From contig CAMDGU010000015.1 in NCBI GenBank assembly GCA_945897885.1, positions 1 through 56,168 on the forward strand: 56,168 bases of DNA, written 5' to 3'. A program made the translations under genes and the position numbers. This DNA is from Chitinophaga pinensis (GTDB lineage Bacteria; Bacteroidota; Bacteroidia; NS11-12g; UBA9320). Numbering within the stretch: position 1 is the stretch's first letter; each line of letters begins with the position of its first letter. The notes beneath the pieces are model-generated. The model was not told the DNA's origin. It made no database searches and saw only the letters and a list, made by a program, of their open reading frames with translations. Of the stretch, positions 1 to 56,168 are shown one piece after another.

Positions 1-122
1 GTTGGTTTTTAAAAATTAATATTGAATAAACAATGTTCATATATCAATGTTCATTGGGTTTTGTTTCATAGCATCTTTAAATTTCATAACATCCAATGGT
101 GATTGAAATAATATAATTGCTA

Positions 123-383
123 TCAGCAATGATTAAGTATATTACCGGTATAAAGATTATAAATCGGGAATATTAAATCCCAATTACGACCCCACACCAA
201 GTTGCCATTTTCAATTTTAAATTTTTTGAAATGATTTTTGAGATTATATTTATCCCATTGCGGATGTGGATTTTCTTTTAAAAATATTTCAAAATCAATA
301 ACTCTAGAGGTATTGTCAGAAAAGTCTACTTTAACCTTATAAGCCTCAAGATAAGTAGCACCGGTGACTAAAACTGTATTCAT
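123..383 (-). CDS. DUF2442 domain protein
   Basis: Small soluble protein of 86 residues. The pattern (hydrophobic start, V-x-F-x-D-x-x-x-R-V-I-D-F near residues 19-31, then G-N-L-V-W near 60) is that of the DUF2442 family, whose biochemical role is not established. Its ATG overlaps the end of the upstream DUF4160 gene by four bases, so the two are translationally coupled. DUF4160 and DUF2442 genes are often adjacent, and such pairs are sometimes suspected to be toxin-antitoxin-like, but nothing here proves that. Length is normal for the family. The family call is fairly sure, the function unknown. Confidence 0.7.
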   Translation of the reverse strand: MNTVLVTGATYLEAYKVKVDFSDNTSRVIDFEIFLKENPHPQWDKYNLKNHFKKFKIENGNLVWGRNWDLIFPIYNLYTGNILNHC

Positions 384-689
384 GGATTAACTTTTTTACT
401 TATTTTTTCACTTTTAACTTTTTGTTTATAAACATAAAATTGAAGCCATTTGGTAATGATATGATTATGATACACTTTAAGGAAACTAATAATATCGTTA
501 TGTTTATGATTGGGAATTGGAGATCGTCCGGAAACATTTCCAAATTCGAGTGATATTAAAGCCCCATTATCATAAACAAATGTAACCTTACTTTCGTATT
601 CGGCATATTGCACATGGACATGTATTGGTTCATGATCATTGGCATAGAAGAAAAATATAAAACCTAAATATTCGTATATTTCTAGGCAT
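380..689 (-). pseudogene. DUF4160 domain protein, frameshifted at the third codon
   Basis: The open frame usually called starts at a GTG (611-613) and gives 77 residues, but the same frame continues upstream through FFFYANDHEPIHVHVQ, the conserved start of the DUF4160 fold, to a stop at 695-697 without any ATG. An ATG at 687-689 lies one base out of frame. Removing one A from the three-A run just after codon 3 would give MPRIYEYLGF followed by the intact domain. I infer a one-base insertion, either a real mutation or a sequence error. As it stands, only a GTG-started protein lacking the HVHV core could be made. It pairs with the DUF2442 gene through a four-base overlap. Confidence 0.6.
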
Positions 690-707
690 GTGTTTTAAAT
701 ATTTAGT

Positions 708-747
708 AACCCAAATTAGGTATTAACTTTCAGAAAAAGTTTGGGTT
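708..747. other. Weak inverted repeat downstream of the ATPase stump
   Basis: An 8-bp arm (AACCCAAA, 708-715) is complementary to 740-747 with a 24-base loop. It lies between the ATPase remnant and the DUF4160 gene on the minus strand. There is no good T-run, so the terminator interpretation is weak. Confidence 0.25.
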
Positions 748-792
748 GTTATATTAAAAATGTCGTTTGTTACTTATGATACCAATGTAAAA

Positions 793-990
793 TTAATATT
801 CCACAGGTAATAAAAAAATCACTTTTCCTTTAGTGCCTCGGTCGTTGGTTTGGCCTATTTTTAGCAAAGGGTCTTCTTTGCCCCGCATCCTGGCCCACCA
901 ACGCTCCAGGTCGCGGCTAATGGTGCCGGTGCCTATTTCTCCCAGGCGGTATATTTTGGAGAGGTTTTCGGTTTTGATTGCTGTTGTCAA
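793..990 (-). pseudogene. Polysaccharide ABC exporter ATPase, N-terminal stump
   Basis: The first ~57 residues match the N-terminus of Wzt/TagH-type ATPases of polysaccharide ABC exporters (AIKTENLSKIYRLGEIGTGT, then DLERWWARMRGKEDP). After K-G-K the reading diverges into nine unrelated residues and stops. Walker A, the signature motif and Walker B are all missing, so it cannot hydrolyse ATP. The normal partner, the ABC-2 permease, is at 4239-5099 on the same strand. Foreign sequence separates the two. The normal ATG is also missing: the frame enters directly from a hexamer array and the only start is TTG (988-990). This is a remnant; an intact ATPase would have to lie elsewhere. Confidence 0.8.
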
Positions 991-1100
991 AGGTTGAGGT
1001 TGAGGTTAAGGTTGAGGTTAAGGTTAAGGTTGAGGTTGAGGTTAAGGTTGAGGTTAAGGTTGAGGTTAAGGTTGAGGTTAAGGTTAAGGTTGAGGTTGAG
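991..1100. repeat. YTRAGG hexamer array 1
   Basis: About 18 copies of a 6-bp unit, TTGAGG or TTAAGG on the plus strand. The array ends exactly at the second codon of the ATPase stump (high-coordinate side of 990) and abuts the stop of the RhuM gene at 1104. It is the low-coordinate boundary of the foreign block in the exporter operon. Confidence 0.95.
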
Positions 1101-1103
1101 TAT

Positions 1104-2084
1104 TTAGCTTAATCGCTTAAGAATTTCTTTGGCTGGTATTTCCATTTTGGAAAAAGCAAACCATTTTTTACCAAGGTCTTTTAACGATGCCCCAAAGTGA
1201 TACACAATTGATTCGTCAATTATGAGAAATCGATCGTGAGATTTATCAAAGGTATGCATTGCTATTTTTGAATACTGTATTTCAAATTTTTCAAGGTCCA
1301 ATTTCAATTTATCATTCGTTTTTTGTGTGTAAATATTTATTTTAACTGCGACTTTCCCTTTCGAAAGCATTACCAATACTGTTTCATCAATATAATTATC
1401 AATTAAATGTATGGATTTTTTTGCTGACTTGATTAATCCTGAGACGAATTGAAATGCATCGAAAACCTGACCATCAAAGAATATACCTTCAGTTGGAGGT
1501 AAATTGGTTCGTATAAGTAAATCAAATTTTTGCTCATGCTCATTAATTTTCTTTTCAACTCTCTCAATTCTTTGATGTATAGCATGGCCTTTTAATAAAA
1601 ACTCTTTTAAAATATTTGTAGCCCATATTCTGAATTGTGTACCCCTCTTTGATTTTACGCGATAACCTGTGGAAATAATTACATCCAAATTATACCTTTT
1701 TGTTTTATACTTTTTGCCATCGCTTGCAGTTAGTAAGGAATCCTTACATACTGAATTTTCTTCAAGCTCCCCTTCTTTAAAAATATTTGAAATATGTAAT
1801 GTAATATTGTTTCGGGTGGTCTTAAATAACTCTGACATTTGAGCTTGTGTTAACCATACTGTTTCATCTTCAACCCAAACTTCAATATGCGTTACTGTCG
1901 GTTCAGATGAATTGCTATCATTGTACAGCACTATTTCAGGAGAAGAAGGCAAGAGGTTGAGGTTAAGGTTAAGGTTGAGGTTAAGGTTGAGGTTAAGGTT
2001 AAGGTTAAGGTTAAGGTAAGGGTTGAGGTTGTAAATAACGTTGTTACTTTGCAATCTCCCAATGCCCACCTCTAAGAGGGCCAA
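1104..2084 (-). CDS. RhuM-type protein with PLD-like C-terminal domain
   Basis: From about residue 50 the protein has the RhuM/Fic-associated DNA-binding region (EIVLYND, then VWLTQAQMSELFKTTRNNIT, then YNLDVIISTGYRVKSKRGTQ), usual in phage- and island-borne proteins. The C-terminal third (SAKKSIHLIDNYID, then SHDRFLIIDESIVYHFGASL) resembles a phospholipase-D-like domain with one H-x-R-x4-D motif, an Arg variant of HKD. Residues ~20-45 are a Leu-Asn repeat translated from hexamer array 2, and no ATG exists upstream; the first possible start is TTG at 2082-2084. The native 5' end seems to have been replaced by the array. Function is not known; regulation or defence of a mobile element is possible. 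Expression is uncertain. Confidence 0.7.
   Translation of the reverse strand: MALLEVGIGRLQSNNVIYNLNPYLNLNLNLNLNLNLNLNLNLNLLPSSPEIVLYNDSNSSEPTVTHIEVWVEDETVWLTQAQMSELFKTTRNNITLHISNIFKEGELEENSVCKDSLLTASDGKKYKTKRYNLDVIISTGYRVKSKRGTQFRIWATNILKEFLLKGHAIHQRIERVEKKINEHEQKFDLLIRTNLPPTEGIFFDGQVFDAFQFVSGLIKSAKKSIHLIDNYIDETVLVMLSKGKVAVKINIYTQKTNDKLKLDLEKFEIQYSKIAMHTFDKSHDRFLIIDESIVYHFGASLKDLGKKWFAFSKMEIPAKEILKRLS
1953..2031. repeat. YTRAGG hexamer array 2
   Basis: About 13 hexamers, mostly TTAAGG and TTGAGG on the plus strand, with one irregular unit near 2016-2021. It lies inside the 5' part of the RhuM reading frame and is translated there as alternating Leu and Asn. Confidence 0.95.
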
Positions 2085-2678
2085 CTCTTTTAATAAAGTT
2101 TCTTTCTTTGAGTAGTTGGATATCGCGTTTTACGGTTGTTTGGCTTGAATTTGTTTGGATGGAAAGTTCAGGTATTGATACCTGATTGTTACTATTTATT
2201 AATTCCAATAGTAATTTAAACCTCTTTTCTTGACTGTTTTTAAGCTCATTTTTAAGCTCATTTTTAGGCTCATTTTTAGGCTCATCAGTTTTTTTGTTTA
2301 AAAAGGTTAATTGCATACCTCCGGCAAATTCATCTATTTCAAGTTTTGGAAGTCCTGCGTTTTTCATTGCATTATTTATTTTAGCTATGCCGCGGCCCCA
2401 TACTTCAATAAATCCTGCCCTAAAAAATAGTTCTGCTATATTTTTATTTCGTGGTCGCGAAGGATGTTTCCCATTAAGTTGTTAATATTCAAATCTTCGG
2501 GTAGTTTGCCTTCATTCCATAAAATTAGTTTATCATCATAAATACTCAATTGAATGGTAGTGCCGGTATAATCTTTATGCACAATGGCATTCAATATGGC
2601 TTCTCGCAATGCTTCTTCAGGATATTCAAGGTCTTCTATTCTTGATAAACCTTGATACCGAATAGGTGATTTCAAATA
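2044..2678 (-). pseudogene. AlbA_2/Schlafen-type ATP-binding regulator, truncated and frameshifted
   Basis: Two frames together make the C-terminal half of a known Bacteroidota family of putative transcriptional regulators with a GHKL-like ATPase domain. The first frame (2436-2675) has EEALREAILNAIVHKDYTG and LILWNEGKLPEDL. The second continues with HPSRPRNKNIAELFFRAGF and VWGRGIAKINNA, then into the 107-residue frame at 2044-2367 ending in a winged-helix-like segment (VSIPELSIQTNSSQTTVKRD). The frames join across about 2463-2478, where one base seems missing. The N-terminal AlbA_2 half is absent: the 5' edge abuts a copy of the ORF6N gene at 2681. Non-functional by both counts. Confidence 0.75.
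2241..2285. repeat. Four 12-bp tandem units
   Basis: Four near-identical 12-bp units (TAAGCTCATTTT or TAGGCTCATTTT) encode a PKNE/LKNE repeat in the linker of the broken ATP-binding gene. The unit length keeps the frame. Confidence 0.85.
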
Positions 2679-2680
2679 CT

Positions 2681-2805
2681 AGGATTATTTTTTACCGCTT
2701 CATTAATCCTTTTTGTTTCAACTTCATAAAAATCTGCAACATTATTGTCCAGAATTACCAATTGATTATTCAAGGTAATAATGTTTTCTTCAATTTGTTT
2801 AATTA
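2681..2805 (-). pseudogene. ORF6N gene fragment, second copy
   Basis: These 125 bp repeat 3685-3809, the beginning of the ORF6N gene, with no difference seen. The copy breaks off after about 40 codons and is fused at 2680/2681 to the broken ATP-binding gene. On its upstream side it is bounded by hexamer array 3, just as the full copy is bounded by array 5. Confidence 0.85.
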
Positions 2806-2868
2806 GGTTAAGGTTGAGGTTAAGGCTGAGGTTGAGGTTAAGGCTGAGGTTAAGGCTGAGGTTGAGGA
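2804..2868. repeat. YTRAGG hexamer array 3
   Basis: About ten units, TTAAGG, TTGAGG and CTGAGG on the plus strand. It covers the last codons (Pro-Gln repeats) and stop of IVP copy A and runs into the ORF6N fragment. Array 4 on the other side of the gene has opposite orientation, so the gene sits between inverted arrays. Confidence 0.9.
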
Positions 2869-3227
2869 CGGTTGTTTAAGGATTTAATTAGTTTGTTAAG
2901 TTCGTGTATCAGATTATCAATTTGTATAGTGATTAATTTACCTTGTTCATTAGTAAAATAATTAACCAAATTACCATAGATTAAATGGCTTTTTGTTTCG
3001 AAGGCACTGCCTCTGGAAATAATATAAAATTTCTTTTTGTCAGGTCCGGTTTCTCTTCCAAACCCTTCAGCAAGATTAGCGGAAATTGAAACTGCGGACC
3101 TTCTTATTTGACTTGTTAAGCCATAATCTTCGCTTCTTGGCAATGAAACTGTAATATCAAATATTTGTTTAGCTATGTCCATCGCTAATTTCCAAACCGG
3201 CATGTCTTCAAAACTCAAATATTTCAT
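2850..3227 (-). CDS. Four-helix-bundle protein (23S rRNA IVP family), copy A
   Basis: 125 residues with the IVP/S23 signature: FEDMPVWKLAMDIAKQIFDI near the start, then SEDYGLTSQIRRSAVSISAN and NLAEGFGRE. The family forms small four-helix bundles found in intervening sequences of 23S rRNA genes, as the Avd accessory protein of diversity-generating retroelements, and as orphan genes; they bind nucleic acid. The ATG at 3225-3227 is preceded by an AAGG supplied by array 4. The last residues (RPQPQP) and the stop are read from array 3. No reverse transcriptase or rRNA is near. Copy B at 3824-4207 differs by few residues. The family is sure, the role here unknown. Confidence 0.85.
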   Translation of the reverse strand: MKYLSFEDMPVWKLAMDIAKQIFDITVSLPRSEDYGLTSQIRRSAVSISANLAEGFGRETGPDKKKFYIISRGSAFETKSHLIYGNLVNYFTNEQGKLITIQIDNLIHELNKLIKSLNNRPQPQP

Positions 3228-3231
3228 AATT

Positions 3232-3278
3232 TCCTTAATCTTAGCCTTAACCTCAACCTTAACCTCAGCCTTAGTCTT
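3232..3278. repeat. YTRAGG hexamer array 4 (inverted orientation)
   Basis: About seven units reading CCTTAA, CCTCAA or CCTCAG on the plus strand, i.e. opposite to array 3. It fills the whole gap between the ORF6N stop at 3280 and the IVP copy A start at 3227. Confidence 0.9.
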
Positions 3279-3279
3279 A

Positions 3280-3777
3280 CTACTTTTTACCTTTTTTAAC
3301 TGTATGTTTAAACTTTAGCACTGCAAAATTAAGTTCAAAGGTTGTTTCAGTTCCAGTTAAAGATAGGTCATTTTCAAAAATTTCTGCAATCAATTCTCCA
3401 CTTCTTTGCATAATAGGTTGTTTTTGTTCTTCATTAGTTATAGCAGATAATTGATTAATATTTCTTCCTAATTCTCTTATTTTGGCAAATGCCTCAATAA
3501 TGGCAAGTGTTGCCTGGGTTGCACGTGGGCTTTTTAAAATAGTAGCCAACATATAAAGCCCCTTTTCAGGAAAGGCTTTAGGTGCTTTCGTTTTACCTCC
3601 TTTTAATGAAGTCGAAAATTTCGACTTCATTAAAAGCCAATCTTTTGGGCTTACTTCTACTATATAGCCTTCAGGGAATTTTTCAGGATTATTTTTTACC
3701 GCTTCATTAATCCTTTTTGTTTCAACTTCATAAAAATCTGCAACATTATTGTCCAGAATTACCAATTGATTATTCAA
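3280..3777 (-). CDS. ORF6N domain protein lacking a normal start
   Basis: Residues 3-60 match the ORF6N DNA-binding domain found in phage antirepressors and island genes (VILDNNVADFYEVETKRINE, then NNPEKFPEGYIVE), followed by KGLYMLATILKSPRAT and a helical tail ending in basic residues. The listed start is TTG (3775-3777). The same frame is open upstream through L-I-K-Q-I-E-E-N-I-I-T, which belongs to the domain, then through Leu-Asn/Leu-Ser codons of array 5 to a stop at 3856-3858, with no ATG. The natural start thus seems lost at the array. The first ~40 codons are duplicated at 2681-2805. Probably a mobile-element relic; expression is doubtful. Confidence 0.7.
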   Translation of the reverse strand: MNNQLVILDNNVADFYEVETKRINEAVKNNPEKFPEGYIVEVSPKDWLLMKSKFSTSLKGGKTKAPKAFPEKGLYMLATILKSPRATQATLAIIEAFAKIRELGRNINQLSAITNEEQKQPIMQRSGELIAEIFENDLSLTGTETTFELNFAVLKFKHTVKKGKK

Positions 3778-3807
3778 GGTAATAATGTTTTCTTCAATTT
3801 GTTTAAT

Positions 3808-3848
3808 TAGGTTGAGGTTGAGGTTAAGGCTGAGGCTGAGGTTGAGGA
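3808..3848. repeat. YTRAGG hexamer array 5
   Basis: About six or seven units (TTGAGG, TTAAGG, CTGAGG on the plus strand) covering the last codons of IVP copy B and joining it to the ORF6N frame. It is shorter than the equivalent array 3. Confidence 0.9.
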
Positions 3849-4207
3849 CGGTTGTTTAAGGATTTAATTAGTTTGTTAAGTTCGTGTATCAGATTGTCAA
3901 TTTGCACAGTGATCGATTTAACTTGTTCATTAGTAAAATAATTAACCAAATTACCATAGATTAAATGGCTTTTTGTTTCGAAGGCACTGCCTCTGGAAAT
4001 AATATAAAATTTCTTTTTGTCAGGTTCGGTTTCTCTTCCTAAACCTTCAGCAAGATTAGCAGAAATTGAAACTGCGGACCTTCTTATTTGACTTGTTAAG
4101 CCATAATCTTCGCTTCTTGGCAATGAAACTGTAATATCAAATATTTGTTTAGCTATGTCCATCGCTAATTTCCAAACCGGCATGTCTTCAAAACTTAAAT
4201 ATTTCAT
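3824..4207 (-). CDS. Four-helix-bundle protein (23S rRNA IVP family), copy B
   Basis: Nearly identical to copy A at 2850-3227, with the same FEDMPVWKLAMDIAKQIFDI and NLAEGLGRE segments. I choose the ATG at 4205-4207 because it equals the start of copy A. An upstream ATG at 4253-4255, inside the permease gene, would add 16 residues, among them E-V-E-V-K-V-E-V-K read from array 6, and is probably not native. The C-terminus (RPQPQPQP) and stop come from array 5. It directly follows the permease stop. The family is known to bind RNA or DNA; its job here is unknown. Confidence 0.85.
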   Translation of the reverse strand: MKYLSFEDMPVWKLAMDIAKQIFDITVSLPRSEDYGLTSQIRRSAVSISANLAEGLGRETEPDKKKFYIISRGSAFETKSHLIYGNLVNYFTNEQVKSITVQIDNLIHELNKLIKSLNNRPQPQPQP

Positions 4208-4212
4208 AATTT

Positions 4213-4242
4213 CCTTAACCTCAACCTTAACCTCAACCTCAG
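4213..4242. repeat. YTRAGG hexamer array 6 (inverted orientation)
   Basis: About five units reading CCTTAA or CCTCAA on the plus strand. On the coding (minus) strand the array begins with the TGA stop codon of the permease gene and ends six bases before the IVP ATG. It is the high-coordinate boundary of the foreign block. Confidence 0.9.
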
Positions 4243-5099
4243 ACGGTATCCACAAAACTCTTCTCCACTTTATTAAAAATTACGGTTCCAAGTATGAGAA
4301 CAATCGATGTAAAACAGACGGTATAAAGTAAGGAGGTCGCCGAAAAATCTCCCTTGCCTAATAAGGAAAACCTTAATCCTTCGATAATAGGAGCCATAGG
4401 ATTTAGGCCAATTATAAATTTATATTTTAAGGGGGCGGCACTCATAGGGTAAATTACCGGGGTAGCATACATAAATAATTGTACGCCAAAAGAAACTAAA
4501 AAAGATAAATCGCGGTATTTGGTGGTAAGTGCTGAAATAATCATTCCGAGGCCCAATCCTAAGCAAGCCATTAATATTAAGTAAACAGGAAGTAAAAGCA
4601 GGTAGGCTGATATATGGGGATTGTAATCTTTGAAAAGGATAAAGTAAACAAAAAGCAAAATGAGCATAATAAATTGAACCCCGAGTTTAACTAAATTGCT
4701 GGCCACAATGCTCAATGGCATTATCAATCGAGGAAAGTATACCTTACCAAAGATGTTGGCATTGTCTTTAAATACGGTGGATGTTTTGGTTAAACACTCT
4801 GCAAAATAACCCCATGCCACAATGCCAACCATATAAAATAAGGGTTGAGGTAAACCATCGGTGCTAATAGCTGCCAAGTTTCCAAAAATAAAAACAAAAG
4901 TAATGGTGGTAAATAAAGGCTGAATAAAAAACCAAAGTGGCCCAAGTATGGTTTGCTTATAAAACGAAACGAAATCGCGTTTTACCAATAAACCCAGCAA
5001 ATCCCTGTATCTCCAAACATCTTTTAGATTGAGTTTGAATAAAGAATTTTGAGGCTCAATGGTGAGATCCCATTCTTTGATGGCTTCGTCGTGGTTCAT
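4239..5099 (-). CDS. ABC-2 type polysaccharide export permease (Wzm/TagG-like)
   Basis: Inner-membrane permease of about 286 residues that would move a lipid-linked polysaccharide to the periplasm with a Wzt-type ATPase. The N-terminal cytoplasmic stretch (DVWRYRDLLGLLVKRDFVSF, then YKQTILGPLWFFIQPLF) is typical, followed by six hydrophobic segments and a short basic C-terminus. I start it at the ATG 5097-5099 (MNHDEAIKEW). The longer frame to 5273 merely translates the upstream repeat arrays (Asn-Leu-Gln-Thr-Pro-rich). The stop TGA is the first unit of array 6. Its ATPase, normally next, is now 3.2 kb away and truncated, so this exporter may be inactive or use an ATPase encoded elsewhere. 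Confidence 0.85.
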   Translation of the reverse strand: MNHDEAIKEWDLTIEPQNSLFKLNLKDVWRYRDLLGLLVKRDFVSFYKQTILGPLWFFIQPLFTTITFVFIFGNLAAISTDGLPQPLFYMVGIVAWGYFAECLTKTSTVFKDNANIFGKVYFPRLIMPLSIVASNLVKLGVQFIMLILLFVYFILFKDYNPHISAYLLLLPVYLILMACLGLGLGMIISALTTKYRDLSFLVSFGVQLFMYATPVIYPMSAAPLKYKFIIGLNPMAPIIEGLRFSLLGKGDFSATSLLYTVCFTSIVLILGTVIFNKVEKSFVDTV

Positions 5100-5236
5100 G
5101 TGGGTTGGGAGGTTTGGGGGTTGGGAGGTTTGGAGGTTTGGAGGTTTGGGGGTTTGGAGGTTTGGGGGTTGGGAGGTTGGAAGGTTTGGAGGTATGGAGG
5201 TTGGGAGGTTGGAATGTTTGGGGGTTTGGGGTTTGA
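5100..5236. repeat. G-rich 8-9-bp tandem repeat before the permease start
   Basis: Imperfect units GGTTTGGAG, GGTTTGGGG and GGTTGGGAG on the plus strand fill the space directly upstream of the permease ATG. G-runs at 5102-5125 fit the G3-N1-7 quadruplex rule on the template strand. It is a different repeat type from the neighbouring hexamers. Confidence 0.9.
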
Positions 5237-5262
5237 TTAACCTCAGCCTCAGCCTCAACCTT
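5237..5262. repeat. YTRAGG hexamer array 7 (inverted orientation)
   Basis: Four to five units (CCTCAG, CCTCAA on the plus strand). On the coding strand it starts inside the last codons of the epimerase: the stop TGA is part of GGTTGAGG. It shows that arrays occur at another gene border of this operon without any IVP gene. Confidence 0.85.
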
Positions 5263-6202
5263 TCATATACCAATCTATTGTGTTTTTTAAGCTTTCCGTA
5301 ATGTTTAATTGTTCTTTATAGGCCAATAATTCCTTCGCTTTTGTAATATCCGCCAGGCTAAACAGAATATCGCCTTTTCGGTTTGGGCCGTGGGTTGCAT
5401 CGCTAGTAGCTTTGCTGATGGTTTTTATCATTTGCCACAGGTCGTTTAAGCTGGTGGTGTTGCCACAGGCTACATTTACCACTTCGTGTTTTAAGGATTC
5501 TAAGGGCAGGGTTAATCCGTTGATATTGATTTGAACCACATTTTCAACCGGTGTAAAATCGCGGGTAATGGTTCCATCACCGTTTATTAAAGGACTTTCA
5601 TTATTGAGGGCTGCTTTAACAAATAATGGAATAACGGCAGCATAAGGTCCTTCAGGATCCTGCTTGGGCCCAAATACATTAAAATACCGAAATCCGATAA
5701 GGGTCATATTGTAGTTTTTGGCATAGGCCTCTGCATATAATTCGTTAGCCATTTTGGTGGCGGCATAAGGTGATAAAACTTTTCCTACTCTATTTTCCAC
5801 TTTTGGCGAATCTGTCAAATCACCGTAAACCGAGGAGGAGGACGCATAAACTATCCGCTTGATATTGTTATTTCTGCCTGCTTCCAGTATATTTAAAAAT
5901 CCGTTAACGTTTACATCGTGCGACGTTAAAGGGTCGTTGATACTTCTTGGAACCGAACCTAACGCCGCTTGATGACTAATGGCATCTATTCCTTCACATG
6001 CTTTATTGCAATCTTCCGGATTTCTAATATCACCTTCTATAAACTGAAATTTTGGATTGGAATTAAATTCAGAAAGATTACTTAAATGGCCGGTAGCTAA
6101 ATTATCAAAAACCCTAACTAAAGAAATACTTTCGTTTTTTAGTAATGCTGCTGTAAGGTTAGAGCCTATAAATCCTGCACCGCCGGTAATTAGTATTTTC
6201 AT
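5255..6202 (-). CDS. NAD-dependent UDP-sugar epimerase (SDR, WbpP/GalE-like)
   Basis: Extended short-chain dehydrogenase of 315 residues that probably interconverts C4 epimers of a UDP-hexose(-amine or -uronate) for capsule or exopolysaccharide synthesis. Visible are the NAD-binding GGAGFIGS (residues 7-14), the SSSSVYG segment and the catalytic Y146-x3-K150 in SPYAATK. The FRYFNVFGPKQDPEGPYAAV stretch is closest in my reading to UDP-GlcNAc/GlcNAcA epimerases of the WbpP/TviC type, but substrate cannot be fixed by eye. It fits with the UDP-sugar dehydrogenase at 6875-8155. The stop codon coincides with hexamer array 7. Confidence 0.85.
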   Translation of the reverse strand: MKILITGGAGFIGSNLTAALLKNESISLVRVFDNLATGHLSNLSEFNSNPKFQFIEGDIRNPEDCNKACEGIDAISHQAALGSVPRSINDPLTSHDVNVNGFLNILEAGRNNNIKRIVYASSSSVYGDLTDSPKVENRVGKVLSPYAATKMANELYAEAYAKNYNMTLIGFRYFNVFGPKQDPEGPYAAVIPLFVKAALNNESPLINGDGTITRDFTPVENVVQININGLTLPLESLKHEVVNVACGNTTSLNDLWQMIKTISKATSDATHGPNRKGDILFSLADITKAKELLAYKEQLNITESLKNTIDWYMKG

Positions 6203-6874
6203 TTTAGGGTTTAGAAGTTTTGTGTTTACAGAGAAGGGAAATAATTTTTTTAATAATGAATTTTACCTAAGACAATATTTTTAGTTTAATAATTAGTCGA
6301 ACCTCAAAAAGTGAATTATTTATTAAAAGATAACTCACTATAAATATAAATAATCGACCGAACGACAGCATCCGTATGGGTGCGGTTGGGATTCAACAAA
6401 AGAGCGAACTGCAAAATTTTATATACTAACATTGGATTTCAACTGCACTTTTGTAAAATTTTGAAGTTGGTTTTGTTGGTGCCTTTTTTTGCTTCTTTTT
6501 TGGGCAAGCAAAAAAGAAGAGACACAAAACATATTAAAATTTCGCTAGCTTGAGGAATGATTTAATGATTGAGTTTCTGTTCTTTTTCCTTAGATGAAAA
6601 AGAACCAAAAAATCAAGGTAAAAAGATGCTCCCAAGCTTAATCCATCTCACCCCCGCCTTTTTACCAAACCCACCGCACCTTCACCCGATACTTTAGTTT
6701 TAGAGGAAAATTTGCCAAAATATACTTATCAAATAAATTGTTTTTTTCTGCAAGGTTTTTGATTGCTTTTTTTTAAAAAACTTGTAGATTGGTTGGCATA
6801 TTTACTTTGGGACTGCTTGTTATTATTGTCCTCATGCATTTTTTGAGGCAAGCCAAATTAAACTCTAAGCCAAA
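6203..6874. other. 672-bp non-coding gap inside the EPS locus
   Basis: No convincing gene on either strand. The small frame at 6789-7019 is a shadow overlapping the dehydrogenase. The only structure seen is the hairpin cluster at 6492-6666. The gap may hold a promoter for the epimerase and permease, but I could not identify one with confidence. Confidence 0.6.
6492..6666. repeat. Three successive inverted repeats
   Basis: A perfect 11-bp stem (6492-6502 with 6509-6519, 6-base loop), a perfect 10-bp stem (6579-6588 with 6596-6605, 7-base loop) and a 9-bp stem (6617-6625 with 6658-6666). The central AAAAGAACCAAAAAATCAAG text resembles interspersed sequence I associate with Bacteroidota genomes. 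Possibly a decayed repeat element or a structured RNA. Confidence 0.6.
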
Positions 6875-8155
6875 TCAAAGGCTTCCGTCAACTAAACTTC
6901 TATCCAGTAATCCCTTTACATCAAAAATTACATGGTTTGGATTAAGATACTCAAGAATATTTAAAGCTTTAAACTCATTATGCCCAACTGCCATGACTAT
7001 GGCATCAAATTTACTCTGAGCAGATAATTCTTTTTGGGTAACTAAATCATATTCATGTTTTACTTCTGCCGGTGCTGCCCATGGATCAACAACCGTTAGG
7101 CTAACATGGAAGGTATTTAATTCATTGATGATATCGATAACTTTTGTATTTCTTACATCCGGGCAATTTTCCTTGAAAGTAAATCCTAAAACCAATATTT
7201 TAGCATCTTTTACTTTAATATCTTTTTTGATCATCAATTTGATAGTTTCGTTGGCAACGTAGGCTCCCATGCTATCATTTAATCTTCTGCCGGCTAGAAT
7301 GATTTCAGGGTGATAGCCAACTTCTTGCGCTTTTTGTGCCAAGTAATAAGGGTCTACACCAATGCAATGTCCGCCAACCAAACCGGGCTTAAATTTCAGA
7401 AAATTCCATTTGGTACCTGCTGCCTCCAGCACATCATTGGTATTGATTCCCATTAGGTTAAAGATTTTTGAAAGTTCGTTTACAAAGGCTATATTGATGT
7501 CGCGTTGCGAATTTTCAATAACCTTGGCAGCTTCAGCTACTTTAATGGATGTGGCTTTGTGAGTTCCGGCAACTATAATAGTGCGGTACAAATCATCTAC
7601 TTTTTCTGCAATTTCGGGGGTTGAACCCGAGGTTACTTTTAATATTTTAGTAACTGTATGTTCTTTATCTCCCGGATTTATTCTTTCAGGAGAATACCCT
7701 GCGAAGAAATCGATGTTAAATTTTAATCCCGAAACCCTTTCTAAAACAGGAATACACTCATCTTCGGTTACCCCCGGATATACCGTTGATTCATAAATAA
7801 CGATATCTCCTTTTTTTAAAACTTTGCCCACTGTTTCACTTGCTTTATACAAAGGTGTTAGGTCGGGGCGGTTATTCTTATCGGTTGGGGTGGGAACGGT
7901 AACAATGTAATAATTACAGTCTTTAATTTCATCCAATCGGGTGGTGCACATAAAACTGGCCTCTTCACTTTTATTCGATAGAACTTGTATTAAATCTTCG
8001 TCTTCTATTTCTAATGTTCTGTCAAAGCCATTGTTTAACTCATCCACACGATTTTGATTAATATCAAAACCAACAGTGTTAAGTTTTTTTCCAAACTCAA
8101 CGGCTAAAGGTAATCCTACGTAACCTAAACCAATGACCCCTATTTTTCTACGCAT
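6875..8155 (-). CDS. UDP-sugar 6-dehydrogenase (WbpO/TviB-like)
   Basis: NAD-dependent nucleotide-sugar dehydrogenase of 426 residues that oxidises C6 of a UDP-hexose or UDP-HexNAc to the uronic acid. It shows the N-terminal Rossmann motif GVIGLGYVGLPLA (residues 6-18), the central ESTVYPGVTE, and the catalytic Cys264 in GGHCIGVDPYYLAQ, followed by the C-terminal UDP-binding domain. The closest type by eye is UDP-GalNAc/GlcNAc dehydrogenase of Vi-antigen and O-antigen pathways. Its ATG shares a base with the stop of the BY-kinase gene, so the two are coupled; BY-kinases are known to phosphorylate UDP-sugar dehydrogenases in other bacteria. With the epimerase it would supply a uronic-acid precursor. 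Confidence 0.9.
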   Translation of the reverse strand: MRRKIGVIGLGYVGLPLAVEFGKKLNTVGFDINQNRVDELNNGFDRTLEIEDEDLIQVLSNKSEEASFMCTTRLDEIKDCNYYIVTVPTPTDKNNRPDLTPLYKASETVGKVLKKGDIVIYESTVYPGVTEDECIPVLERVSGLKFNIDFFAGYSPERINPGDKEHTVTKILKVTSGSTPEIAEKVDDLYRTIIVAGTHKATSIKVAEAAKVIENSQRDINIAFVNELSKIFNLMGINTNDVLEAAGTKWNFLKFKPGLVGGHCIGVDPYYLAQKAQEVGYHPEIILAGRRLNDSMGAYVANETIKLMIKKDIKVKDAKILVLGFTFKENCPDVRNTKVIDIINELNTFHVSLTVVDPWAAPAEVKHEYDLVTQKELSAQSKFDAIVMAVGHNEFKALNILEYLNPNHVIFDVKGLLDRSLVDGSL

Positions 8156-10620
8156 TAATTTTTGAAAATATTTTTTAGGCGGCTAATTATAGATTTGCCT
8201 TTTCGGCTTTTTTCATCCTCAGCATAGTAACCATAACCATAACCGTAACCATAACCGTAACCGTAACCATAACCGTAACCGTAACCGTAACCATAACCGT
8301 AACCATAACCATAACCATAACCATAACCATAACCGTATTTGGCTCCTGTAAATGTGGTATCGTTTAGGATAATTCCCATATTTTTTATACCACGATTTTC
8401 ATAAAACTCATTTGCGAAATCTAAGGAACTTGTTTGTGTAAATCCCTCACGCATTACATAAATATTCAAATCGGAATAATTCATTAAATCTACAGCATCG
8501 GTTACCAATCCTAATGGAGCTGTATCTAAAAATATATATTGATATCGTTTCTTTAGTTCGCTAAGGCATTCGGCCATTTCAGGACTTAATATTAATTCCG
8601 ACGGATTGGGAGGAACAGGGCCTGAAGGAATAATATCAAGATTATTGATATCTGTTTTATGAATGATGGAATCAAGGCTCGCCTTTTTTACAAGGTAATT
8701 GCTTATACCAATTTCATTTTTGATGTTAAAGCTTAAATGCAATCTTGGCTTGCGCAAATCAAGTCCTATAATTAACACTTTACATTGTAAATAACAGAAC
8801 GATTGTGCAATATTTAGGGTACAAAATGTTTTCCCCTCACCACCTATTGTTGACGTAACCAATATAACTTTTGATGCAGTATCTCCTTTTAACATAAAAG
8901 TAATGTTGGTTCTTAAATTTCTAAAGGATTCCGACATCATGGATTTTGAATTTTCAGTAAATACTAACTGGTTCTCTGAAATATTGTGCGGAATAGCTGC
9001 CAAAAAAGGAATTTTTGTTTTACTATCAATTTGATCTCTGCTTCGCAGTTTGTTGTCAAAATATATTTTAAAAAAGATATACAATGCGGGTATAACTAGC
9101 CCTAATAGTGCCCCTGTGGCATAATTCTTTTTAGTATCTGGTTTTGTCCTTCCCACAACCTCGGCCTCGTCTAATACCGAATAATCGCTTTTATTTCCGG
9201 AGCGGGCTATCTCATATTCAAATTTTTTCTCAAGCAGTAAAATATAAAGTTTTTCCTGCACGTTGAACTTCCTACTCATACCTAAATTTTTTCTTTCCAG
9301 CGAAGGAAGTTTGGTTATTTGACTGGTCAGTTTGCTTAAAGCATTTTTGTAGGAATCAAGAATACTGCTATTGGTTTTTAATATATTTTTAATGATATCA
9401 ACCAGCGACCTCTTAGCCCTTTCCACATTTTCTTTTGCCTGATTGAATTGAATAGTTCCGGCACTATACGCCAGATTAATTCTTTTAAATTCGATGTAGG
9501 AGGTTTTTACATTTTCAATCATTGGTATAAGGAGCGGGTCGGTTATTCCCATGGTTGATGGTGCAAGGTTTGAAAAATCGTCTTGCGTTTCGATATACAT
9601 TAACAGTTTGCGGATTCTACTTTGCATTATTTCCATTTCCTGCAAGGTGTGTTCTAGTAAATTTTTATCCGAAAAAAGCAGTGCACTTTCATCAGGAAGG
9701 TTTACAAAACCATTATCTTTTTTAAATTTTTCAAGATTAAATTCGGAATTATCGAGTTCGTTTTCAATTTTAAAGAGTTGTTCATTGATGAAAACTACAG
9801 AATTATTAAATTTTTCATTTTTATCATTTAATCCTTTTTCAACAAAATTGCTGGAAATTAAATTAAGAATATCCCTTGCACGGTTTGTCTCAGGGCATTC
9901 CATCGAAATTTGAAGCGCCTTGGTGTTTTTTAAATTGTTAATATTTAGTGAACCTGAGAGTGTTTTAGCTGCACTTTCAATACTTGTAAGTTTTAAAATA
10001 ATTTCCTGACTAGTCTCACCTTTTAAATTTACCTCGCCATTGGGATTTACTATTAAAACAAGATCGTTTAGATAAACTGAGTCGTTGTAAGCAATGTTTT
10101 TTTTGTTGAAAATGATTTTATCGCCTGATTTTACTTTTAAATCAAAAAGAGATTTATTGGGTATAAAATGATACGAGTTGCCATAAGCATTTTCAGATTT
10201 AATTCTTACTTTTACTTCAAATGGCAAGCTTTTAGAATAAACTTCCGTTGTTTTTATATTTCCTATTAAATAAAATGTTTTATTTATTTCAAGTTCTTTA
10301 ACAACATTTGTTAAAAATGCTTTGGATTTTATAATGGAAATTTTGTCATTAATAAAAGTTGGGTCCCATTGATTAAAAGTTTCGCTAAAACCTGCTGCGC
10401 CCATTATTTCTGCACCTTCTCTACCTTTTTGTGTATTCGTAAGTAATACTTCTGATTTTACGTTATAAATGGGCGTGGTATACCGATTAATTAGATAAAC
10501 GTCAAACAATGCTATCGAAATACAAATCATAAATAAATGCCAATAAGCCTTTAAAATGGCTATGATGGCTTTAATATTTATGCCCTGATTGGATTGTTCT
10601 TGATATGGCGATTCTTCCAT
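8155..10620 (-). CDS. Wzc-like polysaccharide co-polymerase / BY-kinase
   Basis: Inner-membrane protein of 821 residues controlling polymer length and export. A Wzz-like N-terminal region has one membrane helix near residues 27-48; a long periplasmic coiled part follows, then a second helix near 501-520. The cytoplasmic kinase has Walker A GGEGKT (593-598), Walker A' IIGLDLRKPR (617-626) and Walker B YIFLDT (695-700). The C-terminus, normally a short tyrosine cluster that is autophosphorylated, is here an uninterrupted Tyr-Gly repeat of about 18 units from residue 762, followed by a basic end. Its start touches the stop of the Wza-like gene and its stop touches the dehydrogenase start, so it is central in the operon. 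Confidence 0.9.
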   Translation of the reverse strand: MEESPYQEQSNQGINIKAIIAILKAYWHLFMICISIALFDVYLINRYTTPIYNVKSEVLLTNTQKGREGAEIMGAAGFSETFNQWDPTFINDKISIIKSKAFLTNVVKELEINKTFYLIGNIKTTEVYSKSLPFEVKVRIKSENAYGNSYHFIPNKSLFDLKVKSGDKIIFNKKNIAYNDSVYLNDLVLIVNPNGEVNLKGETSQEIILKLTSIESAAKTLSGSLNINNLKNTKALQISMECPETNRARDILNLISSNFVEKGLNDKNEKFNNSVVFINEQLFKIENELDNSEFNLEKFKKDNGFVNLPDESALLFSDKNLLEHTLQEMEIMQSRIRKLLMYIETQDDFSNLAPSTMGITDPLLIPMIENVKTSYIEFKRINLAYSAGTIQFNQAKENVERAKRSLVDIIKNILKTNSSILDSYKNALSKLTSQITKLPSLERKNLGMSRKFNVQEKLYILLLEKKFEYEIARSGNKSDYSVLDEAEVVGRTKPDTKKNYATGALLGLVIPALYIFFKIYFDNKLRSRDQIDSKTKIPFLAAIPHNISENQLVFTENSKSMMSESFRNLRTNITFMLKGDTASKVILVTSTIGGEGKTFCTLNIAQSFCYLQCKVLIIGLDLRKPRLHLSFNIKNEIGISNYLVKKASLDSIIHKTDINNLDIIPSGPVPPNPSELILSPEMAECLSELKKRYQYIFLDTAPLGLVTDAVDLMNYSDLNIYVMREGFTQTSSLDFANEFYENRGIKNMGIILNDTTFTGAKYGYGYGYGYGYGYGYGYGYGYGYGYGYGYGYGYGYGYYAEDEKSRKGKSIISRLKNIFKN
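8226..8337. repeat. (GGTTAY)n microsatellite coding a Tyr-Gly tail
   Basis: Eighteen AACC-containing hexamers on the plus strand (AACCAT or AACCGT) encode the Tyr-Gly tail of the BY-kinase. Each unit is two codons, so gain or loss changes the number of tyrosines without breaking the frame. Synonymous TAC/TAT mixing shows it is not freshly expanded from a single unit. Confidence 0.95.
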
Positions 10621-11360
10621 TATTTTAGAAGGTTTGCAATAATTAAAAATGTATTCACGAGAGTGGTTGCTAAAGAAATATAAACTATATTTTCCTTGAA
10701 GGCCTTTTTGGCAAGTGATTCCACATAAATAATGTCATTGGATTTTAAATAATAGGCATCCGATTTAAAAACATCCACGGATGACATGTCTATAAACGTC
10801 ACTGTTTTTTTATCACCTGCTTGTCGTATTACTTTTATGTTGTTTCTTTTTCCATCAATATCTATATCTCCAGCTAAACTCAAAGCATCAATTATGGTCA
10901 TTCTGTCTCCGGGGCTCATTTTGATGCCGGGAACTCTTACTTCACCTAAGATGGTAACTCTAAAACTATTTAATGTAACCTCCAGTTGAGGGTTGACAAT
11001 GTATTTTTCAAGTTCTTTTTTTATGAAGGCTTCCGATTCTTTTATGGTAAGTCCTGAAATGCTTAAACTGCCTGCGTAAGGCAAAAATAAGGTGCCGTTT
11101 TCATTTATAAGGTACCCGTCAGCGGAAGCTGCTGTTTTCAATTCGTTGGCCAATTCAGAACTGATAGTATTAAACTTAAACCCTAAGACATCACCCGCTT
11201 GAATAATATGATCTCTTGGGCTCTCAGGCTTAGCTATTTCAATATTGCTATACTTATTTTTTGAATTTTCTTTTTCCTGAAAATAAATAAGTCTTTTTCC
11301 GCAGGAGGAAAGAATAATAGCGGATAGAAGGATGACTGATAGTTTAAACGTTTTAGTCAT
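10620..11360 (-). CDS. Wza-like polysaccharide export lipoprotein
   Basis: Outer-membrane export protein of 246 residues with a lipoprotein signal (lipobox L-S-S-C, Cys20), a Poly_export domain (HIIQAGDVLGFKF, then DGYLINENGTLFLPYAGSL) and an SLBB-like region (FRVTILGEVRVPGIK). A hydrophobic C-terminal helix (about residues 223-245) is the likely outer-membrane-spanning helix seen in Wza. It overlaps the kinase start by one base and follows the UpxY-like gene by three bases, the usual order in Bacteroidota EPS loci. Confidence 0.9.
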   Translation of the reverse strand: MTKTFKLSVILLSAIILSSCGKRLIYFQEKENSKNKYSNIEIAKPESPRDHIIQAGDVLGFKFNTISSELANELKTAASADGYLINENGTLFLPYAGSLSISGLTIKESEAFIKKELEKYIVNPQLEVTLNSFRVTILGEVRVPGIKMSPGDRMTIIDALSLAGDIDIDGKRNNIKVIRQAGDKKTVTFIDMSSVDVFKSDAYYLKSNDIIYVESLAKKAFKENIVYISLATTLVNTFLIIANLLK

Positions 11361-11363
11361 TTT

Positions 11364-11876
11364 TTATTTTTTAACGGGCAAAGGTAACACTTTATTTATT
11401 GGTACATCGGCTACCAATGAGCAACCTAAAGATTCGATTATAATTTTCACTTTATTTTTTCCAACTTTAATAACCTTTCCAATTTGATTCATCATTGGGC
11501 CACTTTGTATTTTAACCGAACTATTTAATACAGGGATAAATTCATGAACCTCAATATTTTCATAATTCTCCAAAAAATGCTTTATAATTTCTATTTCCTG
11601 ATCTCTTATTACCGCCGGCTGCCCAAGCCAGTATACAAAGTTTAGTACCCCTTTTGTTTCTCTTACTTTTGGCTTTTCATCCTCTGCAATATGCGCAAAT
11701 ACATACGACTTAAATAAGGGTTCTTCTACCATTTTTTTTCTATCGCTCCATTGCTTCATCGTTTTTTGAAGTGGCAAGTAGTTTTCTATATTTTGATCAT
11801 CTAGCAAGGATGCAACCTTCTTTTCGTTTCGCGACAGAACATAAATAGCAAACCATTTTTTATCCATTTCTTCCAA
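11364..11876 (-). CDS. UpxY-type NusG-like transcription antiterminator
   Basis: 170 residues with an NGN domain (KWFAIYVLSRNEKKVASLL, then NYLPLQKTMKQWSDRKK, then PLFKSYVFAHI) and a C-terminal KOW-like segment (SSVKIQSGPMMNQIGKVIKV). This is the Bacteroidota family of NusG paralogues that bind RNA polymerase and prevent premature termination in their own polysaccharide operon. Its place directly upstream of the export genes agrees. Operon specificity in the family depends on leader sequence, which I cannot resolve here. Confidence 0.9.
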   Translation of the reverse strand: MEEMDKKWFAIYVLSRNEKKVASLLDDQNIENYLPLQKTMKQWSDRKKMVEEPLFKSYVFAHIAEDEKPKVRETKGVLNFVYWLGQPAVIRDQEIEIIKHFLENYENIEVHEFIPVLNSSVKIQSGPMMNQIGKVIKVGKNKVKIIIESLGCSLVADVPINKVLPLPVKK

Positions 11877-11922
11877 AGCTTCGCCACCTCAGTCACATTG
11901 TACTAAGTGCTATTTTTTATGT

Positions 11923-11936
11923 AAAAAGGCCTTTTT
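11923..11936. repeat. Perfect 14-bp palindrome between regulator and UpxY genes
   Basis: AAAAAGGCCTTTTT lies at the very 3' end of the winged-helix gene, 47 bases before the UpxY start. As RNA it can form a short hairpin without a spacer; it may simply be chance in AT-rich DNA. Confidence 0.4.
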
Positions 11937-12462
11937 AGGCTTTACTCCAAAGAAGTAAAGAAGGCTCCAATTTATTGTTAATTATAAGTGCTTCAACCTC
12001 ACTTAATAATTCAATTTTTAGTTTTTTAGTAATGGTTCGTTCTACCTTTTGAACCAATTCTTCAAGGTAGTCTTTATCTACCTTTCCTGAGATTTTAAGT
12101 TCGATGGTATCACTGTTAAGCCCACGGGCCAAATTACCTACCAGCCAAACATGGTCGGGTTCGCCAAGTCTGGAAACAATGGAATCTATTATTTTATCAA
12201 TACCAATATATTTCCGGACAATTGAATTTATTTCAGGATAAAGGGGATGCTTGGTATTGGCTTTAAAAATTTTTTTGTTGCTTTCTGAGTAGGAATTTAA
12301 AAGGCCTGATTCTTCAAATTTGTTAAGCTCTATCCTAATAGCATTGGTGCTTTCTCCAAATTCAGTTTCAAGATTTCTGAGATATGCAGTATTGTTTGAG
12401 TTCAAAAAGAACTTAAGCAAGAGTTTGATTTTTGTTTTGGAAGAAACCAGGGTATCCAGCAC
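11935..12462 (-). CDS. Winged-helix regulator with degenerate nucleotidyltransferase-like domain
   Basis: 175 residues. The N-terminal 65 form a winged helix (KIKLLLKFFLNSN, then ESTNAIRIELNKFEESGLL). The second half (HVWLVGNLARGLNSDTIELK) resembles the G-S-x-A-R-G-x-x-x-x-S-D-I-D-L core of MNT-type nucleotidyltransferases, but the catalytic Asp pair is not present in the usual form, so a sensing or binding role is likelier than catalysis. Such genes commonly head Bacteroidota EPS loci, where they are annotated as ArsR-like regulators. A good promoter lies about 17 bases upstream of its start, making this the probable first gene of the EPS transcript. Confidence 0.75.
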   Translation of the reverse strand: MLDTLVSSKTKIKLLLKFFLNSNNTAYLRNLETEFGESTNAIRIELNKFEESGLLNSYSESNKKIFKANTKHPLYPEINSIVRKYIGIDKIIDSIVSRLGEPDHVWLVGNLARGLNSDTIELKISGKVDKDYLEELVQKVERTITKKLKIELLSEVEALIINNKLEPSLLLWSKA

Positions 12463-12478
12463 GGTTAGTATTGAGTAG

Positions 12479-12509
12479 CAAAACTACTCATTTGTTTTTT
12501 TAATTCAAA
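12479..12509 (-). promoter_or_regulatory. Bacteroidota-type promoter of the EPS operon
   Basis: On the minus strand TTTG (12506-12509), a 19-base spacer and TAGTTTTG (12479-12486) match the TTTG/TAnnTTTG consensus exactly. The start point would lie about ten bases before the ATG at 12460-12462, a very short leader. Confidence 0.6.
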
Positions 12510-12568
12510 CTAAAAGTGCAGAAAATACTTTGTTTAAATTAATTTTAAAGATATGACAAATGAAGGAT

Positions 12569-14086
12569 TTATTTTACATCCTGCATCAGTTTTCTTATAA
12601 GTGGGGAAATGGCAATTAGGATAACGCCTGAAATTACGGCATAAAGTGCAAATTGTTTATAACCTTCTGTGTATGAAACGAGTTTGTCCATTGCAGAGGC
12701 ATTGTCAATATCCGATACAATACTTGCTCCAAATAGCCCTGCTGCATATTGTCCATAGGCACTGGCTAAAAACCACATTCCCATCATTACGCCTTGCAAT
12801 CGTGCAGGAGATAGTTTTGTCATTATCGATAATCCAATTGGAGAAAGACATAATTCGCCAAGTGTAACAATAAAGTAGGCAAGCGTAAATACATCCAACG
12901 AAGTCATTCCTCTCAAATCAACAAAAAATCGTGTTGCGTAAAATGCGTAAAATGCGAAACCCAGAAACAAAAACCCCAAACCAAATTTAACCACAGTATT
13001 GGGCTCAATTTTCTTTTTTGCCATGGCAATCCAAATTAATCCGATGATTGGGGCAAAAAGTATTACAAATAATGAATTGGCTGCATTATTTACGCCATTG
13101 GGATCTAAAGTTACTAAACCAAATAGTTTATCATTTAAGTTATTCGCCGCAAAAATACTTAGCGACCCTCCGGCTTGTTCAAATATTGCCCAAAAAATAA
13201 CTGAAAACAGAATGAACAGCAGGGCGGCAATTAGTTTTTTAACTTCAGCCCAAGAATGCTTGGTCATTTCATAAATAAGATAAATTAAACTAAATGGGCC
13301 AATTGTGTACATAAACCAATCTGTATACTGCGTGTGAGCTACCATTTTCATAATTAGGGGTATTGCTATTAATGCTCCTAAATAAACGGCATATTCATAC
13401 CATTTTTTTCCGGCGTTCCCCTCTGAATTGGTTTCAATAGGTGATAACCCAATTGGCCCCATTGATTTTCTGGTGTATATAAATGTGAGAAGACTAATGG
13501 TCATAACCAACGCAGCCAATCCAAATGCGACATTCCATCGCAAATGTTCAGGAACCATGCTCTCCAGAAATGTACCTTTTCCTATGGCAATACAAGCGTA
13601 GCCACCCAATAAGGCCCCAATATTTATTCCAGAATAAAACACAGAAAATCCGGCATCTCTTCTTACATCGCCTCCTTTATAAAGGGCCCCAACCATTGTA
13701 GAAATATTTGGCTTAAAAAAACCTGTTCCGATAATATTAAAACTAATGCCTAAAAAGAAAAACTTTTGAGGGTCGGTTGCTAAAATTAAACTTCCGAGTA
13801 TCATTAAAATTCCACCCCAAAAAAGTGATTTTCGGAATCCCAATATTTTATCGGCAAAGAGTCCTCCAATAAATGTAAAGGCATAAACAAAGGCCTGAGT
13901 TGCACCGTATTGAAGGTTAGCTACCTTTTCATCCATAAACAATTGGTTTATCATAAAAAAGGTAAGCATTCCACGCATTCCATAAAAGCAAAAGCGTTCC
14001 CACATTTCGGAGAAAAATAAATACCATAGCTGTTTTGGGTACTTGCCTTTAAAATCGTGAATTTGTTCTAATGTAAGTTCTGACAT
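12569..14086 (-). CDS. POT-family proton-coupled peptide transporter (1)
   Basis: Inner-membrane carrier of 505 residues importing di- and tripeptides with protons. The POT signature ExxERFxFY is at residues 27-35 (EMWERFCFY, Phe for the first Tyr), and TGFFKPNISTMVGALY marks the second family signature. About 14 hydrophobic segments. It is the last of three tandem POT genes on this strand, nine bases after the second, and these follow a dipeptidyl-peptidase. Substrate range cannot be read from sequence. Confidence 0.9.
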   Translation of the reverse strand: MSELTLEQIHDFKGKYPKQLWYLFFSEMWERFCFYGMRGMLTFFMINQLFMDEKVANLQYGATQAFVYAFTFIGGLFADKILGFRKSLFWGGILMILGSLILATDPQKFFFLGISFNIIGTGFFKPNISTMVGALYKGGDVRRDAGFSVFYSGINIGALLGGYACIAIGKGTFLESMVPEHLRWNVAFGLAALVMTISLLTFIYTRKSMGPIGLSPIETNSEGNAGKKWYEYAVYLGALIAIPLIMKMVAHTQYTDWFMYTIGPFSLIYLIYEMTKHSWAEVKKLIAALLFILFSVIFWAIFEQAGGSLSIFAANNLNDKLFGLVTLDPNGVNNAANSLFVILFAPIIGLIWIAMAKKKIEPNTVVKFGLGFLFLGFAFYAFYATRFFVDLRGMTSLDVFTLAYFIVTLGELCLSPIGLSIMTKLSPARLQGVMMGMWFLASAYGQYAAGLFGASIVSDIDNASAMDKLVSYTEGYKQFALYAVISGVILIAISPLIRKLMQDVK

Positions 14087-14095
14087 GGCTTAGTT

Positions 14096-15727
14096 TTAAT
14101 TGATATTTTTTGCTTTCATTATTTTATTCGACCACTTTAAAATTGTAAGCATTAAAAGGGTGGCGCCTAAAAGTAATGCACAGTTTAGTAAAAAAAAGTT
14201 GGTTTTATCTTCATACTTATCCCACATGCTGGCCAACACACCACTTAATTTATTACCAATGGAAGTAGATAAAAACCAGCCACCCATCATTAAGGCTGTA
14301 ATTCTTGGTGGACTAAGTTTGGAAACCAAACTTAAGCCCATGGGACTTAAAAATAATTCACCAATGGTAATTACCCCATAACAGGATATTAGCCACCACA
14401 CACTTACCTTCTCCGCACCATTGGCACCGGCTTTTACCGCAGCAAACATAACCAGGGCTGATAACGCTGATATAAATAATCCAAAAGCAATTTTGGTAGG
14501 AGTGGACGGCTCTTTGCCCTTGCGGCGAAGCCATGTAAAAAAAGCTACGACCAATGGTGTAAGCATAATAACCCAACCCGGATTTATAGATTGGCTTAAA
14601 TTGGTAGCCCAAACACTTACGGATTTTCCTTCTTCGGGTAATTTTTCCTTTTTTTCGTTTCTGAAATAAATGGGGTAATTAAATTCTTTTTGCACTTTAC
14701 CATCCACTTTTGTGAGGCGGAAATAGGCATCATATTTTTCAACGGAATCTTTTTTATAAGTGATTTCTTTTGATTGTTTTAGTGCCTTGAAAACTACTTC
14801 TGTTTTTCCTTCAACTCTTCGATTGGTATACCTATCGGCCCAAGTATTTAGTGCCGAACCATTTTGCTTAAATACTGCCCAAAAAAGAATCACAACTGCA
14901 AAAATTGCAAGCATTACTGCAATAGGGCCTTTCTCATCTTTTTGAGCTGCAAAATATAAATTGCCGTAGAATAGTATAACGGGAATACAACTGAGAATAA
15001 AAGCATCTGTGCTGTCACTTCCAAATATATTACCTGGAATTAACCAACCCAAAACACCAAATAAAACGGCTGGTAGTAAAATAATTGAAACAATTTTCCA
15101 CATGGGCATATCCCCAGGAACAACTCCTTTTTTCTGAACAAAGTTTTCAAAATGTCGGGTACCATATAAAAACACTGCGACACCAATAAACATTCCAATT
15201 CCCGCCGCAATAAAAGCCCATTTCCAACCCAACATTATTTGAAGGGCAGCTCCAAAAAAATTGCAAATAAACGCCCCAACATTAATACCCATATAAAAAA
15301 TATTATAGCCTTCATCTTTTTGGTGGTTATGTTCGGGAACAGAATAAACATTACCTAATAAAGTAGAAATATTGGGTTTAAAAAATCCATTACCAAATAT
15401 TACTAACGTCATGGCAAAATAAAGCATGGGTAAACTGTGAATGCCCATCATGCAATAGCCAACTCCCATTAGTATTCCCCCAAAAATGATTGATTTTTTA
15501 TACCCAAAATACCGGTCGGCCAGCAAACCGCCAAGAAATGGGGTTAAAAAAACTAAGGCTATAAAAGTACCATACAAATCTGCCGATTCGGCTTCGTTCA
15601 TTGCAAATCCATCTTTTACATCTTTGAGATATAAAGTAAAAATACCAATCATAAGGTAATAGCCGAATCGTTCCCACATTTCGGCTAAAAATAGGTAAGG
15701 TAATGCTTTAGGATGCTTTTTCCACAT
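14096..15727 (-). CDS. POT-family proton-coupled peptide transporter (2)
   Basis: 543 residues with EMWERFGYY at 16-24 and GNGFFKPNISTLLGNVY. It is longer than its two neighbours because of a hydrophilic insert of roughly 60 residues around 310-370 (charged, with RVEGKTEVVFKALKQSKEI) between two membrane segments, probably a periplasmic loop; such inserts occur in some POT carriers. It follows a terminator-like hairpin at 15748-15777 and precedes transporter 1 by nine bases. Confidence 0.9.
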   Translation of the reverse strand: MWKKHPKALPYLFLAEMWERFGYYLMIGIFTLYLKDVKDGFAMNEAESADLYGTFIALVFLTPFLGGLLADRYFGYKKSIIFGGILMGVGYCMMGIHSLPMLYFAMTLVIFGNGFFKPNISTLLGNVYSVPEHNHQKDEGYNIFYMGINVGAFICNFFGAALQIMLGWKWAFIAAGIGMFIGVAVFLYGTRHFENFVQKKGVVPGDMPMWKIVSIILLPAVLFGVLGWLIPGNIFGSDSTDAFILSCIPVILFYGNLYFAAQKDEKGPIAVMLAIFAVVILFWAVFKQNGSALNTWADRYTNRRVEGKTEVVFKALKQSKEITYKKDSVEKYDAYFRLTKVDGKVQKEFNYPIYFRNEKKEKLPEEGKSVSVWATNLSQSINPGWVIMLTPLVVAFFTWLRRKGKEPSTPTKIAFGLFISALSALVMFAAVKAGANGAEKVSVWWLISCYGVITIGELFLSPMGLSLVSKLSPPRITALMMGGWFLSTSIGNKLSGVLASMWDKYEDKTNFFLLNCALLLGATLLMLTILKWSNKIMKAKNIN

Positions 15728-15747
15728 AGTATTGTTTTTAAAAATTA

Positions 15748-15777
15748 AAAGCCTTCAGATGGTGTTCTGAAGGCTTT
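15748..15777 (-). terminator. Terminator hairpin after POT transporter 3
   Basis: A perfect 12-bp stem (AAAGCCTTCAGA, 15748-15759, with 15766-15777) and 6-base loop. On the minus strand it is followed by a T-rich run, as in an intrinsic terminator. It would separate or attenuate expression of the two downstream transporters. Confidence 0.65.
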
Positions 15778-15793
15778 CAAAAATAGGATTTAA

Positions 15794-17368
15794 TTATTGA
15801 TGGTCTAAATCTGGTTTAAATTCATCATGGTGCTCGTTCATCATTTTTTGTAACCATGAGCTTAGCACAAACAAGATACCGGCGGCAACACCTGTCATCA
15901 CAATAAATAGCATGAAAAATTCATACAGATTTGTGATTTGATAGCCAAGGAATGAAGGATACACAAGAGGTTCCGTTGTAGCCTCCGCTCCGGCAGTTGG
16001 AGGAATTAATGCACTTAATGTTCCTGCAAATTTATTAGCAGCAGCATTGGCCAAAAACCAGGTTCCCATCATTAAAGATGATAAGCGTAAAGGTGCCAAT
16101 TTTGAAACCATGGATAACCCAATTGGTGACAAACACAACTCACCCATAGTATGAATAATATACAAGGAAACTAACCACCACATAGATACTTTATCTTCCA
16201 CGCCCAAACCTTTAACGGCTATAGCAATAACGATATACCCAAGAGCAACTAATGCAAGACCAATAGCCATTTTCTTAGGCGATGATGGTTCAAGTTTACG
16301 GGCATATAAAAATCCCCAAATTATAGTAAAAATAGGGGCAAGGATAATAACGGATAACGGATTGATGGATTGAAAGTAGGAGGCAGGCATTTCCCAGCCA
16401 AACAAACTTCTTTCAGTTTGACGGTCTGCAAAAAGTGTTAATGAAGCTCCTGCTTGTTCAAAGGCTCCCCAAAAGAAAATTACAAAGAAGGCTAAAATGA
16501 AAATTACAATAATTCGTTTCATTTCCACTTTGGATAGGCTTTTATCGCTTAAAATAATAATAGGCATTACTATCATAGCCCCGTAAATAAAGTAGCTGAT
16601 GATATCAATATTTCCAAAGTTGATATCACCAATTGCAGGCAAGTTGATTACAACTCCTTTAAACATTTGCTTAAAATTAAGCATAAAGAAAATAATTCCG
16701 ATGGAACCAATAATGGTAAGAATACTTGTAAAGTCTAATTTTTTAACCGGTAACCCTATTTCTTTTCCTTCTTCAGAAATAAGGTATTGCTTTTGGAAAA
16801 TAATAAAAGTAACCAAACCTATTATCATACCAATACAAGCTGATAAAAATCCCCATTTAAAATCCATAGAACCACATACCAAAGGTGAAAAGAAAGCTCC
16901 TAAATTTATACCCATGTAAAAAATGGTGAATGCACTATCTATTCTGCGGTCATTGGCAGGATACAATTGACCAACCATGGTTGAAATATTAGGTTTAAAA
17001 AAGCCGTTACCAATAATTAATGATGTAAGACCAATCCACATTAAGGAAACACCGGCCGTGCCGCCCGATGAGGCACTTAAGAACATAAAAAACTGCCCAA
17101 TTGCCATCAATGCCCCGCCAATTACGATACTTCTGCGGTTTCCTAAAAATTTATCACACAAGTAACCTCCCAACAATGGGGTAAGGTAAACTAAACCGGT
17201 ATAGCTTCCATAAATTTGAGAAGCATCGGCATCTGACATAAAAAGAATTTTAGTCATAAACAGAATGAAGATAGCCCTCATTCCATAATAACTAAAACGT
17301 TCCCACATTTCGGTAAAGAATAAAAAGTACAGCCCTTTGGGATGTGATTGGTTTGGAGTATTGCTCAT
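15794..17368 (-). CDS. POT-family proton-coupled peptide transporter (3)
   Basis: 524 residues with the complete ExxERFxYY motif at 20-28 (EMWERFSYY) that couples peptide and proton movement, and NGFFKPNISTMVGQLY. Around fourteen membrane segments. It lies 53 bases downstream of the DPP-IV gene on the same strand, which fits uptake of the dipeptides that enzyme releases. Confidence 0.9.
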   Translation of the reverse strand: MSNTPNQSHPKGLYFLFFTEMWERFSYYGMRAIFILFMTKILFMSDADASQIYGSYTGLVYLTPLLGGYLCDKFLGNRRSIVIGGALMAIGQFFMFLSASSGGTAGVSLMWIGLTSLIIGNGFFKPNISTMVGQLYPANDRRIDSAFTIFYMGINLGAFFSPLVCGSMDFKWGFLSACIGMIIGLVTFIIFQKQYLISEEGKEIGLPVKKLDFTSILTIIGSIGIIFFMLNFKQMFKGVVINLPAIGDINFGNIDIISYFIYGAMIVMPIIILSDKSLSKVEMKRIIVIFILAFFVIFFWGAFEQAGASLTLFADRQTERSLFGWEMPASYFQSINPLSVIILAPIFTIIWGFLYARKLEPSSPKKMAIGLALVALGYIVIAIAVKGLGVEDKVSMWWLVSLYIIHTMGELCLSPIGLSMVSKLAPLRLSSLMMGTWFLANAAANKFAGTLSALIPPTAGAEATTEPLVYPSFLGYQITNLYEFFMLFIVMTGVAAGILFVLSSWLQKMMNEHHDEFKPDLDHQ

Positions 17369-17421
17369 GTTAAAGTTTTATAAATTTTGCGGCAATTAAT
17401 AACTATTTTCTGATATAATTC

Positions 17422-19608
17422 TTACAAATTTTCCAAAAGGAAATTTGTCATCAACGTAAAAAGATGCAAACGTGTGTTACCGCCTGATATACCATGGCTT
17501 TTATTTGGATAATAGGCCGATTGAAATGCTTTGTTTTGTTCTACCATTTTTTCCACCATTTCCACCGAATTTTGAAAATGAACATTATCATCCCCTGTTC
17601 CATGCACCAAAAGGTATTTGCCTTTTAATTTATCTACCATATTTATTGGCGAGTTTAAATCATAGCCATCCGTGTTATCTTTTGGCAATTGCATGTAGCG
17701 CTCAGTGTAAATATTATCATAAAATCGCCAGTTGGTAACCGGTGCCACTGCTATCGCAGCTTTAAAAACATCGGCTCCCTTGGTAAGGCAAGTGCTGCTC
17801 ATAAATCCCCCATAGCTCCATCCCCAAATACCAATTCGGGTGGCATCAATGTAATTCTGACTGCCAAAATACATCGCGGCACTTATTTGGTCGTCACTTT
17901 CATATTTGCCCAATTGCTTATAGGTCATTTTTTTAAACTCTGCTCCCCGGGCCCCGGTTCCTCTGTTATCAACACACACTACAATAAAACCTTTTTCGTT
18001 GGCCAGCATTTGGTGCCACCAATAGTTGCTACCGCCCCATGCATTTAGCACTTGCTGTGAACCCGGCCCGCCATATACAAACATTAGCAAGGGGTATTTT
18101 TTAGCCGGATCAAAATCTTTAGGCTTAATCATCCAATAGTTTAGTTTGATGTTATTTTCAATTGGTAACTGGCCAAATTCTGCTAACGAAACTTTGTAAT
18201 CTTGCATTTTTAAACCTAGGGCATTGTTGACTTCCAACACTCTAAGATTGGTTCCGGTTCCGTTAAAAATACTTGTAACCGAAGGGGTATTAATAGTAGA
18301 AACAGTATGTAAATAAAAACTAAAATCGGCACTGAAAGAAGCCGAATGCATACCGGGTGATGGTGTTAAATCGGTTTTATTTTTTCCATCTAAATCTATT
18401 TTATAAATGTGCTTTTCCAAGGAGGAAGCCTCAAAACCCGAGTAGTATACTTGCTTGGTAGCTTCATTGTATCCCAAAATATCAGCTACATCCCAATTGC
18501 CCTTTGTAGTTTGCATTATTTCCGGTCCTTCTACTTTATGAAGATAAATATGACGGTAGCCATCTCGTTCACTGGTTAGCAACATAAGTTCACCACCGGG
18601 TAAAAATTCTAAATCATCGGTAATATCAATGTAGTATTTATCCGTTTCTTCAAAAGCAACTCGGGTGTTTCCTGTTTTGGTATCCGCCAGCAGCAGCTCC
18701 CATTTGTTTTGCAAACGGTTCAATCGTTGGATAGAAAGTAAAGCATTGTTTTTGGTCCACTTTATTCTTGGCAAATACTGGTCTTTTTCTGAGCCGGTTA
18801 TCATTTTTTTTGATTTTCCACCTTTTACAGAGTATACAAATACATCCACTTTTGAATTAGGTTCACCTGCCTTTGGATATTTAAAGGTATAGTTTGTTGG
18901 GTAAAGCCCTTCATACATGTTCATTGAAAATTCAGGAACATTGGTTTCATCAAAACGGTAATAGGCAATAGCTGAACCGTCGTCATTCCATTTAAAACCC
19001 GAGCTCATACTGAATTCTTCTTCATATACCCAATCCACGGCTCCATTTATTATAGCATTTCGCTTCCCGTCTTTTGTTATGGCTTTTGACTTATTTTTTT
19101 TAAGGTCTTTTACAAATAGATTGTTTTCAAAAACATAAGCAACCCATTTTCCTGCGGGATCAAAAGCCGGGTACATAATTTTTTGGTCGGCCACGCTGAT
19201 AAGTTTATTGGTAGCGATATCCAAAATGTAGGTTTTTGAAGCAGAACTGTGACGGTAAATTTGTTCTGTTTCATTAGTAACTATGGCTTGAGTTTCGGAT
19301 GAGTTAAACTGAAACCCGTCAAACTGAAACGTTGCAAGTCCGTTTGACTTGGCAATTTTACCATTATGAATCAAAGTGTCTACCGCATTTCCGGTTTCAT
19401 AACTGTATTTTACCACAAACTGTCCGCCGGTTTTGGTACTTATTTTTCGGCAGTAGGTTTTTCCGTCTTTTAATGGTACAAAACCATAAACCCCTTTAGC
19501 AGCAAAGGTTCCATTCTTCCAAATATCTTCAAGCGTTATACTTTTTTGAGCAAATAATGTGATACTAATTATTATAAAAAACGATGCAAATGTTAACTTT
19601 TTAATCAT
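17422..19608 (-). CDS. Dipeptidyl-peptidase IV (S9B family)
   Basis: Secreted serine peptidase of 728 residues that removes X-Pro or X-Ala dipeptides from peptide N-termini. It has a signal peptide (residues 1-20), a beta-propeller with the double-Glu motif DWVYEEEF that binds the substrate amino group, and an alpha/beta-hydrolase domain with the catalytic Ser in GWSYGG (about 598), Asp in GTGDDNV (about 674) and His in KSHGIS (705). It is directly upstream of three peptide transporters and is probably periplasmic. A second, divergent S9 enzyme is at 32760-34916. Confidence 0.92.
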   Translation of the reverse strand: MIKKLTFASFFIIISITLFAQKSITLEDIWKNGTFAAKGVYGFVPLKDGKTYCRKISTKTGGQFVVKYSYETGNAVDTLIHNGKIAKSNGLATFQFDGFQFNSSETQAIVTNETEQIYRHSSASKTYILDIATNKLISVADQKIMYPAFDPAGKWVAYVFENNLFVKDLKKNKSKAITKDGKRNAIINGAVDWVYEEEFSMSSGFKWNDDGSAIAYYRFDETNVPEFSMNMYEGLYPTNYTFKYPKAGEPNSKVDVFVYSVKGGKSKKMITGSEKDQYLPRIKWTKNNALLSIQRLNRLQNKWELLLADTKTGNTRVAFEETDKYYIDITDDLEFLPGGELMLLTSERDGYRHIYLHKVEGPEIMQTTKGNWDVADILGYNEATKQVYYSGFEASSLEKHIYKIDLDGKNKTDLTPSPGMHSASFSADFSFYLHTVSTINTPSVTSIFNGTGTNLRVLEVNNALGLKMQDYKVSLAEFGQLPIENNIKLNYWMIKPKDFDPAKKYPLLMFVYGGPGSQQVLNAWGGSNYWWHQMLANEKGFIVVCVDNRGTGARGAEFKKMTYKQLGKYESDDQISAAMYFGSQNYIDATRIGIWGWSYGGFMSSTCLTKGADVFKAAIAVAPVTNWRFYDNIYTERYMQLPKDNTDGYDLNSPINMVDKLKGKYLLVHGTGDDNVHFQNSVEMVEKMVEQNKAFQSAYYPNKSHGISGGNTRLHLFTLMTNFLLENL

Positions 19609-19745
19609 GGTTCAATATTACAGATTTTGATAATTTAGTTAAGCAAATTTCTATCGGTATTTCTTTTAGTTTTAAACTTTAAACTTTTCACTTTAAACTT
19701 ATTCTTAGTTTATCACTTTTAGTTTTTAACTTATAACTTTTGAGG

Positions 19746-19753
19746 TAATTTTG
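19746..19753 (+). promoter_or_regulatory. Possible -7 element of the proline dehydrogenase gene
   Basis: TAATTTTG fits TAnnTTTG and lies ten bases before the ATG. No clear -33 TTG at the right distance; the upstream DNA is low-complexity (repeated AACTTTAAACTT-like text, 19668-19745). Confidence 0.35.
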
Positions 19754-19763
19754 CTACCCACCA

Positions 19764-20939
19764 ATGCAACCATTCAACCTTTCATTTTCGAATACCAAAG
19801 CGGCTTTCAAGCACAAAAATGATTCTGAGTTAAAGAAATCAAAATTCACATTTTCCATTTTCAAATTTTCCTTTTTGGTAAATTATGGACCAGGCCTAAC
19901 CACCTTTGCCTTAAAGCTTGGTTTACCAATCAAGGGAATGATAAAAAGTACGGTTTTTGGTCAGTTTTGTGGAGGTGAAACCATTGATGAGTGTGACCCT
20001 GTAGTTAAAACTTTATGGAAAAGTGGGGTAGGTTCTATCTTGGATTATTCGGTAGAAGGGGATGAAAGTGAGGCCAATTTTGATGCCAATGTAGAAGAAA
20101 TAAAGCACACCATTGTAAAGGCAAAGGGAAAACCGGAGTATCCATTTTGTGTGTTTAAACCAACCGGTATAGCCCGTTATGCTTTGCTTGAAAAAATAGG
20201 AACCGGTGTGAAACTGGATTTGGAGGAAGTAGAAGAATTTTACAGGGTTAAAAAGCGTTTTGATGACATAGGCAAAACTGCATTTGAAAACGATGTTCGC
20301 TTATTTATAGATGCTGAAGAATCATGGATTCAGGACCCGGTGGATGATATTGCCTATGAACTGATGGCCAAATATTCTACCCAAAAAGCCCTAATTTACA
20401 ATACTGTTCAGAGTTACAGAAAAGGAAGTGCCGAATACATGAAAAAATGCATTGAAGATGCCAAAGGCTATTTTCCGGGTTTCAAAATTGTTCGTGGAGC
20501 CTATATGGAAAAAGAAGGGGCTCGTGCCATCGAAAAAGGTTATCCTAACCCAATACAAGATACCAAAGCCAATAGTGATAATGAATATAATGAGGCTTTG
20601 CGCATCGCTTTTGAACACCGTAACACGGTGTCTATTTGTGCCGGTACCCATAATGAAGAAAGTTCGCTATTGCTAGCCAAAATGATGCATGACCATGGAA
20701 TTGAAAATAATGACCCGCGTTTTTGGTTTGCTCAGCTTTATGGTATGAGCGATAATATTAGCTTTAATTTAGCTGCCAAAGGCTACAATGTGGCCAAGTA
20801 TGTTCCTTATGGACCTATAAAATCAGTAATGCCTTACCTTGGCCGCCGTGCTAAAGAAAACAGCAGCATGGCCGGGCAAATGGGCCGTGAGCTTGCTTTG
20901 CTGGTTCAGGAATTGAAACGACGGAAGGCTGAGAAATAA
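19764..20939 (+). CDS. Proline dehydrogenase (monofunctional)
   Basis: FAD-dependent enzyme of 391 residues oxidising proline to pyrroline-5-carboxylate and passing electrons to quinone. The TIM-barrel family signals are visible: CVFKPTGIARYALLEKI, RLFIDAEESWIQDP, FKIVRGAYMEKE, AGTHNEES, and the C-terminal YVPYGPIKSVMPYLGRRAKE with the substrate-binding R-R. No P5C dehydrogenase domain, as usual in Bacteroidota. It is transcribed away from the DPP-IV/POT cluster, and proline from X-Pro peptides would be its natural substrate. Confidence 0.92.
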   Translation: MQPFNLSFSNTKAAFKHKNDSELKKSKFTFSIFKFSFLVNYGPGLTTFALKLGLPIKGMIKSTVFGQFCGGETIDECDPVVKTLWKSGVGSILDYSVEGDESEANFDANVEEIKHTIVKAKGKPEYPFCVFKPTGIARYALLEKIGTGVKLDLEEVEEFYRVKKRFDDIGKTAFENDVRLFIDAEESWIQDPVDDIAYELMAKYSTQKALIYNTVQSYRKGSAEYMKKCIEDAKGYFPGFKIVRGAYMEKEGARAIEKGYPNPIQDTKANSDNEYNEALRIAFEHRNTVSICAGTHNEESSLLLAKMMHDHGIENNDPRFWFAQLYGMSDNISFNLAAKGYNVAKYVPYGPIKSVMPYLGRRAKENSSMAGQMGRELALLVQELKRRKAEK

Positions 20940-20948
20940 AGAAGTCGT

Positions 20949-20981
20949 AACTTTTCCAAAGTTCTAAACTTTGGAAAAGTT
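20949..20981. terminator. Perfect 14-bp hairpin after proline dehydrogenase
   Basis: Arms 20949-20962 and 20968-20981 (AACTTTTCCAAAGT) are fully complementary with a 5-base loop, ten bases after the stop codon. There is no adjacent T-run, but a run of eight or more T lies about 15 bases further on. Probably a terminator between convergent genes. Confidence 0.6.
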
Positions 20982-21003
20982 ATCATTAAAAGCCTAATTT
21001 TTT

Positions 21004-21098
21004 TTACCGTTTCAAAAACAGCGTTCCTTTAAATATTTTGTTGGCAGTTTTTGCCTTTAAGGTAAAGTGATGAATAAAACATAATTCACCTGCCCCAG
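21004..21098 (-). pseudogene. Remnant of a T9SS gliding-type C-terminal domain
   Basis: The minus strand encodes HHFTLKAKTANKIFKGTLFL followed by Lys-Arg and a stop, closely matching the end of the large T9SS protein at 24844 (YYFTFKGKKTANKMIKGTLF). Only about 28 codons remain and no gene precedes them: the C10-protease companion gene begins its own reading frame just upstream. I infer the tail of a deleted or recombined cargo gene. Confidence 0.7.
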
Positions 21099-21111
21099 CC
21101 ATTTTACAAAA

Positions 21112-21606
21112 TTATCTATCAAAAATATAAATACCGTTGATATCGTAGTTAGTTTTTCTAGAAAAAGATTTGCCATTGAGTTTAAGTTCTACCAATGGAT
21201 GACTGCACTCACAGTTATTTTTATTATTGTCGCTATCATCTCTTTTGTAATCAGCAAATAAAGTGTCCGTTTCTCCATTGGGCCAGCTAATAAAATAATT
21301 TTTAATTTTATCAGAACTCATTTCAGCTATGCCACCTATCGATATATAATACATGGGGTCAATATTCTGATTATTTCTTTCAATTATTACATATTTTTTT
21401 TCTGTTAATATTCCCGAGCTATCCCAATATATAAATTTATCAGCATAGTAACCAAACTTAATCAAATCTTTAGGATAAAGTTTGAAAAATGAATTTGTAT
21501 CAGCAATTGCAAATTTTAGGGCCAATTGTTTAACATACCAACTTCCATATTTATCCTTGCATCCAAATAAAAGACATGCAAAAAGGATTAAAAAATATTT
21601 TTTCAT
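21112..21606 (-). CDS. Small lipoprotein next to the C10 protease
   Basis: 164 residues with a lipoprotein signal (LLFGC, Cys16). No family recognised. It has a paralogue at 38980-39480 sharing WYVKQLALK, FKLYPKDLI/S, YYISIGGIA/DIA, SWPNGETDTL/DWPNGKTDSL, ELKLNGKSF and the final DINGIYIFDR. It starts four bases after the stop of the C10 protease gene, so the two are one operon. C10 proteases in other bacteria are often accompanied by small inhibitor proteins, which makes an inhibitor role conceivable; no similarity to a known inhibitor can be claimed from sequence alone. Confidence 0.75.
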   Translation of the reverse strand: MKKYFLILFACLLFGCKDKYGSWYVKQLALKFAIADTNSFFKLYPKDLIKFGYYADKFIYWDSSGILTEKKYVIIERNNQNIDPMYYISIGGIAEMSSDKIKNYFISWPNGETDTLFADYKRDDSDNNKNNCECSHPLVELKLNGKSFSRKTNYDINGIYIFDR

Positions 21607-21610
21607 AATA

Positions 21611-22870
21611 CTATGGAGTTATATTGTATATCATGTCATTCGCAAATTGAAAATTTGTACCCCCACTGATAGTCCAATTGTTATATCGAAACCAGCCGAT
21701 ATAACTTGGAGATTTTAGAAGCAAAGTATTTTCATCAACTTCATGCCACCCCCAGTTCATGTGCAGTAATTCGTATTGTAGATTGCCACAATAATATCTT
21801 GAAGTTACTCCATCGCAAACCCAAGCATGGCAGTCTTCGTAATCATAAACAGGTTGCCATAGTGTCCACCATTCTTTTGTAGTATTTTGGATAGCACATC
21901 CCCTTAAGTTTACAGGTTTATTGTTTATAATATTTGAAATAACTGTGGACAAGCTATAATTTCCATAATCATTATTTGAATATTGATACCAATCTTCAAA
22001 AACCTTTTTGTAATCATTCCAAAGAGCACCTGATTTATTACAATTGTAATTCATAAGAACATTGTCTCCAATGTCTTTCATTAATAATGAAACATTTGAA
22101 TTACCATTATGCAAAGGCATTGTTGAATAATTGAATCCGCCACCAGTAACATAATAATGTAAAACCTGAGCTACTGCTGTTGCTACACATCCTGCGTATT
22201 TATGATTACAAAGATATATATTAACACAAGAGCCAGTTGAACTGTTGTAAGTACATTTTTGCCCCCAAGTGGTTTGTACTAGCGGACCTTTGGTTAGACC
22301 TGCTGCATTATAACAAGGGGGATCAATAGGGTCATTAGGCACTCGTGCTATGCAATACCCATCTAATAGTGCAAATCCTCCACCATTGTTATTTTCTGTT
22401 TCCCATGCATACGTCCCATTTCCATAATTATTATAACTACCAGATCGCAATGCGTTAATACTTTCTATGCTGGCGTCTATCCATATTCCCAAACCTCCAG
22501 GAATTGTATCTGGTGCAAAACTCCCCTCATCATTATATGCCATTATTGGTTCACTCCTGTAGTCAGCACTTAATATAATCCATCCACCGCCATCATAATT
22601 GAATACCCTCATACAAGGTATTTCTTCTTCATCTAAGATAGGATAAGAACTTTCAATTTCTCGTTCTTCTTCCCCATGATAAGAAGTGTCGGAAGGATTC
22701 ATATGCTCGGCATAAATTTCTGCAGTCTCTAACGTAACAAAAAAGCTATCATTCAATATTGTATAAGCTACATTACTAAAATCAGTTGTTTCTTTAGAAA
22801 TTTTAGAGGCCTCTTTGTTTTTGACTTTTTCTTTACTGCATTGAGAAGAGAAAAATACGATTACCAACAT
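21611..22870 (-). CDS. C10 (streptopain-like) cysteine protease with Spi-type propeptide
   Basis: Secreted cysteine protease. The propeptide has the Spi-like segment GGGWIILSADYRSEPIMAYN (about 94-113). The mature enzyme starts near GPLVQTTWGQKCTYN, with nucleophile Cys228 in YAGCVATAVAQ, His348 in DCHAWVCDG and the HMNWGW motif. The listed ATG (22868-22870) gives an unusually short leader, MLVIVFFSSQC. An ATG at 22912-22914 (MKGKK) is one base out of frame; one more A in the six-A run at 22900-22905 would join it to YYLRFATIMLVIVFFSSQC, a regular lipoprotein signal. I suspect an indel there, real or artefactual. The companion lipoprotein follows four bases on. Confidence 0.85.
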   Translation of the reverse strand: MLVIVFFSSQCSKEKVKNKEASKISKETTDFSNVAYTILNDSFFVTLETAEIYAEHMNPSDTSYHGEEEREIESSYPILDEEEIPCMRVFNYDGGGWIILSADYRSEPIMAYNDEGSFAPDTIPGGLGIWIDASIESINALRSGSYNNYGNGTYAWETENNNGGGFALLDGYCIARVPNDPIDPPCYNAAGLTKGPLVQTTWGQKCTYNSSTGSCVNIYLCNHKYAGCVATAVAQVLHYYVTGGGFNYSTMPLHNGNSNVSLLMKDIGDNVLMNYNCNKSGALWNDYKKVFEDWYQYSNNDYGNYSLSTVISNIINNKPVNLRGCAIQNTTKEWWTLWQPVYDYEDCHAWVCDGVTSRYYCGNLQYELLHMNWGWHEVDENTLLLKSPSYIGWFRYNNWTISGGTNFQFANDMIYNITP

Positions 22871-23181
22871 TATAGTTGCAAAACGGAGATAGTAGTTAAT
22901 TTTTTGCCTTTCATAGGATAATTTTAATCAAATATAGAATAATACATCAAGAAAAAAATTATTTGTTTAATTCTTTTATCATGAAATTTTATTTACCCAA
23001 AGGTTTTGTTTAAAGAATAAGAGATTTTTTACATAGAGTGTTTCTTTGAGAATAATTTTTATAGTTTCAAAAAAACATACTTTTAATTTCCAGTTAGTTT
23101 CCTCGCCCAACAGACATAAGTTATGGCATGAGAAACACCGACCTATAAATAACCTATTTTTGTTCAAAAGCTTACCGACTT
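22871..23181. other. 311-bp gap between divergent genes
   Basis: Apart from the probable true start of the protease at 22912-22914, I see no gene; a 62-codon frame on the minus strand (22979-23167) has no recognisable feature. TATTTTTG at 23155-23162 could be a -7 element for the plus-strand methyltransferase, but a matching -33 is missing. Confidence 0.5.
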
Positions 23182-23898
23182 GTGAAAGAACTCGAAGATT
23201 ATAATTGGTTTCCTAAACTCTTAAGAAATTTCCAAACAGAATTTATAGGTTTTGTCGTTTCAAAGTTTAATGTGTATAGTGGTTTTGTTGAACATCTAAA
23301 TAAACGTTCATTGCCCCAGCAAACCATGACCGACTTATGCTCAGGCAGCGGTGAACCGGCCATTAGTATTTTTAAAAAAAGCAATGGTTTTAAAAAGCTG
23401 GTTTTAACCGATAAATACCCCAATATTTTAAATGCGGTGGATGAAAGGATTTTGTATGATGCAGAACCGATGGACGTGATGAAAATGGAATTTAAGCCCG
23501 ACACCTGTTACACCATGTTCAACGCCTTCCATCATTTTACGGATGAGGATAAATTGAAAATTATTCAGAAAATTCAAGAATCCGGTTCGGTGGCATTTTT
23601 TGCAGAAATACTAGAACCTCGGTTGGATTGTATGCTAAAAGTTTTTTTAACAACCACTCTCGGAACACTTATGTTTACCTCATTCGTAAAACCTTTTTCA
23701 TTCAAGCGATTGCTCTTCACATATATAGTTCCTGTCAATATTTTTACCATCACGTTTGATGGTCTTGTTTCTGTTTTAACATCGCGTTCAGTAAAACAGT
23801 ATCAAAAATTATTTGAAGGTTATAATTCGGTAAAAGTATTACGACTTAACAATGGATTGACCTCAATTATTTTAATACAAATACAACCCCAAAAATGA
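23182..23898 (+). CDS. SAM-dependent methyltransferase-like protein
   Basis: 238 residues starting at GTG. A Rossmann-type methyltransferase core is suggested by TDLCSGSGEPAISIF (motif I, about residues 50-64), LVLTDKYPN (acidic end of beta 2) and CYTMFNAFHHFTDED (motif IV region). The C-terminal third is hydrophobic (VFLTTTLGTLMFTSFVKPF), suggesting membrane contact. It overlaps the UbiA gene by four bases (ATGA), so a lipid-quinone or prenylated substrate is plausible. No specific family name is offered. Confidence 0.7.
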   Translation: MKELEDYNWFPKLLRNFQTEFIGFVVSKFNVYSGFVEHLNKRSLPQQTMTDLCSGSGEPAISIFKKSNGFKKLVLTDKYPNILNAVDERILYDAEPMDVMKMEFKPDTCYTMFNAFHHFTDEDKLKIIQKIQESGSVAFFAEILEPRLDCMLKVFLTTTLGTLMFTSFVKPFSFKRLLFTYIVPVNIFTITFDGLVSVLTSRSVKQYQKLFEGYNSVKVLRLNNGLTSIILIQIQPQK

Positions 23899-24797
23899 AA
23901 TTTATCAAAATCCTTTGGAAATTTAGCAGACCACATACCATCATTGGTAGTTTAATTAGTATTAGCACTTTGTATCTTATCATCTATCGCCAACAAGGTA
24001 TTTTTGATGTTCCATATTTTATCATGGCTTTGCTTATTGGAGTTTCCTGCAATATTTTTATCGTAGGAATTAATCAAATAGCTGATGTTGAAATTGACAA
24101 AATCAACAAACCCGACTTACCCATTCCTTCCGGGTTATTAAAAGTGAATCAGGCTAAGATGATTATAGGTTCGGCTTTATGTATAAGTTTGGCTTTGGCA
24201 TGGCTTGTCTCCCCGTTTCTTCTTATAATTATTGCTTTGGCAGGATTTATCGGCTGGGCGTATTCCATGCCACCATTTCACTTAAAAAAACACCACTTAC
24301 CAGCAGCCTTGGCTATTGCAACGGTGCGGGGTGTATTGCTTAATGCCGGCGGTTTTTTGGTATTCAATTCTGTAATAAATAATTCATGGGAGATGCCCAA
24401 AAATGTGCTGATACTTACACTTTTCGTTATTGCTTTCAGCATCGTTATTGCTTGGTTCAAGGATTTGCCGGATATGGCCGGTGATGCCAAACACAATATT
24501 AAATCGTTGGCTATATTATATTCACCCAAAACAACCTTGTTGCTGGGAAACTTCTTAGTAGGTTCAGCCTATCTTTTTACAATTATTATGAAATACAGGG
24601 ATTTTTCTCTTCCAGAGATCCCATCCTTCCAAACCAAAACACTTTTTTGGGGGCATTTTATTTTGTTTATACTATTTATTGCCAACGCATTTGTGGTGAA
24701 ATTAAGCGAACACCAATCTCTCAAAAAATTCTATAAACGTTTTTGGGGGTTCTTTTTTGCAGAGTATGTATTGTATTTGGTGGCGTATATTGGGTAG
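23895..24797 (+). CDS. UbiA-family prenyltransferase (homogentisate phytyltransferase-like)
   Basis: Polytopic membrane enzyme of 300 residues that transfers a prenyl chain to an aromatic or similar acceptor. The first Asp motif is NQIADVEIDKINKPDLPIPS (near residues 60-80) and the second is KDLPDMAGDAKHNIKSLA; about eight or nine membrane helices. The NKP-x-LPIPSG form recalls the homogentisate phytyltransferase branch rather than MenA or UbiA proper, but the substrate is unproven. Its partner is the overlapping methyltransferase, an arrangement that resembles quinone or tocopherol-type synthesis. Confidence 0.8.
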   Translation: MKFIKILWKFSRPHTIIGSLISISTLYLIIYRQQGIFDVPYFIMALLIGVSCNIFIVGINQIADVEIDKINKPDLPIPSGLLKVNQAKMIIGSALCISLALAWLVSPFLLIIIALAGFIGWAYSMPPFHLKKHHLPAALAIATVRGVLLNAGGFLVFNSVINNSWEMPKNVLILTLFVIAFSIVIAWFKDLPDMAGDAKHNIKSLAILYSPKTTLLLGNFLVGSAYLFTIIMKYRDFSLPEIPSFQTKTLFWGHFILFILFIANAFVVKLSEHQSLKKFYKRFWGFFFAEYVLYLVAYIG

Positions 24798-24801
24798 AGA
24801 T

Positions 24802-24839
24802 GCAATATTTTGCGTCATAGATGGAGACGCAAACATTGC
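24802..24839. terminator. Hairpin between convergent UbiA and T9SS genes
   Basis: Arms 24802-24816 and 24826-24839 pair over 13 bases with one small internal loop. The GAGACGCAA text is like a repeat found between genes in many Bacteroidota. It starts five bases after the UbiA stop and ends shortly before the stop of the convergent gene, so it may terminate both. Confidence 0.55.
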
Positions 24840-24843
24840 CTCT

Positions 24844-27800
24844 TCACCGTTTCAAAAACAGCGTTCCTTTAATCATTTTGTTTGCTGTTTTTTTGCCCTT
24901 AAACGTGAAATAATAAATGTAAACCCCTTCAGGGCAAGGCTCACTTTTAAAGGTTCCATCCCAGCCGTTTTTATAATCTTTGCTGTCAAATACCTTTTCG
25001 CCCCAGCGTGTAAAAATGGCTAAATGCGAATTGGCAACTGCTGCTGTTTCAAATCTAAAAATATCATTAATGCCATCTCCATTGGGCGAAAAGGCGGTTG
25101 GTAATTCAAATGCATCGTTATCTTTAACACATATTTTTTGAATAAGGCTATCCTGGCAATTGCCTTCGTTGGCTATTTTTAATTTTATATAGTAAAACTC
25201 CTGTAATCCATCATATAAATGCGAAGGATTGATAGCTGCATCATATGGTAAGAGCGTTCCATCACCAAAATCCCAAAATCCTGTAACTCCTCCGGTACTT
25301 AAATTAATAACCTGAAGCAATGGGTCGTGGCTGTTGAGGCACTGTCCATTGGGCGAATAGGTAAAATAAGCCCTGATAATGGCATATCCCGGAATGGGAA
25401 CAATGGTATCATATTTACATCCGGTTAGGGTATTAGTTACATAAGCACGGTAGCTATTACCTGCCGGGGCATTAATTATGGGCGTGGTTTGCGGTGGTAT
25501 GGTATTCCATAAATAGCTATAGGGCCCGAGGCCGTTCATTTTTAAATTAATAAATCCCGGATTGCCATAGCACTGAATAGGGCTGGTTGTGCTGTTGCTG
25601 TTCATTGGAGGATGCACATACAAAAGCCGTTGTTTTACTGCCGAATCGCTGCAACCGTCTTTTAAAGTTACAGTATATTGAATACTGCTATTAGCCAAAA
25701 CAAAAATGGACTGAACATCCGTTTGACCACTGCTCCATTGCGTGTTATAATTATTAGATCCTCCGCTGGCCTTGGCTGTAAGCGTTACCGTAGTTCCCAC
25801 ACATACCGAATCTTTATTGCTTGTAAAATTTAGTTTTAAGGTGTCGGCAATATTTACAGGTTTTGAGGTTTGGCTCACGCATTTACCGGTTCCAAACTTA
25901 TAAGTAATGGTATGAAGACCCGACCCGGCCGCTTTTGGATTAAACGTACTTCCAAATATTCCTTTCCCGGTTAAGGTTCCGCCTGCAGGAGACAGGGTTA
26001 AATTATCAATGGTATCTTTCAGGCAGTAGTAGGATTGTAATCCGCTAAATGAAACTTTTGGCAAAGGTTTTACTCTAATTTTTATTGTGTCAACACATTT
26101 GCCGGGCAGTGAAAATAAAATTTTATTTATTCCCGTATCCGCTAATGAAGGATTGAATATTCCTGTAGCTCCGTTGGTAATACCCTTACCGCTAAAAGTA
26201 CCTTTTTTCTCTCCGTTAAATAATTTAAAGGGGTCGTCGGCTATACAAAATGTGGTATCTTTTTGAACATTTGCCCTTGGGTAAATGCGTATAATTAAGG
26301 TGTCCTTACAGCCATTGGCATCACCAATTATCTGATGAAAAGTTCCTTTGCCTGCTAGTTTAGGACTGAATTTTTGGTAATAAACCGATGTGCCTATAAT
26401 GGCACTGCTACCTGTAAAATAAATATTCCAAGGATCGTTTTGAACAAAATTATATTGCAAAGGAAAGGTGGTATCGGTTTCACATCGTCTCACAGTATCC
26501 GTATAAAAACGCGTGTATCGCAAATACATTATCTTAACATCCTTACAGCCATTGGGTGATGTATAGGTGAGGTTGGTAGACGTAAAAGTAGATTTTCCGG
26601 GAACTTTAAAAGTATCGGCATCAAAAATTCCGTTCACTTTATCAAAAATTCCCTTTCCACTCCAATTGCCGCCGCCTGGTAAACCAGCAGGTAAGGTGCG
26701 TTGTCCTGCATCAGGGCAAGCTATCTCATCCCATCGGGCATCTACTCCCTGTATATTTCGTTTCAGAGTATCCTTACATCCGTTTATCGTATAAATATAG
26801 AGTTTGTTTCCAGCCCCGGCAGTATTTGGTGAGTTAATTCCAAGGGTTGTATTACTAACTCCCGGTCCCGACCAAATTCCACCCTTTGGGGAAAATTTAA
26901 AAGTATCTGCTGTAACCGACTGACAAAGAGTGTCCACTTTTTTCATGGTGATGCCATCTATGTTAATGGTTTTGCTGGCCGAGCATCCATTCCAGGTATA
27001 GGTTACTGTAAAGAAGCCAGCCACACTTGGTGGTGTAATTAATCCGGCTGCGGTGATATTAGGGCCACTCCAGGTTCCTCCGGTTGGTGAAAAATTTGTA
27101 ACCATAAAGGGATTGGCACCGGGGCAGGAAGCATTTGGAGTTCCTGCATTGATGGCTCTCACAGTCACAATTACTATGTCAAAACATCCATTTGCTTTGT
27201 AGGTTATATTAAATGTCCCACTTTTTGAAACCCCTGGGTCAAATGTTCCGTTTGAGGCGCTGGTAATTCCTGTTCCCGACCAAATTCCACCCGTAGGAGT
27301 GGCACTTAAATTAAACGGCCCGCTCGACTGGCACACACTCGTATCTTTTTGAGCCACGGGGGGATCAATAACCGTAATGATTAATGTATCTCTGCCCGGC
27401 ACTGAAACGCCATCCGATACTTCAAGAATATAGGTAGTGGTATTGGTAGGACAAACCGTTTTAGGTGTTTTGCCTGTGATGCCACCACTTAACCAGTTGT
27501 AAGCATATTTGCTAGGGTCGCCGCCGGTTACGGTAGCAGTTAAAGTGGCGCAGCTTCCTTTACACACGCTGTCCTTTGTGGTTTTAAGTATAACCCTTAT
27601 GGGGCAATCTGTAATTTTAAAATTGAGTTTTGCATTAATTTTCCAAATGCTGTCGCAAGCATCTTTAAAGGTACTATTAAAATCTAAAACATAGTTTCCG
27701 CTTTGATCAAGCCCTGAAGCAAAAGTTACATCAAAGGTGTTGGTTTCATTTTTACTATCGCAATTAACACCTGTTGCATTTGACACTACGGTGCTCAGCA

Positions 27801-28398
27801 CTCCGGTTAAGCTAAAATTTTTAGCTTTTATGGAGTCGCAATTAAATTTTTGGTCAAGTACTACTCGTAATTTACTTGTGCTGCAGGTGGGATTGGAGAT
27901 TGGAGTAAAAGTAGGCTGTCGCACTTTTGTTATTTTAGCCCGCCAACTAAGTTCAAACCCATCACCGTTTACATATTTATCGGAGTGAAAGTAAAACGTA
28001 ATGCAACTGTCGGAGCTCGAAATTCCGCCGGAAGGTTTACTGCTGTTATCGTATTTTCTAATTAAAGTAGCACTGGTATCTTTTCCATTAAAAACCTTTA
28101 AAAAATCAGCTTTTGCTTCCACATCAAAATTTCCGGTAAATGTTATATCTATTTTACTGGCCCCAGTAACACAAATTGTAAATATATAATCTTCACTACT
28201 GGCATACCACTTGGTGTTTACGGTATTTCCCTCGCTATCAGTTAATTTGCCCCGGCAATCATACACCTTTGCGTTGCCTATTTTGTAGGTGGTTTGGGCA
28301 TTTAAATATGAAACCGGAAACAGCAGACATATCACCATCCATCTCGTTAGCTTTACTAATTTGTTTTTATAAAGTGAATATGTCAGAGAATTAATCAA
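24844..28398 (-). CDS. Large T9SS cargo with CUB-like domain and type B C-terminal signal
   Basis: Cell-surface or secreted protein of 1184 residues. A signal peptide ends near residue 35 (YLNAQ). Residues ~40-155 look like a CUB domain (FTICVTGASKIDITFTGNFD, then SDSCITFYFHSDKYVNGDGF). Then come about six repeats around GG-x-WSG-x-GI, PKD-like stretches (ISTGGVTGFWDFGDGTLLPY), and the gliding-motility type B C-terminal domain (LPTAFSPNGDGINDIFRFE) ending in TLFLKR. It is exported through Sec and the type IX system. It is the last of six closely spaced genes beginning at 32574, two bases after the preceding one. Adhesion is a reasonable guess. Confidence 0.9.
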   Translation of the reverse strand: MINSLTYSLYKNKLVKLTRWMVICLLFPVSYLNAQTTYKIGNAKVYDCRGKLTDSEGNTVNTKWYASSEDYIFTICVTGASKIDITFTGNFDVEAKADFLKVFNGKDTSATLIRKYDNSSKPSGGISSSDSCITFYFHSDKYVNGDGFELSWRAKITKVRQPTFTPISNPTCSTSKLRVVLDQKFNCDSIKAKNFSLTGVLSTVVSNATGVNCDSKNETNTFDVTFASGLDQSGNYVLDFNSTFKDACDSIWKINAKLNFKITDCPIRVILKTTKDSVCKGSCATLTATVTGGDPSKYAYNWLSGGITGKTPKTVCPTNTTTYILEVSDGVSVPGRDTLIITVIDPPVAQKDTSVCQSSGPFNLSATPTGGIWSGTGITSASNGTFDPGVSKSGTFNITYKANGCFDIVIVTVRAINAGTPNASCPGANPFMVTNFSPTGGTWSGPNITAAGLITPPSVAGFFTVTYTWNGCSASKTINIDGITMKKVDTLCQSVTADTFKFSPKGGIWSGPGVSNTTLGINSPNTAGAGNKLYIYTINGCKDTLKRNIQGVDARWDEIACPDAGQRTLPAGLPGGGNWSGKGIFDKVNGIFDADTFKVPGKSTFTSTNLTYTSPNGCKDVKIMYLRYTRFYTDTVRRCETDTTFPLQYNFVQNDPWNIYFTGSSAIIGTSVYYQKFSPKLAGKGTFHQIIGDANGCKDTLIIRIYPRANVQKDTTFCIADDPFKLFNGEKKGTFSGKGITNGATGIFNPSLADTGINKILFSLPGKCVDTIKIRVKPLPKVSFSGLQSYYCLKDTIDNLTLSPAGGTLTGKGIFGSTFNPKAAGSGLHTITYKFGTGKCVSQTSKPVNIADTLKLNFTSNKDSVCVGTTVTLTAKASGGSNNYNTQWSSGQTDVQSIFVLANSSIQYTVTLKDGCSDSAVKQRLLYVHPPMNSNSTTSPIQCYGNPGFINLKMNGLGPYSYLWNTIPPQTTPIINAPAGNSYRAYVTNTLTGCKYDTIVPIPGYAIIRAYFTYSPNGQCLNSHDPLLQVINLSTGGVTGFWDFGDGTLLPYDAAINPSHLYDGLQEFYYIKLKIANEGNCQDSLIQKICVKDNDAFELPTAFSPNGDGINDIFRFETAAVANSHLAIFTRWGEKVFDSKDYKNGWDGTFKSEPCPEGVYIYYFTFKGKKTANKMIKGTLFLKR

Positions 28399-28400
28399 AT

Positions 28401-28862
28401 CTACTTAGTTATTGTTATGACATCTGTTTTTATACTATTGCTCCAATTGCCTGCTCTGTCTTTAAGTCGCAATTCAAAGGTTGTTATTTCACTGTCGGCA
28501 GTACCTAACAAAAAGGTGTTTTTTATTTGAACAGCAATGGTTCCTTTTACTTTAATATTCGCATTCGGCGGGGTTAAAGGTTTAATAAAATAATAATCAG
28601 GTTTGCTAAGTCGTTGATCCTTTATCTGCAAATCATTCAGGTCGGGATTTGTTTCGCCAATATCACCATCGCCGTCAGTATATTCAATGGTGATAATCAA
28701 ACTGTCTTTAAATTGCTTTAAATTTTTTGAAGAAACCGATACCAGTCTTAACAGTGGGTTTGGATTAGCAACAACTACTTCCTCTTTTTTGCACCCCGAA
28801 ATGGCAGAGATTAAAAAAACGATAATTAAAACACTGTGTATTTTCATTTTATTCATCATCAT
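28401..28862 (-). CDS. Lipoprotein with an acidic D-G-D-G-D loop
   Basis: 153 residues with a lipoprotein signal (AISGCKK). The middle has EYTDGDGDIGETNPDLNDL, an acidic loop that may bind calcium, within a beta-rich domain seen in many Bacteroidota lipoproteins of unknown role. It overlaps the cytochrome-like gene by four bases and is followed by the large T9SS cargo two bases later. Function unknown. Confidence 0.7.
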   Translation of the reverse strand: MMMNKMKIHSVLIIVFLISAISGCKKEEVVVANPNPLLRLVSVSSKNLKQFKDSLIITIEYTDGDGDIGETNPDLNDLQIKDQRLSKPDYYFIKPLTPPNANIKVKGTIAVQIKNTFLLGTADSEITTFELRLKDRAGNWSNSIKTDVITITK

Positions 28863-29821
28863 TTGATTCGAATAGCAAAATATTTTTTAAGGTTAAAGGA
28901 TGTGGTTGTTTCTGGCAAATAAACTGTAGGATTTACTTTGTCGGAAGTTTGGGTTCTAACCCAAATAACGTCGTTAGAAACAGCACCCAAAGTACTTACT
29001 TGAAGGGTAATGCTATGCCAATAATCAACCATAGTGCCCAAAGCTCCTTTGGCACTGTAAGGTGAGGATTCTGTAGTCATGGTTTGTTCAGTTCCTGTAT
29101 AATCATTTGGATTTAAGGAGTGATTAAGAGTGGTTGGTCCCAGAAGATTGACGGCTGTTTTATCGTCAGCATAGGCTATCATTATTTTTATACTGCTAGT
29201 TCCCGGAGGTAATTCCACCGGCTGATAATTAGCATGAGGCAATGGGGCAGAAGAGCCATTGGCAAAAACAATCATACCTGTTATTTGTGGTTTAAAGTCA
29301 TTATCCAAAGCACTTTTACCAAATTGGTCTTTAGCTCCATCCTTTATCCAATTGGTTATATTTTGAATGTACTGAAGTTTTTTTTCCCCCCAATCGCTTC
29401 CGGGGTCGGTGGTTAAAGGCATTTGGCCCTGAGAACCTTGAATATAGGTGGTGATGCGATGCAACAGCATACTCACATCGGGGTCGCCCGGAACTACTCG
29501 TTTTACAAATTGGGCATTTTGTGGGTCAGTATTGGTAGCCATACGGTTTATTAAGGAGTTATAGGAACTTTCAATGCTTCTGAAATCCGGTTCAAAATTT
29601 CCATCATGGCAACCACTGTTTGCACATGTTGGTTTAAAAATATTTTTATGTAATCCCTGAATAGTGTTGGGATCAATTTTTAAATCGGGCATCACCTCAC
29701 CGCGAGTTGTCACATTCCATGAGTCATAGGGATTGGAACTATCAGCACCACTATCTTTTTTGCAAGAAGTACTTAAAATGCTGATACTAGCGAAAAGGAA
29801 ATAGGTAAGTTTTTTAATCAT
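28859..29821 (-). CDS. Cytochrome-c-like lipoprotein with CX4CH heme site
   Basis: 320 residues, lipoprotein Cys20. One heme-binding-type motif C66-A-N-S-G-C71-H72, spaced CX4CH rather than the usual CX2CH, in KPTCANSGCHDG. A later GQMPLTTDPG and NITNWIKDGAKDQ are typical of the C-terminal part of planctomycete-type (PSCyt) cytochrome domains, where Met is the likely second ligand. The rest (IVFANGSSAPLPHANYQPVE) is beta-rich. It lies between the DUF1501-like gene and a small lipoprotein in the same operon. Periplasmic electron transfer is possible. Confidence 0.7.
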   Translation of the reverse strand: MIKKLTYFLFASISILSTSCKKDSGADSSNPYDSWNVTTRGEVMPDLKIDPNTIQGLHKNIFKPTCANSGCHDGNFEPDFRSIESSYNSLINRMATNTDPQNAQFVKRVVPGDPDVSMLLHRITTYIQGSQGQMPLTTDPGSDWGEKKLQYIQNITNWIKDGAKDQFGKSALDNDFKPQITGMIVFANGSSAPLPHANYQPVELPPGTSSIKIMIAYADDKTAVNLLGPTTLNHSLNPNDYTGTEQTMTTESSPYSAKGALGTMVDYWHSITLQVSTLGAVSNDVIWVRTQTSDKVNPTVYLPETTTSFNLKKYFAIRIK

Positions 29822-29823
29822 AT

Positions 29824-31152
29824 TTATATCCTATCAAATAAACTTTTAGCTTGTGGGTCAATTAATCCAGCACTTTGCACCTCACTTTTATAACCCAATA
29901 TTTGAGCAATAGTTAAGTTAAAATCCGTTACTTTTCCTATGGGGTTGGCTTCATTTCCAACCATTAAATTGGAAGGTACATTTGGTCCTACCATTCCTCC
30001 AAAAACTCTAAGTGAGTTTGCATCACCATGATCGTATCCATACCAGTCGTTGGCATCCATTATTGGATTATGGTCTTGGTTACGTCCACATTCAGGCACA
30101 AAACACATAATGGTTTTACCACTCATTTCCGGAATTTGAGTTTCAATATAGTTCCACAAAAATCCTAAAGCATGATCGGCACGGTGCATGGCTTGAATAT
30201 AACCTGTAAAATTGCTATGGCAACCATCAATACCACTCATATTTACTACCAATAATTTTGGTTTAAAAACTCTCAATATCTCGGCAGCATAACCCATGGT
30301 AGAACCATCTCCACCGCCAACAGGGGGCATTGGCAATTGACCTGCGGCCTGACGAATAAATGTATTGGAAATAAATTCTTTAATTTTTGTTCGTTCGTCA
30401 TCGGTATTTTTTATGCCGGGCATATCACCTTTTTTAATGTTAAATGAATTATCCAAAAAGTTCTTCATTTTATACATCGGTTCCAATTCTTCCTGAGGAT
30501 GATAAATTTTGGCATTTTGAAGCGTAGCATATCCGTCACTTCCAAACGTAATATTGGGGGCGAAAAAATTGGCCCCGTAAGGCAATCCAAAATCAGGATG
30601 GTTACTTGAGTTTAATAAAGGCAATGAATTACCAATGGAGTTCCCTATAAACCAGGTATCGGTGGCTTTAAAACCGCCAAACCTACGGGCATATTCAAAT
30701 ACTGTTGGATTAATCGGTCTCACTTTTAGTCCTTGTCCGGCAACCCCACTTCCGGTAACCAGTGAATTTAATCCACCATAATGACCACCCGAAATAGCCC
30801 GCATCTCGGCAAAAATGGTTCCTTGCTTTTGGATAGTTCTGGAAAGAATTTTTGGAATGGGTTGTGTACCACCTTCACCAATTCCGTAGGCAATTTTACT
30901 GGTTGGTGGAGCTCCTTCAAGGATATTGTGCAATAAGTTTCCTTCTGCCGCAAAATCCTGGCTATCGGCTAAATAACGTTGAAGGATGGAATCCTGCTGA
31001 CGAAGTCCTCCACCAAAAATTACATAAACCACATGTTCAGCCAATGGTGTATTGGTTTTGGCAAACAATCTGCCTGATGGCAAGAGGTATGGCATTGCAG
31101 CACTTCCCGCGGTTAGTATGGCTGCTTTTTTAACAAATTCTCTTCTTTTCAT
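29824..31152 (-). CDS. Tat-exported DUF1501-like (alkaline phosphatase/sulfatase fold) protein
   Basis: 442 residues with a twin-arginine-like leader (KRREFVKKAAILTAG). The body contains VVYVIFGGGLRQQDSILQRY, SGGHYGGLNSLVTGSG, LLVVNMSGIDGCHSNFTGYI, KTIMCFVPECGRNQDHNP and GYDHGDANSLRVFGG, an order that resembles the DUF1501 branch of the alkaline phosphatase/sulfatase superfamily. Metal ligands are likely among the Asp/His of DGCHSN and DHGD. In planctomycetes DUF1501 genes pair with DUF1549/DUF1553/cytochrome genes; here the flanking genes look like reduced versions of those. The substrate is unknown. Confidence 0.65.
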   Translation of the reverse strand: MKRREFVKKAAILTAGSAAMPYLLPSGRLFAKTNTPLAEHVVYVIFGGGLRQQDSILQRYLADSQDFAAEGNLLHNILEGAPPTSKIAYGIGEGGTQPIPKILSRTIQKQGTIFAEMRAISGGHYGGLNSLVTGSGVAGQGLKVRPINPTVFEYARRFGGFKATDTWFIGNSIGNSLPLLNSSNHPDFGLPYGANFFAPNITFGSDGYATLQNAKIYHPQEELEPMYKMKNFLDNSFNIKKGDMPGIKNTDDERTKIKEFISNTFIRQAAGQLPMPPVGGGDGSTMGYAAEILRVFKPKLLVVNMSGIDGCHSNFTGYIQAMHRADHALGFLWNYIETQIPEMSGKTIMCFVPECGRNQDHNPIMDANDWYGYDHGDANSLRVFGGMVGPNVPSNLMVGNEANPIGKVTDFNLTIAQILGYKSEVQSAGLIDPQAKSLFDRI

Positions 31153-31172
31153 TTTTCTGACGTTTAATAGTT

Positions 31173-31679
31173 TTAATAAAACATGTATTCATCAGATGCT
31201 GAAAACGAGGTATACACCAGTTCAGGTCTGAAATTAGGGTTGGCTTTGTTTGCATTAATAAAATTTATAAACCAGGTTTTTTCAGCCTCCGTTGGGCGGC
31301 GAATAAAAAAGCGGATGTAGGTATCGGTTATAAATTTTTCGGTGCTGTCAATCATAAATTTACGGGTAGGAAGCTTCACAAAACTTGTATTCATATAATT
31401 ACTAATAATTACCTCATTGATTAAGGTTTTATCACCACAACTTTGTATTACTCTATCGGTTCGCGTTAATTCATTAATCGACGATGGTTTTTGAAACAAG
31501 TTTGTAGTAAGAATGCTATGAAACTCAATATTGGTTTTGTCTTTATCCTTGTTCAGATTATCACCGTATGACGGGGTTTCTACCACTTCATAATTGGTAA
31601 TTATCTTTTCTTTAGTACACTGGATAAAAAAGAAAACTACTAAACTGAAAACAGCAAGTTTAAAAATGGGCATATTCAT
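31173..31679 (-). CDS. Small lipoprotein with R-x-P-T-x-x-E motif
   Basis: 168 residues. Lipoprotein signal (FFIQCTK). The C-terminal half has DTYIRFFIRRPTEAEKTWFI and the ending YTSFSASDEYMFY, which echo the GREPTTQES and ILMTDEYAHF segments of the upstream 304-residue lipoprotein; both look like DUF4214/DUF1549-type helical modules. Its start overlaps the upstream gene by 20 bases and it is followed by the DUF1501-like gene. Function unknown. Confidence 0.65.
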   Translation of the reverse strand: MNMPIFKLAVFSLVVFFFIQCTKEKIITNYEVVETPSYGDNLNKDKDKTNIEFHSILTTNLFQKPSSINELTRTDRVIQSCGDKTLINEVIISNYMNTSFVKLPTRKFMIDSTEKFITDTYIRFFIRRPTEAEKTWFINFINANKANPNFRPELVYTSFSASDEYMFY

Positions 31680-32574
31680 CTGTCATTAAAATTAAAGTTT
31701 GAACTTTTTGTAAATCTTTCGTTAAGTAATAGTCTTGAATTAAATTATACGATTCCTGAGTTGTTGGTTCACGACCTATTAAGGTTAGGTAGCACCATTT
31801 TATCATGCTTTCATGATATTCAATGGATTGAACCAACATTTGGCAATATTCAGGTTTATTACCGGCATATCCACCAAATAAACTTCCTCCTTTTCCTTTG
31901 TCAATAATATCATAAGCTATTTCAAATTCGTCACGGGTTGGAAACCTGAACAACATATTATCAAAACTCGCATTCACAAAGTTTAAGCTATTCATATTTA
32001 TCACATCATAAATAGGATTATCAAGCATATAGGCATACATGTCGCTTATTTGTATTTGCCCAAGTTGATATTTTCGTCTCGAATTAATGACGTTCATACA
32101 TCGGTCAATTGTTACCATGGCAGAAAAAACACCAATTGAATCTCCAAGTAATCGAGCTGATTTAAGCGCAAATTTTGCATTCCCAATTTGCTGATAAAAT
32201 TCTTCTTCACCAGCCCCTTCCAGCAACCGAGCCTTTGTTAAATCGTATATTCTTTGATAATATGCCCTCATGTAGGATGAATCACCAATAACAAAACCGG
32301 TATCGGTCATTAGGCGTGTAATTAGTCGTTTTCGGCTTTCAAAGTTTAGCTTATTCGCTCTTAAGGTATCTACATCTCTTATTTTTTCAGTATTCAATGG
32401 TTCACGACCCAACAAATCAATGTATATCCTGTTAATATAATTTTCAACCTTTACAGTAGATATATCATCATAATTTTTAGGTTTATTTACACTTAACTCA
32501 ATTGTTTCTTTCGTTTTGCATGAAAGAAGCAAGATTGAAAAGGTGAAAACAAATAATGAGAGTTTTTTTAGCAT
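31660..32574 (-). CDS. Lipoprotein with DUF1549-like helical module
   Basis: 304 residues with lipobox LLSC (Cys19). The first domain contains YINRIYIDLLGREPLNTEKI, similar to the start of DUF1549 in planctomycete proteins. The second contains CYLTLIGREPTTQESYNLI. It is the first gene of a six-gene minus-strand operon (32574 to 24844). The upstream 185 bp hold no other gene. I infer a periplasm-facing partner of the DUF1501-like protein; biochemical role unknown. Confidence 0.65.
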   Translation of the reverse strand: MLKKLSLFVFTFSILLLSCKTKETIELSVNKPKNYDDISTVKVENYINRIYIDLLGREPLNTEKIRDVDTLRANKLNFESRKRLITRLMTDTGFVIGDSSYMRAYYQRIYDLTKARLLEGAGEEEFYQQIGNAKFALKSARLLGDSIGVFSAMVTIDRCMNVINSRRKYQLGQIQISDMYAYMLDNPIYDVINMNSLNFVNASFDNMLFRFPTRDEFEIAYDIIDKGKGGSLFGGYAGNKPEYCQMLVQSIEYHESMIKWCYLTLIGREPTTQESYNLIQDYYLTKDLQKVQTLILMTDEYAHF

Positions 32575-32729
32575 AATTCTGCACTACAAGTTTAAAAAAA
32601 AAAATCAATAAATGTATACTTTCCGACTATTGTCTACCTTTTAAATTTTTATTTTTCAATTCTGTAAATTGACAAAGGGCTCAATTAATCGATAAATTGT
32701 AATAATAACCATTGTCTTTTACTTAAAAT

Positions 32730-32737
32730 TACGTTTG
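32730..32737 (+). promoter_or_regulatory. Possible -7 element of the second S9 peptidase gene
   Basis: TACGTTTG fits TAnnTTTG, 22 bases before the ATG. The nearest TTG upstream is at a spacing of 15, shorter than usual, so the call is weak. Confidence 0.4.
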
Positions 32738-32759
32738 GTTTGCCCTCTCAAATTTTAGT

Positions 32760-34916
32760 ATGAAAAATTTTAAAGAATACGTTTTCTTATCCATTTGGGT
32801 ATTGTTTTTGTCAGTATCCATTTTTCTTTCTCACTCGGCTACTGCGCAGGATAAAACCTTTACCATAGAGGAGGCGGTGCTTGGTGGGGGAGGTAAATTA
32901 ATTCCTAAAAACCTGGACCAATTTCAATGGGTGAGTGAATCATCTTTTTATTCACAGGCAGTTGGAAGCACTATTCAGGTAACGGATGCAAAAACGAATA
33001 AAGTTGTTTACAAAATTTCAAAAACTGAAGTGGATTTGGCCTTAACAAGTTCAGGATTTGATACTTTAAAAAAACTTCCTCGTATTGCCTGGTTAAATTC
33101 AAATAATTTTAGATTTAACCATGCTAATAAGGTTGTAGCATACGATGTTGCCAAAAAAATTACCTATAATTTAGTTGATTATGATGCAGCCGAAATGGAG
33201 AATGCTGATTTTACATACAATTATAAAAAGGTGGCTTATACCAAAGGCAATAATTTATTTATCAACGATAAGCAAATAACCTTTGATGATAAGCCGGGAA
33301 TAGTTAATGGACAAGCCGTTCACCGCAATGAATTTGGAATAGTAAAAGGAACTTTTTGGAGTAATGATGGGGGGCAATTGGCTTTTTATCATTTGGACGA
33401 GCACATGGTTGCTGAATATCCTATTTATCAGTTGAAAACCCGCCCGGCTGATGCTCGCATGATTCGTTACCCAATTGCCGGAACACCAAGCCATCATGCT
33501 TCAGTTGGTGTTTATAACACCACCACAAATTCTACGGTATTTCTTAAAACCGGTGAACCTTTGGAACAATATTTAACCAATATTTCATGGAGTCCTGATA
33601 ATAAATCAGTGTTTGTAGCCATTGTAAATCGTGCACAAAACCATATGTGGCTTAACCAATACGATGCCGCTACCGGAAACTTTGTAAAAACCTTGTTTGA
33701 AGAAACGGATGCTAAATATGTGGAACCGCAGCACAGTATGACCTTCTTAAAAACCGACCCTTCCAAATTTATTTGGTGGAGCGAAAGGGATGGGTACAAC
33801 CATTTGTATTTATATGATGTTTCAGGAAAATTAATCAATCAACTAACCAAAGGAAATTGGGTAGTGACAGACTTGAATGGTTTTGATAAATCCGGCAATA
33901 CGTTATTTTATACGTCCACAGGATTAAGTCCAACAGAAAGGCATTTAGTAAGTCTGAATTTAAAAACAAACAAAACATTTCAATTGACCTACAGACCGGG
34001 AACACATACCGCAACATTAAGCCCAAACGGTGATTTTTTTATCGATCATTTTCAAAATGCGACCACTCCCCGTGAAATCAGAATTATTTCGGCTGATGCA
34101 AAAAAAGAAACAGTAATACACACTGCTCCAAATCCTTTGGCAGATTACAAGCTAGGAGAAATGACTATGGGTGTTTTAAAAGCTTCTGATGGTAGCGATT
34201 TACATTATCGTTTAATCAAGCCTATAAATTTTAATCCGGATGATAAATACCCTGTGGTGGTGTATTTATACAATGGCCCTCATTTACAATTGGTAAATAA
34301 TACCTGGCTTGGCGGAGCCAACCTTTGGATGCAATACATGGCACAACATGGATATTATGTGTTTACTATTGATGGACGTGGTTCTATGAATCGCGGGCAT
34401 GCTTTTGAGGCAGCAGTTCATCGTCAGCTAGGAACACTAGAAATGGAAGACCAGTTAAAAGGGGTAGATTTTTTAAAATCATTACCAAATGTGGATGCTT
34501 CGCGAATTGGTGTTCATGGCTGGAGCTTTGGGGGATTTATGACTACAAGCCTTATGACTCGAAATGCCGGAGTGTATAAAGTTGGGGTAGCTGGTGGTCC
34601 GGTAATCGATTGGGGGCTTTATGAAATTATGTACACCGAGCGTTATATGGATACTCCCGAAGAAAACCCGGAAGGGTATAAAAACAATAATCTGCTTAAC
34701 TACACTAAAAATCTTAAAGGTAAAATGCTAATGATACATGGTGGAGAGGATGACGTAGTGCTTTGGCAGCATTCATTGCAATACCTTGAAAAATGTATTA
34801 AGGACGGAGTTCAGTTGGATTATTTTGTTTACCCACACCACCCGCATAATGTTGGTGGCAAAGACCGGGTTCATTTAATGGACAAAATTTCGAGGTACTT
34901 TTTTGATAATTTGTAG
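32760..34916 (+). CDS. S9 family (DPP-IV-like) peptidase, second type
   Basis: Secreted serine peptidase of 718 residues: signal peptide to about residue 29, beta-propeller, then an alpha/beta-hydrolase domain with GWSFGG (Ser about 589), GEDDVV (Asp about 665) and HHPHNV (His about 696). Unlike the enzyme at 17422-19608, the place of the double-Glu motif reads AVHRNEFGIV, with only one Glu, so it may not need a free amino terminus in the classic DPP-IV way. It stands alone, transcribed divergently from the six-gene operon. Confidence 0.88.
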   Translation: MKNFKEYVFLSIWVLFLSVSIFLSHSATAQDKTFTIEEAVLGGGGKLIPKNLDQFQWVSESSFYSQAVGSTIQVTDAKTNKVVYKISKTEVDLALTSSGFDTLKKLPRIAWLNSNNFRFNHANKVVAYDVAKKITYNLVDYDAAEMENADFTYNYKKVAYTKGNNLFINDKQITFDDKPGIVNGQAVHRNEFGIVKGTFWSNDGGQLAFYHLDEHMVAEYPIYQLKTRPADARMIRYPIAGTPSHHASVGVYNTTTNSTVFLKTGEPLEQYLTNISWSPDNKSVFVAIVNRAQNHMWLNQYDAATGNFVKTLFEETDAKYVEPQHSMTFLKTDPSKFIWWSERDGYNHLYLYDVSGKLINQLTKGNWVVTDLNGFDKSGNTLFYTSTGLSPTERHLVSLNLKTNKTFQLTYRPGTHTATLSPNGDFFIDHFQNATTPREIRIISADAKKETVIHTAPNPLADYKLGEMTMGVLKASDGSDLHYRLIKPINFNPDDKYPVVVYLYNGPHLQLVNNTWLGGANLWMQYMAQHGYYVFTIDGRGSMNRGHAFEAAVHRQLGTLEMEDQLKGVDFLKSLPNVDASRIGVHGWSFGGFMTTSLMTRNAGVYKVGVAGGPVIDWGLYEIMYTERYMDTPEENPEGYKNNNLLNYTKNLKGKMLMIHGGEDDVVLWQHSLQYLEKCIKDGVQLDYFVYPHHPHNVGGKDRVHLMDKISRYFFDNL

Positions 34917-34976
34917 GTTAGGGGGTAGGTTAAGAACAACCTAAACAACTTAGCATATATTAGAATACAGGTTTAA

Positions 34977-35411
34977 ATGGAAGTAATTGTAACGGTTATA
35001 GCTCTTTTATTATTTGTTGGACTAATTTTAAGCCCATTTTTAATATTACGACTTGTAAATAAGTCAACAATTAAATTCAAATTCATTTCTTATTTGATAA
35101 TTGGATTGATTACGACAGCAATAAATGCTTTGGTTTTTGCCTGGTGGGCTTACACATCAGACATAATTCTACTTAAACACTACGGCTATAACATTGACGG
35201 AATGAGTGAAAGGGAATACTATGGAAAAGTATTACCTGAAAATTTAGACAGAGTTAAAAGTCTTGAAATTAGTATTATGGGAATTGGTTGGCCTTTAAAA
35301 GCTATAATGACATTTGTGTTCAATTCACCATATTTATTTATTGTTTATTTTTTGACGTATTTGAGTGGTAAAGGCAGAGCAAAAAAGGGCTTAAATTTTA
35401 AGACAGAATAG
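34977..35411 (+). CDS. Small integral membrane protein of unknown function
   Basis: 144 residues with three to four hydrophobic segments (about 3-27, 37-57, 96-115 and 116-131) and a basic C-terminus. No family recognised. It lies 60 bases downstream of the S9 peptidase on the same strand and could share its transcript. Codon pattern looks coding, with a normal ATG. Confidence 0.55.
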   Translation: MEVIVTVIALLLFVGLILSPFLILRLVNKSTIKFKFISYLIIGLITTAINALVFAWWAYTSDIILLKHYGYNIDGMSEREYYGKVLPENLDRVKSLEISIMGIGWPLKAIMTFVFNSPYLFIVYFLTYLSGKGRAKKGLNFKTE

Positions 35412-35569
35412 TATTGAAAAGCCAAGTAAAAAAAAGAAACCTACCCTAGGATCGGCTTGGTAATATAGCAGCAGAAGTGATTACATGAAACATTAGTGCA
35501 AGGTTTAACCTTTAAATTCTATTGAAACTTTGTTATAATAATCCTCCCAATTACTAATCTGCAAAACGA

Positions 35570-37528
35570 CTAATTGAACAACCTCCAATTCACACCAAAT
35601 CGAAAGAATCGTGGAGGATTGGGATACAAAGGGGTGGAATAATACCGTTTCCCAGAAATCCCCATATTGATGTGTTCAAAACGAATAAACAAATTCATGG
35701 TTTGAACCTGTGCACTCATGTAAAAATCAACATATGGATAATTGCCAATTTTGGTCGTATTTTGCCATACAAACTGGCGCATGTATGGATTATAGGCATC
35801 CGCATAATAGCTGCTAAACCAATAATAATCTACCCCAATGCGGGCCAACATATTTTTTTTAAAGAATCGGTTTTCAAAAAATACACCACCCGATAGTGAA
35901 AGTTTTGGAAGGTGAAAAGTTGCGCTTATTTCCTGATAACTAAGGCGATTATGCCAGTTAAGTTTACCAAATTTTAAATTATTGGAAACGAAAAGGTTTA
36001 AATAATTAAAATCAATTCCTTTTGGGGCTGAATCAAAAAAATAAATATTGTAATTCTGGAAATTAGAAGCGGTAAAACCTACTTTTAATTGCCAAGGCAG
36101 CCACTCTATAGAAGCATCCAAACCATTACGGTAGGTTGGTTTTAGGGTTTGGTTCCATTTGATAGGCGCCGTAAAACCGAGGGTTTGAAAATAATCAGCC
36201 ACATGGCGTTGGTTGCTAAATTGAGCATTCAATTTAAATTTATCTTTTATTAAAAGTTTGGCTCCGGTTTGCAATAGGTAATCTTTGCTGTTGTATCCCG
36301 CTATGAAAATTTGTCCGTTTCCGTTCAATTCTATTTCTCCAAATTTTGAAGTTAAAGCGGCTACTAGCATTCCATTTAACGACAGGTTATAAAAAGCCTG
36401 CTGACCTGTAAAATTGTTGAATACCCCATAATTGCTGTATTCTGCACCTGCTTTTATAAGATTACTAAATTGTTTATAGCTCGTTTTTATAACTATCCCT
36501 GCAGCATTGGTCACTTCTTTCATTAGGATGGAATCGTTAATCCCAGATGAAAAATGTGGTTTATAATATGGGGTATCAGCACTCGGGTCCTTGTATCTAA
36601 ACATGGAGCGTGAGGCATGAAACGTATGATAAAAATATCCTTTAGGCGCAAAATCCAAACCCAAAGTGTCAATAAGGTTGGAATCTCTTTTTTGAGTAAT
36701 CAAACTGGTTTTACCAAAGCGATAATAGTTTTTTAAAACAAGAGCAGGTTGATTAATAATGTTGCTGGCATTTGCTAAAGGATTTTCAAATACCCTAAGT
36801 TTACCCGAAGTGGTATCAAACGAAAGTGGAGCCGAAAGGCCTCCAGTTTCTCGAATAGTTGTTTTATTATAGGTAATGGCTCCTAAAAGGTAATATTTAT
36901 CGGATTTTGAGCGGTAGCTCGAAAAAAGTTTAAGGTTATAAATATTTGGCAATCTTACCTTATTATATGCTTCACCATCAAGATTAAAAAAAAGATAATT
37001 ATTGGTTTTTAAACGTCGGTAATCAATGCCTACATTCCAGCGGGTGTTGATATTTTGGGTATGCAGCAATTCCATAAATATCAGTTCCTTTTCACCTTGT
37101 GAATAATGGAGTTTGGTGTATGGCGTAGGTGCAATGATTATTCGTTCATCACTGCCGGTATGGTTATATAACCAACTGTTCATTCTATTAAAACCCAGGT
37201 CAAAACCGGCTGTTTTTGTAGTGGCCAAACTTAATGGTTGACTTGGAGTTCCAATAAGTCCTAAATCCTGATAGCCTTGGTTTTGTTTGCGGTATGGATT
37301 GAGCTGATGAAACCCATTTAGTGATGAGTCAAACGGCTGAATGGACTGTTTTAAAGATTCAAAATTCTGAACGGAAATAAAAAGTGGTCTGACTCTTTTA
37401 TTGCTTTTTTTTGTGGTATCCGTTTGCCCCATAGCTGCTATGGATAAGGCCACAAAAATTAGGAATGAAAGGGCTTTCGTGATTTTCAAAATGGAATTGC
37501 AAATATATTGCCTCATTCTTAAATTCAT
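35570..37528 (-). CDS. Putative outer-membrane porin (Porin_10-like)
   Basis: 652 residues with a signal peptide (AALSFLIF-type core; cleavage near MGQT at about residue 35). The rest is made of alternating beta strands with many Tyr/Asn residues (NTRWNVGIDYRRLKTNNY, LKLFSSYRSKSDKYYLLGAI) and ends with an aromatic residue pair (RLFN), as in outer-membrane barrels. The early motif for substrate of the family (LGLIGTPSQPL) is typical of Bacteroidota putative porins. Solute unknown. It is a single gene, convergent with its left neighbour. Confidence 0.8.
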   Translation of the reverse strand: MNLRMRQYICNSILKITKALSFLIFVALSIAAMGQTDTTKKSNKRVRPLFISVQNFESLKQSIQPFDSSLNGFHQLNPYRKQNQGYQDLGLIGTPSQPLSLATTKTAGFDLGFNRMNSWLYNHTGSDERIIIAPTPYTKLHYSQGEKELIFMELLHTQNINTRWNVGIDYRRLKTNNYLFFNLDGEAYNKVRLPNIYNLKLFSSYRSKSDKYYLLGAITYNKTTIRETGGLSAPLSFDTTSGKLRVFENPLANASNIINQPALVLKNYYRFGKTSLITQKRDSNLIDTLGLDFAPKGYFYHTFHASRSMFRYKDPSADTPYYKPHFSSGINDSILMKEVTNAAGIVIKTSYKQFSNLIKAGAEYSNYGVFNNFTGQQAFYNLSLNGMLVAALTSKFGEIELNGNGQIFIAGYNSKDYLLQTGAKLLIKDKFKLNAQFSNQRHVADYFQTLGFTAPIKWNQTLKPTYRNGLDASIEWLPWQLKVGFTASNFQNYNIYFFDSAPKGIDFNYLNLFVSNNLKFGKLNWHNRLSYQEISATFHLPKLSLSGGVFFENRFFKKNMLARIGVDYYWFSSYYADAYNPYMRQFVWQNTTKIGNYPYVDFYMSAQVQTMNLFIRFEHINMGISGKRYYSTPLYPNPPRFFRFGVNWRLFN

Positions 37529-37541
37529 CTTTATAATTATT

Positions 37542-37849
37542 TGTTTTTGAATTTAAGTTTAGTGGGAGATTTTTAATGTCAAAATATTAAGTTGAACCAC
37601 ATAGAAGCGTAGTAACATAGAAAATCACATAGATAAATGAAATGAAAACAGACTATGCTAATCCTTAAATAACTATATGCCTATGTGGTTTGTGTTTTTG
37701 AATTTAAGTTTAGTGAGAGATTTTTTTAATGTCAAAATATTAAGTTGAACCACATAGAAGCATAGTAACATAGAAAATCACATAGGTAAAAGTACATGAA
37801 TAAAGCTATGTGAATCCTTAAATAACTATGTGCCTATGTGGTTTGTGTT
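37542..37849. repeat. Two tandem ~150-bp units with inverted ends
   Basis: Unit 1 (37542-37690) and unit 2 (37691-37849) are near-identical. Each carries AACCACATAG near its left side and CTATGTGGTT at its right end (37595-37604 with 37681-37690 in unit 1), so each can fold into a hairpin. Unit 2 ends just before the DAO gene and adds a false upstream ATG to it. Confidence 0.85.
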
Positions 37850-37892
37850 TATTAGTTTCCTATATGGCTTTTCATTTCATATTTTCGCGGTA

Positions 37893-38933
37893 GTGTATGA
37901 TTATTTAATAATTGGTGGTGGATTGGCCGGCACATCTTTGGCTTACCGACTTATAAAACAAGGGGCTAAGGTGATGGTAATAGATGAACCTTCTAAGAAT
38001 ATTTCATCTACGGTGGCCGCAGGTATTTTTAATCCTATAACCGGCAAGCGAACCGCCTTGACTTGGAAAGCCAATGAAATGTTTGACGAACTTCATGCAT
38101 TTTATCCCAAACTGGAAGCTGAAATGGGAGAATATTTTTTTTATCCCTTGCCTTTTTATAAGCTTTTTGATAGCATTTTTGATCAGAATGAGTGGCTGAA
38201 CAAGCAGCAGGAATCAGGGTTTAATCAATTTATTGAACCTCAAATTCAATTCTTGAATAATAAACGGGTTGAGAATCCCTTTGGGGCCTTGCAAATTATA
38301 AAAGCTGGTCGTTTGGATACAAAAACATTTTTAAAAGCGTTGCAAAATTGGTTGCTTTCGCAAAATGCCATTCTATTTCAAAATTTTGATTACACCAACG
38401 TTGAAGTAACCAATGAAATTATTAAATACAATGATTTAAAAGCACAAGCCATTATCTTTTGTGATGGCCCCAATTCATTAGCCAATCCGTTTTTTAATTA
38501 TTTACCACATAAGCCCGTTCATGGTGAAATACTGGAAGTTGAAATTTCTGATTTTTATGAGGATAGGGTGATTAATAAAGGTGTGTTTGTATTGCCAACC
38601 GGCAATAATAAATTTTTTGTTGGCTCTACCTACAATTGGGATTTAACAGAACCCATAACCACACCTGCCGGGAGGGAAGAAATAGAAACAAAACTTAAAG
38701 AAATGGTGAAAACGGAGTTTAAAACAACTGGTCACTGGGCAGGTATTCGTCCATCCACAAAAGACCGCCGGGCTTATTTAGGTCAGCATCCCACGCATAA
38801 AAACCTTTATATTTTTGGAGGATTTGGAAGCAAAGGCGTTTCGTTAATTCCCTATTTATCAAAGGTTTTTACCAATTATCTTTTGCATGACGATGAATTA
38901 CCAAAGGAAGTGGATATTTGCAGGGTTAGGTAA
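37893..38933 (+). CDS. FAD-dependent oxidoreductase, DAO family
   Basis: About 346 residues from GTG 37893-37895, with the FAD-binding motif directly at the N-terminus (YDYLIIGGGLAGTSLAYRL) and the end motif KNLYIFGGFGSKGVSLIPYL of D-amino-acid/glycine-oxidase-type enzymes. The longer frame from 37830 would add 21 hydrophobic residues encoded by the preceding repeat unit and by spacer; the domain start argues against it. No tRNA-modification (MnmC) partner domain. Substrate unknown; an amine or amino acid is likely. Confidence 0.8.
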   Translation: MYDYLIIGGGLAGTSLAYRLIKQGAKVMVIDEPSKNISSTVAAGIFNPITGKRTALTWKANEMFDELHAFYPKLEAEMGEYFFYPLPFYKLFDSIFDQNEWLNKQQESGFNQFIEPQIQFLNNKRVENPFGALQIIKAGRLDTKTFLKALQNWLLSQNAILFQNFDYTNVEVTNEIIKYNDLKAQAIIFCDGPNSLANPFFNYLPHKPVHGEILEVEISDFYEDRVINKGVFVLPTGNNKFFVGSTYNWDLTEPITTPAGREEIETKLKEMVKTEFKTTGHWAGIRPSTKDRRAYLGQHPTHKNLYIFGGFGSKGVSLIPYLSKVFTNYLLHDDELPKEVDICRVR

Positions 38934-38979
38934 TTTCTAATATTCCAATAAAATGGTTTGTAATATAACTCCGTAATTT

Positions 38980-39480
38980 ATGAAAGTTCTTTTCCTATTA
39001 TTCTTTCCGCTCCTTTTTGTTTCATGTAAGGATGAACAAAAAAACTGGTATGTTAAGCAATTAGCCTTAAAGGTTTCAATTTTAGATTCAAATACTCTTT
39101 TTAAATTATACCCTAAAGATTCAATTAATTTGGGACAGTATGCAGATAAATTAATTTATTATTTTGATGAAAATAAAATTATAAGGGAGATGGAATATGT
39201 AATCATTGATACAAATGATAGGCGGGATGCTCATAAATATTATATTTCGATTGGAGATATAGCTTGGATAAGTTCAGGTCAGAATATAAAAAATTACTTT
39301 ATTGATTGGCCGAATGGGAAAACCGATTCTTTATATGCTGATTATAGAAAAGACCAAATCACGCCTTATAAGAATAGTTGTGGATGTGGCGAACCTTTGC
39401 AAGAACTAAAGCTTAATGGCAAATCGTTTATTAGCAAAACAGATTATGATATTAACGGTATCTATATTTTTGATAGGTAA
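38980..39480 (+). CDS. Small lipoprotein, paralogue of the one at 21112
   Basis: 166 residues, lipoprotein Cys16 (LFVSCK). About half of the residues match the gene at 21112-21606, including NWYVKQLALK, DWPNGKTDSLYADY, QELKLNGKSF and DINGIYIFDR. Here no C10 protease accompanies it; the neighbours are a DAO oxidoreductase and an LTA-synthase-like gene. Function unknown. Confidence 0.75.
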   Translation: MKVLFLLFFPLLFVSCKDEQKNWYVKQLALKVSILDSNTLFKLYPKDSINLGQYADKLIYYFDENKIIREMEYVIIDTNDRRDAHKYYISIGDIAWISSGQNIKNYFIDWPNGKTDSLYADYRKDQITPYKNSCGCGEPLQELKLNGKSFISKTDYDINGIYIFDR

Positions 39481-39543
39481 GGGTTAATAATAGGATGGCT
39501 GTTTAAAATTCCAAGCAATTAGTTTCTTAAAACTTGCTTTACT

Positions 39544-41391
39544 TTGCAGCCTGTGCCGCACCGCCTCAAATCCATCCTCAAATACTTCATTTATTGGCTA
39601 CTCTTTTTTCAGGTAGGCAGGTTGGTATTCTTTGGTATTACTAAATCTTCGGCCTCCCAATTCAGTCTTAAAGTTTTAGCACAATCCATGTTGCATGGCT
39701 TTTGGCTGGATGCTTCCATTGCCGGATATTTTACATTTTTTTTATGCCTCATGCTTTTGGGTGGATTGTTTGCTCCCAAAATTTTTGGTAAATTATTTAA
39801 GGGGTTTCAATGGGTGGTTTTGGCTATAAGTTGCTTGGCTATTATTAGCAATGCGGTTTTGTATTTGTATTGGGCAACCCCTTTAGATTACAATGCTTTA
39901 AAATATTTGGAAACCCCGAAAGAGGCCGCAGCTTCCATTAATTGGTTGTATATGATTTTGCCAATTGCAGTAGGTGTAGGTTTATATTGGATTTTTAATT
40001 ATTTATACCTTCGGTTAAATCTACACCAAATGCATGAAAAACCTGTGGGCAAAGCTTCGTATGTGTTACAGATTGTAATGATTTTGTTTTTTTGTGGCTT
40101 GTTAATTATTCCCATCAGAGGAGGCATAGGAATTGTGCCGGTAAATTTAAGCAAGGTATATTTTCATAAAGAAATTTACCCCAATCAGGCGGCTTATAAT
40201 CCGTTGTGGAATGTTTTGTATTCCTTTGCTGAAGCGGATTCTGAAAATAACTATTCGTTTATGACGGATGAATTGGCTACTGAAAAATTTAACTCACTGT
40301 TTCAAATTAACGATTCGATTAAGGGAAATGAAAGCTTTGTAAAAACAGCCCAACCCAATGTGATTGTTATTGTATTAGAAAGCTATTTAGCCAAATTGGT
40401 GGATTTGAAATATAAAGGCGAAGAAGTAATTCCCAATTTTAATGCGTTAACAAAATCAGGCATTTATTTTTCAAACTTGTTTGCAAGTGGTGACAGGAGT
40501 GATAAGGGGTTAGTATCCATTTTTAGTGGGTATCCGGCTATGCCTAAGTCTGCCATTGTGCAATTTCCCGATAAATTTTCAAAGCTGCCTTCTATTTTTA
40601 AAGATGTTGCGGCGGCAGATTATTCCACTTCATTTTTCTACGGTGGAAATTTGGATTTTGCCAATCTTCGGTCGTATTTCATTTCAGCAGGAGTTCAAAA
40701 AATCGTTTCGGATAAAGACCTGTCTTCTCTATACAAACGTGGTAAATGGGGAGTTCACGACGAATTTATGCTGGCGCAATATGCCGACGAGTTGCAGAAA
40801 ATGAAGCAGCCGTTTTTTTCAGGATTGTTTACCCTTAGTAATCACGAGCCATTTGATTTGCCAGGCTATTATTATTTTGGTAAACATAACGGGGATGAGG
40901 AATATATGAGTTCAGCCCGATATACCGATGAATGTTTGGGTAAATTTCTAAAAGCTTTAAAAAAATCAAACCTTTGGACAAATACACTGATTGTGATGGT
41001 AGCCGATCACGGTGTAAACCGATTGGGAATAACCGAAATGCAAGTGGCAGATAAATTTCATATTCCAATGGTATGGACCGGTGGTGTGATTGAAACGCCG
41101 CAAACGGTTTCAAAAATTTGCTCGCAAACGGATATTCCTCTGTTAATACTTAATCAATGTTGTATTAAACCTAGTCAACCTTACAAATATTCCAATGATA
41201 TTGAAAAGAAAGGCTCCAAGCCATTTGCTACCTATTTTTTTAATAATGGTTTTGGATTGTTAGGGCAGAATTGTACTTCCATATTTGATAATGTAACCTT
41301 AAAATATTGGACAAATTCGTGTGAGGAAGATTTGAACGGGGTTTATGGGAAAGCCTATTTACAGGTGTTGAGCAAGGATCATGCAAAGTGA
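39544..41391 (+). CDS. LTA-synthase-family membrane phosphotransferase/sulfatase
   Basis: 615 residues with five N-terminal membrane helices (to about residue 185) and a periplasmic sulfatase-fold domain from about 275: NVIVIVLESYLAKL (metal-binding Glu), SGDRSDKGLVSIFSGYPAMP (Ser as probable nucleophile), WGVHDEFML, LTLSNHEPF-like FTLSNHEPFDLPG, and VADHGVNRLG. Family members transfer phosphoglycerol or phosphoethanolamine to envelope glycans or lipids. The start is TTG (39544) or GTG (39553); no ATG fits. A related but distinct gene begins at 55050. Confidence 0.85.
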   Translation: MQPVPHRLKSILKYFIYWLLFFQVGRLVFFGITKSSASQFSLKVLAQSMLHGFWLDASIAGYFTFFLCLMLLGGLFAPKIFGKLFKGFQWVVLAISCLAIISNAVLYLYWATPLDYNALKYLETPKEAAASINWLYMILPIAVGVGLYWIFNYLYLRLNLHQMHEKPVGKASYVLQIVMILFFCGLLIIPIRGGIGIVPVNLSKVYFHKEIYPNQAAYNPLWNVLYSFAEADSENNYSFMTDELATEKFNSLFQINDSIKGNESFVKTAQPNVIVIVLESYLAKLVDLKYKGEEVIPNFNALTKSGIYFSNLFASGDRSDKGLVSIFSGYPAMPKSAIVQFPDKFSKLPSIFKDVAAADYSTSFFYGGNLDFANLRSYFISAGVQKIVSDKDLSSLYKRGKWGVHDEFMLAQYADELQKMKQPFFSGLFTLSNHEPFDLPGYYYFGKHNGDEEYMSSARYTDECLGKFLKALKKSNLWTNTLIVMVADHGVNRLGITEMQVADKFHIPMVWTGGVIETPQTVSKICSQTDIPLLILNQCCIKPSQPYKYSNDIEKKGSKPFATYFFNNGFGLLGQNCTSIFDNVTLKYWTNSCEEDLNGVYGKAYLQVLSKDHAK

Positions 41392-41397
41392 AAGGCT

Positions 41398-41535
41398 AAC
41401 ACGGAGGCACGGAGAAAATCGGAGGTTCATGAAGGATATTACATAATGAATAAAAAAATACGCATTCTAAGCCGAATAGTATAAAAGAAACAATCCACCC
41501 TCAGTGTTTCTCTGTGTTCTCTTTGCCTCCGTGTT
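41398..41535. repeat. Inverted-end intergenic element
   Basis: AACACGGAGGC (41398-41408) and its exact complement at 41525-41535 bound the gap between two plus-strand genes. Inside are more partly matching GGAG/CTCC blocks. It resembles short palindromic elements scattered between Bacteroidota genes. Confidence 0.6.
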
Positions 41536-41550
41536 AAAAAAATAAAAAAA

Positions 41551-43083
41551 ATGCCACAGAATTTAGAATTATATATAACCCCCGAACAAGCTGCCGATGA
41601 TGAAAAAATCAGAGGGATTGTTAAAAATATATTAGGTCAAAATATAGGGCATATTCAAAAAATAAAACAATCCATAGATGCCCGCCGAACGCCGGTTATG
41701 ATACGACTGGTGGTGGATGTAAATCACGGTGATGAGATTTTTGAACCTTTACTTTGGAAACCTGATTTTCCGAAGACTCAGAAAAAAAAATCAGCGGTTA
41801 TTGTAGGTTTTGGTCCGGCAGGAATGTTTGCTGCTTTGCGACTCTTGGAACGAGGAATTCAGCCCATAATTATAGAACGGGGAAAGCCGGTAAGGGAACG
41901 AAGACGGGACTTGGCAGCATTAAATCGTGAAGGAATTGTAAATCCTGAATCGAATTATTGTTTTGGAGAAGGAGGTGCAGGAACCTATAGTGATGGAAAG
42001 CTTTATACCCGAAGTAAAAAGCGCGGTGACATTCGCAAAGTATTGGAAATATTTGTTGCCCACGGTGCTGATGAACGCATTTTGTATGAAGCTCATCCGC
42101 ATATTGGCACCAATAAACTTCCGCATATTGTGGAAGCCATCCGGCAAACCATTATTGACAAGGGCGGCGAGGTATTATTTAATGAAAAACTGACGGATAT
42201 TGTTATAAAAAATAATGCTGTAAAAGCCGTTCATCTGGCCTCGGGTAAAGAAATAGCAACCGATGAAATTATATTAGCAACAGGACATTCAGCCCGCGAT
42301 ATATTTGAATTATTGCATAAAAAGCAAATAGCCATTGAAGCCAAATCCTTTGCTTTAGGTGTTAGAATTGAACATCCTCAAAAACTCATTGATTCGGTTC
42401 AATACCATTGTGTAACCCGCAGTGAGTATTTGCCACCTGCCAGTTACAGCTTGGTGGAACAAGCCAATGGTCGCGGGGTATTTTCGTTTTGTATGTGTCC
42501 GGGAGGTATTATAGCCCCAGCTGCTACATCACCCGGCGAAATTGTAGTTAACGGTTGGTCGCCATCGCGGCGAAACGGCAAGTTTGCCAACTCGGGAATG
42601 GTGGTGGCGGTAAATGAACTGGATTGGCAAAAGTTTAAGGAATACGGCCCCTTAGCCGCCATGAAATATCAGGAAGAAATAGAGCAAAAAGCCTTTAAGG
42701 CGATTAATAAAAACCTAACCGCTCCAGCTCAACGGCTCATAGATTTTATTAATAAAAAAGTAAGTACCACCTTGCCGGAGTGTTCCTACATACCGGGAGT
42801 GGAAGCCACGGGTTTGGATGATATTTTACCCAATGAAATTACCAAATCATTGCGGCAAGGCTTGCAGCAAATGGGCCGAAAGATGAAAGGCTATTTAACG
42901 CCAGAAGCCATATTGGTAGGAGTGGAGAGCAGATCTTCATCACCGGTAAAAATCCCCAGAGATAAGGAAACCCTGCAACACCCGGATATTAAAGGCTTAT
43001 ATCCCTGTGGCGAAGGAGCGGGCTTTGCCGGAGGAATCGTATCGGCGGCTCTGGATGGGATGGCTTGCGCGGAGAAGATATAA
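41551..43083 (+). CDS. COG2509-type FAD-dependent dehydrogenase
   Basis: 510 residues. An N-terminal ~85-residue domain (ELYITPEQAADDEKIRGIV, then IKQSIDARRTPVMIRLVVDV) precedes a Rossmann FAD domain (AVIVGFGPAGMFAALRLLER). NYCFGEGGAGTYSDGKLYTR and the C-terminal GLYPCGEGAGFAGGIVSAAL are the hallmarks of this conserved family, whose substrate is not known. Cytosolic, complete and normal in length. A single gene by spacing. Confidence 0.85.
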   Translation: MPQNLELYITPEQAADDEKIRGIVKNILGQNIGHIQKIKQSIDARRTPVMIRLVVDVNHGDEIFEPLLWKPDFPKTQKKKSAVIVGFGPAGMFAALRLLERGIQPIIIERGKPVRERRRDLAALNREGIVNPESNYCFGEGGAGTYSDGKLYTRSKKRGDIRKVLEIFVAHGADERILYEAHPHIGTNKLPHIVEAIRQTIIDKGGEVLFNEKLTDIVIKNNAVKAVHLASGKEIATDEIILATGHSARDIFELLHKKQIAIEAKSFALGVRIEHPQKLIDSVQYHCVTRSEYLPPASYSLVEQANGRGVFSFCMCPGGIIAPAATSPGEIVVNGWSPSRRNGKFANSGMVVAVNELDWQKFKEYGPLAAMKYQEEIEQKAFKAINKNLTAPAQRLIDFINKKVSTTLPECSYIPGVEATGLDDILPNEITKSLRQGLQQMGRKMKGYLTPEAILVGVESRSSSPVKIPRDKETLQHPDIKGLYPCGEGAGFAGGIVSAALDGMACAEKI

Positions 43084-43211
43084 AATAGTATTGCACCACA
43101 CTTTGCGGAGGATACTAAAGGCTAATCTACAAAGGTTCAATTTTAAATTTGTTTGATGCCTATTTATTATGGTATTTCGTGGACCAAATCAAATAACTCA
43201 TTTAATAGTCT

Positions 43212-44578
43212 ATGAAAAACATAACCCTCACATTAATTGTATTTAGTTGCTTTATATTAAATTGCTTTGCACAAAGAGGTGAAGTAGACAAAGTTAAAAT
43301 TGCTTCGGGAGGTAATTTAATAAACCTGTATAAATCGGGTGTGGCAATAAATAAAAATTCAATAGACCCTCAAAAGGAAATAGTTATTTATGATGCTAAT
43401 CTTAAAAAACAGGTACGGTTAGATACAGTTTGGATGGGAAAAAGGAAAATATTAAGACACTTTGTTATGATTCAACTTTAAACAAGATTTTGGTTTTTCA
43501 TGGGGTTGATGAAGTTAGAAACCTTACAATAATTGACCCTGAAACCAAGAAGGTACAAACCCTGAAAATTAAGGCTCCTTCAAAGCAAAGAATGCTTGGT
43601 GATGTGATTTTTTCTCTAAATAAAACGAGTTTCATTCTTTCCCATATATATAACGAGGATATAAACATCAATACGATAGATACTAAAACGGGGGAAATAA
43701 CTAAAGTAGAGTTGCCTGAGGAATGGAAAAAAAGAACAATTCAAAGAGTAATAAAAGCAAACTCTAAGTATTTGGCTATTTGTTACAAGGATAAAAAAAT
43801 AGTCAATATGGCCTTGATGGATGATGAAGGTAATATTGTAGAAGATAAAATATTGACTAATAATGAAAACGATTTCGTAATAGATCCTTATTTAATTACT
43901 GATATTGGAAACGATGAATTTGCTATTGTTGGAAATTATCGGTCAGAGATTTCATCAAGGTTTATTCTAGGTATGTTTGTTGCAAAAATTGGGAGAACCC
44001 AATTAAAGTATATCAAGTATATTGAATTCAAGAAAATTTCTAACTTTTATAATTATTTACCAGATAAGAAAAAAGACAAGGTTGAAAGGCAAAAATCTGT
44101 GAACTATGTTACTCTTTATCATCATGTAATAAATATGAATGGCTCATTAGTTGTGTCAGCTGAGTTTTTTTATCCTACATATAAAACCTTTAATAATTCT
44201 AACGGAGATCCGGCATTTAATGGTTATCAATATACCCATGCTGTAGTTTTGGGATTTAATGTTTCTGGTGAAAAGGAATTTGAACATTGTATTCCAATTC
44301 ATTTGGGATATAAGGCACTTAGGGTAAACCAAAAGCTAGCGCGGTATATGGTAGATGGGGCAGTTAAGTTGGGGTACTTTTCTTCTGATAAAGTTTACAG
44401 TTTTTCGCTGAAAGATGGAAAAATAGAACCGGATAATTCAAGACAGGAAGTGTTGGCTGAAACAGAGAAAGAGGATAAAGATAATATTCCCTTATGTTGG
44501 TACAATAATTATTATTACCAAACAATGTATAATGAACAGGAATCAGCCGTATACCTTATAAAATTTGGAATAGAGTAA
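43212..44578 (+). pseudogene. Secreted protein of unknown function, split by a frameshift
   Basis: The first frame (43212-43481) begins with a signal peptide (TLIVFSCFILNCFAQ) and ends soon after RLDTVWMGKRK. A second frame (43430-44578, TTG start) continues with DGKKENIKTLCYDSTLNKIL. They join near 43428-43436: one more T in the three-T run before GGATGGG would read RLDTV-L-DGKKEN. Joined, it is about 455 residues, beta-rich with repeated short strands (IIDPETKKVQTL, MALMDDEGNIVEDK), perhaps a propeller. No family recognised. Either a recent pseudogene or a sequence error. Confidence 0.6.
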
Positions 44579-44649
44579 TTTATAAATCCCCCGTCGATTT
44601 ATATCTCCGCCTCGATTCGTGTCCTCACGCATCGAAATCAAGTACCAGT

Positions 44650-45777
44650 TTATCCCCCAATCCACTCCAAATAATTTCCCTGATTTATCAATTGAAAAGT
44701 AGCGTCAGGATATGCCTTGGCAAAGGCCGTTGGAATTTTATATTTATCATCTTTCCATTTGCATTCAATTGCTAATAGGTTGGTGTCTTTCACTTCTATC
44801 AGGTCAATTTCTTGTTGGTCGTAGGTTCGCCAAAAATAATTTTCTACAGCGTTTTGCTTGTAGCTGTTATATTTAATCCGTTCGGCCAAAATGTATTGTT
44901 CCCATAAGGGACCAATATCATTCCGAATAGCTAGCGGCCTGAAATCATTAATCAATCCGTTCCGAATTCCGTTATCTACAAAATACCAGCGTTTGCTTTT
45001 TACTACTTCTTTTCGCAAGTTGCTGCTATAGCCGCTCCGGCTATATATCACAAATACTTTAGACAGTAAATCTAAATACCGTTCTACAGTATTTTTACTC
45101 ATCCCTAATTGTTTTCCCAATTCATGTGGTGAAACTTCGTTTCCAACCTGATAAGCAATAAGCACCAGCAAATCCTTTAGTTTTTGTGAGTTTTTAATAT
45201 TCTCAAACATTAAAATATCTTTTAGCAAATAGGTATTTATCAACTCACGCAGGTAAGCGGCTTTTTGCTCCGAGGTATCTATTTTGCTAAGTTCCGGGTA
45301 GCTCCCATAAATCAATCGGTCATCCAGGTTTTGTTTGGTTTGCAATAAATTTTCGGCTTGCTTCCATTCCATTTGTGCCAATGGATACATATTGTAAGTA
45401 ATCGTCCGGCCCACAAGCGGTTCGCCCATTTGAACAATATCAAATGCCGATGAACCTGTAATAACAATATGCAAGGGTTTTATAGTATCAATCATCAACT
45501 TCACTTTTCGGGCTATGTCGGGGATAAATTGGGCTTCGTCAATAAATAATAAATTATAGCCTTGCAATAATTTTCGGTAATTGGCTTCGGTTCGGTTTTC
45601 TAAGAGGGTGGCTGTATCGGCATCTTCGCCATTAAGCCACAATGTGGTGGCTTTGTGTTTTTCATAAATGGTTTCCAGCAGTTCTGTTTTGCCCACTCGT
45701 CGGGCTCCAAGTAGTAAAGCAACCTTTTGTTTACTAAAGTTGCTTTCCATTATTTCTTGTAATTTTCTGTTAAACAT
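44650..45777 (-). CDS. AAA ATPase with DUF4143 C-terminal domain
   Basis: 375 residues. Walker A GARRVGKT (24-31), Walker B NLLFIDEAQ, sensor-like ITGSSAFDI, then a winged-helix-like part (SPHELGKQLGMSKNTVERYL) and the DUF4143 region with FWRTYDQQEIDLIE and LAIECKWKDD, which resembles a PD-(D/E)xK nuclease core. The family is widespread, variable between strains and of unsettled function. Its 5' side carries an unusual array of palindromes at 45809-45962, probably its control region. Confidence 0.85.
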   Translation of the reverse strand: MFNRKLQEIMESNFSKQKVALLLGARRVGKTELLETIYEKHKATTLWLNGEDADTATLLENRTEANYRKLLQGYNLLFIDEAQFIPDIARKVKLMIDTIKPLHIVITGSSAFDIVQMGEPLVGRTITYNMYPLAQMEWKQAENLLQTKQNLDDRLIYGSYPELSKIDTSEQKAAYLRELINTYLLKDILMFENIKNSQKLKDLLVLIAYQVGNEVSPHELGKQLGMSKNTVERYLDLLSKVFVIYSRSGYSSNLRKEVVKSKRWYFVDNGIRNGLINDFRPLAIRNDIGPLWEQYILAERIKYNSYKQNAVENYFWRTYDQQEIDLIEVKDTNLLAIECKWKDDKYKIPTAFAKAYPDATFQLINQGNYLEWIGG

Positions 45778-45808
45778 ACTTCAAAAGTAAAACAAAAAAT
45801 GAAAATTC

Positions 45809-45962
45809 AGTCAGTAAACTGACTGAATTAATGTAAATTTAGTCAATAGGGTGACTGAATTAACGAAAATTGCTATAAAATGACTGAATGGAAAGTGGCA
45901 AAAAATCAAAATTTTGTCACTGCACTGACTGAATTAATGTAAAATTAGTCAGTTCACTGATC
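45809..45962. promoter_or_regulatory. Array of five AGTCA-N6-TGACT palindromes
   Basis: Sites at 45809-45824 and 45841-45856 (clear), 45870-45885 (right half only), 45915-45930 (nearly complete) and 45947-45962 (left half good). Most are followed by GAATTAA-G-AAA, giving a 29-45-bp period. The array lies between the DUF4143 ATPase start (45777) and the OsmC stop (45976), both on the minus strand. Looks like multiple operator sites or a short repeat element. Confidence 0.65.
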
Positions 45963-45975
45963 AAATTAACAAAAT

Positions 45976-46377
45976 TTACAAATAGACAATGGATTGCGAA
46001 ATAGGACAAACCTTAATAAGCATGGCATAAACCCCACAGTATTTTTCGGTAGATAATTGAACGGCACGTTCTATTTTAGGTTTATTTTCCAAAGCAGTTT
46101 TAATTCTAAATTCCATATGAATATGGCTGTAAACCGAAGGAACATCATCGGTTAAATCGCCGGTGGTTTTGATACTTAAATCCGAGAATTCAACTTTCAT
46201 TTTTTGCAAAATAGGTACAACATCAAAGCCCGAACAAATAGCCAAAGAGTTTAAAATTATTGCTTTTGGCCGAGGCCCGGTGTTTCCAGCCTTGCCATCA
46301 AAACGAATGGTATGCCCATCGATCAGCGCATCAAAGGCTAATTCATCTACATGGCGTGATTCAGTTATGTGCTGCAT
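45976..46377 (-). CDS. OsmC-family protein
   Basis: 133 residues of the OsmC/YhfA fold. Reactive cysteines appear in LAICSGFDVVPIL (about residue 50) and TEKYCGVYAMLIK (about 113), the two positions needed for peroxide reduction in OsmC/Ohr proteins. It follows the DUF2892 gene by three bases on the same strand, and an HMA-domain gene is further upstream, suggesting a sulfur, thiol or metal-stress unit. Confidence 0.85.
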   Translation of the reverse strand: MQHITESRHVDELAFDALIDGHTIRFDGKAGNTGPRPKAIILNSLAICSGFDVVPILQKMKVEFSDLSIKTTGDLTDDVPSVYSHIHMEFRIKTALENKPKIERAVQLSTEKYCGVYAMLIKVCPISQSIVYL

Positions 46378-46380
46378 TAT

Positions 46381-46614
46381 TTAATGATGGTTATTTTTCT
46401 TTTTTGGTTTGGCATGATAAGGACTGGCATGATATTTACGGGTGCTGTACCCAAATATACCATAGATAGGGCAGTAATTAATTAATCCTGTGGCCAGAAT
46501 AATAATACCTGCAATTCCCAACCAAATTACTTGGGTAAACACGGCAATTAAACCCAATAATAAACCCAGAGCAATGCGGATTAATTTGTCGGCTTGACTA
46601 ATATTTGATTTCAT
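46381..46614 (-). CDS. DUF2892 (YgaP-type) small membrane protein
   Basis: 77 residues with two membrane helices (about 13-27 and 29-43) and the family motif NYCPIYGIFGYST. In other bacteria this domain is found with rhodanese domains or as separate small proteins in sulfur handling. A His/Lys-rich tail (KPKKKNNHH) follows. It lies between OsmC and HMA genes in one minus-strand unit. Confidence 0.85.
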   Translation of the reverse strand: MKSNISQADKLIRIALGLLLGLIAVFTQVIWLGIAGIIILATGLINYCPIYGIFGYSTRKYHASPYHAKPKKKNNHH

Positions 46615-46632
46615 ATACGTTATAAATAAGTT

Positions 46633-46917
46633 TTAATTTTCTTGTGAATGAAGTCTACCAATAGCGCAACTTACATAACTTTTAGCTTTTGTAAGCAATG
46701 AATTTGAATCACCTACTTCGGGATAGCCAATGGTAGCTAATTTTTGAGCTATTTCCTCATGAGAAATGATATGGGAATCGTATTTAACCGAAATGCTAAA
46801 ATGATCATTATCTACCGATACTTCATTCACTCCAAGGAGTGAGGATATAGCGTTTTTGATAGTGGATGCACATCCTGAGCATTTTAAATTCTCAATCAAT
46901 ATGGTCTCGGTTTTCAT
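46633..46917 (-). CDS. Heavy-metal-associated (HMA) domain protein
   Basis: 94 residues. ENLKCSGCASTIKNAI carries the CxxC metal-binding pair (Cys13, Cys16), followed by the ferredoxin-like fold (VNEVSVDNDHFSISVKYD). A 25-residue tail contains another Cys (SYVSCAIG). Likely a soluble copper or similar metal carrier. It is the first gene of the HMA-DUF2892-OsmC unit. Confidence 0.85.
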   Translation of the reverse strand: MKTETILIENLKCSGCASTIKNAISSLLGVNEVSVDNDHFSISVKYDSHIISHEEIAQKLATIGYPEVGDSNSLLTKAKSYVSCAIGRLHSQEN

Positions 46918-46993
46918 ATAAAAATTTATTAAGCAAATTTAGCTTGAGGTGATATATTAAAATATGAGATTAGTCATACGGTTAGCCGTAAAA

Positions 46994-47356
46994 TCACTGA
47001 TAAAGAACAGTTAATATTTTTGGTAAAAATATAATTATCCCAATTATTGAAACAGCAATACTTATCAATAACACAGCTCCCGCCGATAAATCCTTAATAA
47101 TTTTAATTTTTGGATTAGGGTTAGGCTCTACCAAATTACTTAGGTGTTCCATTGCTGTATTAAAAGCTTCGGCGGCTAATACCAAACCTATTCCAAAAAG
47201 TAGGGCAATCCATTCATTTCCTGAAATTTTTAACCAAAATCCTAATCCAATAACCACAAGTGCCATAGCACTTTGAATTGTTGCATTTCTTTCAAAGAGC
47301 AATAAATGTGAAATACCTTGAATAGCATACGCAAGGGATTTTAAAAATCGGTTCAT
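46994..47356 (-). CDS. dgkA: Diacylglycerol/undecaprenol kinase, DgkA family
   Basis: About 120 residues from the ATG at 47354-47356 (MNRFLKSLAYAIQGI). The earlier ATG at 47384 would add ten residues without family similarity. Three membrane helices, and the active-site helices with EAFNTAMEHLSNLVEP and KIIKDLSAGAVLL match the E-x-x-N-T-A-x-E and K-x-x-K-D-x-x-A-A/G-A-V signatures. It phosphorylates diacylglycerol or undecaprenol for lipid recycling. Confidence 0.85.
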   Translation of the reverse strand: MNRFLKSLAYAIQGISHLLLFERNATIQSAMALVVIGLGFWLKISGNEWIALLFGIGLVLAAEAFNTAMEHLSNLVEPNPNPKIKIIKDLSAGAVLLISIAVSIIGIIIFLPKILTVLYQ

Positions 47357-47488
47357 AGCAACAAAAATACAGTGTAGCAGGTTCATACTTACACAAAGCC
47401 GTCAGTTTATCTTTAATGGGAAGAAACTCGTTAACAAATAAATTGTTTTCTACACAAAATGGTATCTATTTTGCGTTATCAATTTTAA

Positions 47489-48775
47489 ATGCAGAAACTT
47501 AGTATTTTACTCCTTGTTAGTATTCCATGGTTATTACAGGCACAAGATTTGGGTGTGGATGAACCGGTAGTTTATAAAAATCAAATTTTTGACCCACACG
47601 TTGAAACTGTGTTGCTTAATAAAACCAGCGAACTTACCGACCCTGTTCCAATGATTTCACTTAACTCAGGCGAGCAATTGCAATTAACATTTGATATGCT
47701 AAATCCTACCAATGAGTTTTTGCAGTTTACGATGATTCATTGCAATTCGAACTGGGAACCCAGTAATATGACCCAAAATGAGTATTTGGCGGGCAATTAT
47801 CAGGGTAACATTACTGATTTTAAATTTAGTACCAATACATACCAAAAGTATGTGAGTTATAAATGCTTGTTTCCGTCACAGGATTTATCGTTTACCCGAT
47901 CGGGAAATTATATTTTAAAGGTGTATCGAAATTTTGATGAGGAAGAGTTATTAATAACCCGCCGGTTTATGGTGCTTGATAATAAGTTGATAGTAACAGC
48001 TAAGGTTAATAGCGCCAGTGATGTTCGCTACAGATTTTCAAAACAAGAAGTTGATTTTTGGGTAGATTATAAAAATTATTTTATTCCAAATCCGTTTTTG
48101 GACGTAAAAGCATCTGTGCTTCAAAACTATAATTGGAGCACTGCCATAACCAATCTTAAGCCAAATTTTGTAAACAACGGGCAGTTGGTATATAATTATG
48201 AGGAAGGTAATTTATTTTCGGGGGGCAATGAGTTTCGGTTTTTTGATATTCGGTCGCTGCGTTTTTTTAGTATGAATGTGGCCGAAAAGTATATTGACTC
48301 TATGAAAAATGCGGTGTTAAAGCCTGACCAAACAAGGGCTCACTTAGCGTATTACAATCAGTTTGATTACAATGGTCGCAGGGCTATTTCTAATAAAGAT
48401 GGCAATAAAATAGTAGAAGACGGTGATTATGCTCTCGTTCATTTTTACTTAAAAGCCGACCATGAATTGAGCCCAAACGGAGTGTATGTATTCGGTGAGT
48501 TTACCGATTGGCAAATGAAAGAAAAATACAAACTGGATTACTATCCCGACAAGGGCGTTTATTTTAAAAAAATGAAACTGAAGCAGAGTTATTATAACTA
48601 TGAATATGTTACTCCTGCAGATGACGGAAAAACACCTGAGCACACCTTTACCGAAGGTGACCATTATGAAACGGAAAACGATTATGATATTTTCCTTTAT
48701 CATAAAAACCAGCAATATGGTTATGATGAGTTGATTGGATATTTGCACATGAATACCAATACAAATCAGCGATAA
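47489..48775 (+). CDS. Type IX secretion system plug protein (DUF5103)
   Basis: 428 residues with a signal peptide (to about residue 18, LLQAQ). The family signs are NQIFDPHVETVLLNK, LNSGEQLQLTFDML, IHCNSNWEPSNMTQNEYLAG and YVFGEFTDWQMKEKYKL. In the T9SS the plug closes the periplasmic side of the SprA translocon when the export complex is empty. It fits the T9SS cargo at 24844 and 51173. Complete length. Confidence 0.88.
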   Translation: MQKLSILLLVSIPWLLQAQDLGVDEPVVYKNQIFDPHVETVLLNKTSELTDPVPMISLNSGEQLQLTFDMLNPTNEFLQFTMIHCNSNWEPSNMTQNEYLAGNYQGNITDFKFSTNTYQKYVSYKCLFPSQDLSFTRSGNYILKVYRNFDEEELLITRRFMVLDNKLIVTAKVNSASDVRYRFSKQEVDFWVDYKNYFIPNPFLDVKASVLQNYNWSTAITNLKPNFVNNGQLVYNYEEGNLFSGGNEFRFFDIRSLRFFSMNVAEKYIDSMKNAVLKPDQTRAHLAYYNQFDYNGRRAISNKDGNKIVEDGDYALVHFYLKADHELSPNGVYVFGEFTDWQMKEKYKLDYYPDKGVYFKKMKLKQSYYNYEYVTPADDGKTPEHTFTEGDHYETENDYDIFLYHKNQQYGYDELIGYLHMNTNTNQR

Positions 48776-48864
48776 GTTTTTATGGTTAGTGTTAATAATG
48801 AATAGATTGAGGTTTACATTTTCAAATTTCCAAATCTTCAAATTATCTTAATTTCTTAAGTCAC

Positions 48865-49959
48865 TTGGAACTCCAGTATCAAATAGCTTTAACCCTTGTA
48901 GATGGCGTGGGTCCGGTAATTGCAAAAAATTTAATAAGCTATTGCGGAAGTGCCTCAGCAGTTTTTAAAGCAAAAAAATCTACACTGTTAAAAATACCCG
49001 AAATAGGGGATGTAACCGCTAAAGCCGTTTTGGATTTTACCGATTTTCAAAAAGCAGAAGATGAATTGAAATTTATTGAGAAGCATAAAATTAAAACCTT
49101 TTTTTATGCATCCCCCGATTATCCTTATCGTTTAAAAAGTACTTCTGATTGTCCTGTAATACTTTATCAATTGGGCAATGCCGATTTGAATGCGGATAAA
49201 ATAATTGGCATAGTAGGCACTAGAAAACCAACCGAATATGGCAAACAATTTTGTGAAAAATTATTAGAAGATTTAAACGGAACGGGAATAACAGTGATAA
49301 GCGGAATGGCTTATGGAATAGATGTGTGTGCTCATAAAGCTGCTTTAAAAAATCAATTGCCCACATTAGGAGTTTTGGCTCATGGCTTAGACCGATTATA
49401 TCCTGCCGACCACAAAAAACATGTACAGCCAATGATAAATGGTAAGGGAGGATTAATTACAGAATTTTTATCAGGAACCATTCCTGACCGTGAAAATTTT
49501 CCTAAAAGAAATAGAATAGTAGCCGGATTGTGTGATGCCTTAATTGTTGTAGAAACTGCCCAACGAGGTGGTTCAATGATAACAGCTGAATTGGCTTGGC
49601 AATACGATAGAACTTTAATGGCTCTGCCGGGCAGGAGCAATGACGAAAAATCAACCGGTTGCAATTTTTTAATAAAAACCAATAAGGCTGAAATGATTGA
49701 AAATTCCCTGGATTTGGTTCGTTCATTAGGTTGGGATACACCCTCAAAACTTCCGCCATCGCAAAGGGTGTTACCCATAGATTTATCACCTGAAGAAACC
49801 TTATTGTGGAATTTGTTTAAAGAAAAACCATTGATGGAAATTGATGAGATAATTGGTGTTTCAAATTTTAGCAGCAGTAAAGCGGCTTTAACTTTACTGG
49901 ATTTGGAATTTAAAGGATTAATAAAAACATTGCCGGGAAAACGGTTTCAATTATTATGA
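48865..49959 (+). CDS. dprA: DNA-processing protein DprA
   Basis: 364 residues, loading RecA on incoming single-stranded DNA during transformation. An N-terminal helix-hairpin-helix (LVDGVGPVIAKNLISYCGS, then IPEIGDVTAKAVL) precedes the Rossmann core (GIVGTRKPTEYGKQFCEKL, SGMAYGIDVCAH, FPKRNRIVAGLCDALIVVE, RGGSMITAELAWQ) and a C-terminal winged helix. The start is TTG (48865-48867); no in-frame ATG is close by. It overlaps queA by four bases. recA is about 5 kb away. Confidence 0.9.
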   Translation: MELQYQIALTLVDGVGPVIAKNLISYCGSASAVFKAKKSTLLKIPEIGDVTAKAVLDFTDFQKAEDELKFIEKHKIKTFFYASPDYPYRLKSTSDCPVILYQLGNADLNADKIIGIVGTRKPTEYGKQFCEKLLEDLNGTGITVISGMAYGIDVCAHKAALKNQLPTLGVLAHGLDRLYPADHKKHVQPMINGKGGLITEFLSGTIPDRENFPKRNRIVAGLCDALIVVETAQRGGSMITAELAWQYDRTLMALPGRSNDEKSTGCNFLIKTNKAEMIENSLDLVRSLGWDTPSKLPPSQRVLPIDLSPEETLLWNLFKEKPLMEIDEIIGVSNFSSSKAALTLLDLEFKGLIKTLPGKRFQLL

Positions 49960-51176
49960 TTCCTGAAAAGTTTCTTACTATAAAATTATCTCAGTTTGAC
50001 TATTTGCTTCCTGAGGAACGCATAGCTCAAAAGCCTTTGGAGAAAAGAGATGAATCTAAGCTATTGGTATATAATAAGGGTGAAATTTTAAATCTTTCCT
50101 TTCAAAACCTTCCTGAATTATTGCCAGCTAATAGCCATTTGGTTTTAAATAATGCCAAAGTTATTCCTGCCAGGCTGAATTTTTACAGAGCAACCGGAGC
50201 CAAAATTGAGGTATTTCTTTTGGAACCTGAAAGTCCATTTAACCAAATGGAATTGGCTTTAAGAGTTACAGATAAGTGTGTTTGGAAATGCATGATTGGG
50301 AATCTTAAACGTTGGAAGAACGATGAAATTTTAACATTGAACTTAAATAATAAGGGTAATGAAATTTTCTTAAAAGCCAGATTATTTTCTGAAGAAAAGC
50401 AGCTGGTAGAACTAAGTTGGGAAGGGAATTTGCCATTTAGCACAATTCTTGATTTGGCTGGAAAAACACCTTTGCCACCTTATATAAAGAGGGATGCGGA
50501 AATTTCTGATTTAAGTTCATATCAAACTGTTTTTGCTAAACAAGAAGGTGCTGTAGCAGCTCCTACAGCTGGGCTTCATTTTTCGGAAAAGGTATTGGAA
50601 AAGATTAAAGAAAAGCAAATTGAAACTACAGAAGTTACCTTGTATGTAGGAGCAGGAACATTTGCTCCTGTAAATGTGGAATCAATGGTAGATCATGAAA
50701 TGCATGCCGAAATGATTTCAGTAACGGCAGAAAGCATCGAAGAACTTTTGAGTGATAAAGTGCGAGTGGCTGTAGGAACTACCTCATTAAGAACCTTGGA
50801 GAGTTTGTATTGGATAGGTGTAAAAATGTATCGAAACGAACCTGAACCATTGACTATAGAAAAATTATACCCCTATCAGTATTCAAGTTTACCACTAACC
50901 TGGAGCGAGTCGATGATAGTATTGAAAAATTATATGCATCAAATGCATCTTTTTTCAATTGCAGCAAAAACAGGTATTATGATTATGCCTGGATACAAAT
51001 TTACCTCGGTAAAGGCATTGATTACAAATTTTCATTACCCAAACACAACCTTAATGATGCTTGTGGCTGCCTTTATTGGAGACGATTGGCAAAAGGTTTA
51101 TAAAAATGCTTTGGATAATGATTATCGCTTTTTGAGTTATGGCGATAGCAGCTTGTTATGGCTTAACCAAAATTAA
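49956..51176 (+). CDS. queA: S-adenosylmethionine:tRNA ribosyltransferase-isomerase QueA
   Basis: 406 residues, making epoxyqueuosine from 7-aminomethyl-7-deazaguanine at position 34 of tRNAs. Family motifs: FDYLLPEERIAQKPLEKRDE, AGKTPLPPYIKR, VAAPTAGLHFSEKVL, VGAGTFAPVNVE, HAEMISV and TNFHYPNTTLMMLVAAFIG. The length is at the upper end for the family because of a longer loop region around 280-330, common in Bacteroidota. Its stop codon overlaps the stop of the opposing T9SS gene. Confidence 0.92.
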   Translation: MIPEKFLTIKLSQFDYLLPEERIAQKPLEKRDESKLLVYNKGEILNLSFQNLPELLPANSHLVLNNAKVIPARLNFYRATGAKIEVFLLEPESPFNQMELALRVTDKCVWKCMIGNLKRWKNDEILTLNLNNKGNEIFLKARLFSEEKQLVELSWEGNLPFSTILDLAGKTPLPPYIKRDAEISDLSSYQTVFAKQEGAVAAPTAGLHFSEKVLEKIKEKQIETTEVTLYVGAGTFAPVNVESMVDHEMHAEMISVTAESIEELLSDKVRVAVGTTSLRTLESLYWIGVKMYRNEPEPLTIEKLYPYQYSSLPLTWSESMIVLKNYMHQMHLFSIAAKTGIMIMPGYKFTSVKALITNFHYPNTTLMMLVAAFIGDDWQKVYKNALDNDYRFLSYGDSSLLWLNQN

Positions 51177-51994
51177 TTTAAGACACTAACTTTCTCACGT
51201 TTCAAAATCTGATTATTAGCATCGATTAATTCTGCCAAATAGATTCCTTTGCTTACGCTTGAAATGTCAATAGAAGAATTTGTAACTGGAAATTCGAAAT
51301 TTTGTCCGGCGGTTGAAATTAATCTAACTCTGGCAAGCTTGTCATTAGCCTTATTACTGAAATTTAAAGTACCAATGGCTGGATTTGGATACACATTAAT
51401 ATCGGAAGGAGTCAATGTTTTTAAAACTCCGGCAGGCTTTGCAAATTTGAGGTTATCAATAATGGCATATTCGCCTGATATCCCGCCAACATTAAAATAA
51501 CTGATTCTTAAGGTGTAATACTTTGGAACCTCTCCCGAATTAAATGTTAAGGGGATATTTGCCGAGATAAATTTTGTATTGTTGCCAGATGATGACCAAT
51601 TAAAGTCGCGTAAATCCTTCTTCTTTGAGTCAAAAAAGTATATTTCTACATAAAGACTGTTAAACTGCGAGGTGTTATTCAAAAGTACCATATAATCAAA
51701 AGAGAGGTTTTGTGGAGTTGAGGTGAGAGAATCGTCTCTTTTAATAAAAGAACTTATTACATTCCCTTGATAAGTTGTTGTACCAATTTGAATGGAAGAA
51801 TTACCGGCACTTGCAGTTGATATTTTTTTAATACTTCCGTTGGTTACACCTGCGGAATCTGTCTGCCAGCCAACAGGAGCTGATTTAGTGTATCTGCTCT
51901 CCCAATTTTCAAAACTTGAATTAAATATTACCGGCTGGGCAAATGATAAAAAGGCTGAAGAAGCAATGACTATAAGTAAAAGTGTTTTTTTCAT
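51173..51994 (-). CDS. Secreted protein with T9SS type A sorting domain
   Basis: 273 residues: signal peptide (LLIVIASSAFLSFAQ), a carbohydrate-binding-like beta domain (IFNSSFENWESRYTK, then VEIYFFDSKKKDL) and a C-terminal type A sorting domain (SDINVYPNPAIGTLNFSNKA, ending in EKVSVLN). It is exported through the type IX system and probably attached to the cell surface. Its stop overlaps queA's in convergent orientation. Confidence 0.85.
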   Translation of the reverse strand: MKKTLLLIVIASSAFLSFAQPVIFNSSFENWESRYTKSAPVGWQTDSAGVTNGSIKKISTASAGNSSIQIGTTTYQGNVISSFIKRDDSLTSTPQNLSFDYMVLLNNTSQFNSLYVEIYFFDSKKKDLRDFNWSSSGNNTKFISANIPLTFNSGEVPKYYTLRISYFNVGGISGEYAIIDNLKFAKPAGVLKTLTPSDINVYPNPAIGTLNFSNKANDKLARVRLISTAGQNFEFPVTNSSIDISSVSKGIYLAELIDANNQILKREKVSVLN

Positions 51995-52054
51995 GGTTTT
52001 ATTTAAAGATTCAAATGTATTCTTAATTTAATAATTTGAAAGTCATTTTTGTCC

Positions 52055-53185
52055 TTATTTGCTCAACCCTTTTTGGGTGTATAGTCTGCCTTTCCAAATG
52101 GATTTTACAGGCAATAAATAAAATAAAGAAGTAATGAGAGTCATAAAAATCAGGTACAATTCGTATCCAATATAAAACGTACTGATATCTTTAAATTTCA
52201 ATTTTGCTTTTGTCACTAAAACCACAATAAATAAGGATTGTAAAGCAAATTTTATAGTCCATAATTTTAAGGCTAATACTATATTGAAATACCCAAAAAC
52301 AAGTAATACAGGTATAAATAATCCGTAAATGACCAACAAAAATTTCCAGGTTAATGGTAATTCATTAGCGCCCATAAGCCAACGTTTTCGTTGATGCATT
52401 ATTTCTGAAAAGGATGAAATATGCATTGCCAAGCCTAAGGTTTCGGGGTTTAAAAGATTGTGCCATTCCCAGCCTCGTGAGGTTACTTCTTTAAATAATT
52501 TATAATCTTCGGTAATTGAAAAATCTATGGTTTCATACCCGCCTGTTTGCCAATAGGCTTCAGCTCTTACTGCCATATTATTGCCTACCGAAGTAGATGA
52601 AACGCCAACATTGGCAAAGGATTTAATATATCCCATAAAATGGAGCCAATCCACACTTTGAAGATTGGCCGCCCAGTTACCACCCTGGCAAGTTGTGGTT
52701 CCCGAAGCTATACCAACTTCTGGTGTGAAGCTACTTAAAAGTGATTTTATCCAACCTTTTGGAACGGCCACATCACTATCGGTTATAAAATAAAATTCGC
52801 CCGTGGCTTTGTGAGCTAAATGTGCTAAAACATTAGCTTTTCCCAAGGCTTTTCCAAGATTAGTTTCTATATCAAAAAGTTTAAAGTTGGGTTTGTCTTT
52901 GATAAATTTTTCAACCCTTTGTTTTGTAGAATCTTCAGAGGCATCATTCCCTATCAAAATTTCAAGTTGTTCTGTCGGATAATCCAGTCGTGAAAATGCT
53001 TGGAGGCAACGTTCAATTGTTTTAGCTTCATTTCTGGCAGCCAATAAAATGGAAACTTTAGGCCACGCTTCAAATGTTTGAACAGGTTTTTTATTGGGTA
53101 AAAACTGAGCGATTAAACTAAAAATTTGAATGCTAAAAAAAATGCCAACTATTCCCCAACATAGTATTTGAAGAGCTAACCCCAT
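52055..53185 (-). CDS. Membrane glycosyltransferase, GT2 family
   Basis: 376 residues. An N-terminal membrane helix, then the GT-A domain with VSILLAARNEAKTIERCL, ITDSDVAVPKG (DxD), SITEDYKLF (catalytic ED) and QRKRWLMGANELP, and three C-terminal helices. These marks belong to processive-type or lipid-anchored GT2 enzymes. It is three bases downstream of a polysaccharide deacetylase gene, so a product that is deacetylated, or a lipid-linked sugar, is likely. Confidence 0.88.
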   Translation of the reverse strand: MGLALQILCWGIVGIFFSIQIFSLIAQFLPNKKPVQTFEAWPKVSILLAARNEAKTIERCLQAFSRLDYPTEQLEILIGNDASEDSTKQRVEKFIKDKPNFKLFDIETNLGKALGKANVLAHLAHKATGEFYFITDSDVAVPKGWIKSLLSSFTPEVGIASGTTTCQGGNWAANLQSVDWLHFMGYIKSFANVGVSSTSVGNNMAVRAEAYWQTGGYETIDFSITEDYKLFKEVTSRGWEWHNLLNPETLGLAMHISSFSEIMHQRKRWLMGANELPLTWKFLLVIYGLFIPVLLVFGYFNIVLALKLWTIKFALQSLFIVVLVTKAKLKFKDISTFYIGYELYLIFMTLITSLFYLLPVKSIWKGRLYTQKGLSK

Positions 53186-53188
53186 AGT

Positions 53189-53797
53189 TTAAAGCAATGA
53201 ACTGGTGAAATTATTTTCACTCAAAAACTGAAGGTACTTTGGTAATAAAAACTCAAGATTTTTTTGAGCTTTTGCACTGTCATGAAACACAATGATATCC
53301 CCTTTTTGAGTTAGTTTTTTTAACTGCCCCAATTTCATGTTTACATCCAGTTTTGGGTTCCAATCCTCTGCCAATAAACTCCACATTATAATGCTGTATT
53401 GTTTTTTTAGATGACTAACCTGCGATGATTTCAAATGGCCGTGTGGCGGTCTGAAAAGTTTGCTATTCACCAATTCGGCACATTTCTCCGTATTATTTAA
53501 ATAGGTTTTATTATAGGTTTGAAATCCTTTTAAATGATTAAATGTATGATTACCAGTTTTGTGACCTCGGTCTAATATTTCCTTATAAGTTTCAGGATAT
53601 TTTCTTACATTATCGCCTATGCAAAAGAAGGTGGCTTTAAAACCGTATTTGTCCAATTCATCCATTACGTATTTGGTAATTTCAGGATGTGGGCCATCAT
53701 CAAATGTAAGGAAAACTGAATTATCCGTAACCTGTTTATCCCAAATCAACGATGGGTATAACCATTTGAGTAGCTGAGGGGTTCGGGTTGGAAGCAA
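53189..53797 (-). CDS. NodB-type polysaccharide deacetylase
   Basis: 202 residues of the CE4 fold: motif 1 LTFDDGPHPE (DD), motif 2 HKTGNHTFNH (H-x3-H), motif 3 FRPPHGHLK, and IIVFHDS near the end. No clear signal peptide, so the location is uncertain. It removes acetyl groups from N-acetylated glycans in relatives. It is translated just ahead of the GT2 enzyme, an association known from PgaB/PgaC and NodB/NodC pairs. Confidence 0.88.
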   Translation of the reverse strand: MLPTRTPQLLKWLYPSLIWDKQVTDNSVFLTFDDGPHPEITKYVMDELDKYGFKATFFCIGDNVRKYPETYKEILDRGHKTGNHTFNHLKGFQTYNKTYLNNTEKCAELVNSKLFRPPHGHLKSSQVSHLKKQYSIIMWSLLAEDWNPKLDVNMKLGQLKKLTQKGDIIVFHDSAKAQKNLEFLLPKYLQFLSENNFTSSLL

Positions 53798-53900
53798 GAG
53801 TTTAAATATTGTTTCGCACTATGGCACGGAGAACAAGGTGTTGCTTCAAAATTATCCGCGTCACTCGTAATTATCTGTGCGTAGGTGTTACTTTATTATT

Positions 53901-54929
53901 TTACTGCGCTGCTGTGGCCGGAGCTGCAACAGTTGGTTTTACTTTTTCTCTTATTTTGGCTTCTATTTCATCGGCCATTTCAGGGTTATCAAGCAATAGT
54001 TGTTTTACAGCATCACGGCCTTGACCAAGTTTTGTGCCATTGTAACTGTACCATGAACCGCTTTTTTGAACAATTTCCAAGTCTACTCCGATATCTACTA
54101 TCTCACCAACTTTAGATATTCCTTCGCCAAACATAATATCAAACTCAACCATACGGAATGGTGGAGCAACTTTGTTTTTAGCAACTTTTACTTTTACTCG
54201 GTTTCCTGTAGCATCCAAACCTTCTTTAATTTGGTTCATACGGCGAATATCTAGACGGATAGATGCATAAAATTTCAAAGCATTTCCACCGGTAGTGGTT
54301 TCAGGATTACCAAACATGACTCCAATCTTTTCACGCAACTGGTTTATAAAAATACAAATACAACCAGTTTTGTTAATGGTTCCGGTAAGCTTGCGCAAAG
54401 CCTGACTCATCAAACGGGCTTGCAAACCCATTTTGCTATCACCCATATCACCTTCTATTTCAGCTTTAGGAACTAAAGCAGCAACAGAGTCAATTACGAT
54501 TACATCAATAGCCCCTGAACGGATTAAATTATCAGCAATTTCTAAAGCTTGTTCTCCGTCATCCGGCTGTGAAATCAACATTTCGGCCGTGTTGATACCT
54601 ATTTTTTCGGCATACGATTTATCAAAAGCATGCTCCGCATCAATAAATGCTGCAATACCTCCTTTTTTCTGGGCTTCGGCAATGCAATGCATGGCCAAAG
54701 TAGTTTTACCACTGCTTTCAGGACCATATATTTCTATCACTCTTCCTTTTGGAAATCCCCCAACACCTAATGCCATATCCAATCCCAATGAACCTGTAGA
54801 GATAACTTCCATGGCTCCAATACTGGCATCGTCCATTTTCATTACAATGCCTTTACCATAGCTTTTCTCCAGCTTGTCAATGGTTAATTTTAATACTTTT
54901 AGTTTTTCTAATTGTTCATTCTGACTCAT
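53901..54929 (-). CDS. recA: Recombinase RecA
   Basis: 342 residues, the strand-exchange ATPase of homologous recombination. [20 protein letters not shown] (Walker A), [37 protein letters not shown] (Walker B), the L2 loop region [20 protein letters not shown] and [15 protein letters not shown] are all present. The C-terminus ([13 protein letters not shown]) is short and not strongly acidic. A good promoter lies upstream at 54964-54992. Normal length. Confidence 0.97.
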
Positions 54930-54963
54930 AAAATTCTATTTATTTAATTTAATAGCAATGTTT

Positions 54964-54992
54964 CAAAATTAGTAATTAGCTTTTTAACCCAA
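54964..54992 (-). promoter_or_regulatory. Bacteroidota-type promoter of recA
   Basis: On the minus strand TTGG (54989-54992), a 17-base spacer and TAATTTTG (54964-54971) match the TTG/TAnnTTTG consensus. The expected start point gives a leader of about 30 bases. No LexA-type palindrome was noticed. Confidence 0.6.
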
Positions 54993-55049
54993 TTTATTAT
55001 TTGCAGTATAATATCCACAATTTGCACTCGCTCCTTATTTTTGCAGGGC

Positions 55050-56168
55050 TTGAAAATCAATTCGCCTTTTTTAAATATTCCGGCAATGCTTCTGTTGCGA
55101 AGATTGGCTTTGGCCTTATTAATACTAATGGCAGCAAGAATAACCTTTTGGGTTTTTAATGCCAATCAATTTGTATTTCCAGGTTTTTTTAAAGCTTTTG
55201 AAATCCTCTTTTGGGGAGCATATTTTGATGTTATCACCCTTTTTTATTGCCTTTCGCCATTTATTCTAATTCATCTTTTGCCCGGTAATTGGTTTTATAA
55301 TCCGAAAATTCAAACCGGATTAAAACTATTTTTTATTGGTATTATTTTTATACTTTTCACACTAACATGCATTGATGCGGGCTATTTTCCATTTTCAAAA
55401 TCACGGTTAAATATCACTTTGTTTAAAATGGCAGGAGAGGAGGAAATTAGAGTCATTCAATACATATTCGATTATTGGTGGTTTGTTCCGGTTATTTTAG
55501 TCATGGTATTTTTAACTTGGCAATTCTACCCTATCGTTAAATCTCAAAATAGACTAAAGTGGTATTTTCAAATTCCTTTAAACATTTTAGTTTTAGCCTT
55601 TTTAGTTCTCACCATTCGTGGTGGATTTAGGTTAAAACCTTTGAGAAGTATTGATACCGCTTTATTTGTGCCGGCTTCACATTCGCAATTATCCATTAGT
55701 TCGGGGTTTAATATTTTAGAATCGTTTACAGGAGAAACTATCTATATCCCTAAATATTTTACCGAAACAGAACTTAAGGAAATAATGAAAGGCGATTATC
55801 ATGTTTTGAAAAGTGCAGAAGGTTTTAAAAAGAAGAATATCGTTATCCTAATTTTGGAGAGTTTTGGAAAGGAATATACGTTTCCTGAAACAGATGAGGC
55901 TATTTCATATTCGCCTTTTTTGCAAAAATTAGCAAAATTTTCTACTTTTTATAACAGGGCTTATAGTAATGGAACCCGCAGTGTAGATGCTATTCCGGCT
56001 ATTTTAGAAGGAGTTCCTAAACTTACCAAAACCGATTTTATGTATAGCAACTACATTCATAATATTACCCCCGGTTTTCCTTTTTATTTAAAGAAAGAAG
56101 GTTATGAATGTGCTTTTTATCACGGAGGGAAAAATGGAACTTTAGGATTTGAAGCTTTTTTGAAATCA
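55050..56168 (+). CDS. LTA-synthase-family membrane protein, 3' end beyond the window
   Basis: At least 373 residues, open to the window edge. The start may be TTG 55050-55052 (KINSPFLNIP) or ATG 55086-55088 (MLLLRRLALALL). Five membrane helices are followed by a periplasmic sulfatase-type domain: KNIVILILESFGKEYTFPE (metal-binding Glu), YSNGTRSVDAIPAILEGVP (Ser/Thr nucleophile region) and CAFYHGGKNGTLGF. It differs clearly from the gene at 39544 (different nucleophile context), so it is not a recent duplicate. Divergent from recA. Confidence 0.85.
   Translation, partial: MKINSPFLNIPAMLLLRRLALALLILMAARITFWVFNANQFVFPGFFKAFEILFWGAYFDVITLFYCLSPFILIHLLPGNWFYNPKIQTGLKLFFIGIIFILFTLTCIDAGYFPFSKSRLNITLFKMAGEEEIRVIQYIFDYWWFVPVILVMVFLTWQFYPIVKSQNRLKWYFQIPLNILVLAFLVLTIRGGFRLKPLRSIDTALFVPASHSQLSISSGFNILESFTGETIYIPKYFTETELKEIMKGDYHVLKSAEGFKKKNIVILILESFGKEYTFPETDEAISYSPFLQKLAKFSTFYNRAYSNGTRSVDAIPAILEGVPKLTKTDFMYSNYIHNITPGFPFYLKKEGYECAFYHGGKNGTLGFEAFLKS

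Follow-up and report, generated by a model that had tools for sequence, protein, structure and literature searches.

Inverted short-unit arrays around PF05635 genes at operon borders of Bacteroidota: candidate intercistronic elements related to 23S rRNA intervening sequences

Results

The window analysed in this study is the whole stretch of 56,168 nucleotides of contig CAMDGU010000015.1 (assembly GCA_945897885.1, Chitinophaga pinensis), and the genes and short-unit arrays described here all lie on its minus strand. Followed in the direction of transcription, the region starts with a gene (5255..6202) whose product, from its sequence, we take to be an NAD-dependent epimerase, and whose TGA stop (5255-5257) lies inside array 7 (5237..5262), a solitary G-rich array directly behind that stop with no PF05635 gene after it. 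Next comes an array of 8-nt units (5103..5235; coding-strand unit CCAAACCY). It is a C-rich right arm with a different type of unit and ends at the ATG of the ABC-2 permease of a polysaccharide exporter (4239..5099; Pfam PF01061). The permease stop is included in array 6 (4213..4242), the left, G-rich arm of what we call element B. This element encodes a four-helix-bundle protein (3824..4207; PF05635/TIGR02436, matched in Pfam and NCBIfam), and the final codons and stop of its gene fall inside array 5 (3808..3848), the right, C-rich arm. Array 5 stands ahead of an ORF6N-domain gene (3280..3777; PF10543; PADLOC candidate PDC-S05), behind whose stop lies array 4 (3232..3278), the left arm of element A, followed by the four-helix-bundle PF05635 gene of that element (2850..3227; 96.8% DNA identity to element B over the domain) and by its right arm, array 3 (2804..2868). 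Beyond these are the 5' fragment of a second ORF6N copy (2681..2803), at the terminus of a tandem duplication of 3685-4108, and remnants in two frames of an ATP-binding/HTH regulator gene (2044..2675; PF13749, below its cut-off, and PF08220/PF08279). Array 2 (1953..2031) is C-rich, precedes a RhuM-family gene (1104..1952; PF13310; also PADLOC candidate PDC-S05) and is read in frame as the LNLNLN of an N-terminal extension. Finally, array 1 (991..1100; about 18 C-rich units) abuts a stump (793..990) named in the preliminary description of this DNA as the N-terminus of the exporter ATPase, which gave no Pfam match at E 0.001.

That description had reported seven hexamer arrays, and these are real: TRF placed them, in agreement with the coordinates given there, at 991-1100, 1954-2030, 2805-2867, 3233-3273, 3809-3847, 4213-4241 and 5241-5261, and all 46 matches to three successive TYARCC units (at most one mismatch) across the window fell within the seven arrays, one of them extending 2 nt beyond array 6, against 0 matches in 100 dinucleotide-preserving shuffles of the window. 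Its reading of the codons also stood, as arrays 6 and 7 both contain the preceding stop (permease ...GTC TGA GG; epimerase ...GGT TGA GG) and array 1 runs right up to the TTG with which the stump starts. It missed, however, that the arrays do not all point the same way. Read on the coding strand, those behind stops (arrays 4, 6 and 7) are GGTTRA, whereas those ahead of starts or gene remnants (arrays 1, 2, 3 and 5) are TYAACC. Arrays 3 and 4 form an inverted pair of 48 nt (85% complementary) and arrays 5 and 6 one of 29 nt (90% complementary), each enclosing a PF05635 gene, and the anatomy of G-rich tandem units, PF05635 gene and the same units inverted is thus seen directly for arrays 3 to 6. 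The two pairs are not independent observations, because 2681-3128 duplicates 3685-4108 in tandem (direct repeats of 98% and 95% identity). The predicted RNA fold of 3779-4248 closes on the stem of arrays 5 and 6 (z -6.4), and an Rfam scan of the window returned no match, hence no rRNA. Arrays 1, 2 and 7 may likewise have originated as element arms; at the border that matches array 7 in another genome (G006), the GGTTGA arm is kept and is followed by different C-rich arrays.

The hexamer was also searched for in five genomes of the genus, which gave 33 arrays of at least four exact units at 28 loci, 14 of which were examined by eye. Eleven of the 33 were flagged within an open frame, a count that includes one probably spurious short frame as well as array 2, which lies in the extension of RhuM; some form in-frame stretches of a gene, for instance LNLNLN in a glycosyltransferase and STSTST in a signal peptide. 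Among the 27 arrays outside the window, one (L132) was near a PF05635 gene, proximity having been checked at 18 of the 28 loci (17 plus the window), with the other arrays on contigs that carry no PF05635 match. The exact placement at gene borders put forward earlier therefore applies to all seven arrays of the window but not to every array of this hexamer, and arrays unrelated to borders, which the preliminary description had taken as the sign that would refute it, do in part occur. A point against the element reading given below is that the hexamer spreads, or is kept, where the element is absent as well.

The two PF05635 proteins of the window match the Pfam model with E values of 2.5e-32 (element B) and 2.1e-31, and a PDB sequence match was obtained to 2gsc (E 1.9e-30; alignment A1). 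The AlphaFold model of the element B protein (pLDDT 95.4) resembles 2GSC, 2RLD and the Avd protein 4DWL, with a TM-score of 0.79 to 4DWL and to the ribonucleoprotein of a diversity-generating retroelement (8UBE). PHROGs and PADLOC scans of these two proteins returned no matches, and we know of no role for PF05635 four-helix-bundle genes. All 12 PF05635 pairs compared had dN/dS of 0.04-0.37, showing that purifying selection acts on the protein, and genes of this family occurred in 157 of the 198 Bacteroidota genomes sampled (868 matches). The four-helix-bundle fold shared with Avd, along with passages of a published account that describe PF05635 as Avd-like (PMC10053308), would suit an element driven by a reverse transcriptase in trans, with PF05635 as its partner and the enzyme writing the repeat units. 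Nevertheless, the Pfam model RVT_1 was absent from 87 of the 157 PF05635-bearing genomes, among them the window's own, which sets it apart from diversity-generating retroelements; one RVT_1-free genome has 16 PF05635 matches, and RVT_1 was present alike with or without PF05635 (70/157 vs 14/41, p 0.29). The counts across the 198 genomes lend no support to such an enzyme in trans, and we regard this reading as highly improbable.

The pairing of flanks was assessed beyond the window with a swap test, in which the inverted flank score of an element's own flanks is compared with that of flanks exchanged between elements. Across 193 PF05635 loci, which include orthologues and are not independent and two of which (L313 and L315) look misbinned, the match between the two flanks exceeded the 95% level of the swaps in 142. 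The family set (96 domain rows, reduced to 85 after removal of duplicates and of truncated or N-rich flanks) scored 21 for own against 12 for swapped flanks in the strong elements (36/60 above the 95% level) and 19 against 12 in the weak ones (13/25), while the phylum elements scored 18 against 11 (16/30), so that 50 of these 115 loci were at or below that level. Among the named loci (80, or 78 once L297 and L324 were removed), 30 of 59 from Bacteroidota and 8 of 19 from other records exceeded it, and a scan of the 20 loci not labelled Bacteroidota identified no 23S or other rRNA. Around Pth genes, taken as the control, the scores were 11 and 10 and 1 of 30 loci passed, although own flanks still lay slightly over the swaps (p 0.03). 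RNA duplex energies separated own from swapped flanks less well, with 5 of 30 Pth loci below the 5% level.

The same anatomy is shared by genes of the GxxExxY family, in which own flanks scored 19 against 12 and 21 of 28 loci passed (30 before removal of truncated loci or very short matches). RhuM as a possible further cargo gave 1 of 19 (25 before the same removal), a count to be read with the fact that its Pfam domain begins well inside the protein and the upstream flank is therefore coding. Neither the inverted pairing around a known protein family nor the matching anatomy of GxxExxY genes had been noticed in the earlier description.

The arms are inverted arrays of short units with a lag of 7 nt in 39 of the 54 scored arms. 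The unit varies between loci but tends to be common to both ends of a given element; arm scores between different elements were near background, the end sequence thus not being conserved from copy to copy, and the arms have no sequence in common from which to build covariance models. In the window's own genome, for instance, another PF05635 gene (C38) lies in the gap from the stop of a glycosyltransferase gene to the following ATG, and its inverted unit is a different one. That the unit is not specific, being most often of 7 nt elsewhere, had also escaped the earlier description. Left arms were G-rich by 39:2 and 15:1, and by 8:5 in the weak set.

These properties bear on whether the arrays are plain microsatellites, expanded by slippage wherever coding sequence allows and hence at gene ends, with the PF05635 genes incidental. 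The tandem short units are those of microsatellites, and, as this reading would have it, most hexamer arrays of the genus are solitary and some form in-frame parts of genes. It leaves unexplained, however, why flanks match inversely, why units that differ by locus agree on both sides, why left arms are G-rich, why the order of units is mirrored (see below) and why the pattern is nearly absent at Pth. Microsatellites would be independent of one another, whereas these flanks match their own partner better than those of other elements, and we consider this explanation improbable.

The fit to stop and start codons was scored on those PF05635 loci, 136 in number, whose two neighbours are both co-directional. 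Under the more stringent swap test, inverted arms exceeded the 95% level in 101 of them and were at or below it in 35. Among the 101, the left arm begins at most 6 nt from the upstream stop in 43 (10.5 under uniform placement) and the right arm finishes at most 6 nt from the ATG in 30 (12.6 under uniform placement). Both neighbours were co-directional with the element rather than both opposed in 58:2 of 85, 26:0 of 30 and 57:4 of 78 loci, the remainder being mixed or unresolved. An insertion or expansion tied to intercistronic borders, as suggested at the outset, is therefore upheld for the element class and in part contradicted for the bare hexamer.

Comparison of related genomes revealed empty, filled and scarred versions of one border. 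At the border between fadA and acyl-CoA dehydrogenase, 23 of 30 loci were resolved (the other seven had no thiolase end or start motif), of which 12 genomes have a spacer of 4-57 nt, 9 have an element and 2 have a scar. At one and the same border, the PF05635 protein can differ between congeners, as in loci L036 and L046, whose flanking protein ends are 92.5% and 77.5% identical and whose PF05635 proteins are 47% identical, and at the fadB-fadA border, where G004 differs from G005 and G006. One genome has related elements at two borders of a single operon. Within the family loci, just two pairs exceed 80% DNA identity (the tandem pair of the window, 96.8%, and a pair in G004, 81.9%), and the closest relative of an element at a shared site lies at that very site in 50 of 59 cases. 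Because recent copies within a genome are rare and nearest relatives lie at the same site, most elements are old and inherited.

Inverted ends, a cargo gene and polymorphic presence could also describe an ordinary cut-and-paste or MITE-like transposon, with the arms as terminal inverted repeats and a transposase acting in trans. Yet end sequences unconserved between elements make recognition by sequence unlikely, copies from one genome resemble each other little, Pfam and NCBIfam scans of ten window ORFs identified no transposase or integrase, and no target-site duplication was visible by eye in the spacers of the fadA-acyl-CoA dehydrogenase border. Such a transposon is, in our view, very unlikely.

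The two arms change together. At shared sites, own arms scored above swapped arms in 41 of 59 elements (p 1.3e-6), so the arms remain matched as their unit drifts. The order of unit variants is mirrored between arms as well: in the 27 elements with a stringent score of at least 14 and a clear period, all 27 lay above the block-shuffled mean and 12 reached the 5% level, part of this excess being regression to the mean, as the arms were selected by their own score.

Matched arms might be maintained at the level of RNA, with the arms pairing in the polycistronic mRNA, RNase III cutting the stem and the PF05635 segment being removed; selection on the stem would then keep the arms complementary and the element harmless in operons. 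The protein family and terminal stem are indeed those of the 23S intervening sequence (IVS) excised by RNase III, according to the relevant part of PMC4990558. Orientation mostly with transcription, the fold closing on arrays 5 and 6 and the greater stability of own over swapped arms (147/193) agree with such processing. On the other hand, in the arm alignments of the 142 elements, G.U pairs were no richer than A.C pairs (122 vs 232; 179 vs 208 in the swap baseline), and the sense strand was no more stable than the antisense (88/193, p 0.07). G.U pairs are depleted, and the pairing therefore looks like a property of DNA rather than of a selected mRNA stem. RNA-stem selection found no support in either measure, and IVS-like processing seems rather unlikely.

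Discussion

Taken together, we estimate at roughly 60% the probability that the arrays of the window are arms, paired or leftover, of small intercistronic elements related to the IVS of 23S rRNA, whose arms copy each other. The element fills the gap between the stop of one operon gene and the start of the next, along the direction of transcription. It would enter the gap as a whole; its arms would lengthen through slippage, would be kept alike by copying one from the other when folded back in single-stranded DNA, and would overwrite the native spacer until halted by coding sequence on either side, from which the stop-to-start fit would follow. The S23p/Avd-like protein may bind nucleic acid and help the element to persist or move. 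One element may have entered the permease-ATPase border of the window and then been tandemly duplicated, after which its arms would have hosted further changes, involving ORF6N, RhuM and the loss of parts of the ATPase and the regulator.

The earlier remark that no described element has these properties needs qualification, as a related one has been published. According to PMC4990558, the 23S IVS of Coxiella encodes a PF05635-type protein, has 28-bp terminal inverted repeats and carries beside its ORF heptamer tandem repeats whose copy number varies between strains. The IVS of Coxiella, Leptospira and others thus shares with the present elements the S23p/PF05635 protein and the terminal inverted repeats, which pair into a stem closing the element. 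The present elements, however, lie between operon stop and start codons and, in the window and the 20 loci scanned for it, not in an rRNA helix, and their arm unit changes from element to element; the IVS does not already explain the intercistronic case.

Another precedent is the TAACTGA repeats of Beggiatoaceae, Cyanobacteria and some Bacteroidetes, which parts of PMC4679880 describe as 7-nt tandem units, mostly intergenic, that finish just upstream of start codons. The 7-nt unit and the tendency of right arms to finish at start codons are common to both, and TAACTGA-like arms were seen by eye in L311 and L319. Reading the present arrays simply as repeats of that type ahead of start codons would leave the left arm behind the stop unexplained and is at odds with a unit sequence that is unconserved between loci and drifts at shared sites; we find it barely credible. 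Those repeats are described, in the parts of that source drawn on here, as direct repeats of a single unit with no paired arms around a gene, and the main text contains 0 occurrences of '23S', 'intervening' or 'four helix'. We propose a link between the TAACTGA repeats and the elements described here.

Foldback and MITE-like elements have inverted arms made of short tandem repeats, and long simple-sequence repeats of prokaryotes consist of tandem short units. The present elements differ in having copies without a conserved end sequence, a conserved protein-coding cargo and a unit of their own in each element.

A broader proposal, which we advance tentatively as a possibility with the odds against it, is that of a pan-bacterial class of DNA elements whose ends would be two short-unit arrays, each rewriting the other, with any unit serving if both ends share it. 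Such elements would settle from stop to start in operons with at least two unrelated small proteins as cargo (the S23p/Avd-like PF05635 and the PD-(D/E)XK-like GxxExxY), and their arms might be written at the two 3' ends of an intercistronic break or by fold-back copying. Its members or relics would then include the 23S rRNA IVS and, in Beggiatoaceae and Cyanobacteria, the heptamer arrays of TAACTGA type. Templated inverted duplications arising at breaks through a fold-back mechanism are reported for yeast in part of PMC11724301. A search of the open-access PMC literature found no report of a link between PF05635 or GxxExxY genes and inverted tandem arms.

Overall, PF05635 genes with paired, co-evolving arms make a testable element with defined boundaries, which joins an oddity of rRNA, the IVS, with inserts at operon borders and suggests an explanation for the reported intergenic heptamer repeats. 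If this is true, it would be unusual for a DNA element to preserve its identity through ends that stay matched despite their changing sequence, and in such elements bacteria would offer a natural assay for copying of the fold-back (quasipalindrome) kind.

Hexamer arrays in the window

A tandem-repeat search of the window recovered the seven arrays of the preliminary description (arrays 1 to 7, at 991-1100, 1953-2031, 2804-2868, 3232-3278, 3808-3848, 4213-4242 and 5237-5262), and the 46 matches to a three-unit pattern in these 56 kb, where none were expected, all fell within them (one extending 2 nt beyond array 6). On the coding (-) strand, arrays 4, 6 and 7, each after a stop, read GGTTRA, and arrays 1, 2, 3 and 5, each ahead of a start or a gene remnant, read TYAACC. 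The precise fit to stops and starts claimed for three arrays also held, since the preceding TGA lies inside arrays 6 and 7 and the ATPase stump starts at the end of array 1. Moreover, arrays 3/4 and 5/6 form inverted pairs, with 85% complementarity over 48 nt and 90% over 29 nt, respectively, each enclosing a near-identical four-helix-bundle gene (PF05635/TIGR02436) annotated as 23S rRNA-intervening sequence protein. The two genes share 96.8% DNA identity over the domain because 3685-4108 is duplicated in tandem as 2681-3128. Another contig of this genome (C38) carries a further PF05635 gene between a glycosyltransferase stop and the next ATG, with inverted arms of a different unit.

In the window, the PF05635 pair shares its border with ORF6N and RhuM genes and one broken regulator gene, and the RhuM (1104-1952) and ORF6N (3280-3777) proteins match the PADLOC candidate defence group PDC-S05. 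In the congener G006, another set of neighbours, named by eye as MNT/HEPN-like and RhuM genes, comes after a permease 95% identical to that of the window, and small accessory genes may have a hot spot at this border. The epimerase/permease border of G006 has a GGTTGA arm and then C-rich arrays of other units. In the window, an array of 8-nt units (CCAAACCY, 5103-5235) occupies the rest of this gap as far as the ATG; its unit does not match that of array 7, the other arm of this border, and recombination between two elements may have brought them together.

Arrays without a PF05635 gene

The proposed restriction of hexamer arrays to gene borders stood for the seven in the window, but 11 of 33 arrays in five genus genomes were flagged inside open frames, including one probably spurious short frame and the RhuM extension of the window. 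Some others (L028, L389, L396) overlap the opening or closing codons of a gene. Outside the window, PF05635 was near one of 27 arrays in the five genomes (L132; 18 rows checked, the rest being on contigs without a PF05635 match). Solo arrays, which by eye are G-rich after stops (L392-L395, L401) and C-rich before starts (L397, L026), may be relics or independent expansions; therefore, we infer rather than observe that arrays 1, 2 and 7 derive from the element.

Several repeats lie within genes: an array in a glycosyltransferase gene (L031:2470-3858) adds an in-frame LNLNLN tract, that of L389 contributes an STSTST stretch to a signal peptide, and in a tyrosine-kinase-like exporter gene of the window the coding end includes a TAACCA array (8228-8334) read as YGYGYG, a tract also found in G006 (L159). 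In addition, three tandem copies of an apparently self-complementary 32-nt unit (window 45798-45889) lie upstream of an ATPase-like gene.

Matched flanks of a class of elements

Upstream flanks were compared with the reverse complement of downstream flanks at 85 usable PF05635 loci from the taxonomic family, 30 from the phylum and 78 from named genomes (drawn from the best 80 of 568 relatives), with flanks swapped between elements as control. Median own versus swapped scores were 21 vs 12 for strong family matches (n=60; 36 above the 95% level of swapped flanks), 19 vs 12 for weak ones (n=25; 13 above) and 18 vs 11 in the phylum (n=30; 16 above); among the best 80 of 568 relatives they were 19 vs 11 for named Bacteroidota (n=59; 30 above) and 17 vs 11 for other named records (n=19; 8 above). 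The housekeeping gene Pth gave 11 vs 10 with 1/30 above the level, yet p was 0.03, and inverted flank scores of neighbouring ORFs at family loci had a median of 13 and a 99% level of 23.7 (n=166). Stringent scoring placed 101/136 loci with co-directional neighbours above the 95% level, and a third scoring 142/193 (including named loci from the best 80 of 568 relatives).

Within these best 80 of 568, the eight other records above the level are labelled Chlorobiota, Anaerolineaceae, Thermodesulfobacteriota, Terriglobia, Acidobacteriaceae, Atribacteria, Pirellulales and Balneola, while arms in SAR324, a cyanobacterium, Omnitrophota and Fibrobacter were visible by eye only. Two contigs, L313 (labelled Limnohabitans, below the level) and L315 (labelled Balneola, above it), have Bacteroidota-like PF05635 borders, the flanks of L315 looking the same as those of L181, and are probably misbinned. 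A cobalamin riboswitch lies on a SAR324 contig carrying a PF05635 gene (L349:5079-5268).

The repeat lag of scored arms was mostly 7 nt (39/54), with 8 nt in 12; the 6-nt unit of the window is a minority form, with 2. The element is a class, not a single repeat sequence. Of 101 elements with stringent arms, 43 had a left arm starting no more than 6 nt from the upstream stop (10.5 under uniform placement), and 30 had a right arm ending no more than 6 nt from the ATG (12.6). Elements are mostly oriented as their neighbours, with both co-directional versus both opposed in 58:2 of 85 family loci (11 mixed, 14 unresolved), 26:0 of 30 phylum loci and 57:4 of 78 named loci (best 80 of 568 relatives). 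G-rich left arms outnumbered C-rich ones by 39:2 and 15:1, and by only 8:5 in the weak set.

GxxExxY (PF13366), a small family unrelated to PF05635 with like flank matching, is a second cargo: own versus swapped flanks scored 19 vs 12 (21/28 above the 95% level), neighbours were co-directional versus opposed in 24:0 of 28, and left arms were G-rich versus C-rich in 12:9. Between a divergent gene pair of the window, a 153-bp tandem duplication (37542-37850) has ACATAGA units similar to arms around some GxxExxY genes elsewhere (L207).

Inheritance, turnover and the matching of arms

Among 115 elements, 17 borders were common to at least two, and at these the closest PF05635 relative of 50/59 elements lay at the same border, which indicates that most are inherited. 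The exceptions show turnover: at fadA/dehydrogenase, the protein ends flanking the element in G022 and G019 share 92.5% and 77.5% identity, but the PF05635 proteins just 47%; at fadB/fadA, the G004 protein is 88% identical to that of a G006 element one border further, and G005 and G006 have a different protein and a different unit there. Recent within-genome copies are rare (two family pairs above 80% DNA identity), and purifying selection acts on the protein (dN/dS 0.04-0.37 in 12/12 pairs).

The fadA/acyl-CoA dehydrogenase border, readable in 23 of 30 family loci fetched, has only a 4-57 nt spacer in 12, including the window's genome, and a PF05635 element of 452-565 nt in nine. Besides, G013 retains 152 nt of inverted arms with the gene absent, and G027 retains 232 nt with, by eye, an apparent 3' remnant of the gene. 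The upstream stop is TAG in 8/9 filled versus 2/12 empty loci, a descriptive count since the genomes are related, as if the TAG were part of the arm.

At shared borders, own arms matched better than arms swapped with other elements there in 41/59 cases (p 1.3e-6), and not in 18. Block-shuffling of units lowered the mean match in 27/27 arms with clear units, 12 at the 5% level, although these were chosen by score, which accounts for part of the effect. The order of unit variants seems mirrored between arms, as if entire arms were copied. Selection for an RNA stem would predict more G.U than A.C among imperfect pairs, but the totals over 142 of 193 PF05635 loci were 122 G.U and 232 A.C (swap baseline 179 vs 208), and sense folds were no more stable than antisense ones at the 193 (both sets including named loci from the best 80 of 568 relatives). 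A DNA-level process is therefore favoured, and the arms could be matched by, for example, fold-back copying with slippage.

Relation to known systems

The AlphaFold model of the window PF05635 protein (pLDDT 95.4) best matched the S23p structures 2GSC and 2RLD, followed, at TM 0.79, by Avd from a diversity-generating retroelement and the corresponding ribonucleoprotein; a published remark also likens PF05635 to Avd (PMC10053308). A Pfam profile search gave no RVT_1 match in 87 of 157 genomes carrying PF05635, and the elements would seem not to need a reverse transcriptase in the cell. As for arms, the TAACTGA repeats mentioned in PMC4679880 resemble the right arms of PF05635 elements, and we propose that the two may be linked.

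Among known elements, the 23S rRNA intervening sequence (IVS) comes closest. An account of the Coxiella IVS mentions an S23p ORF preceded by heptamer repeats that vary among strains, terminal inverted repeats of 28 bp and excision by RNase III (PMC4990558). Location in rRNA, which defines an IVS, was not observed, with no Rfam match in the window and no rRNA in 20 loci labelled outside Bacteroidota. Without being classed as IVS, the intercistronic elements are probably their kin and may work like them.
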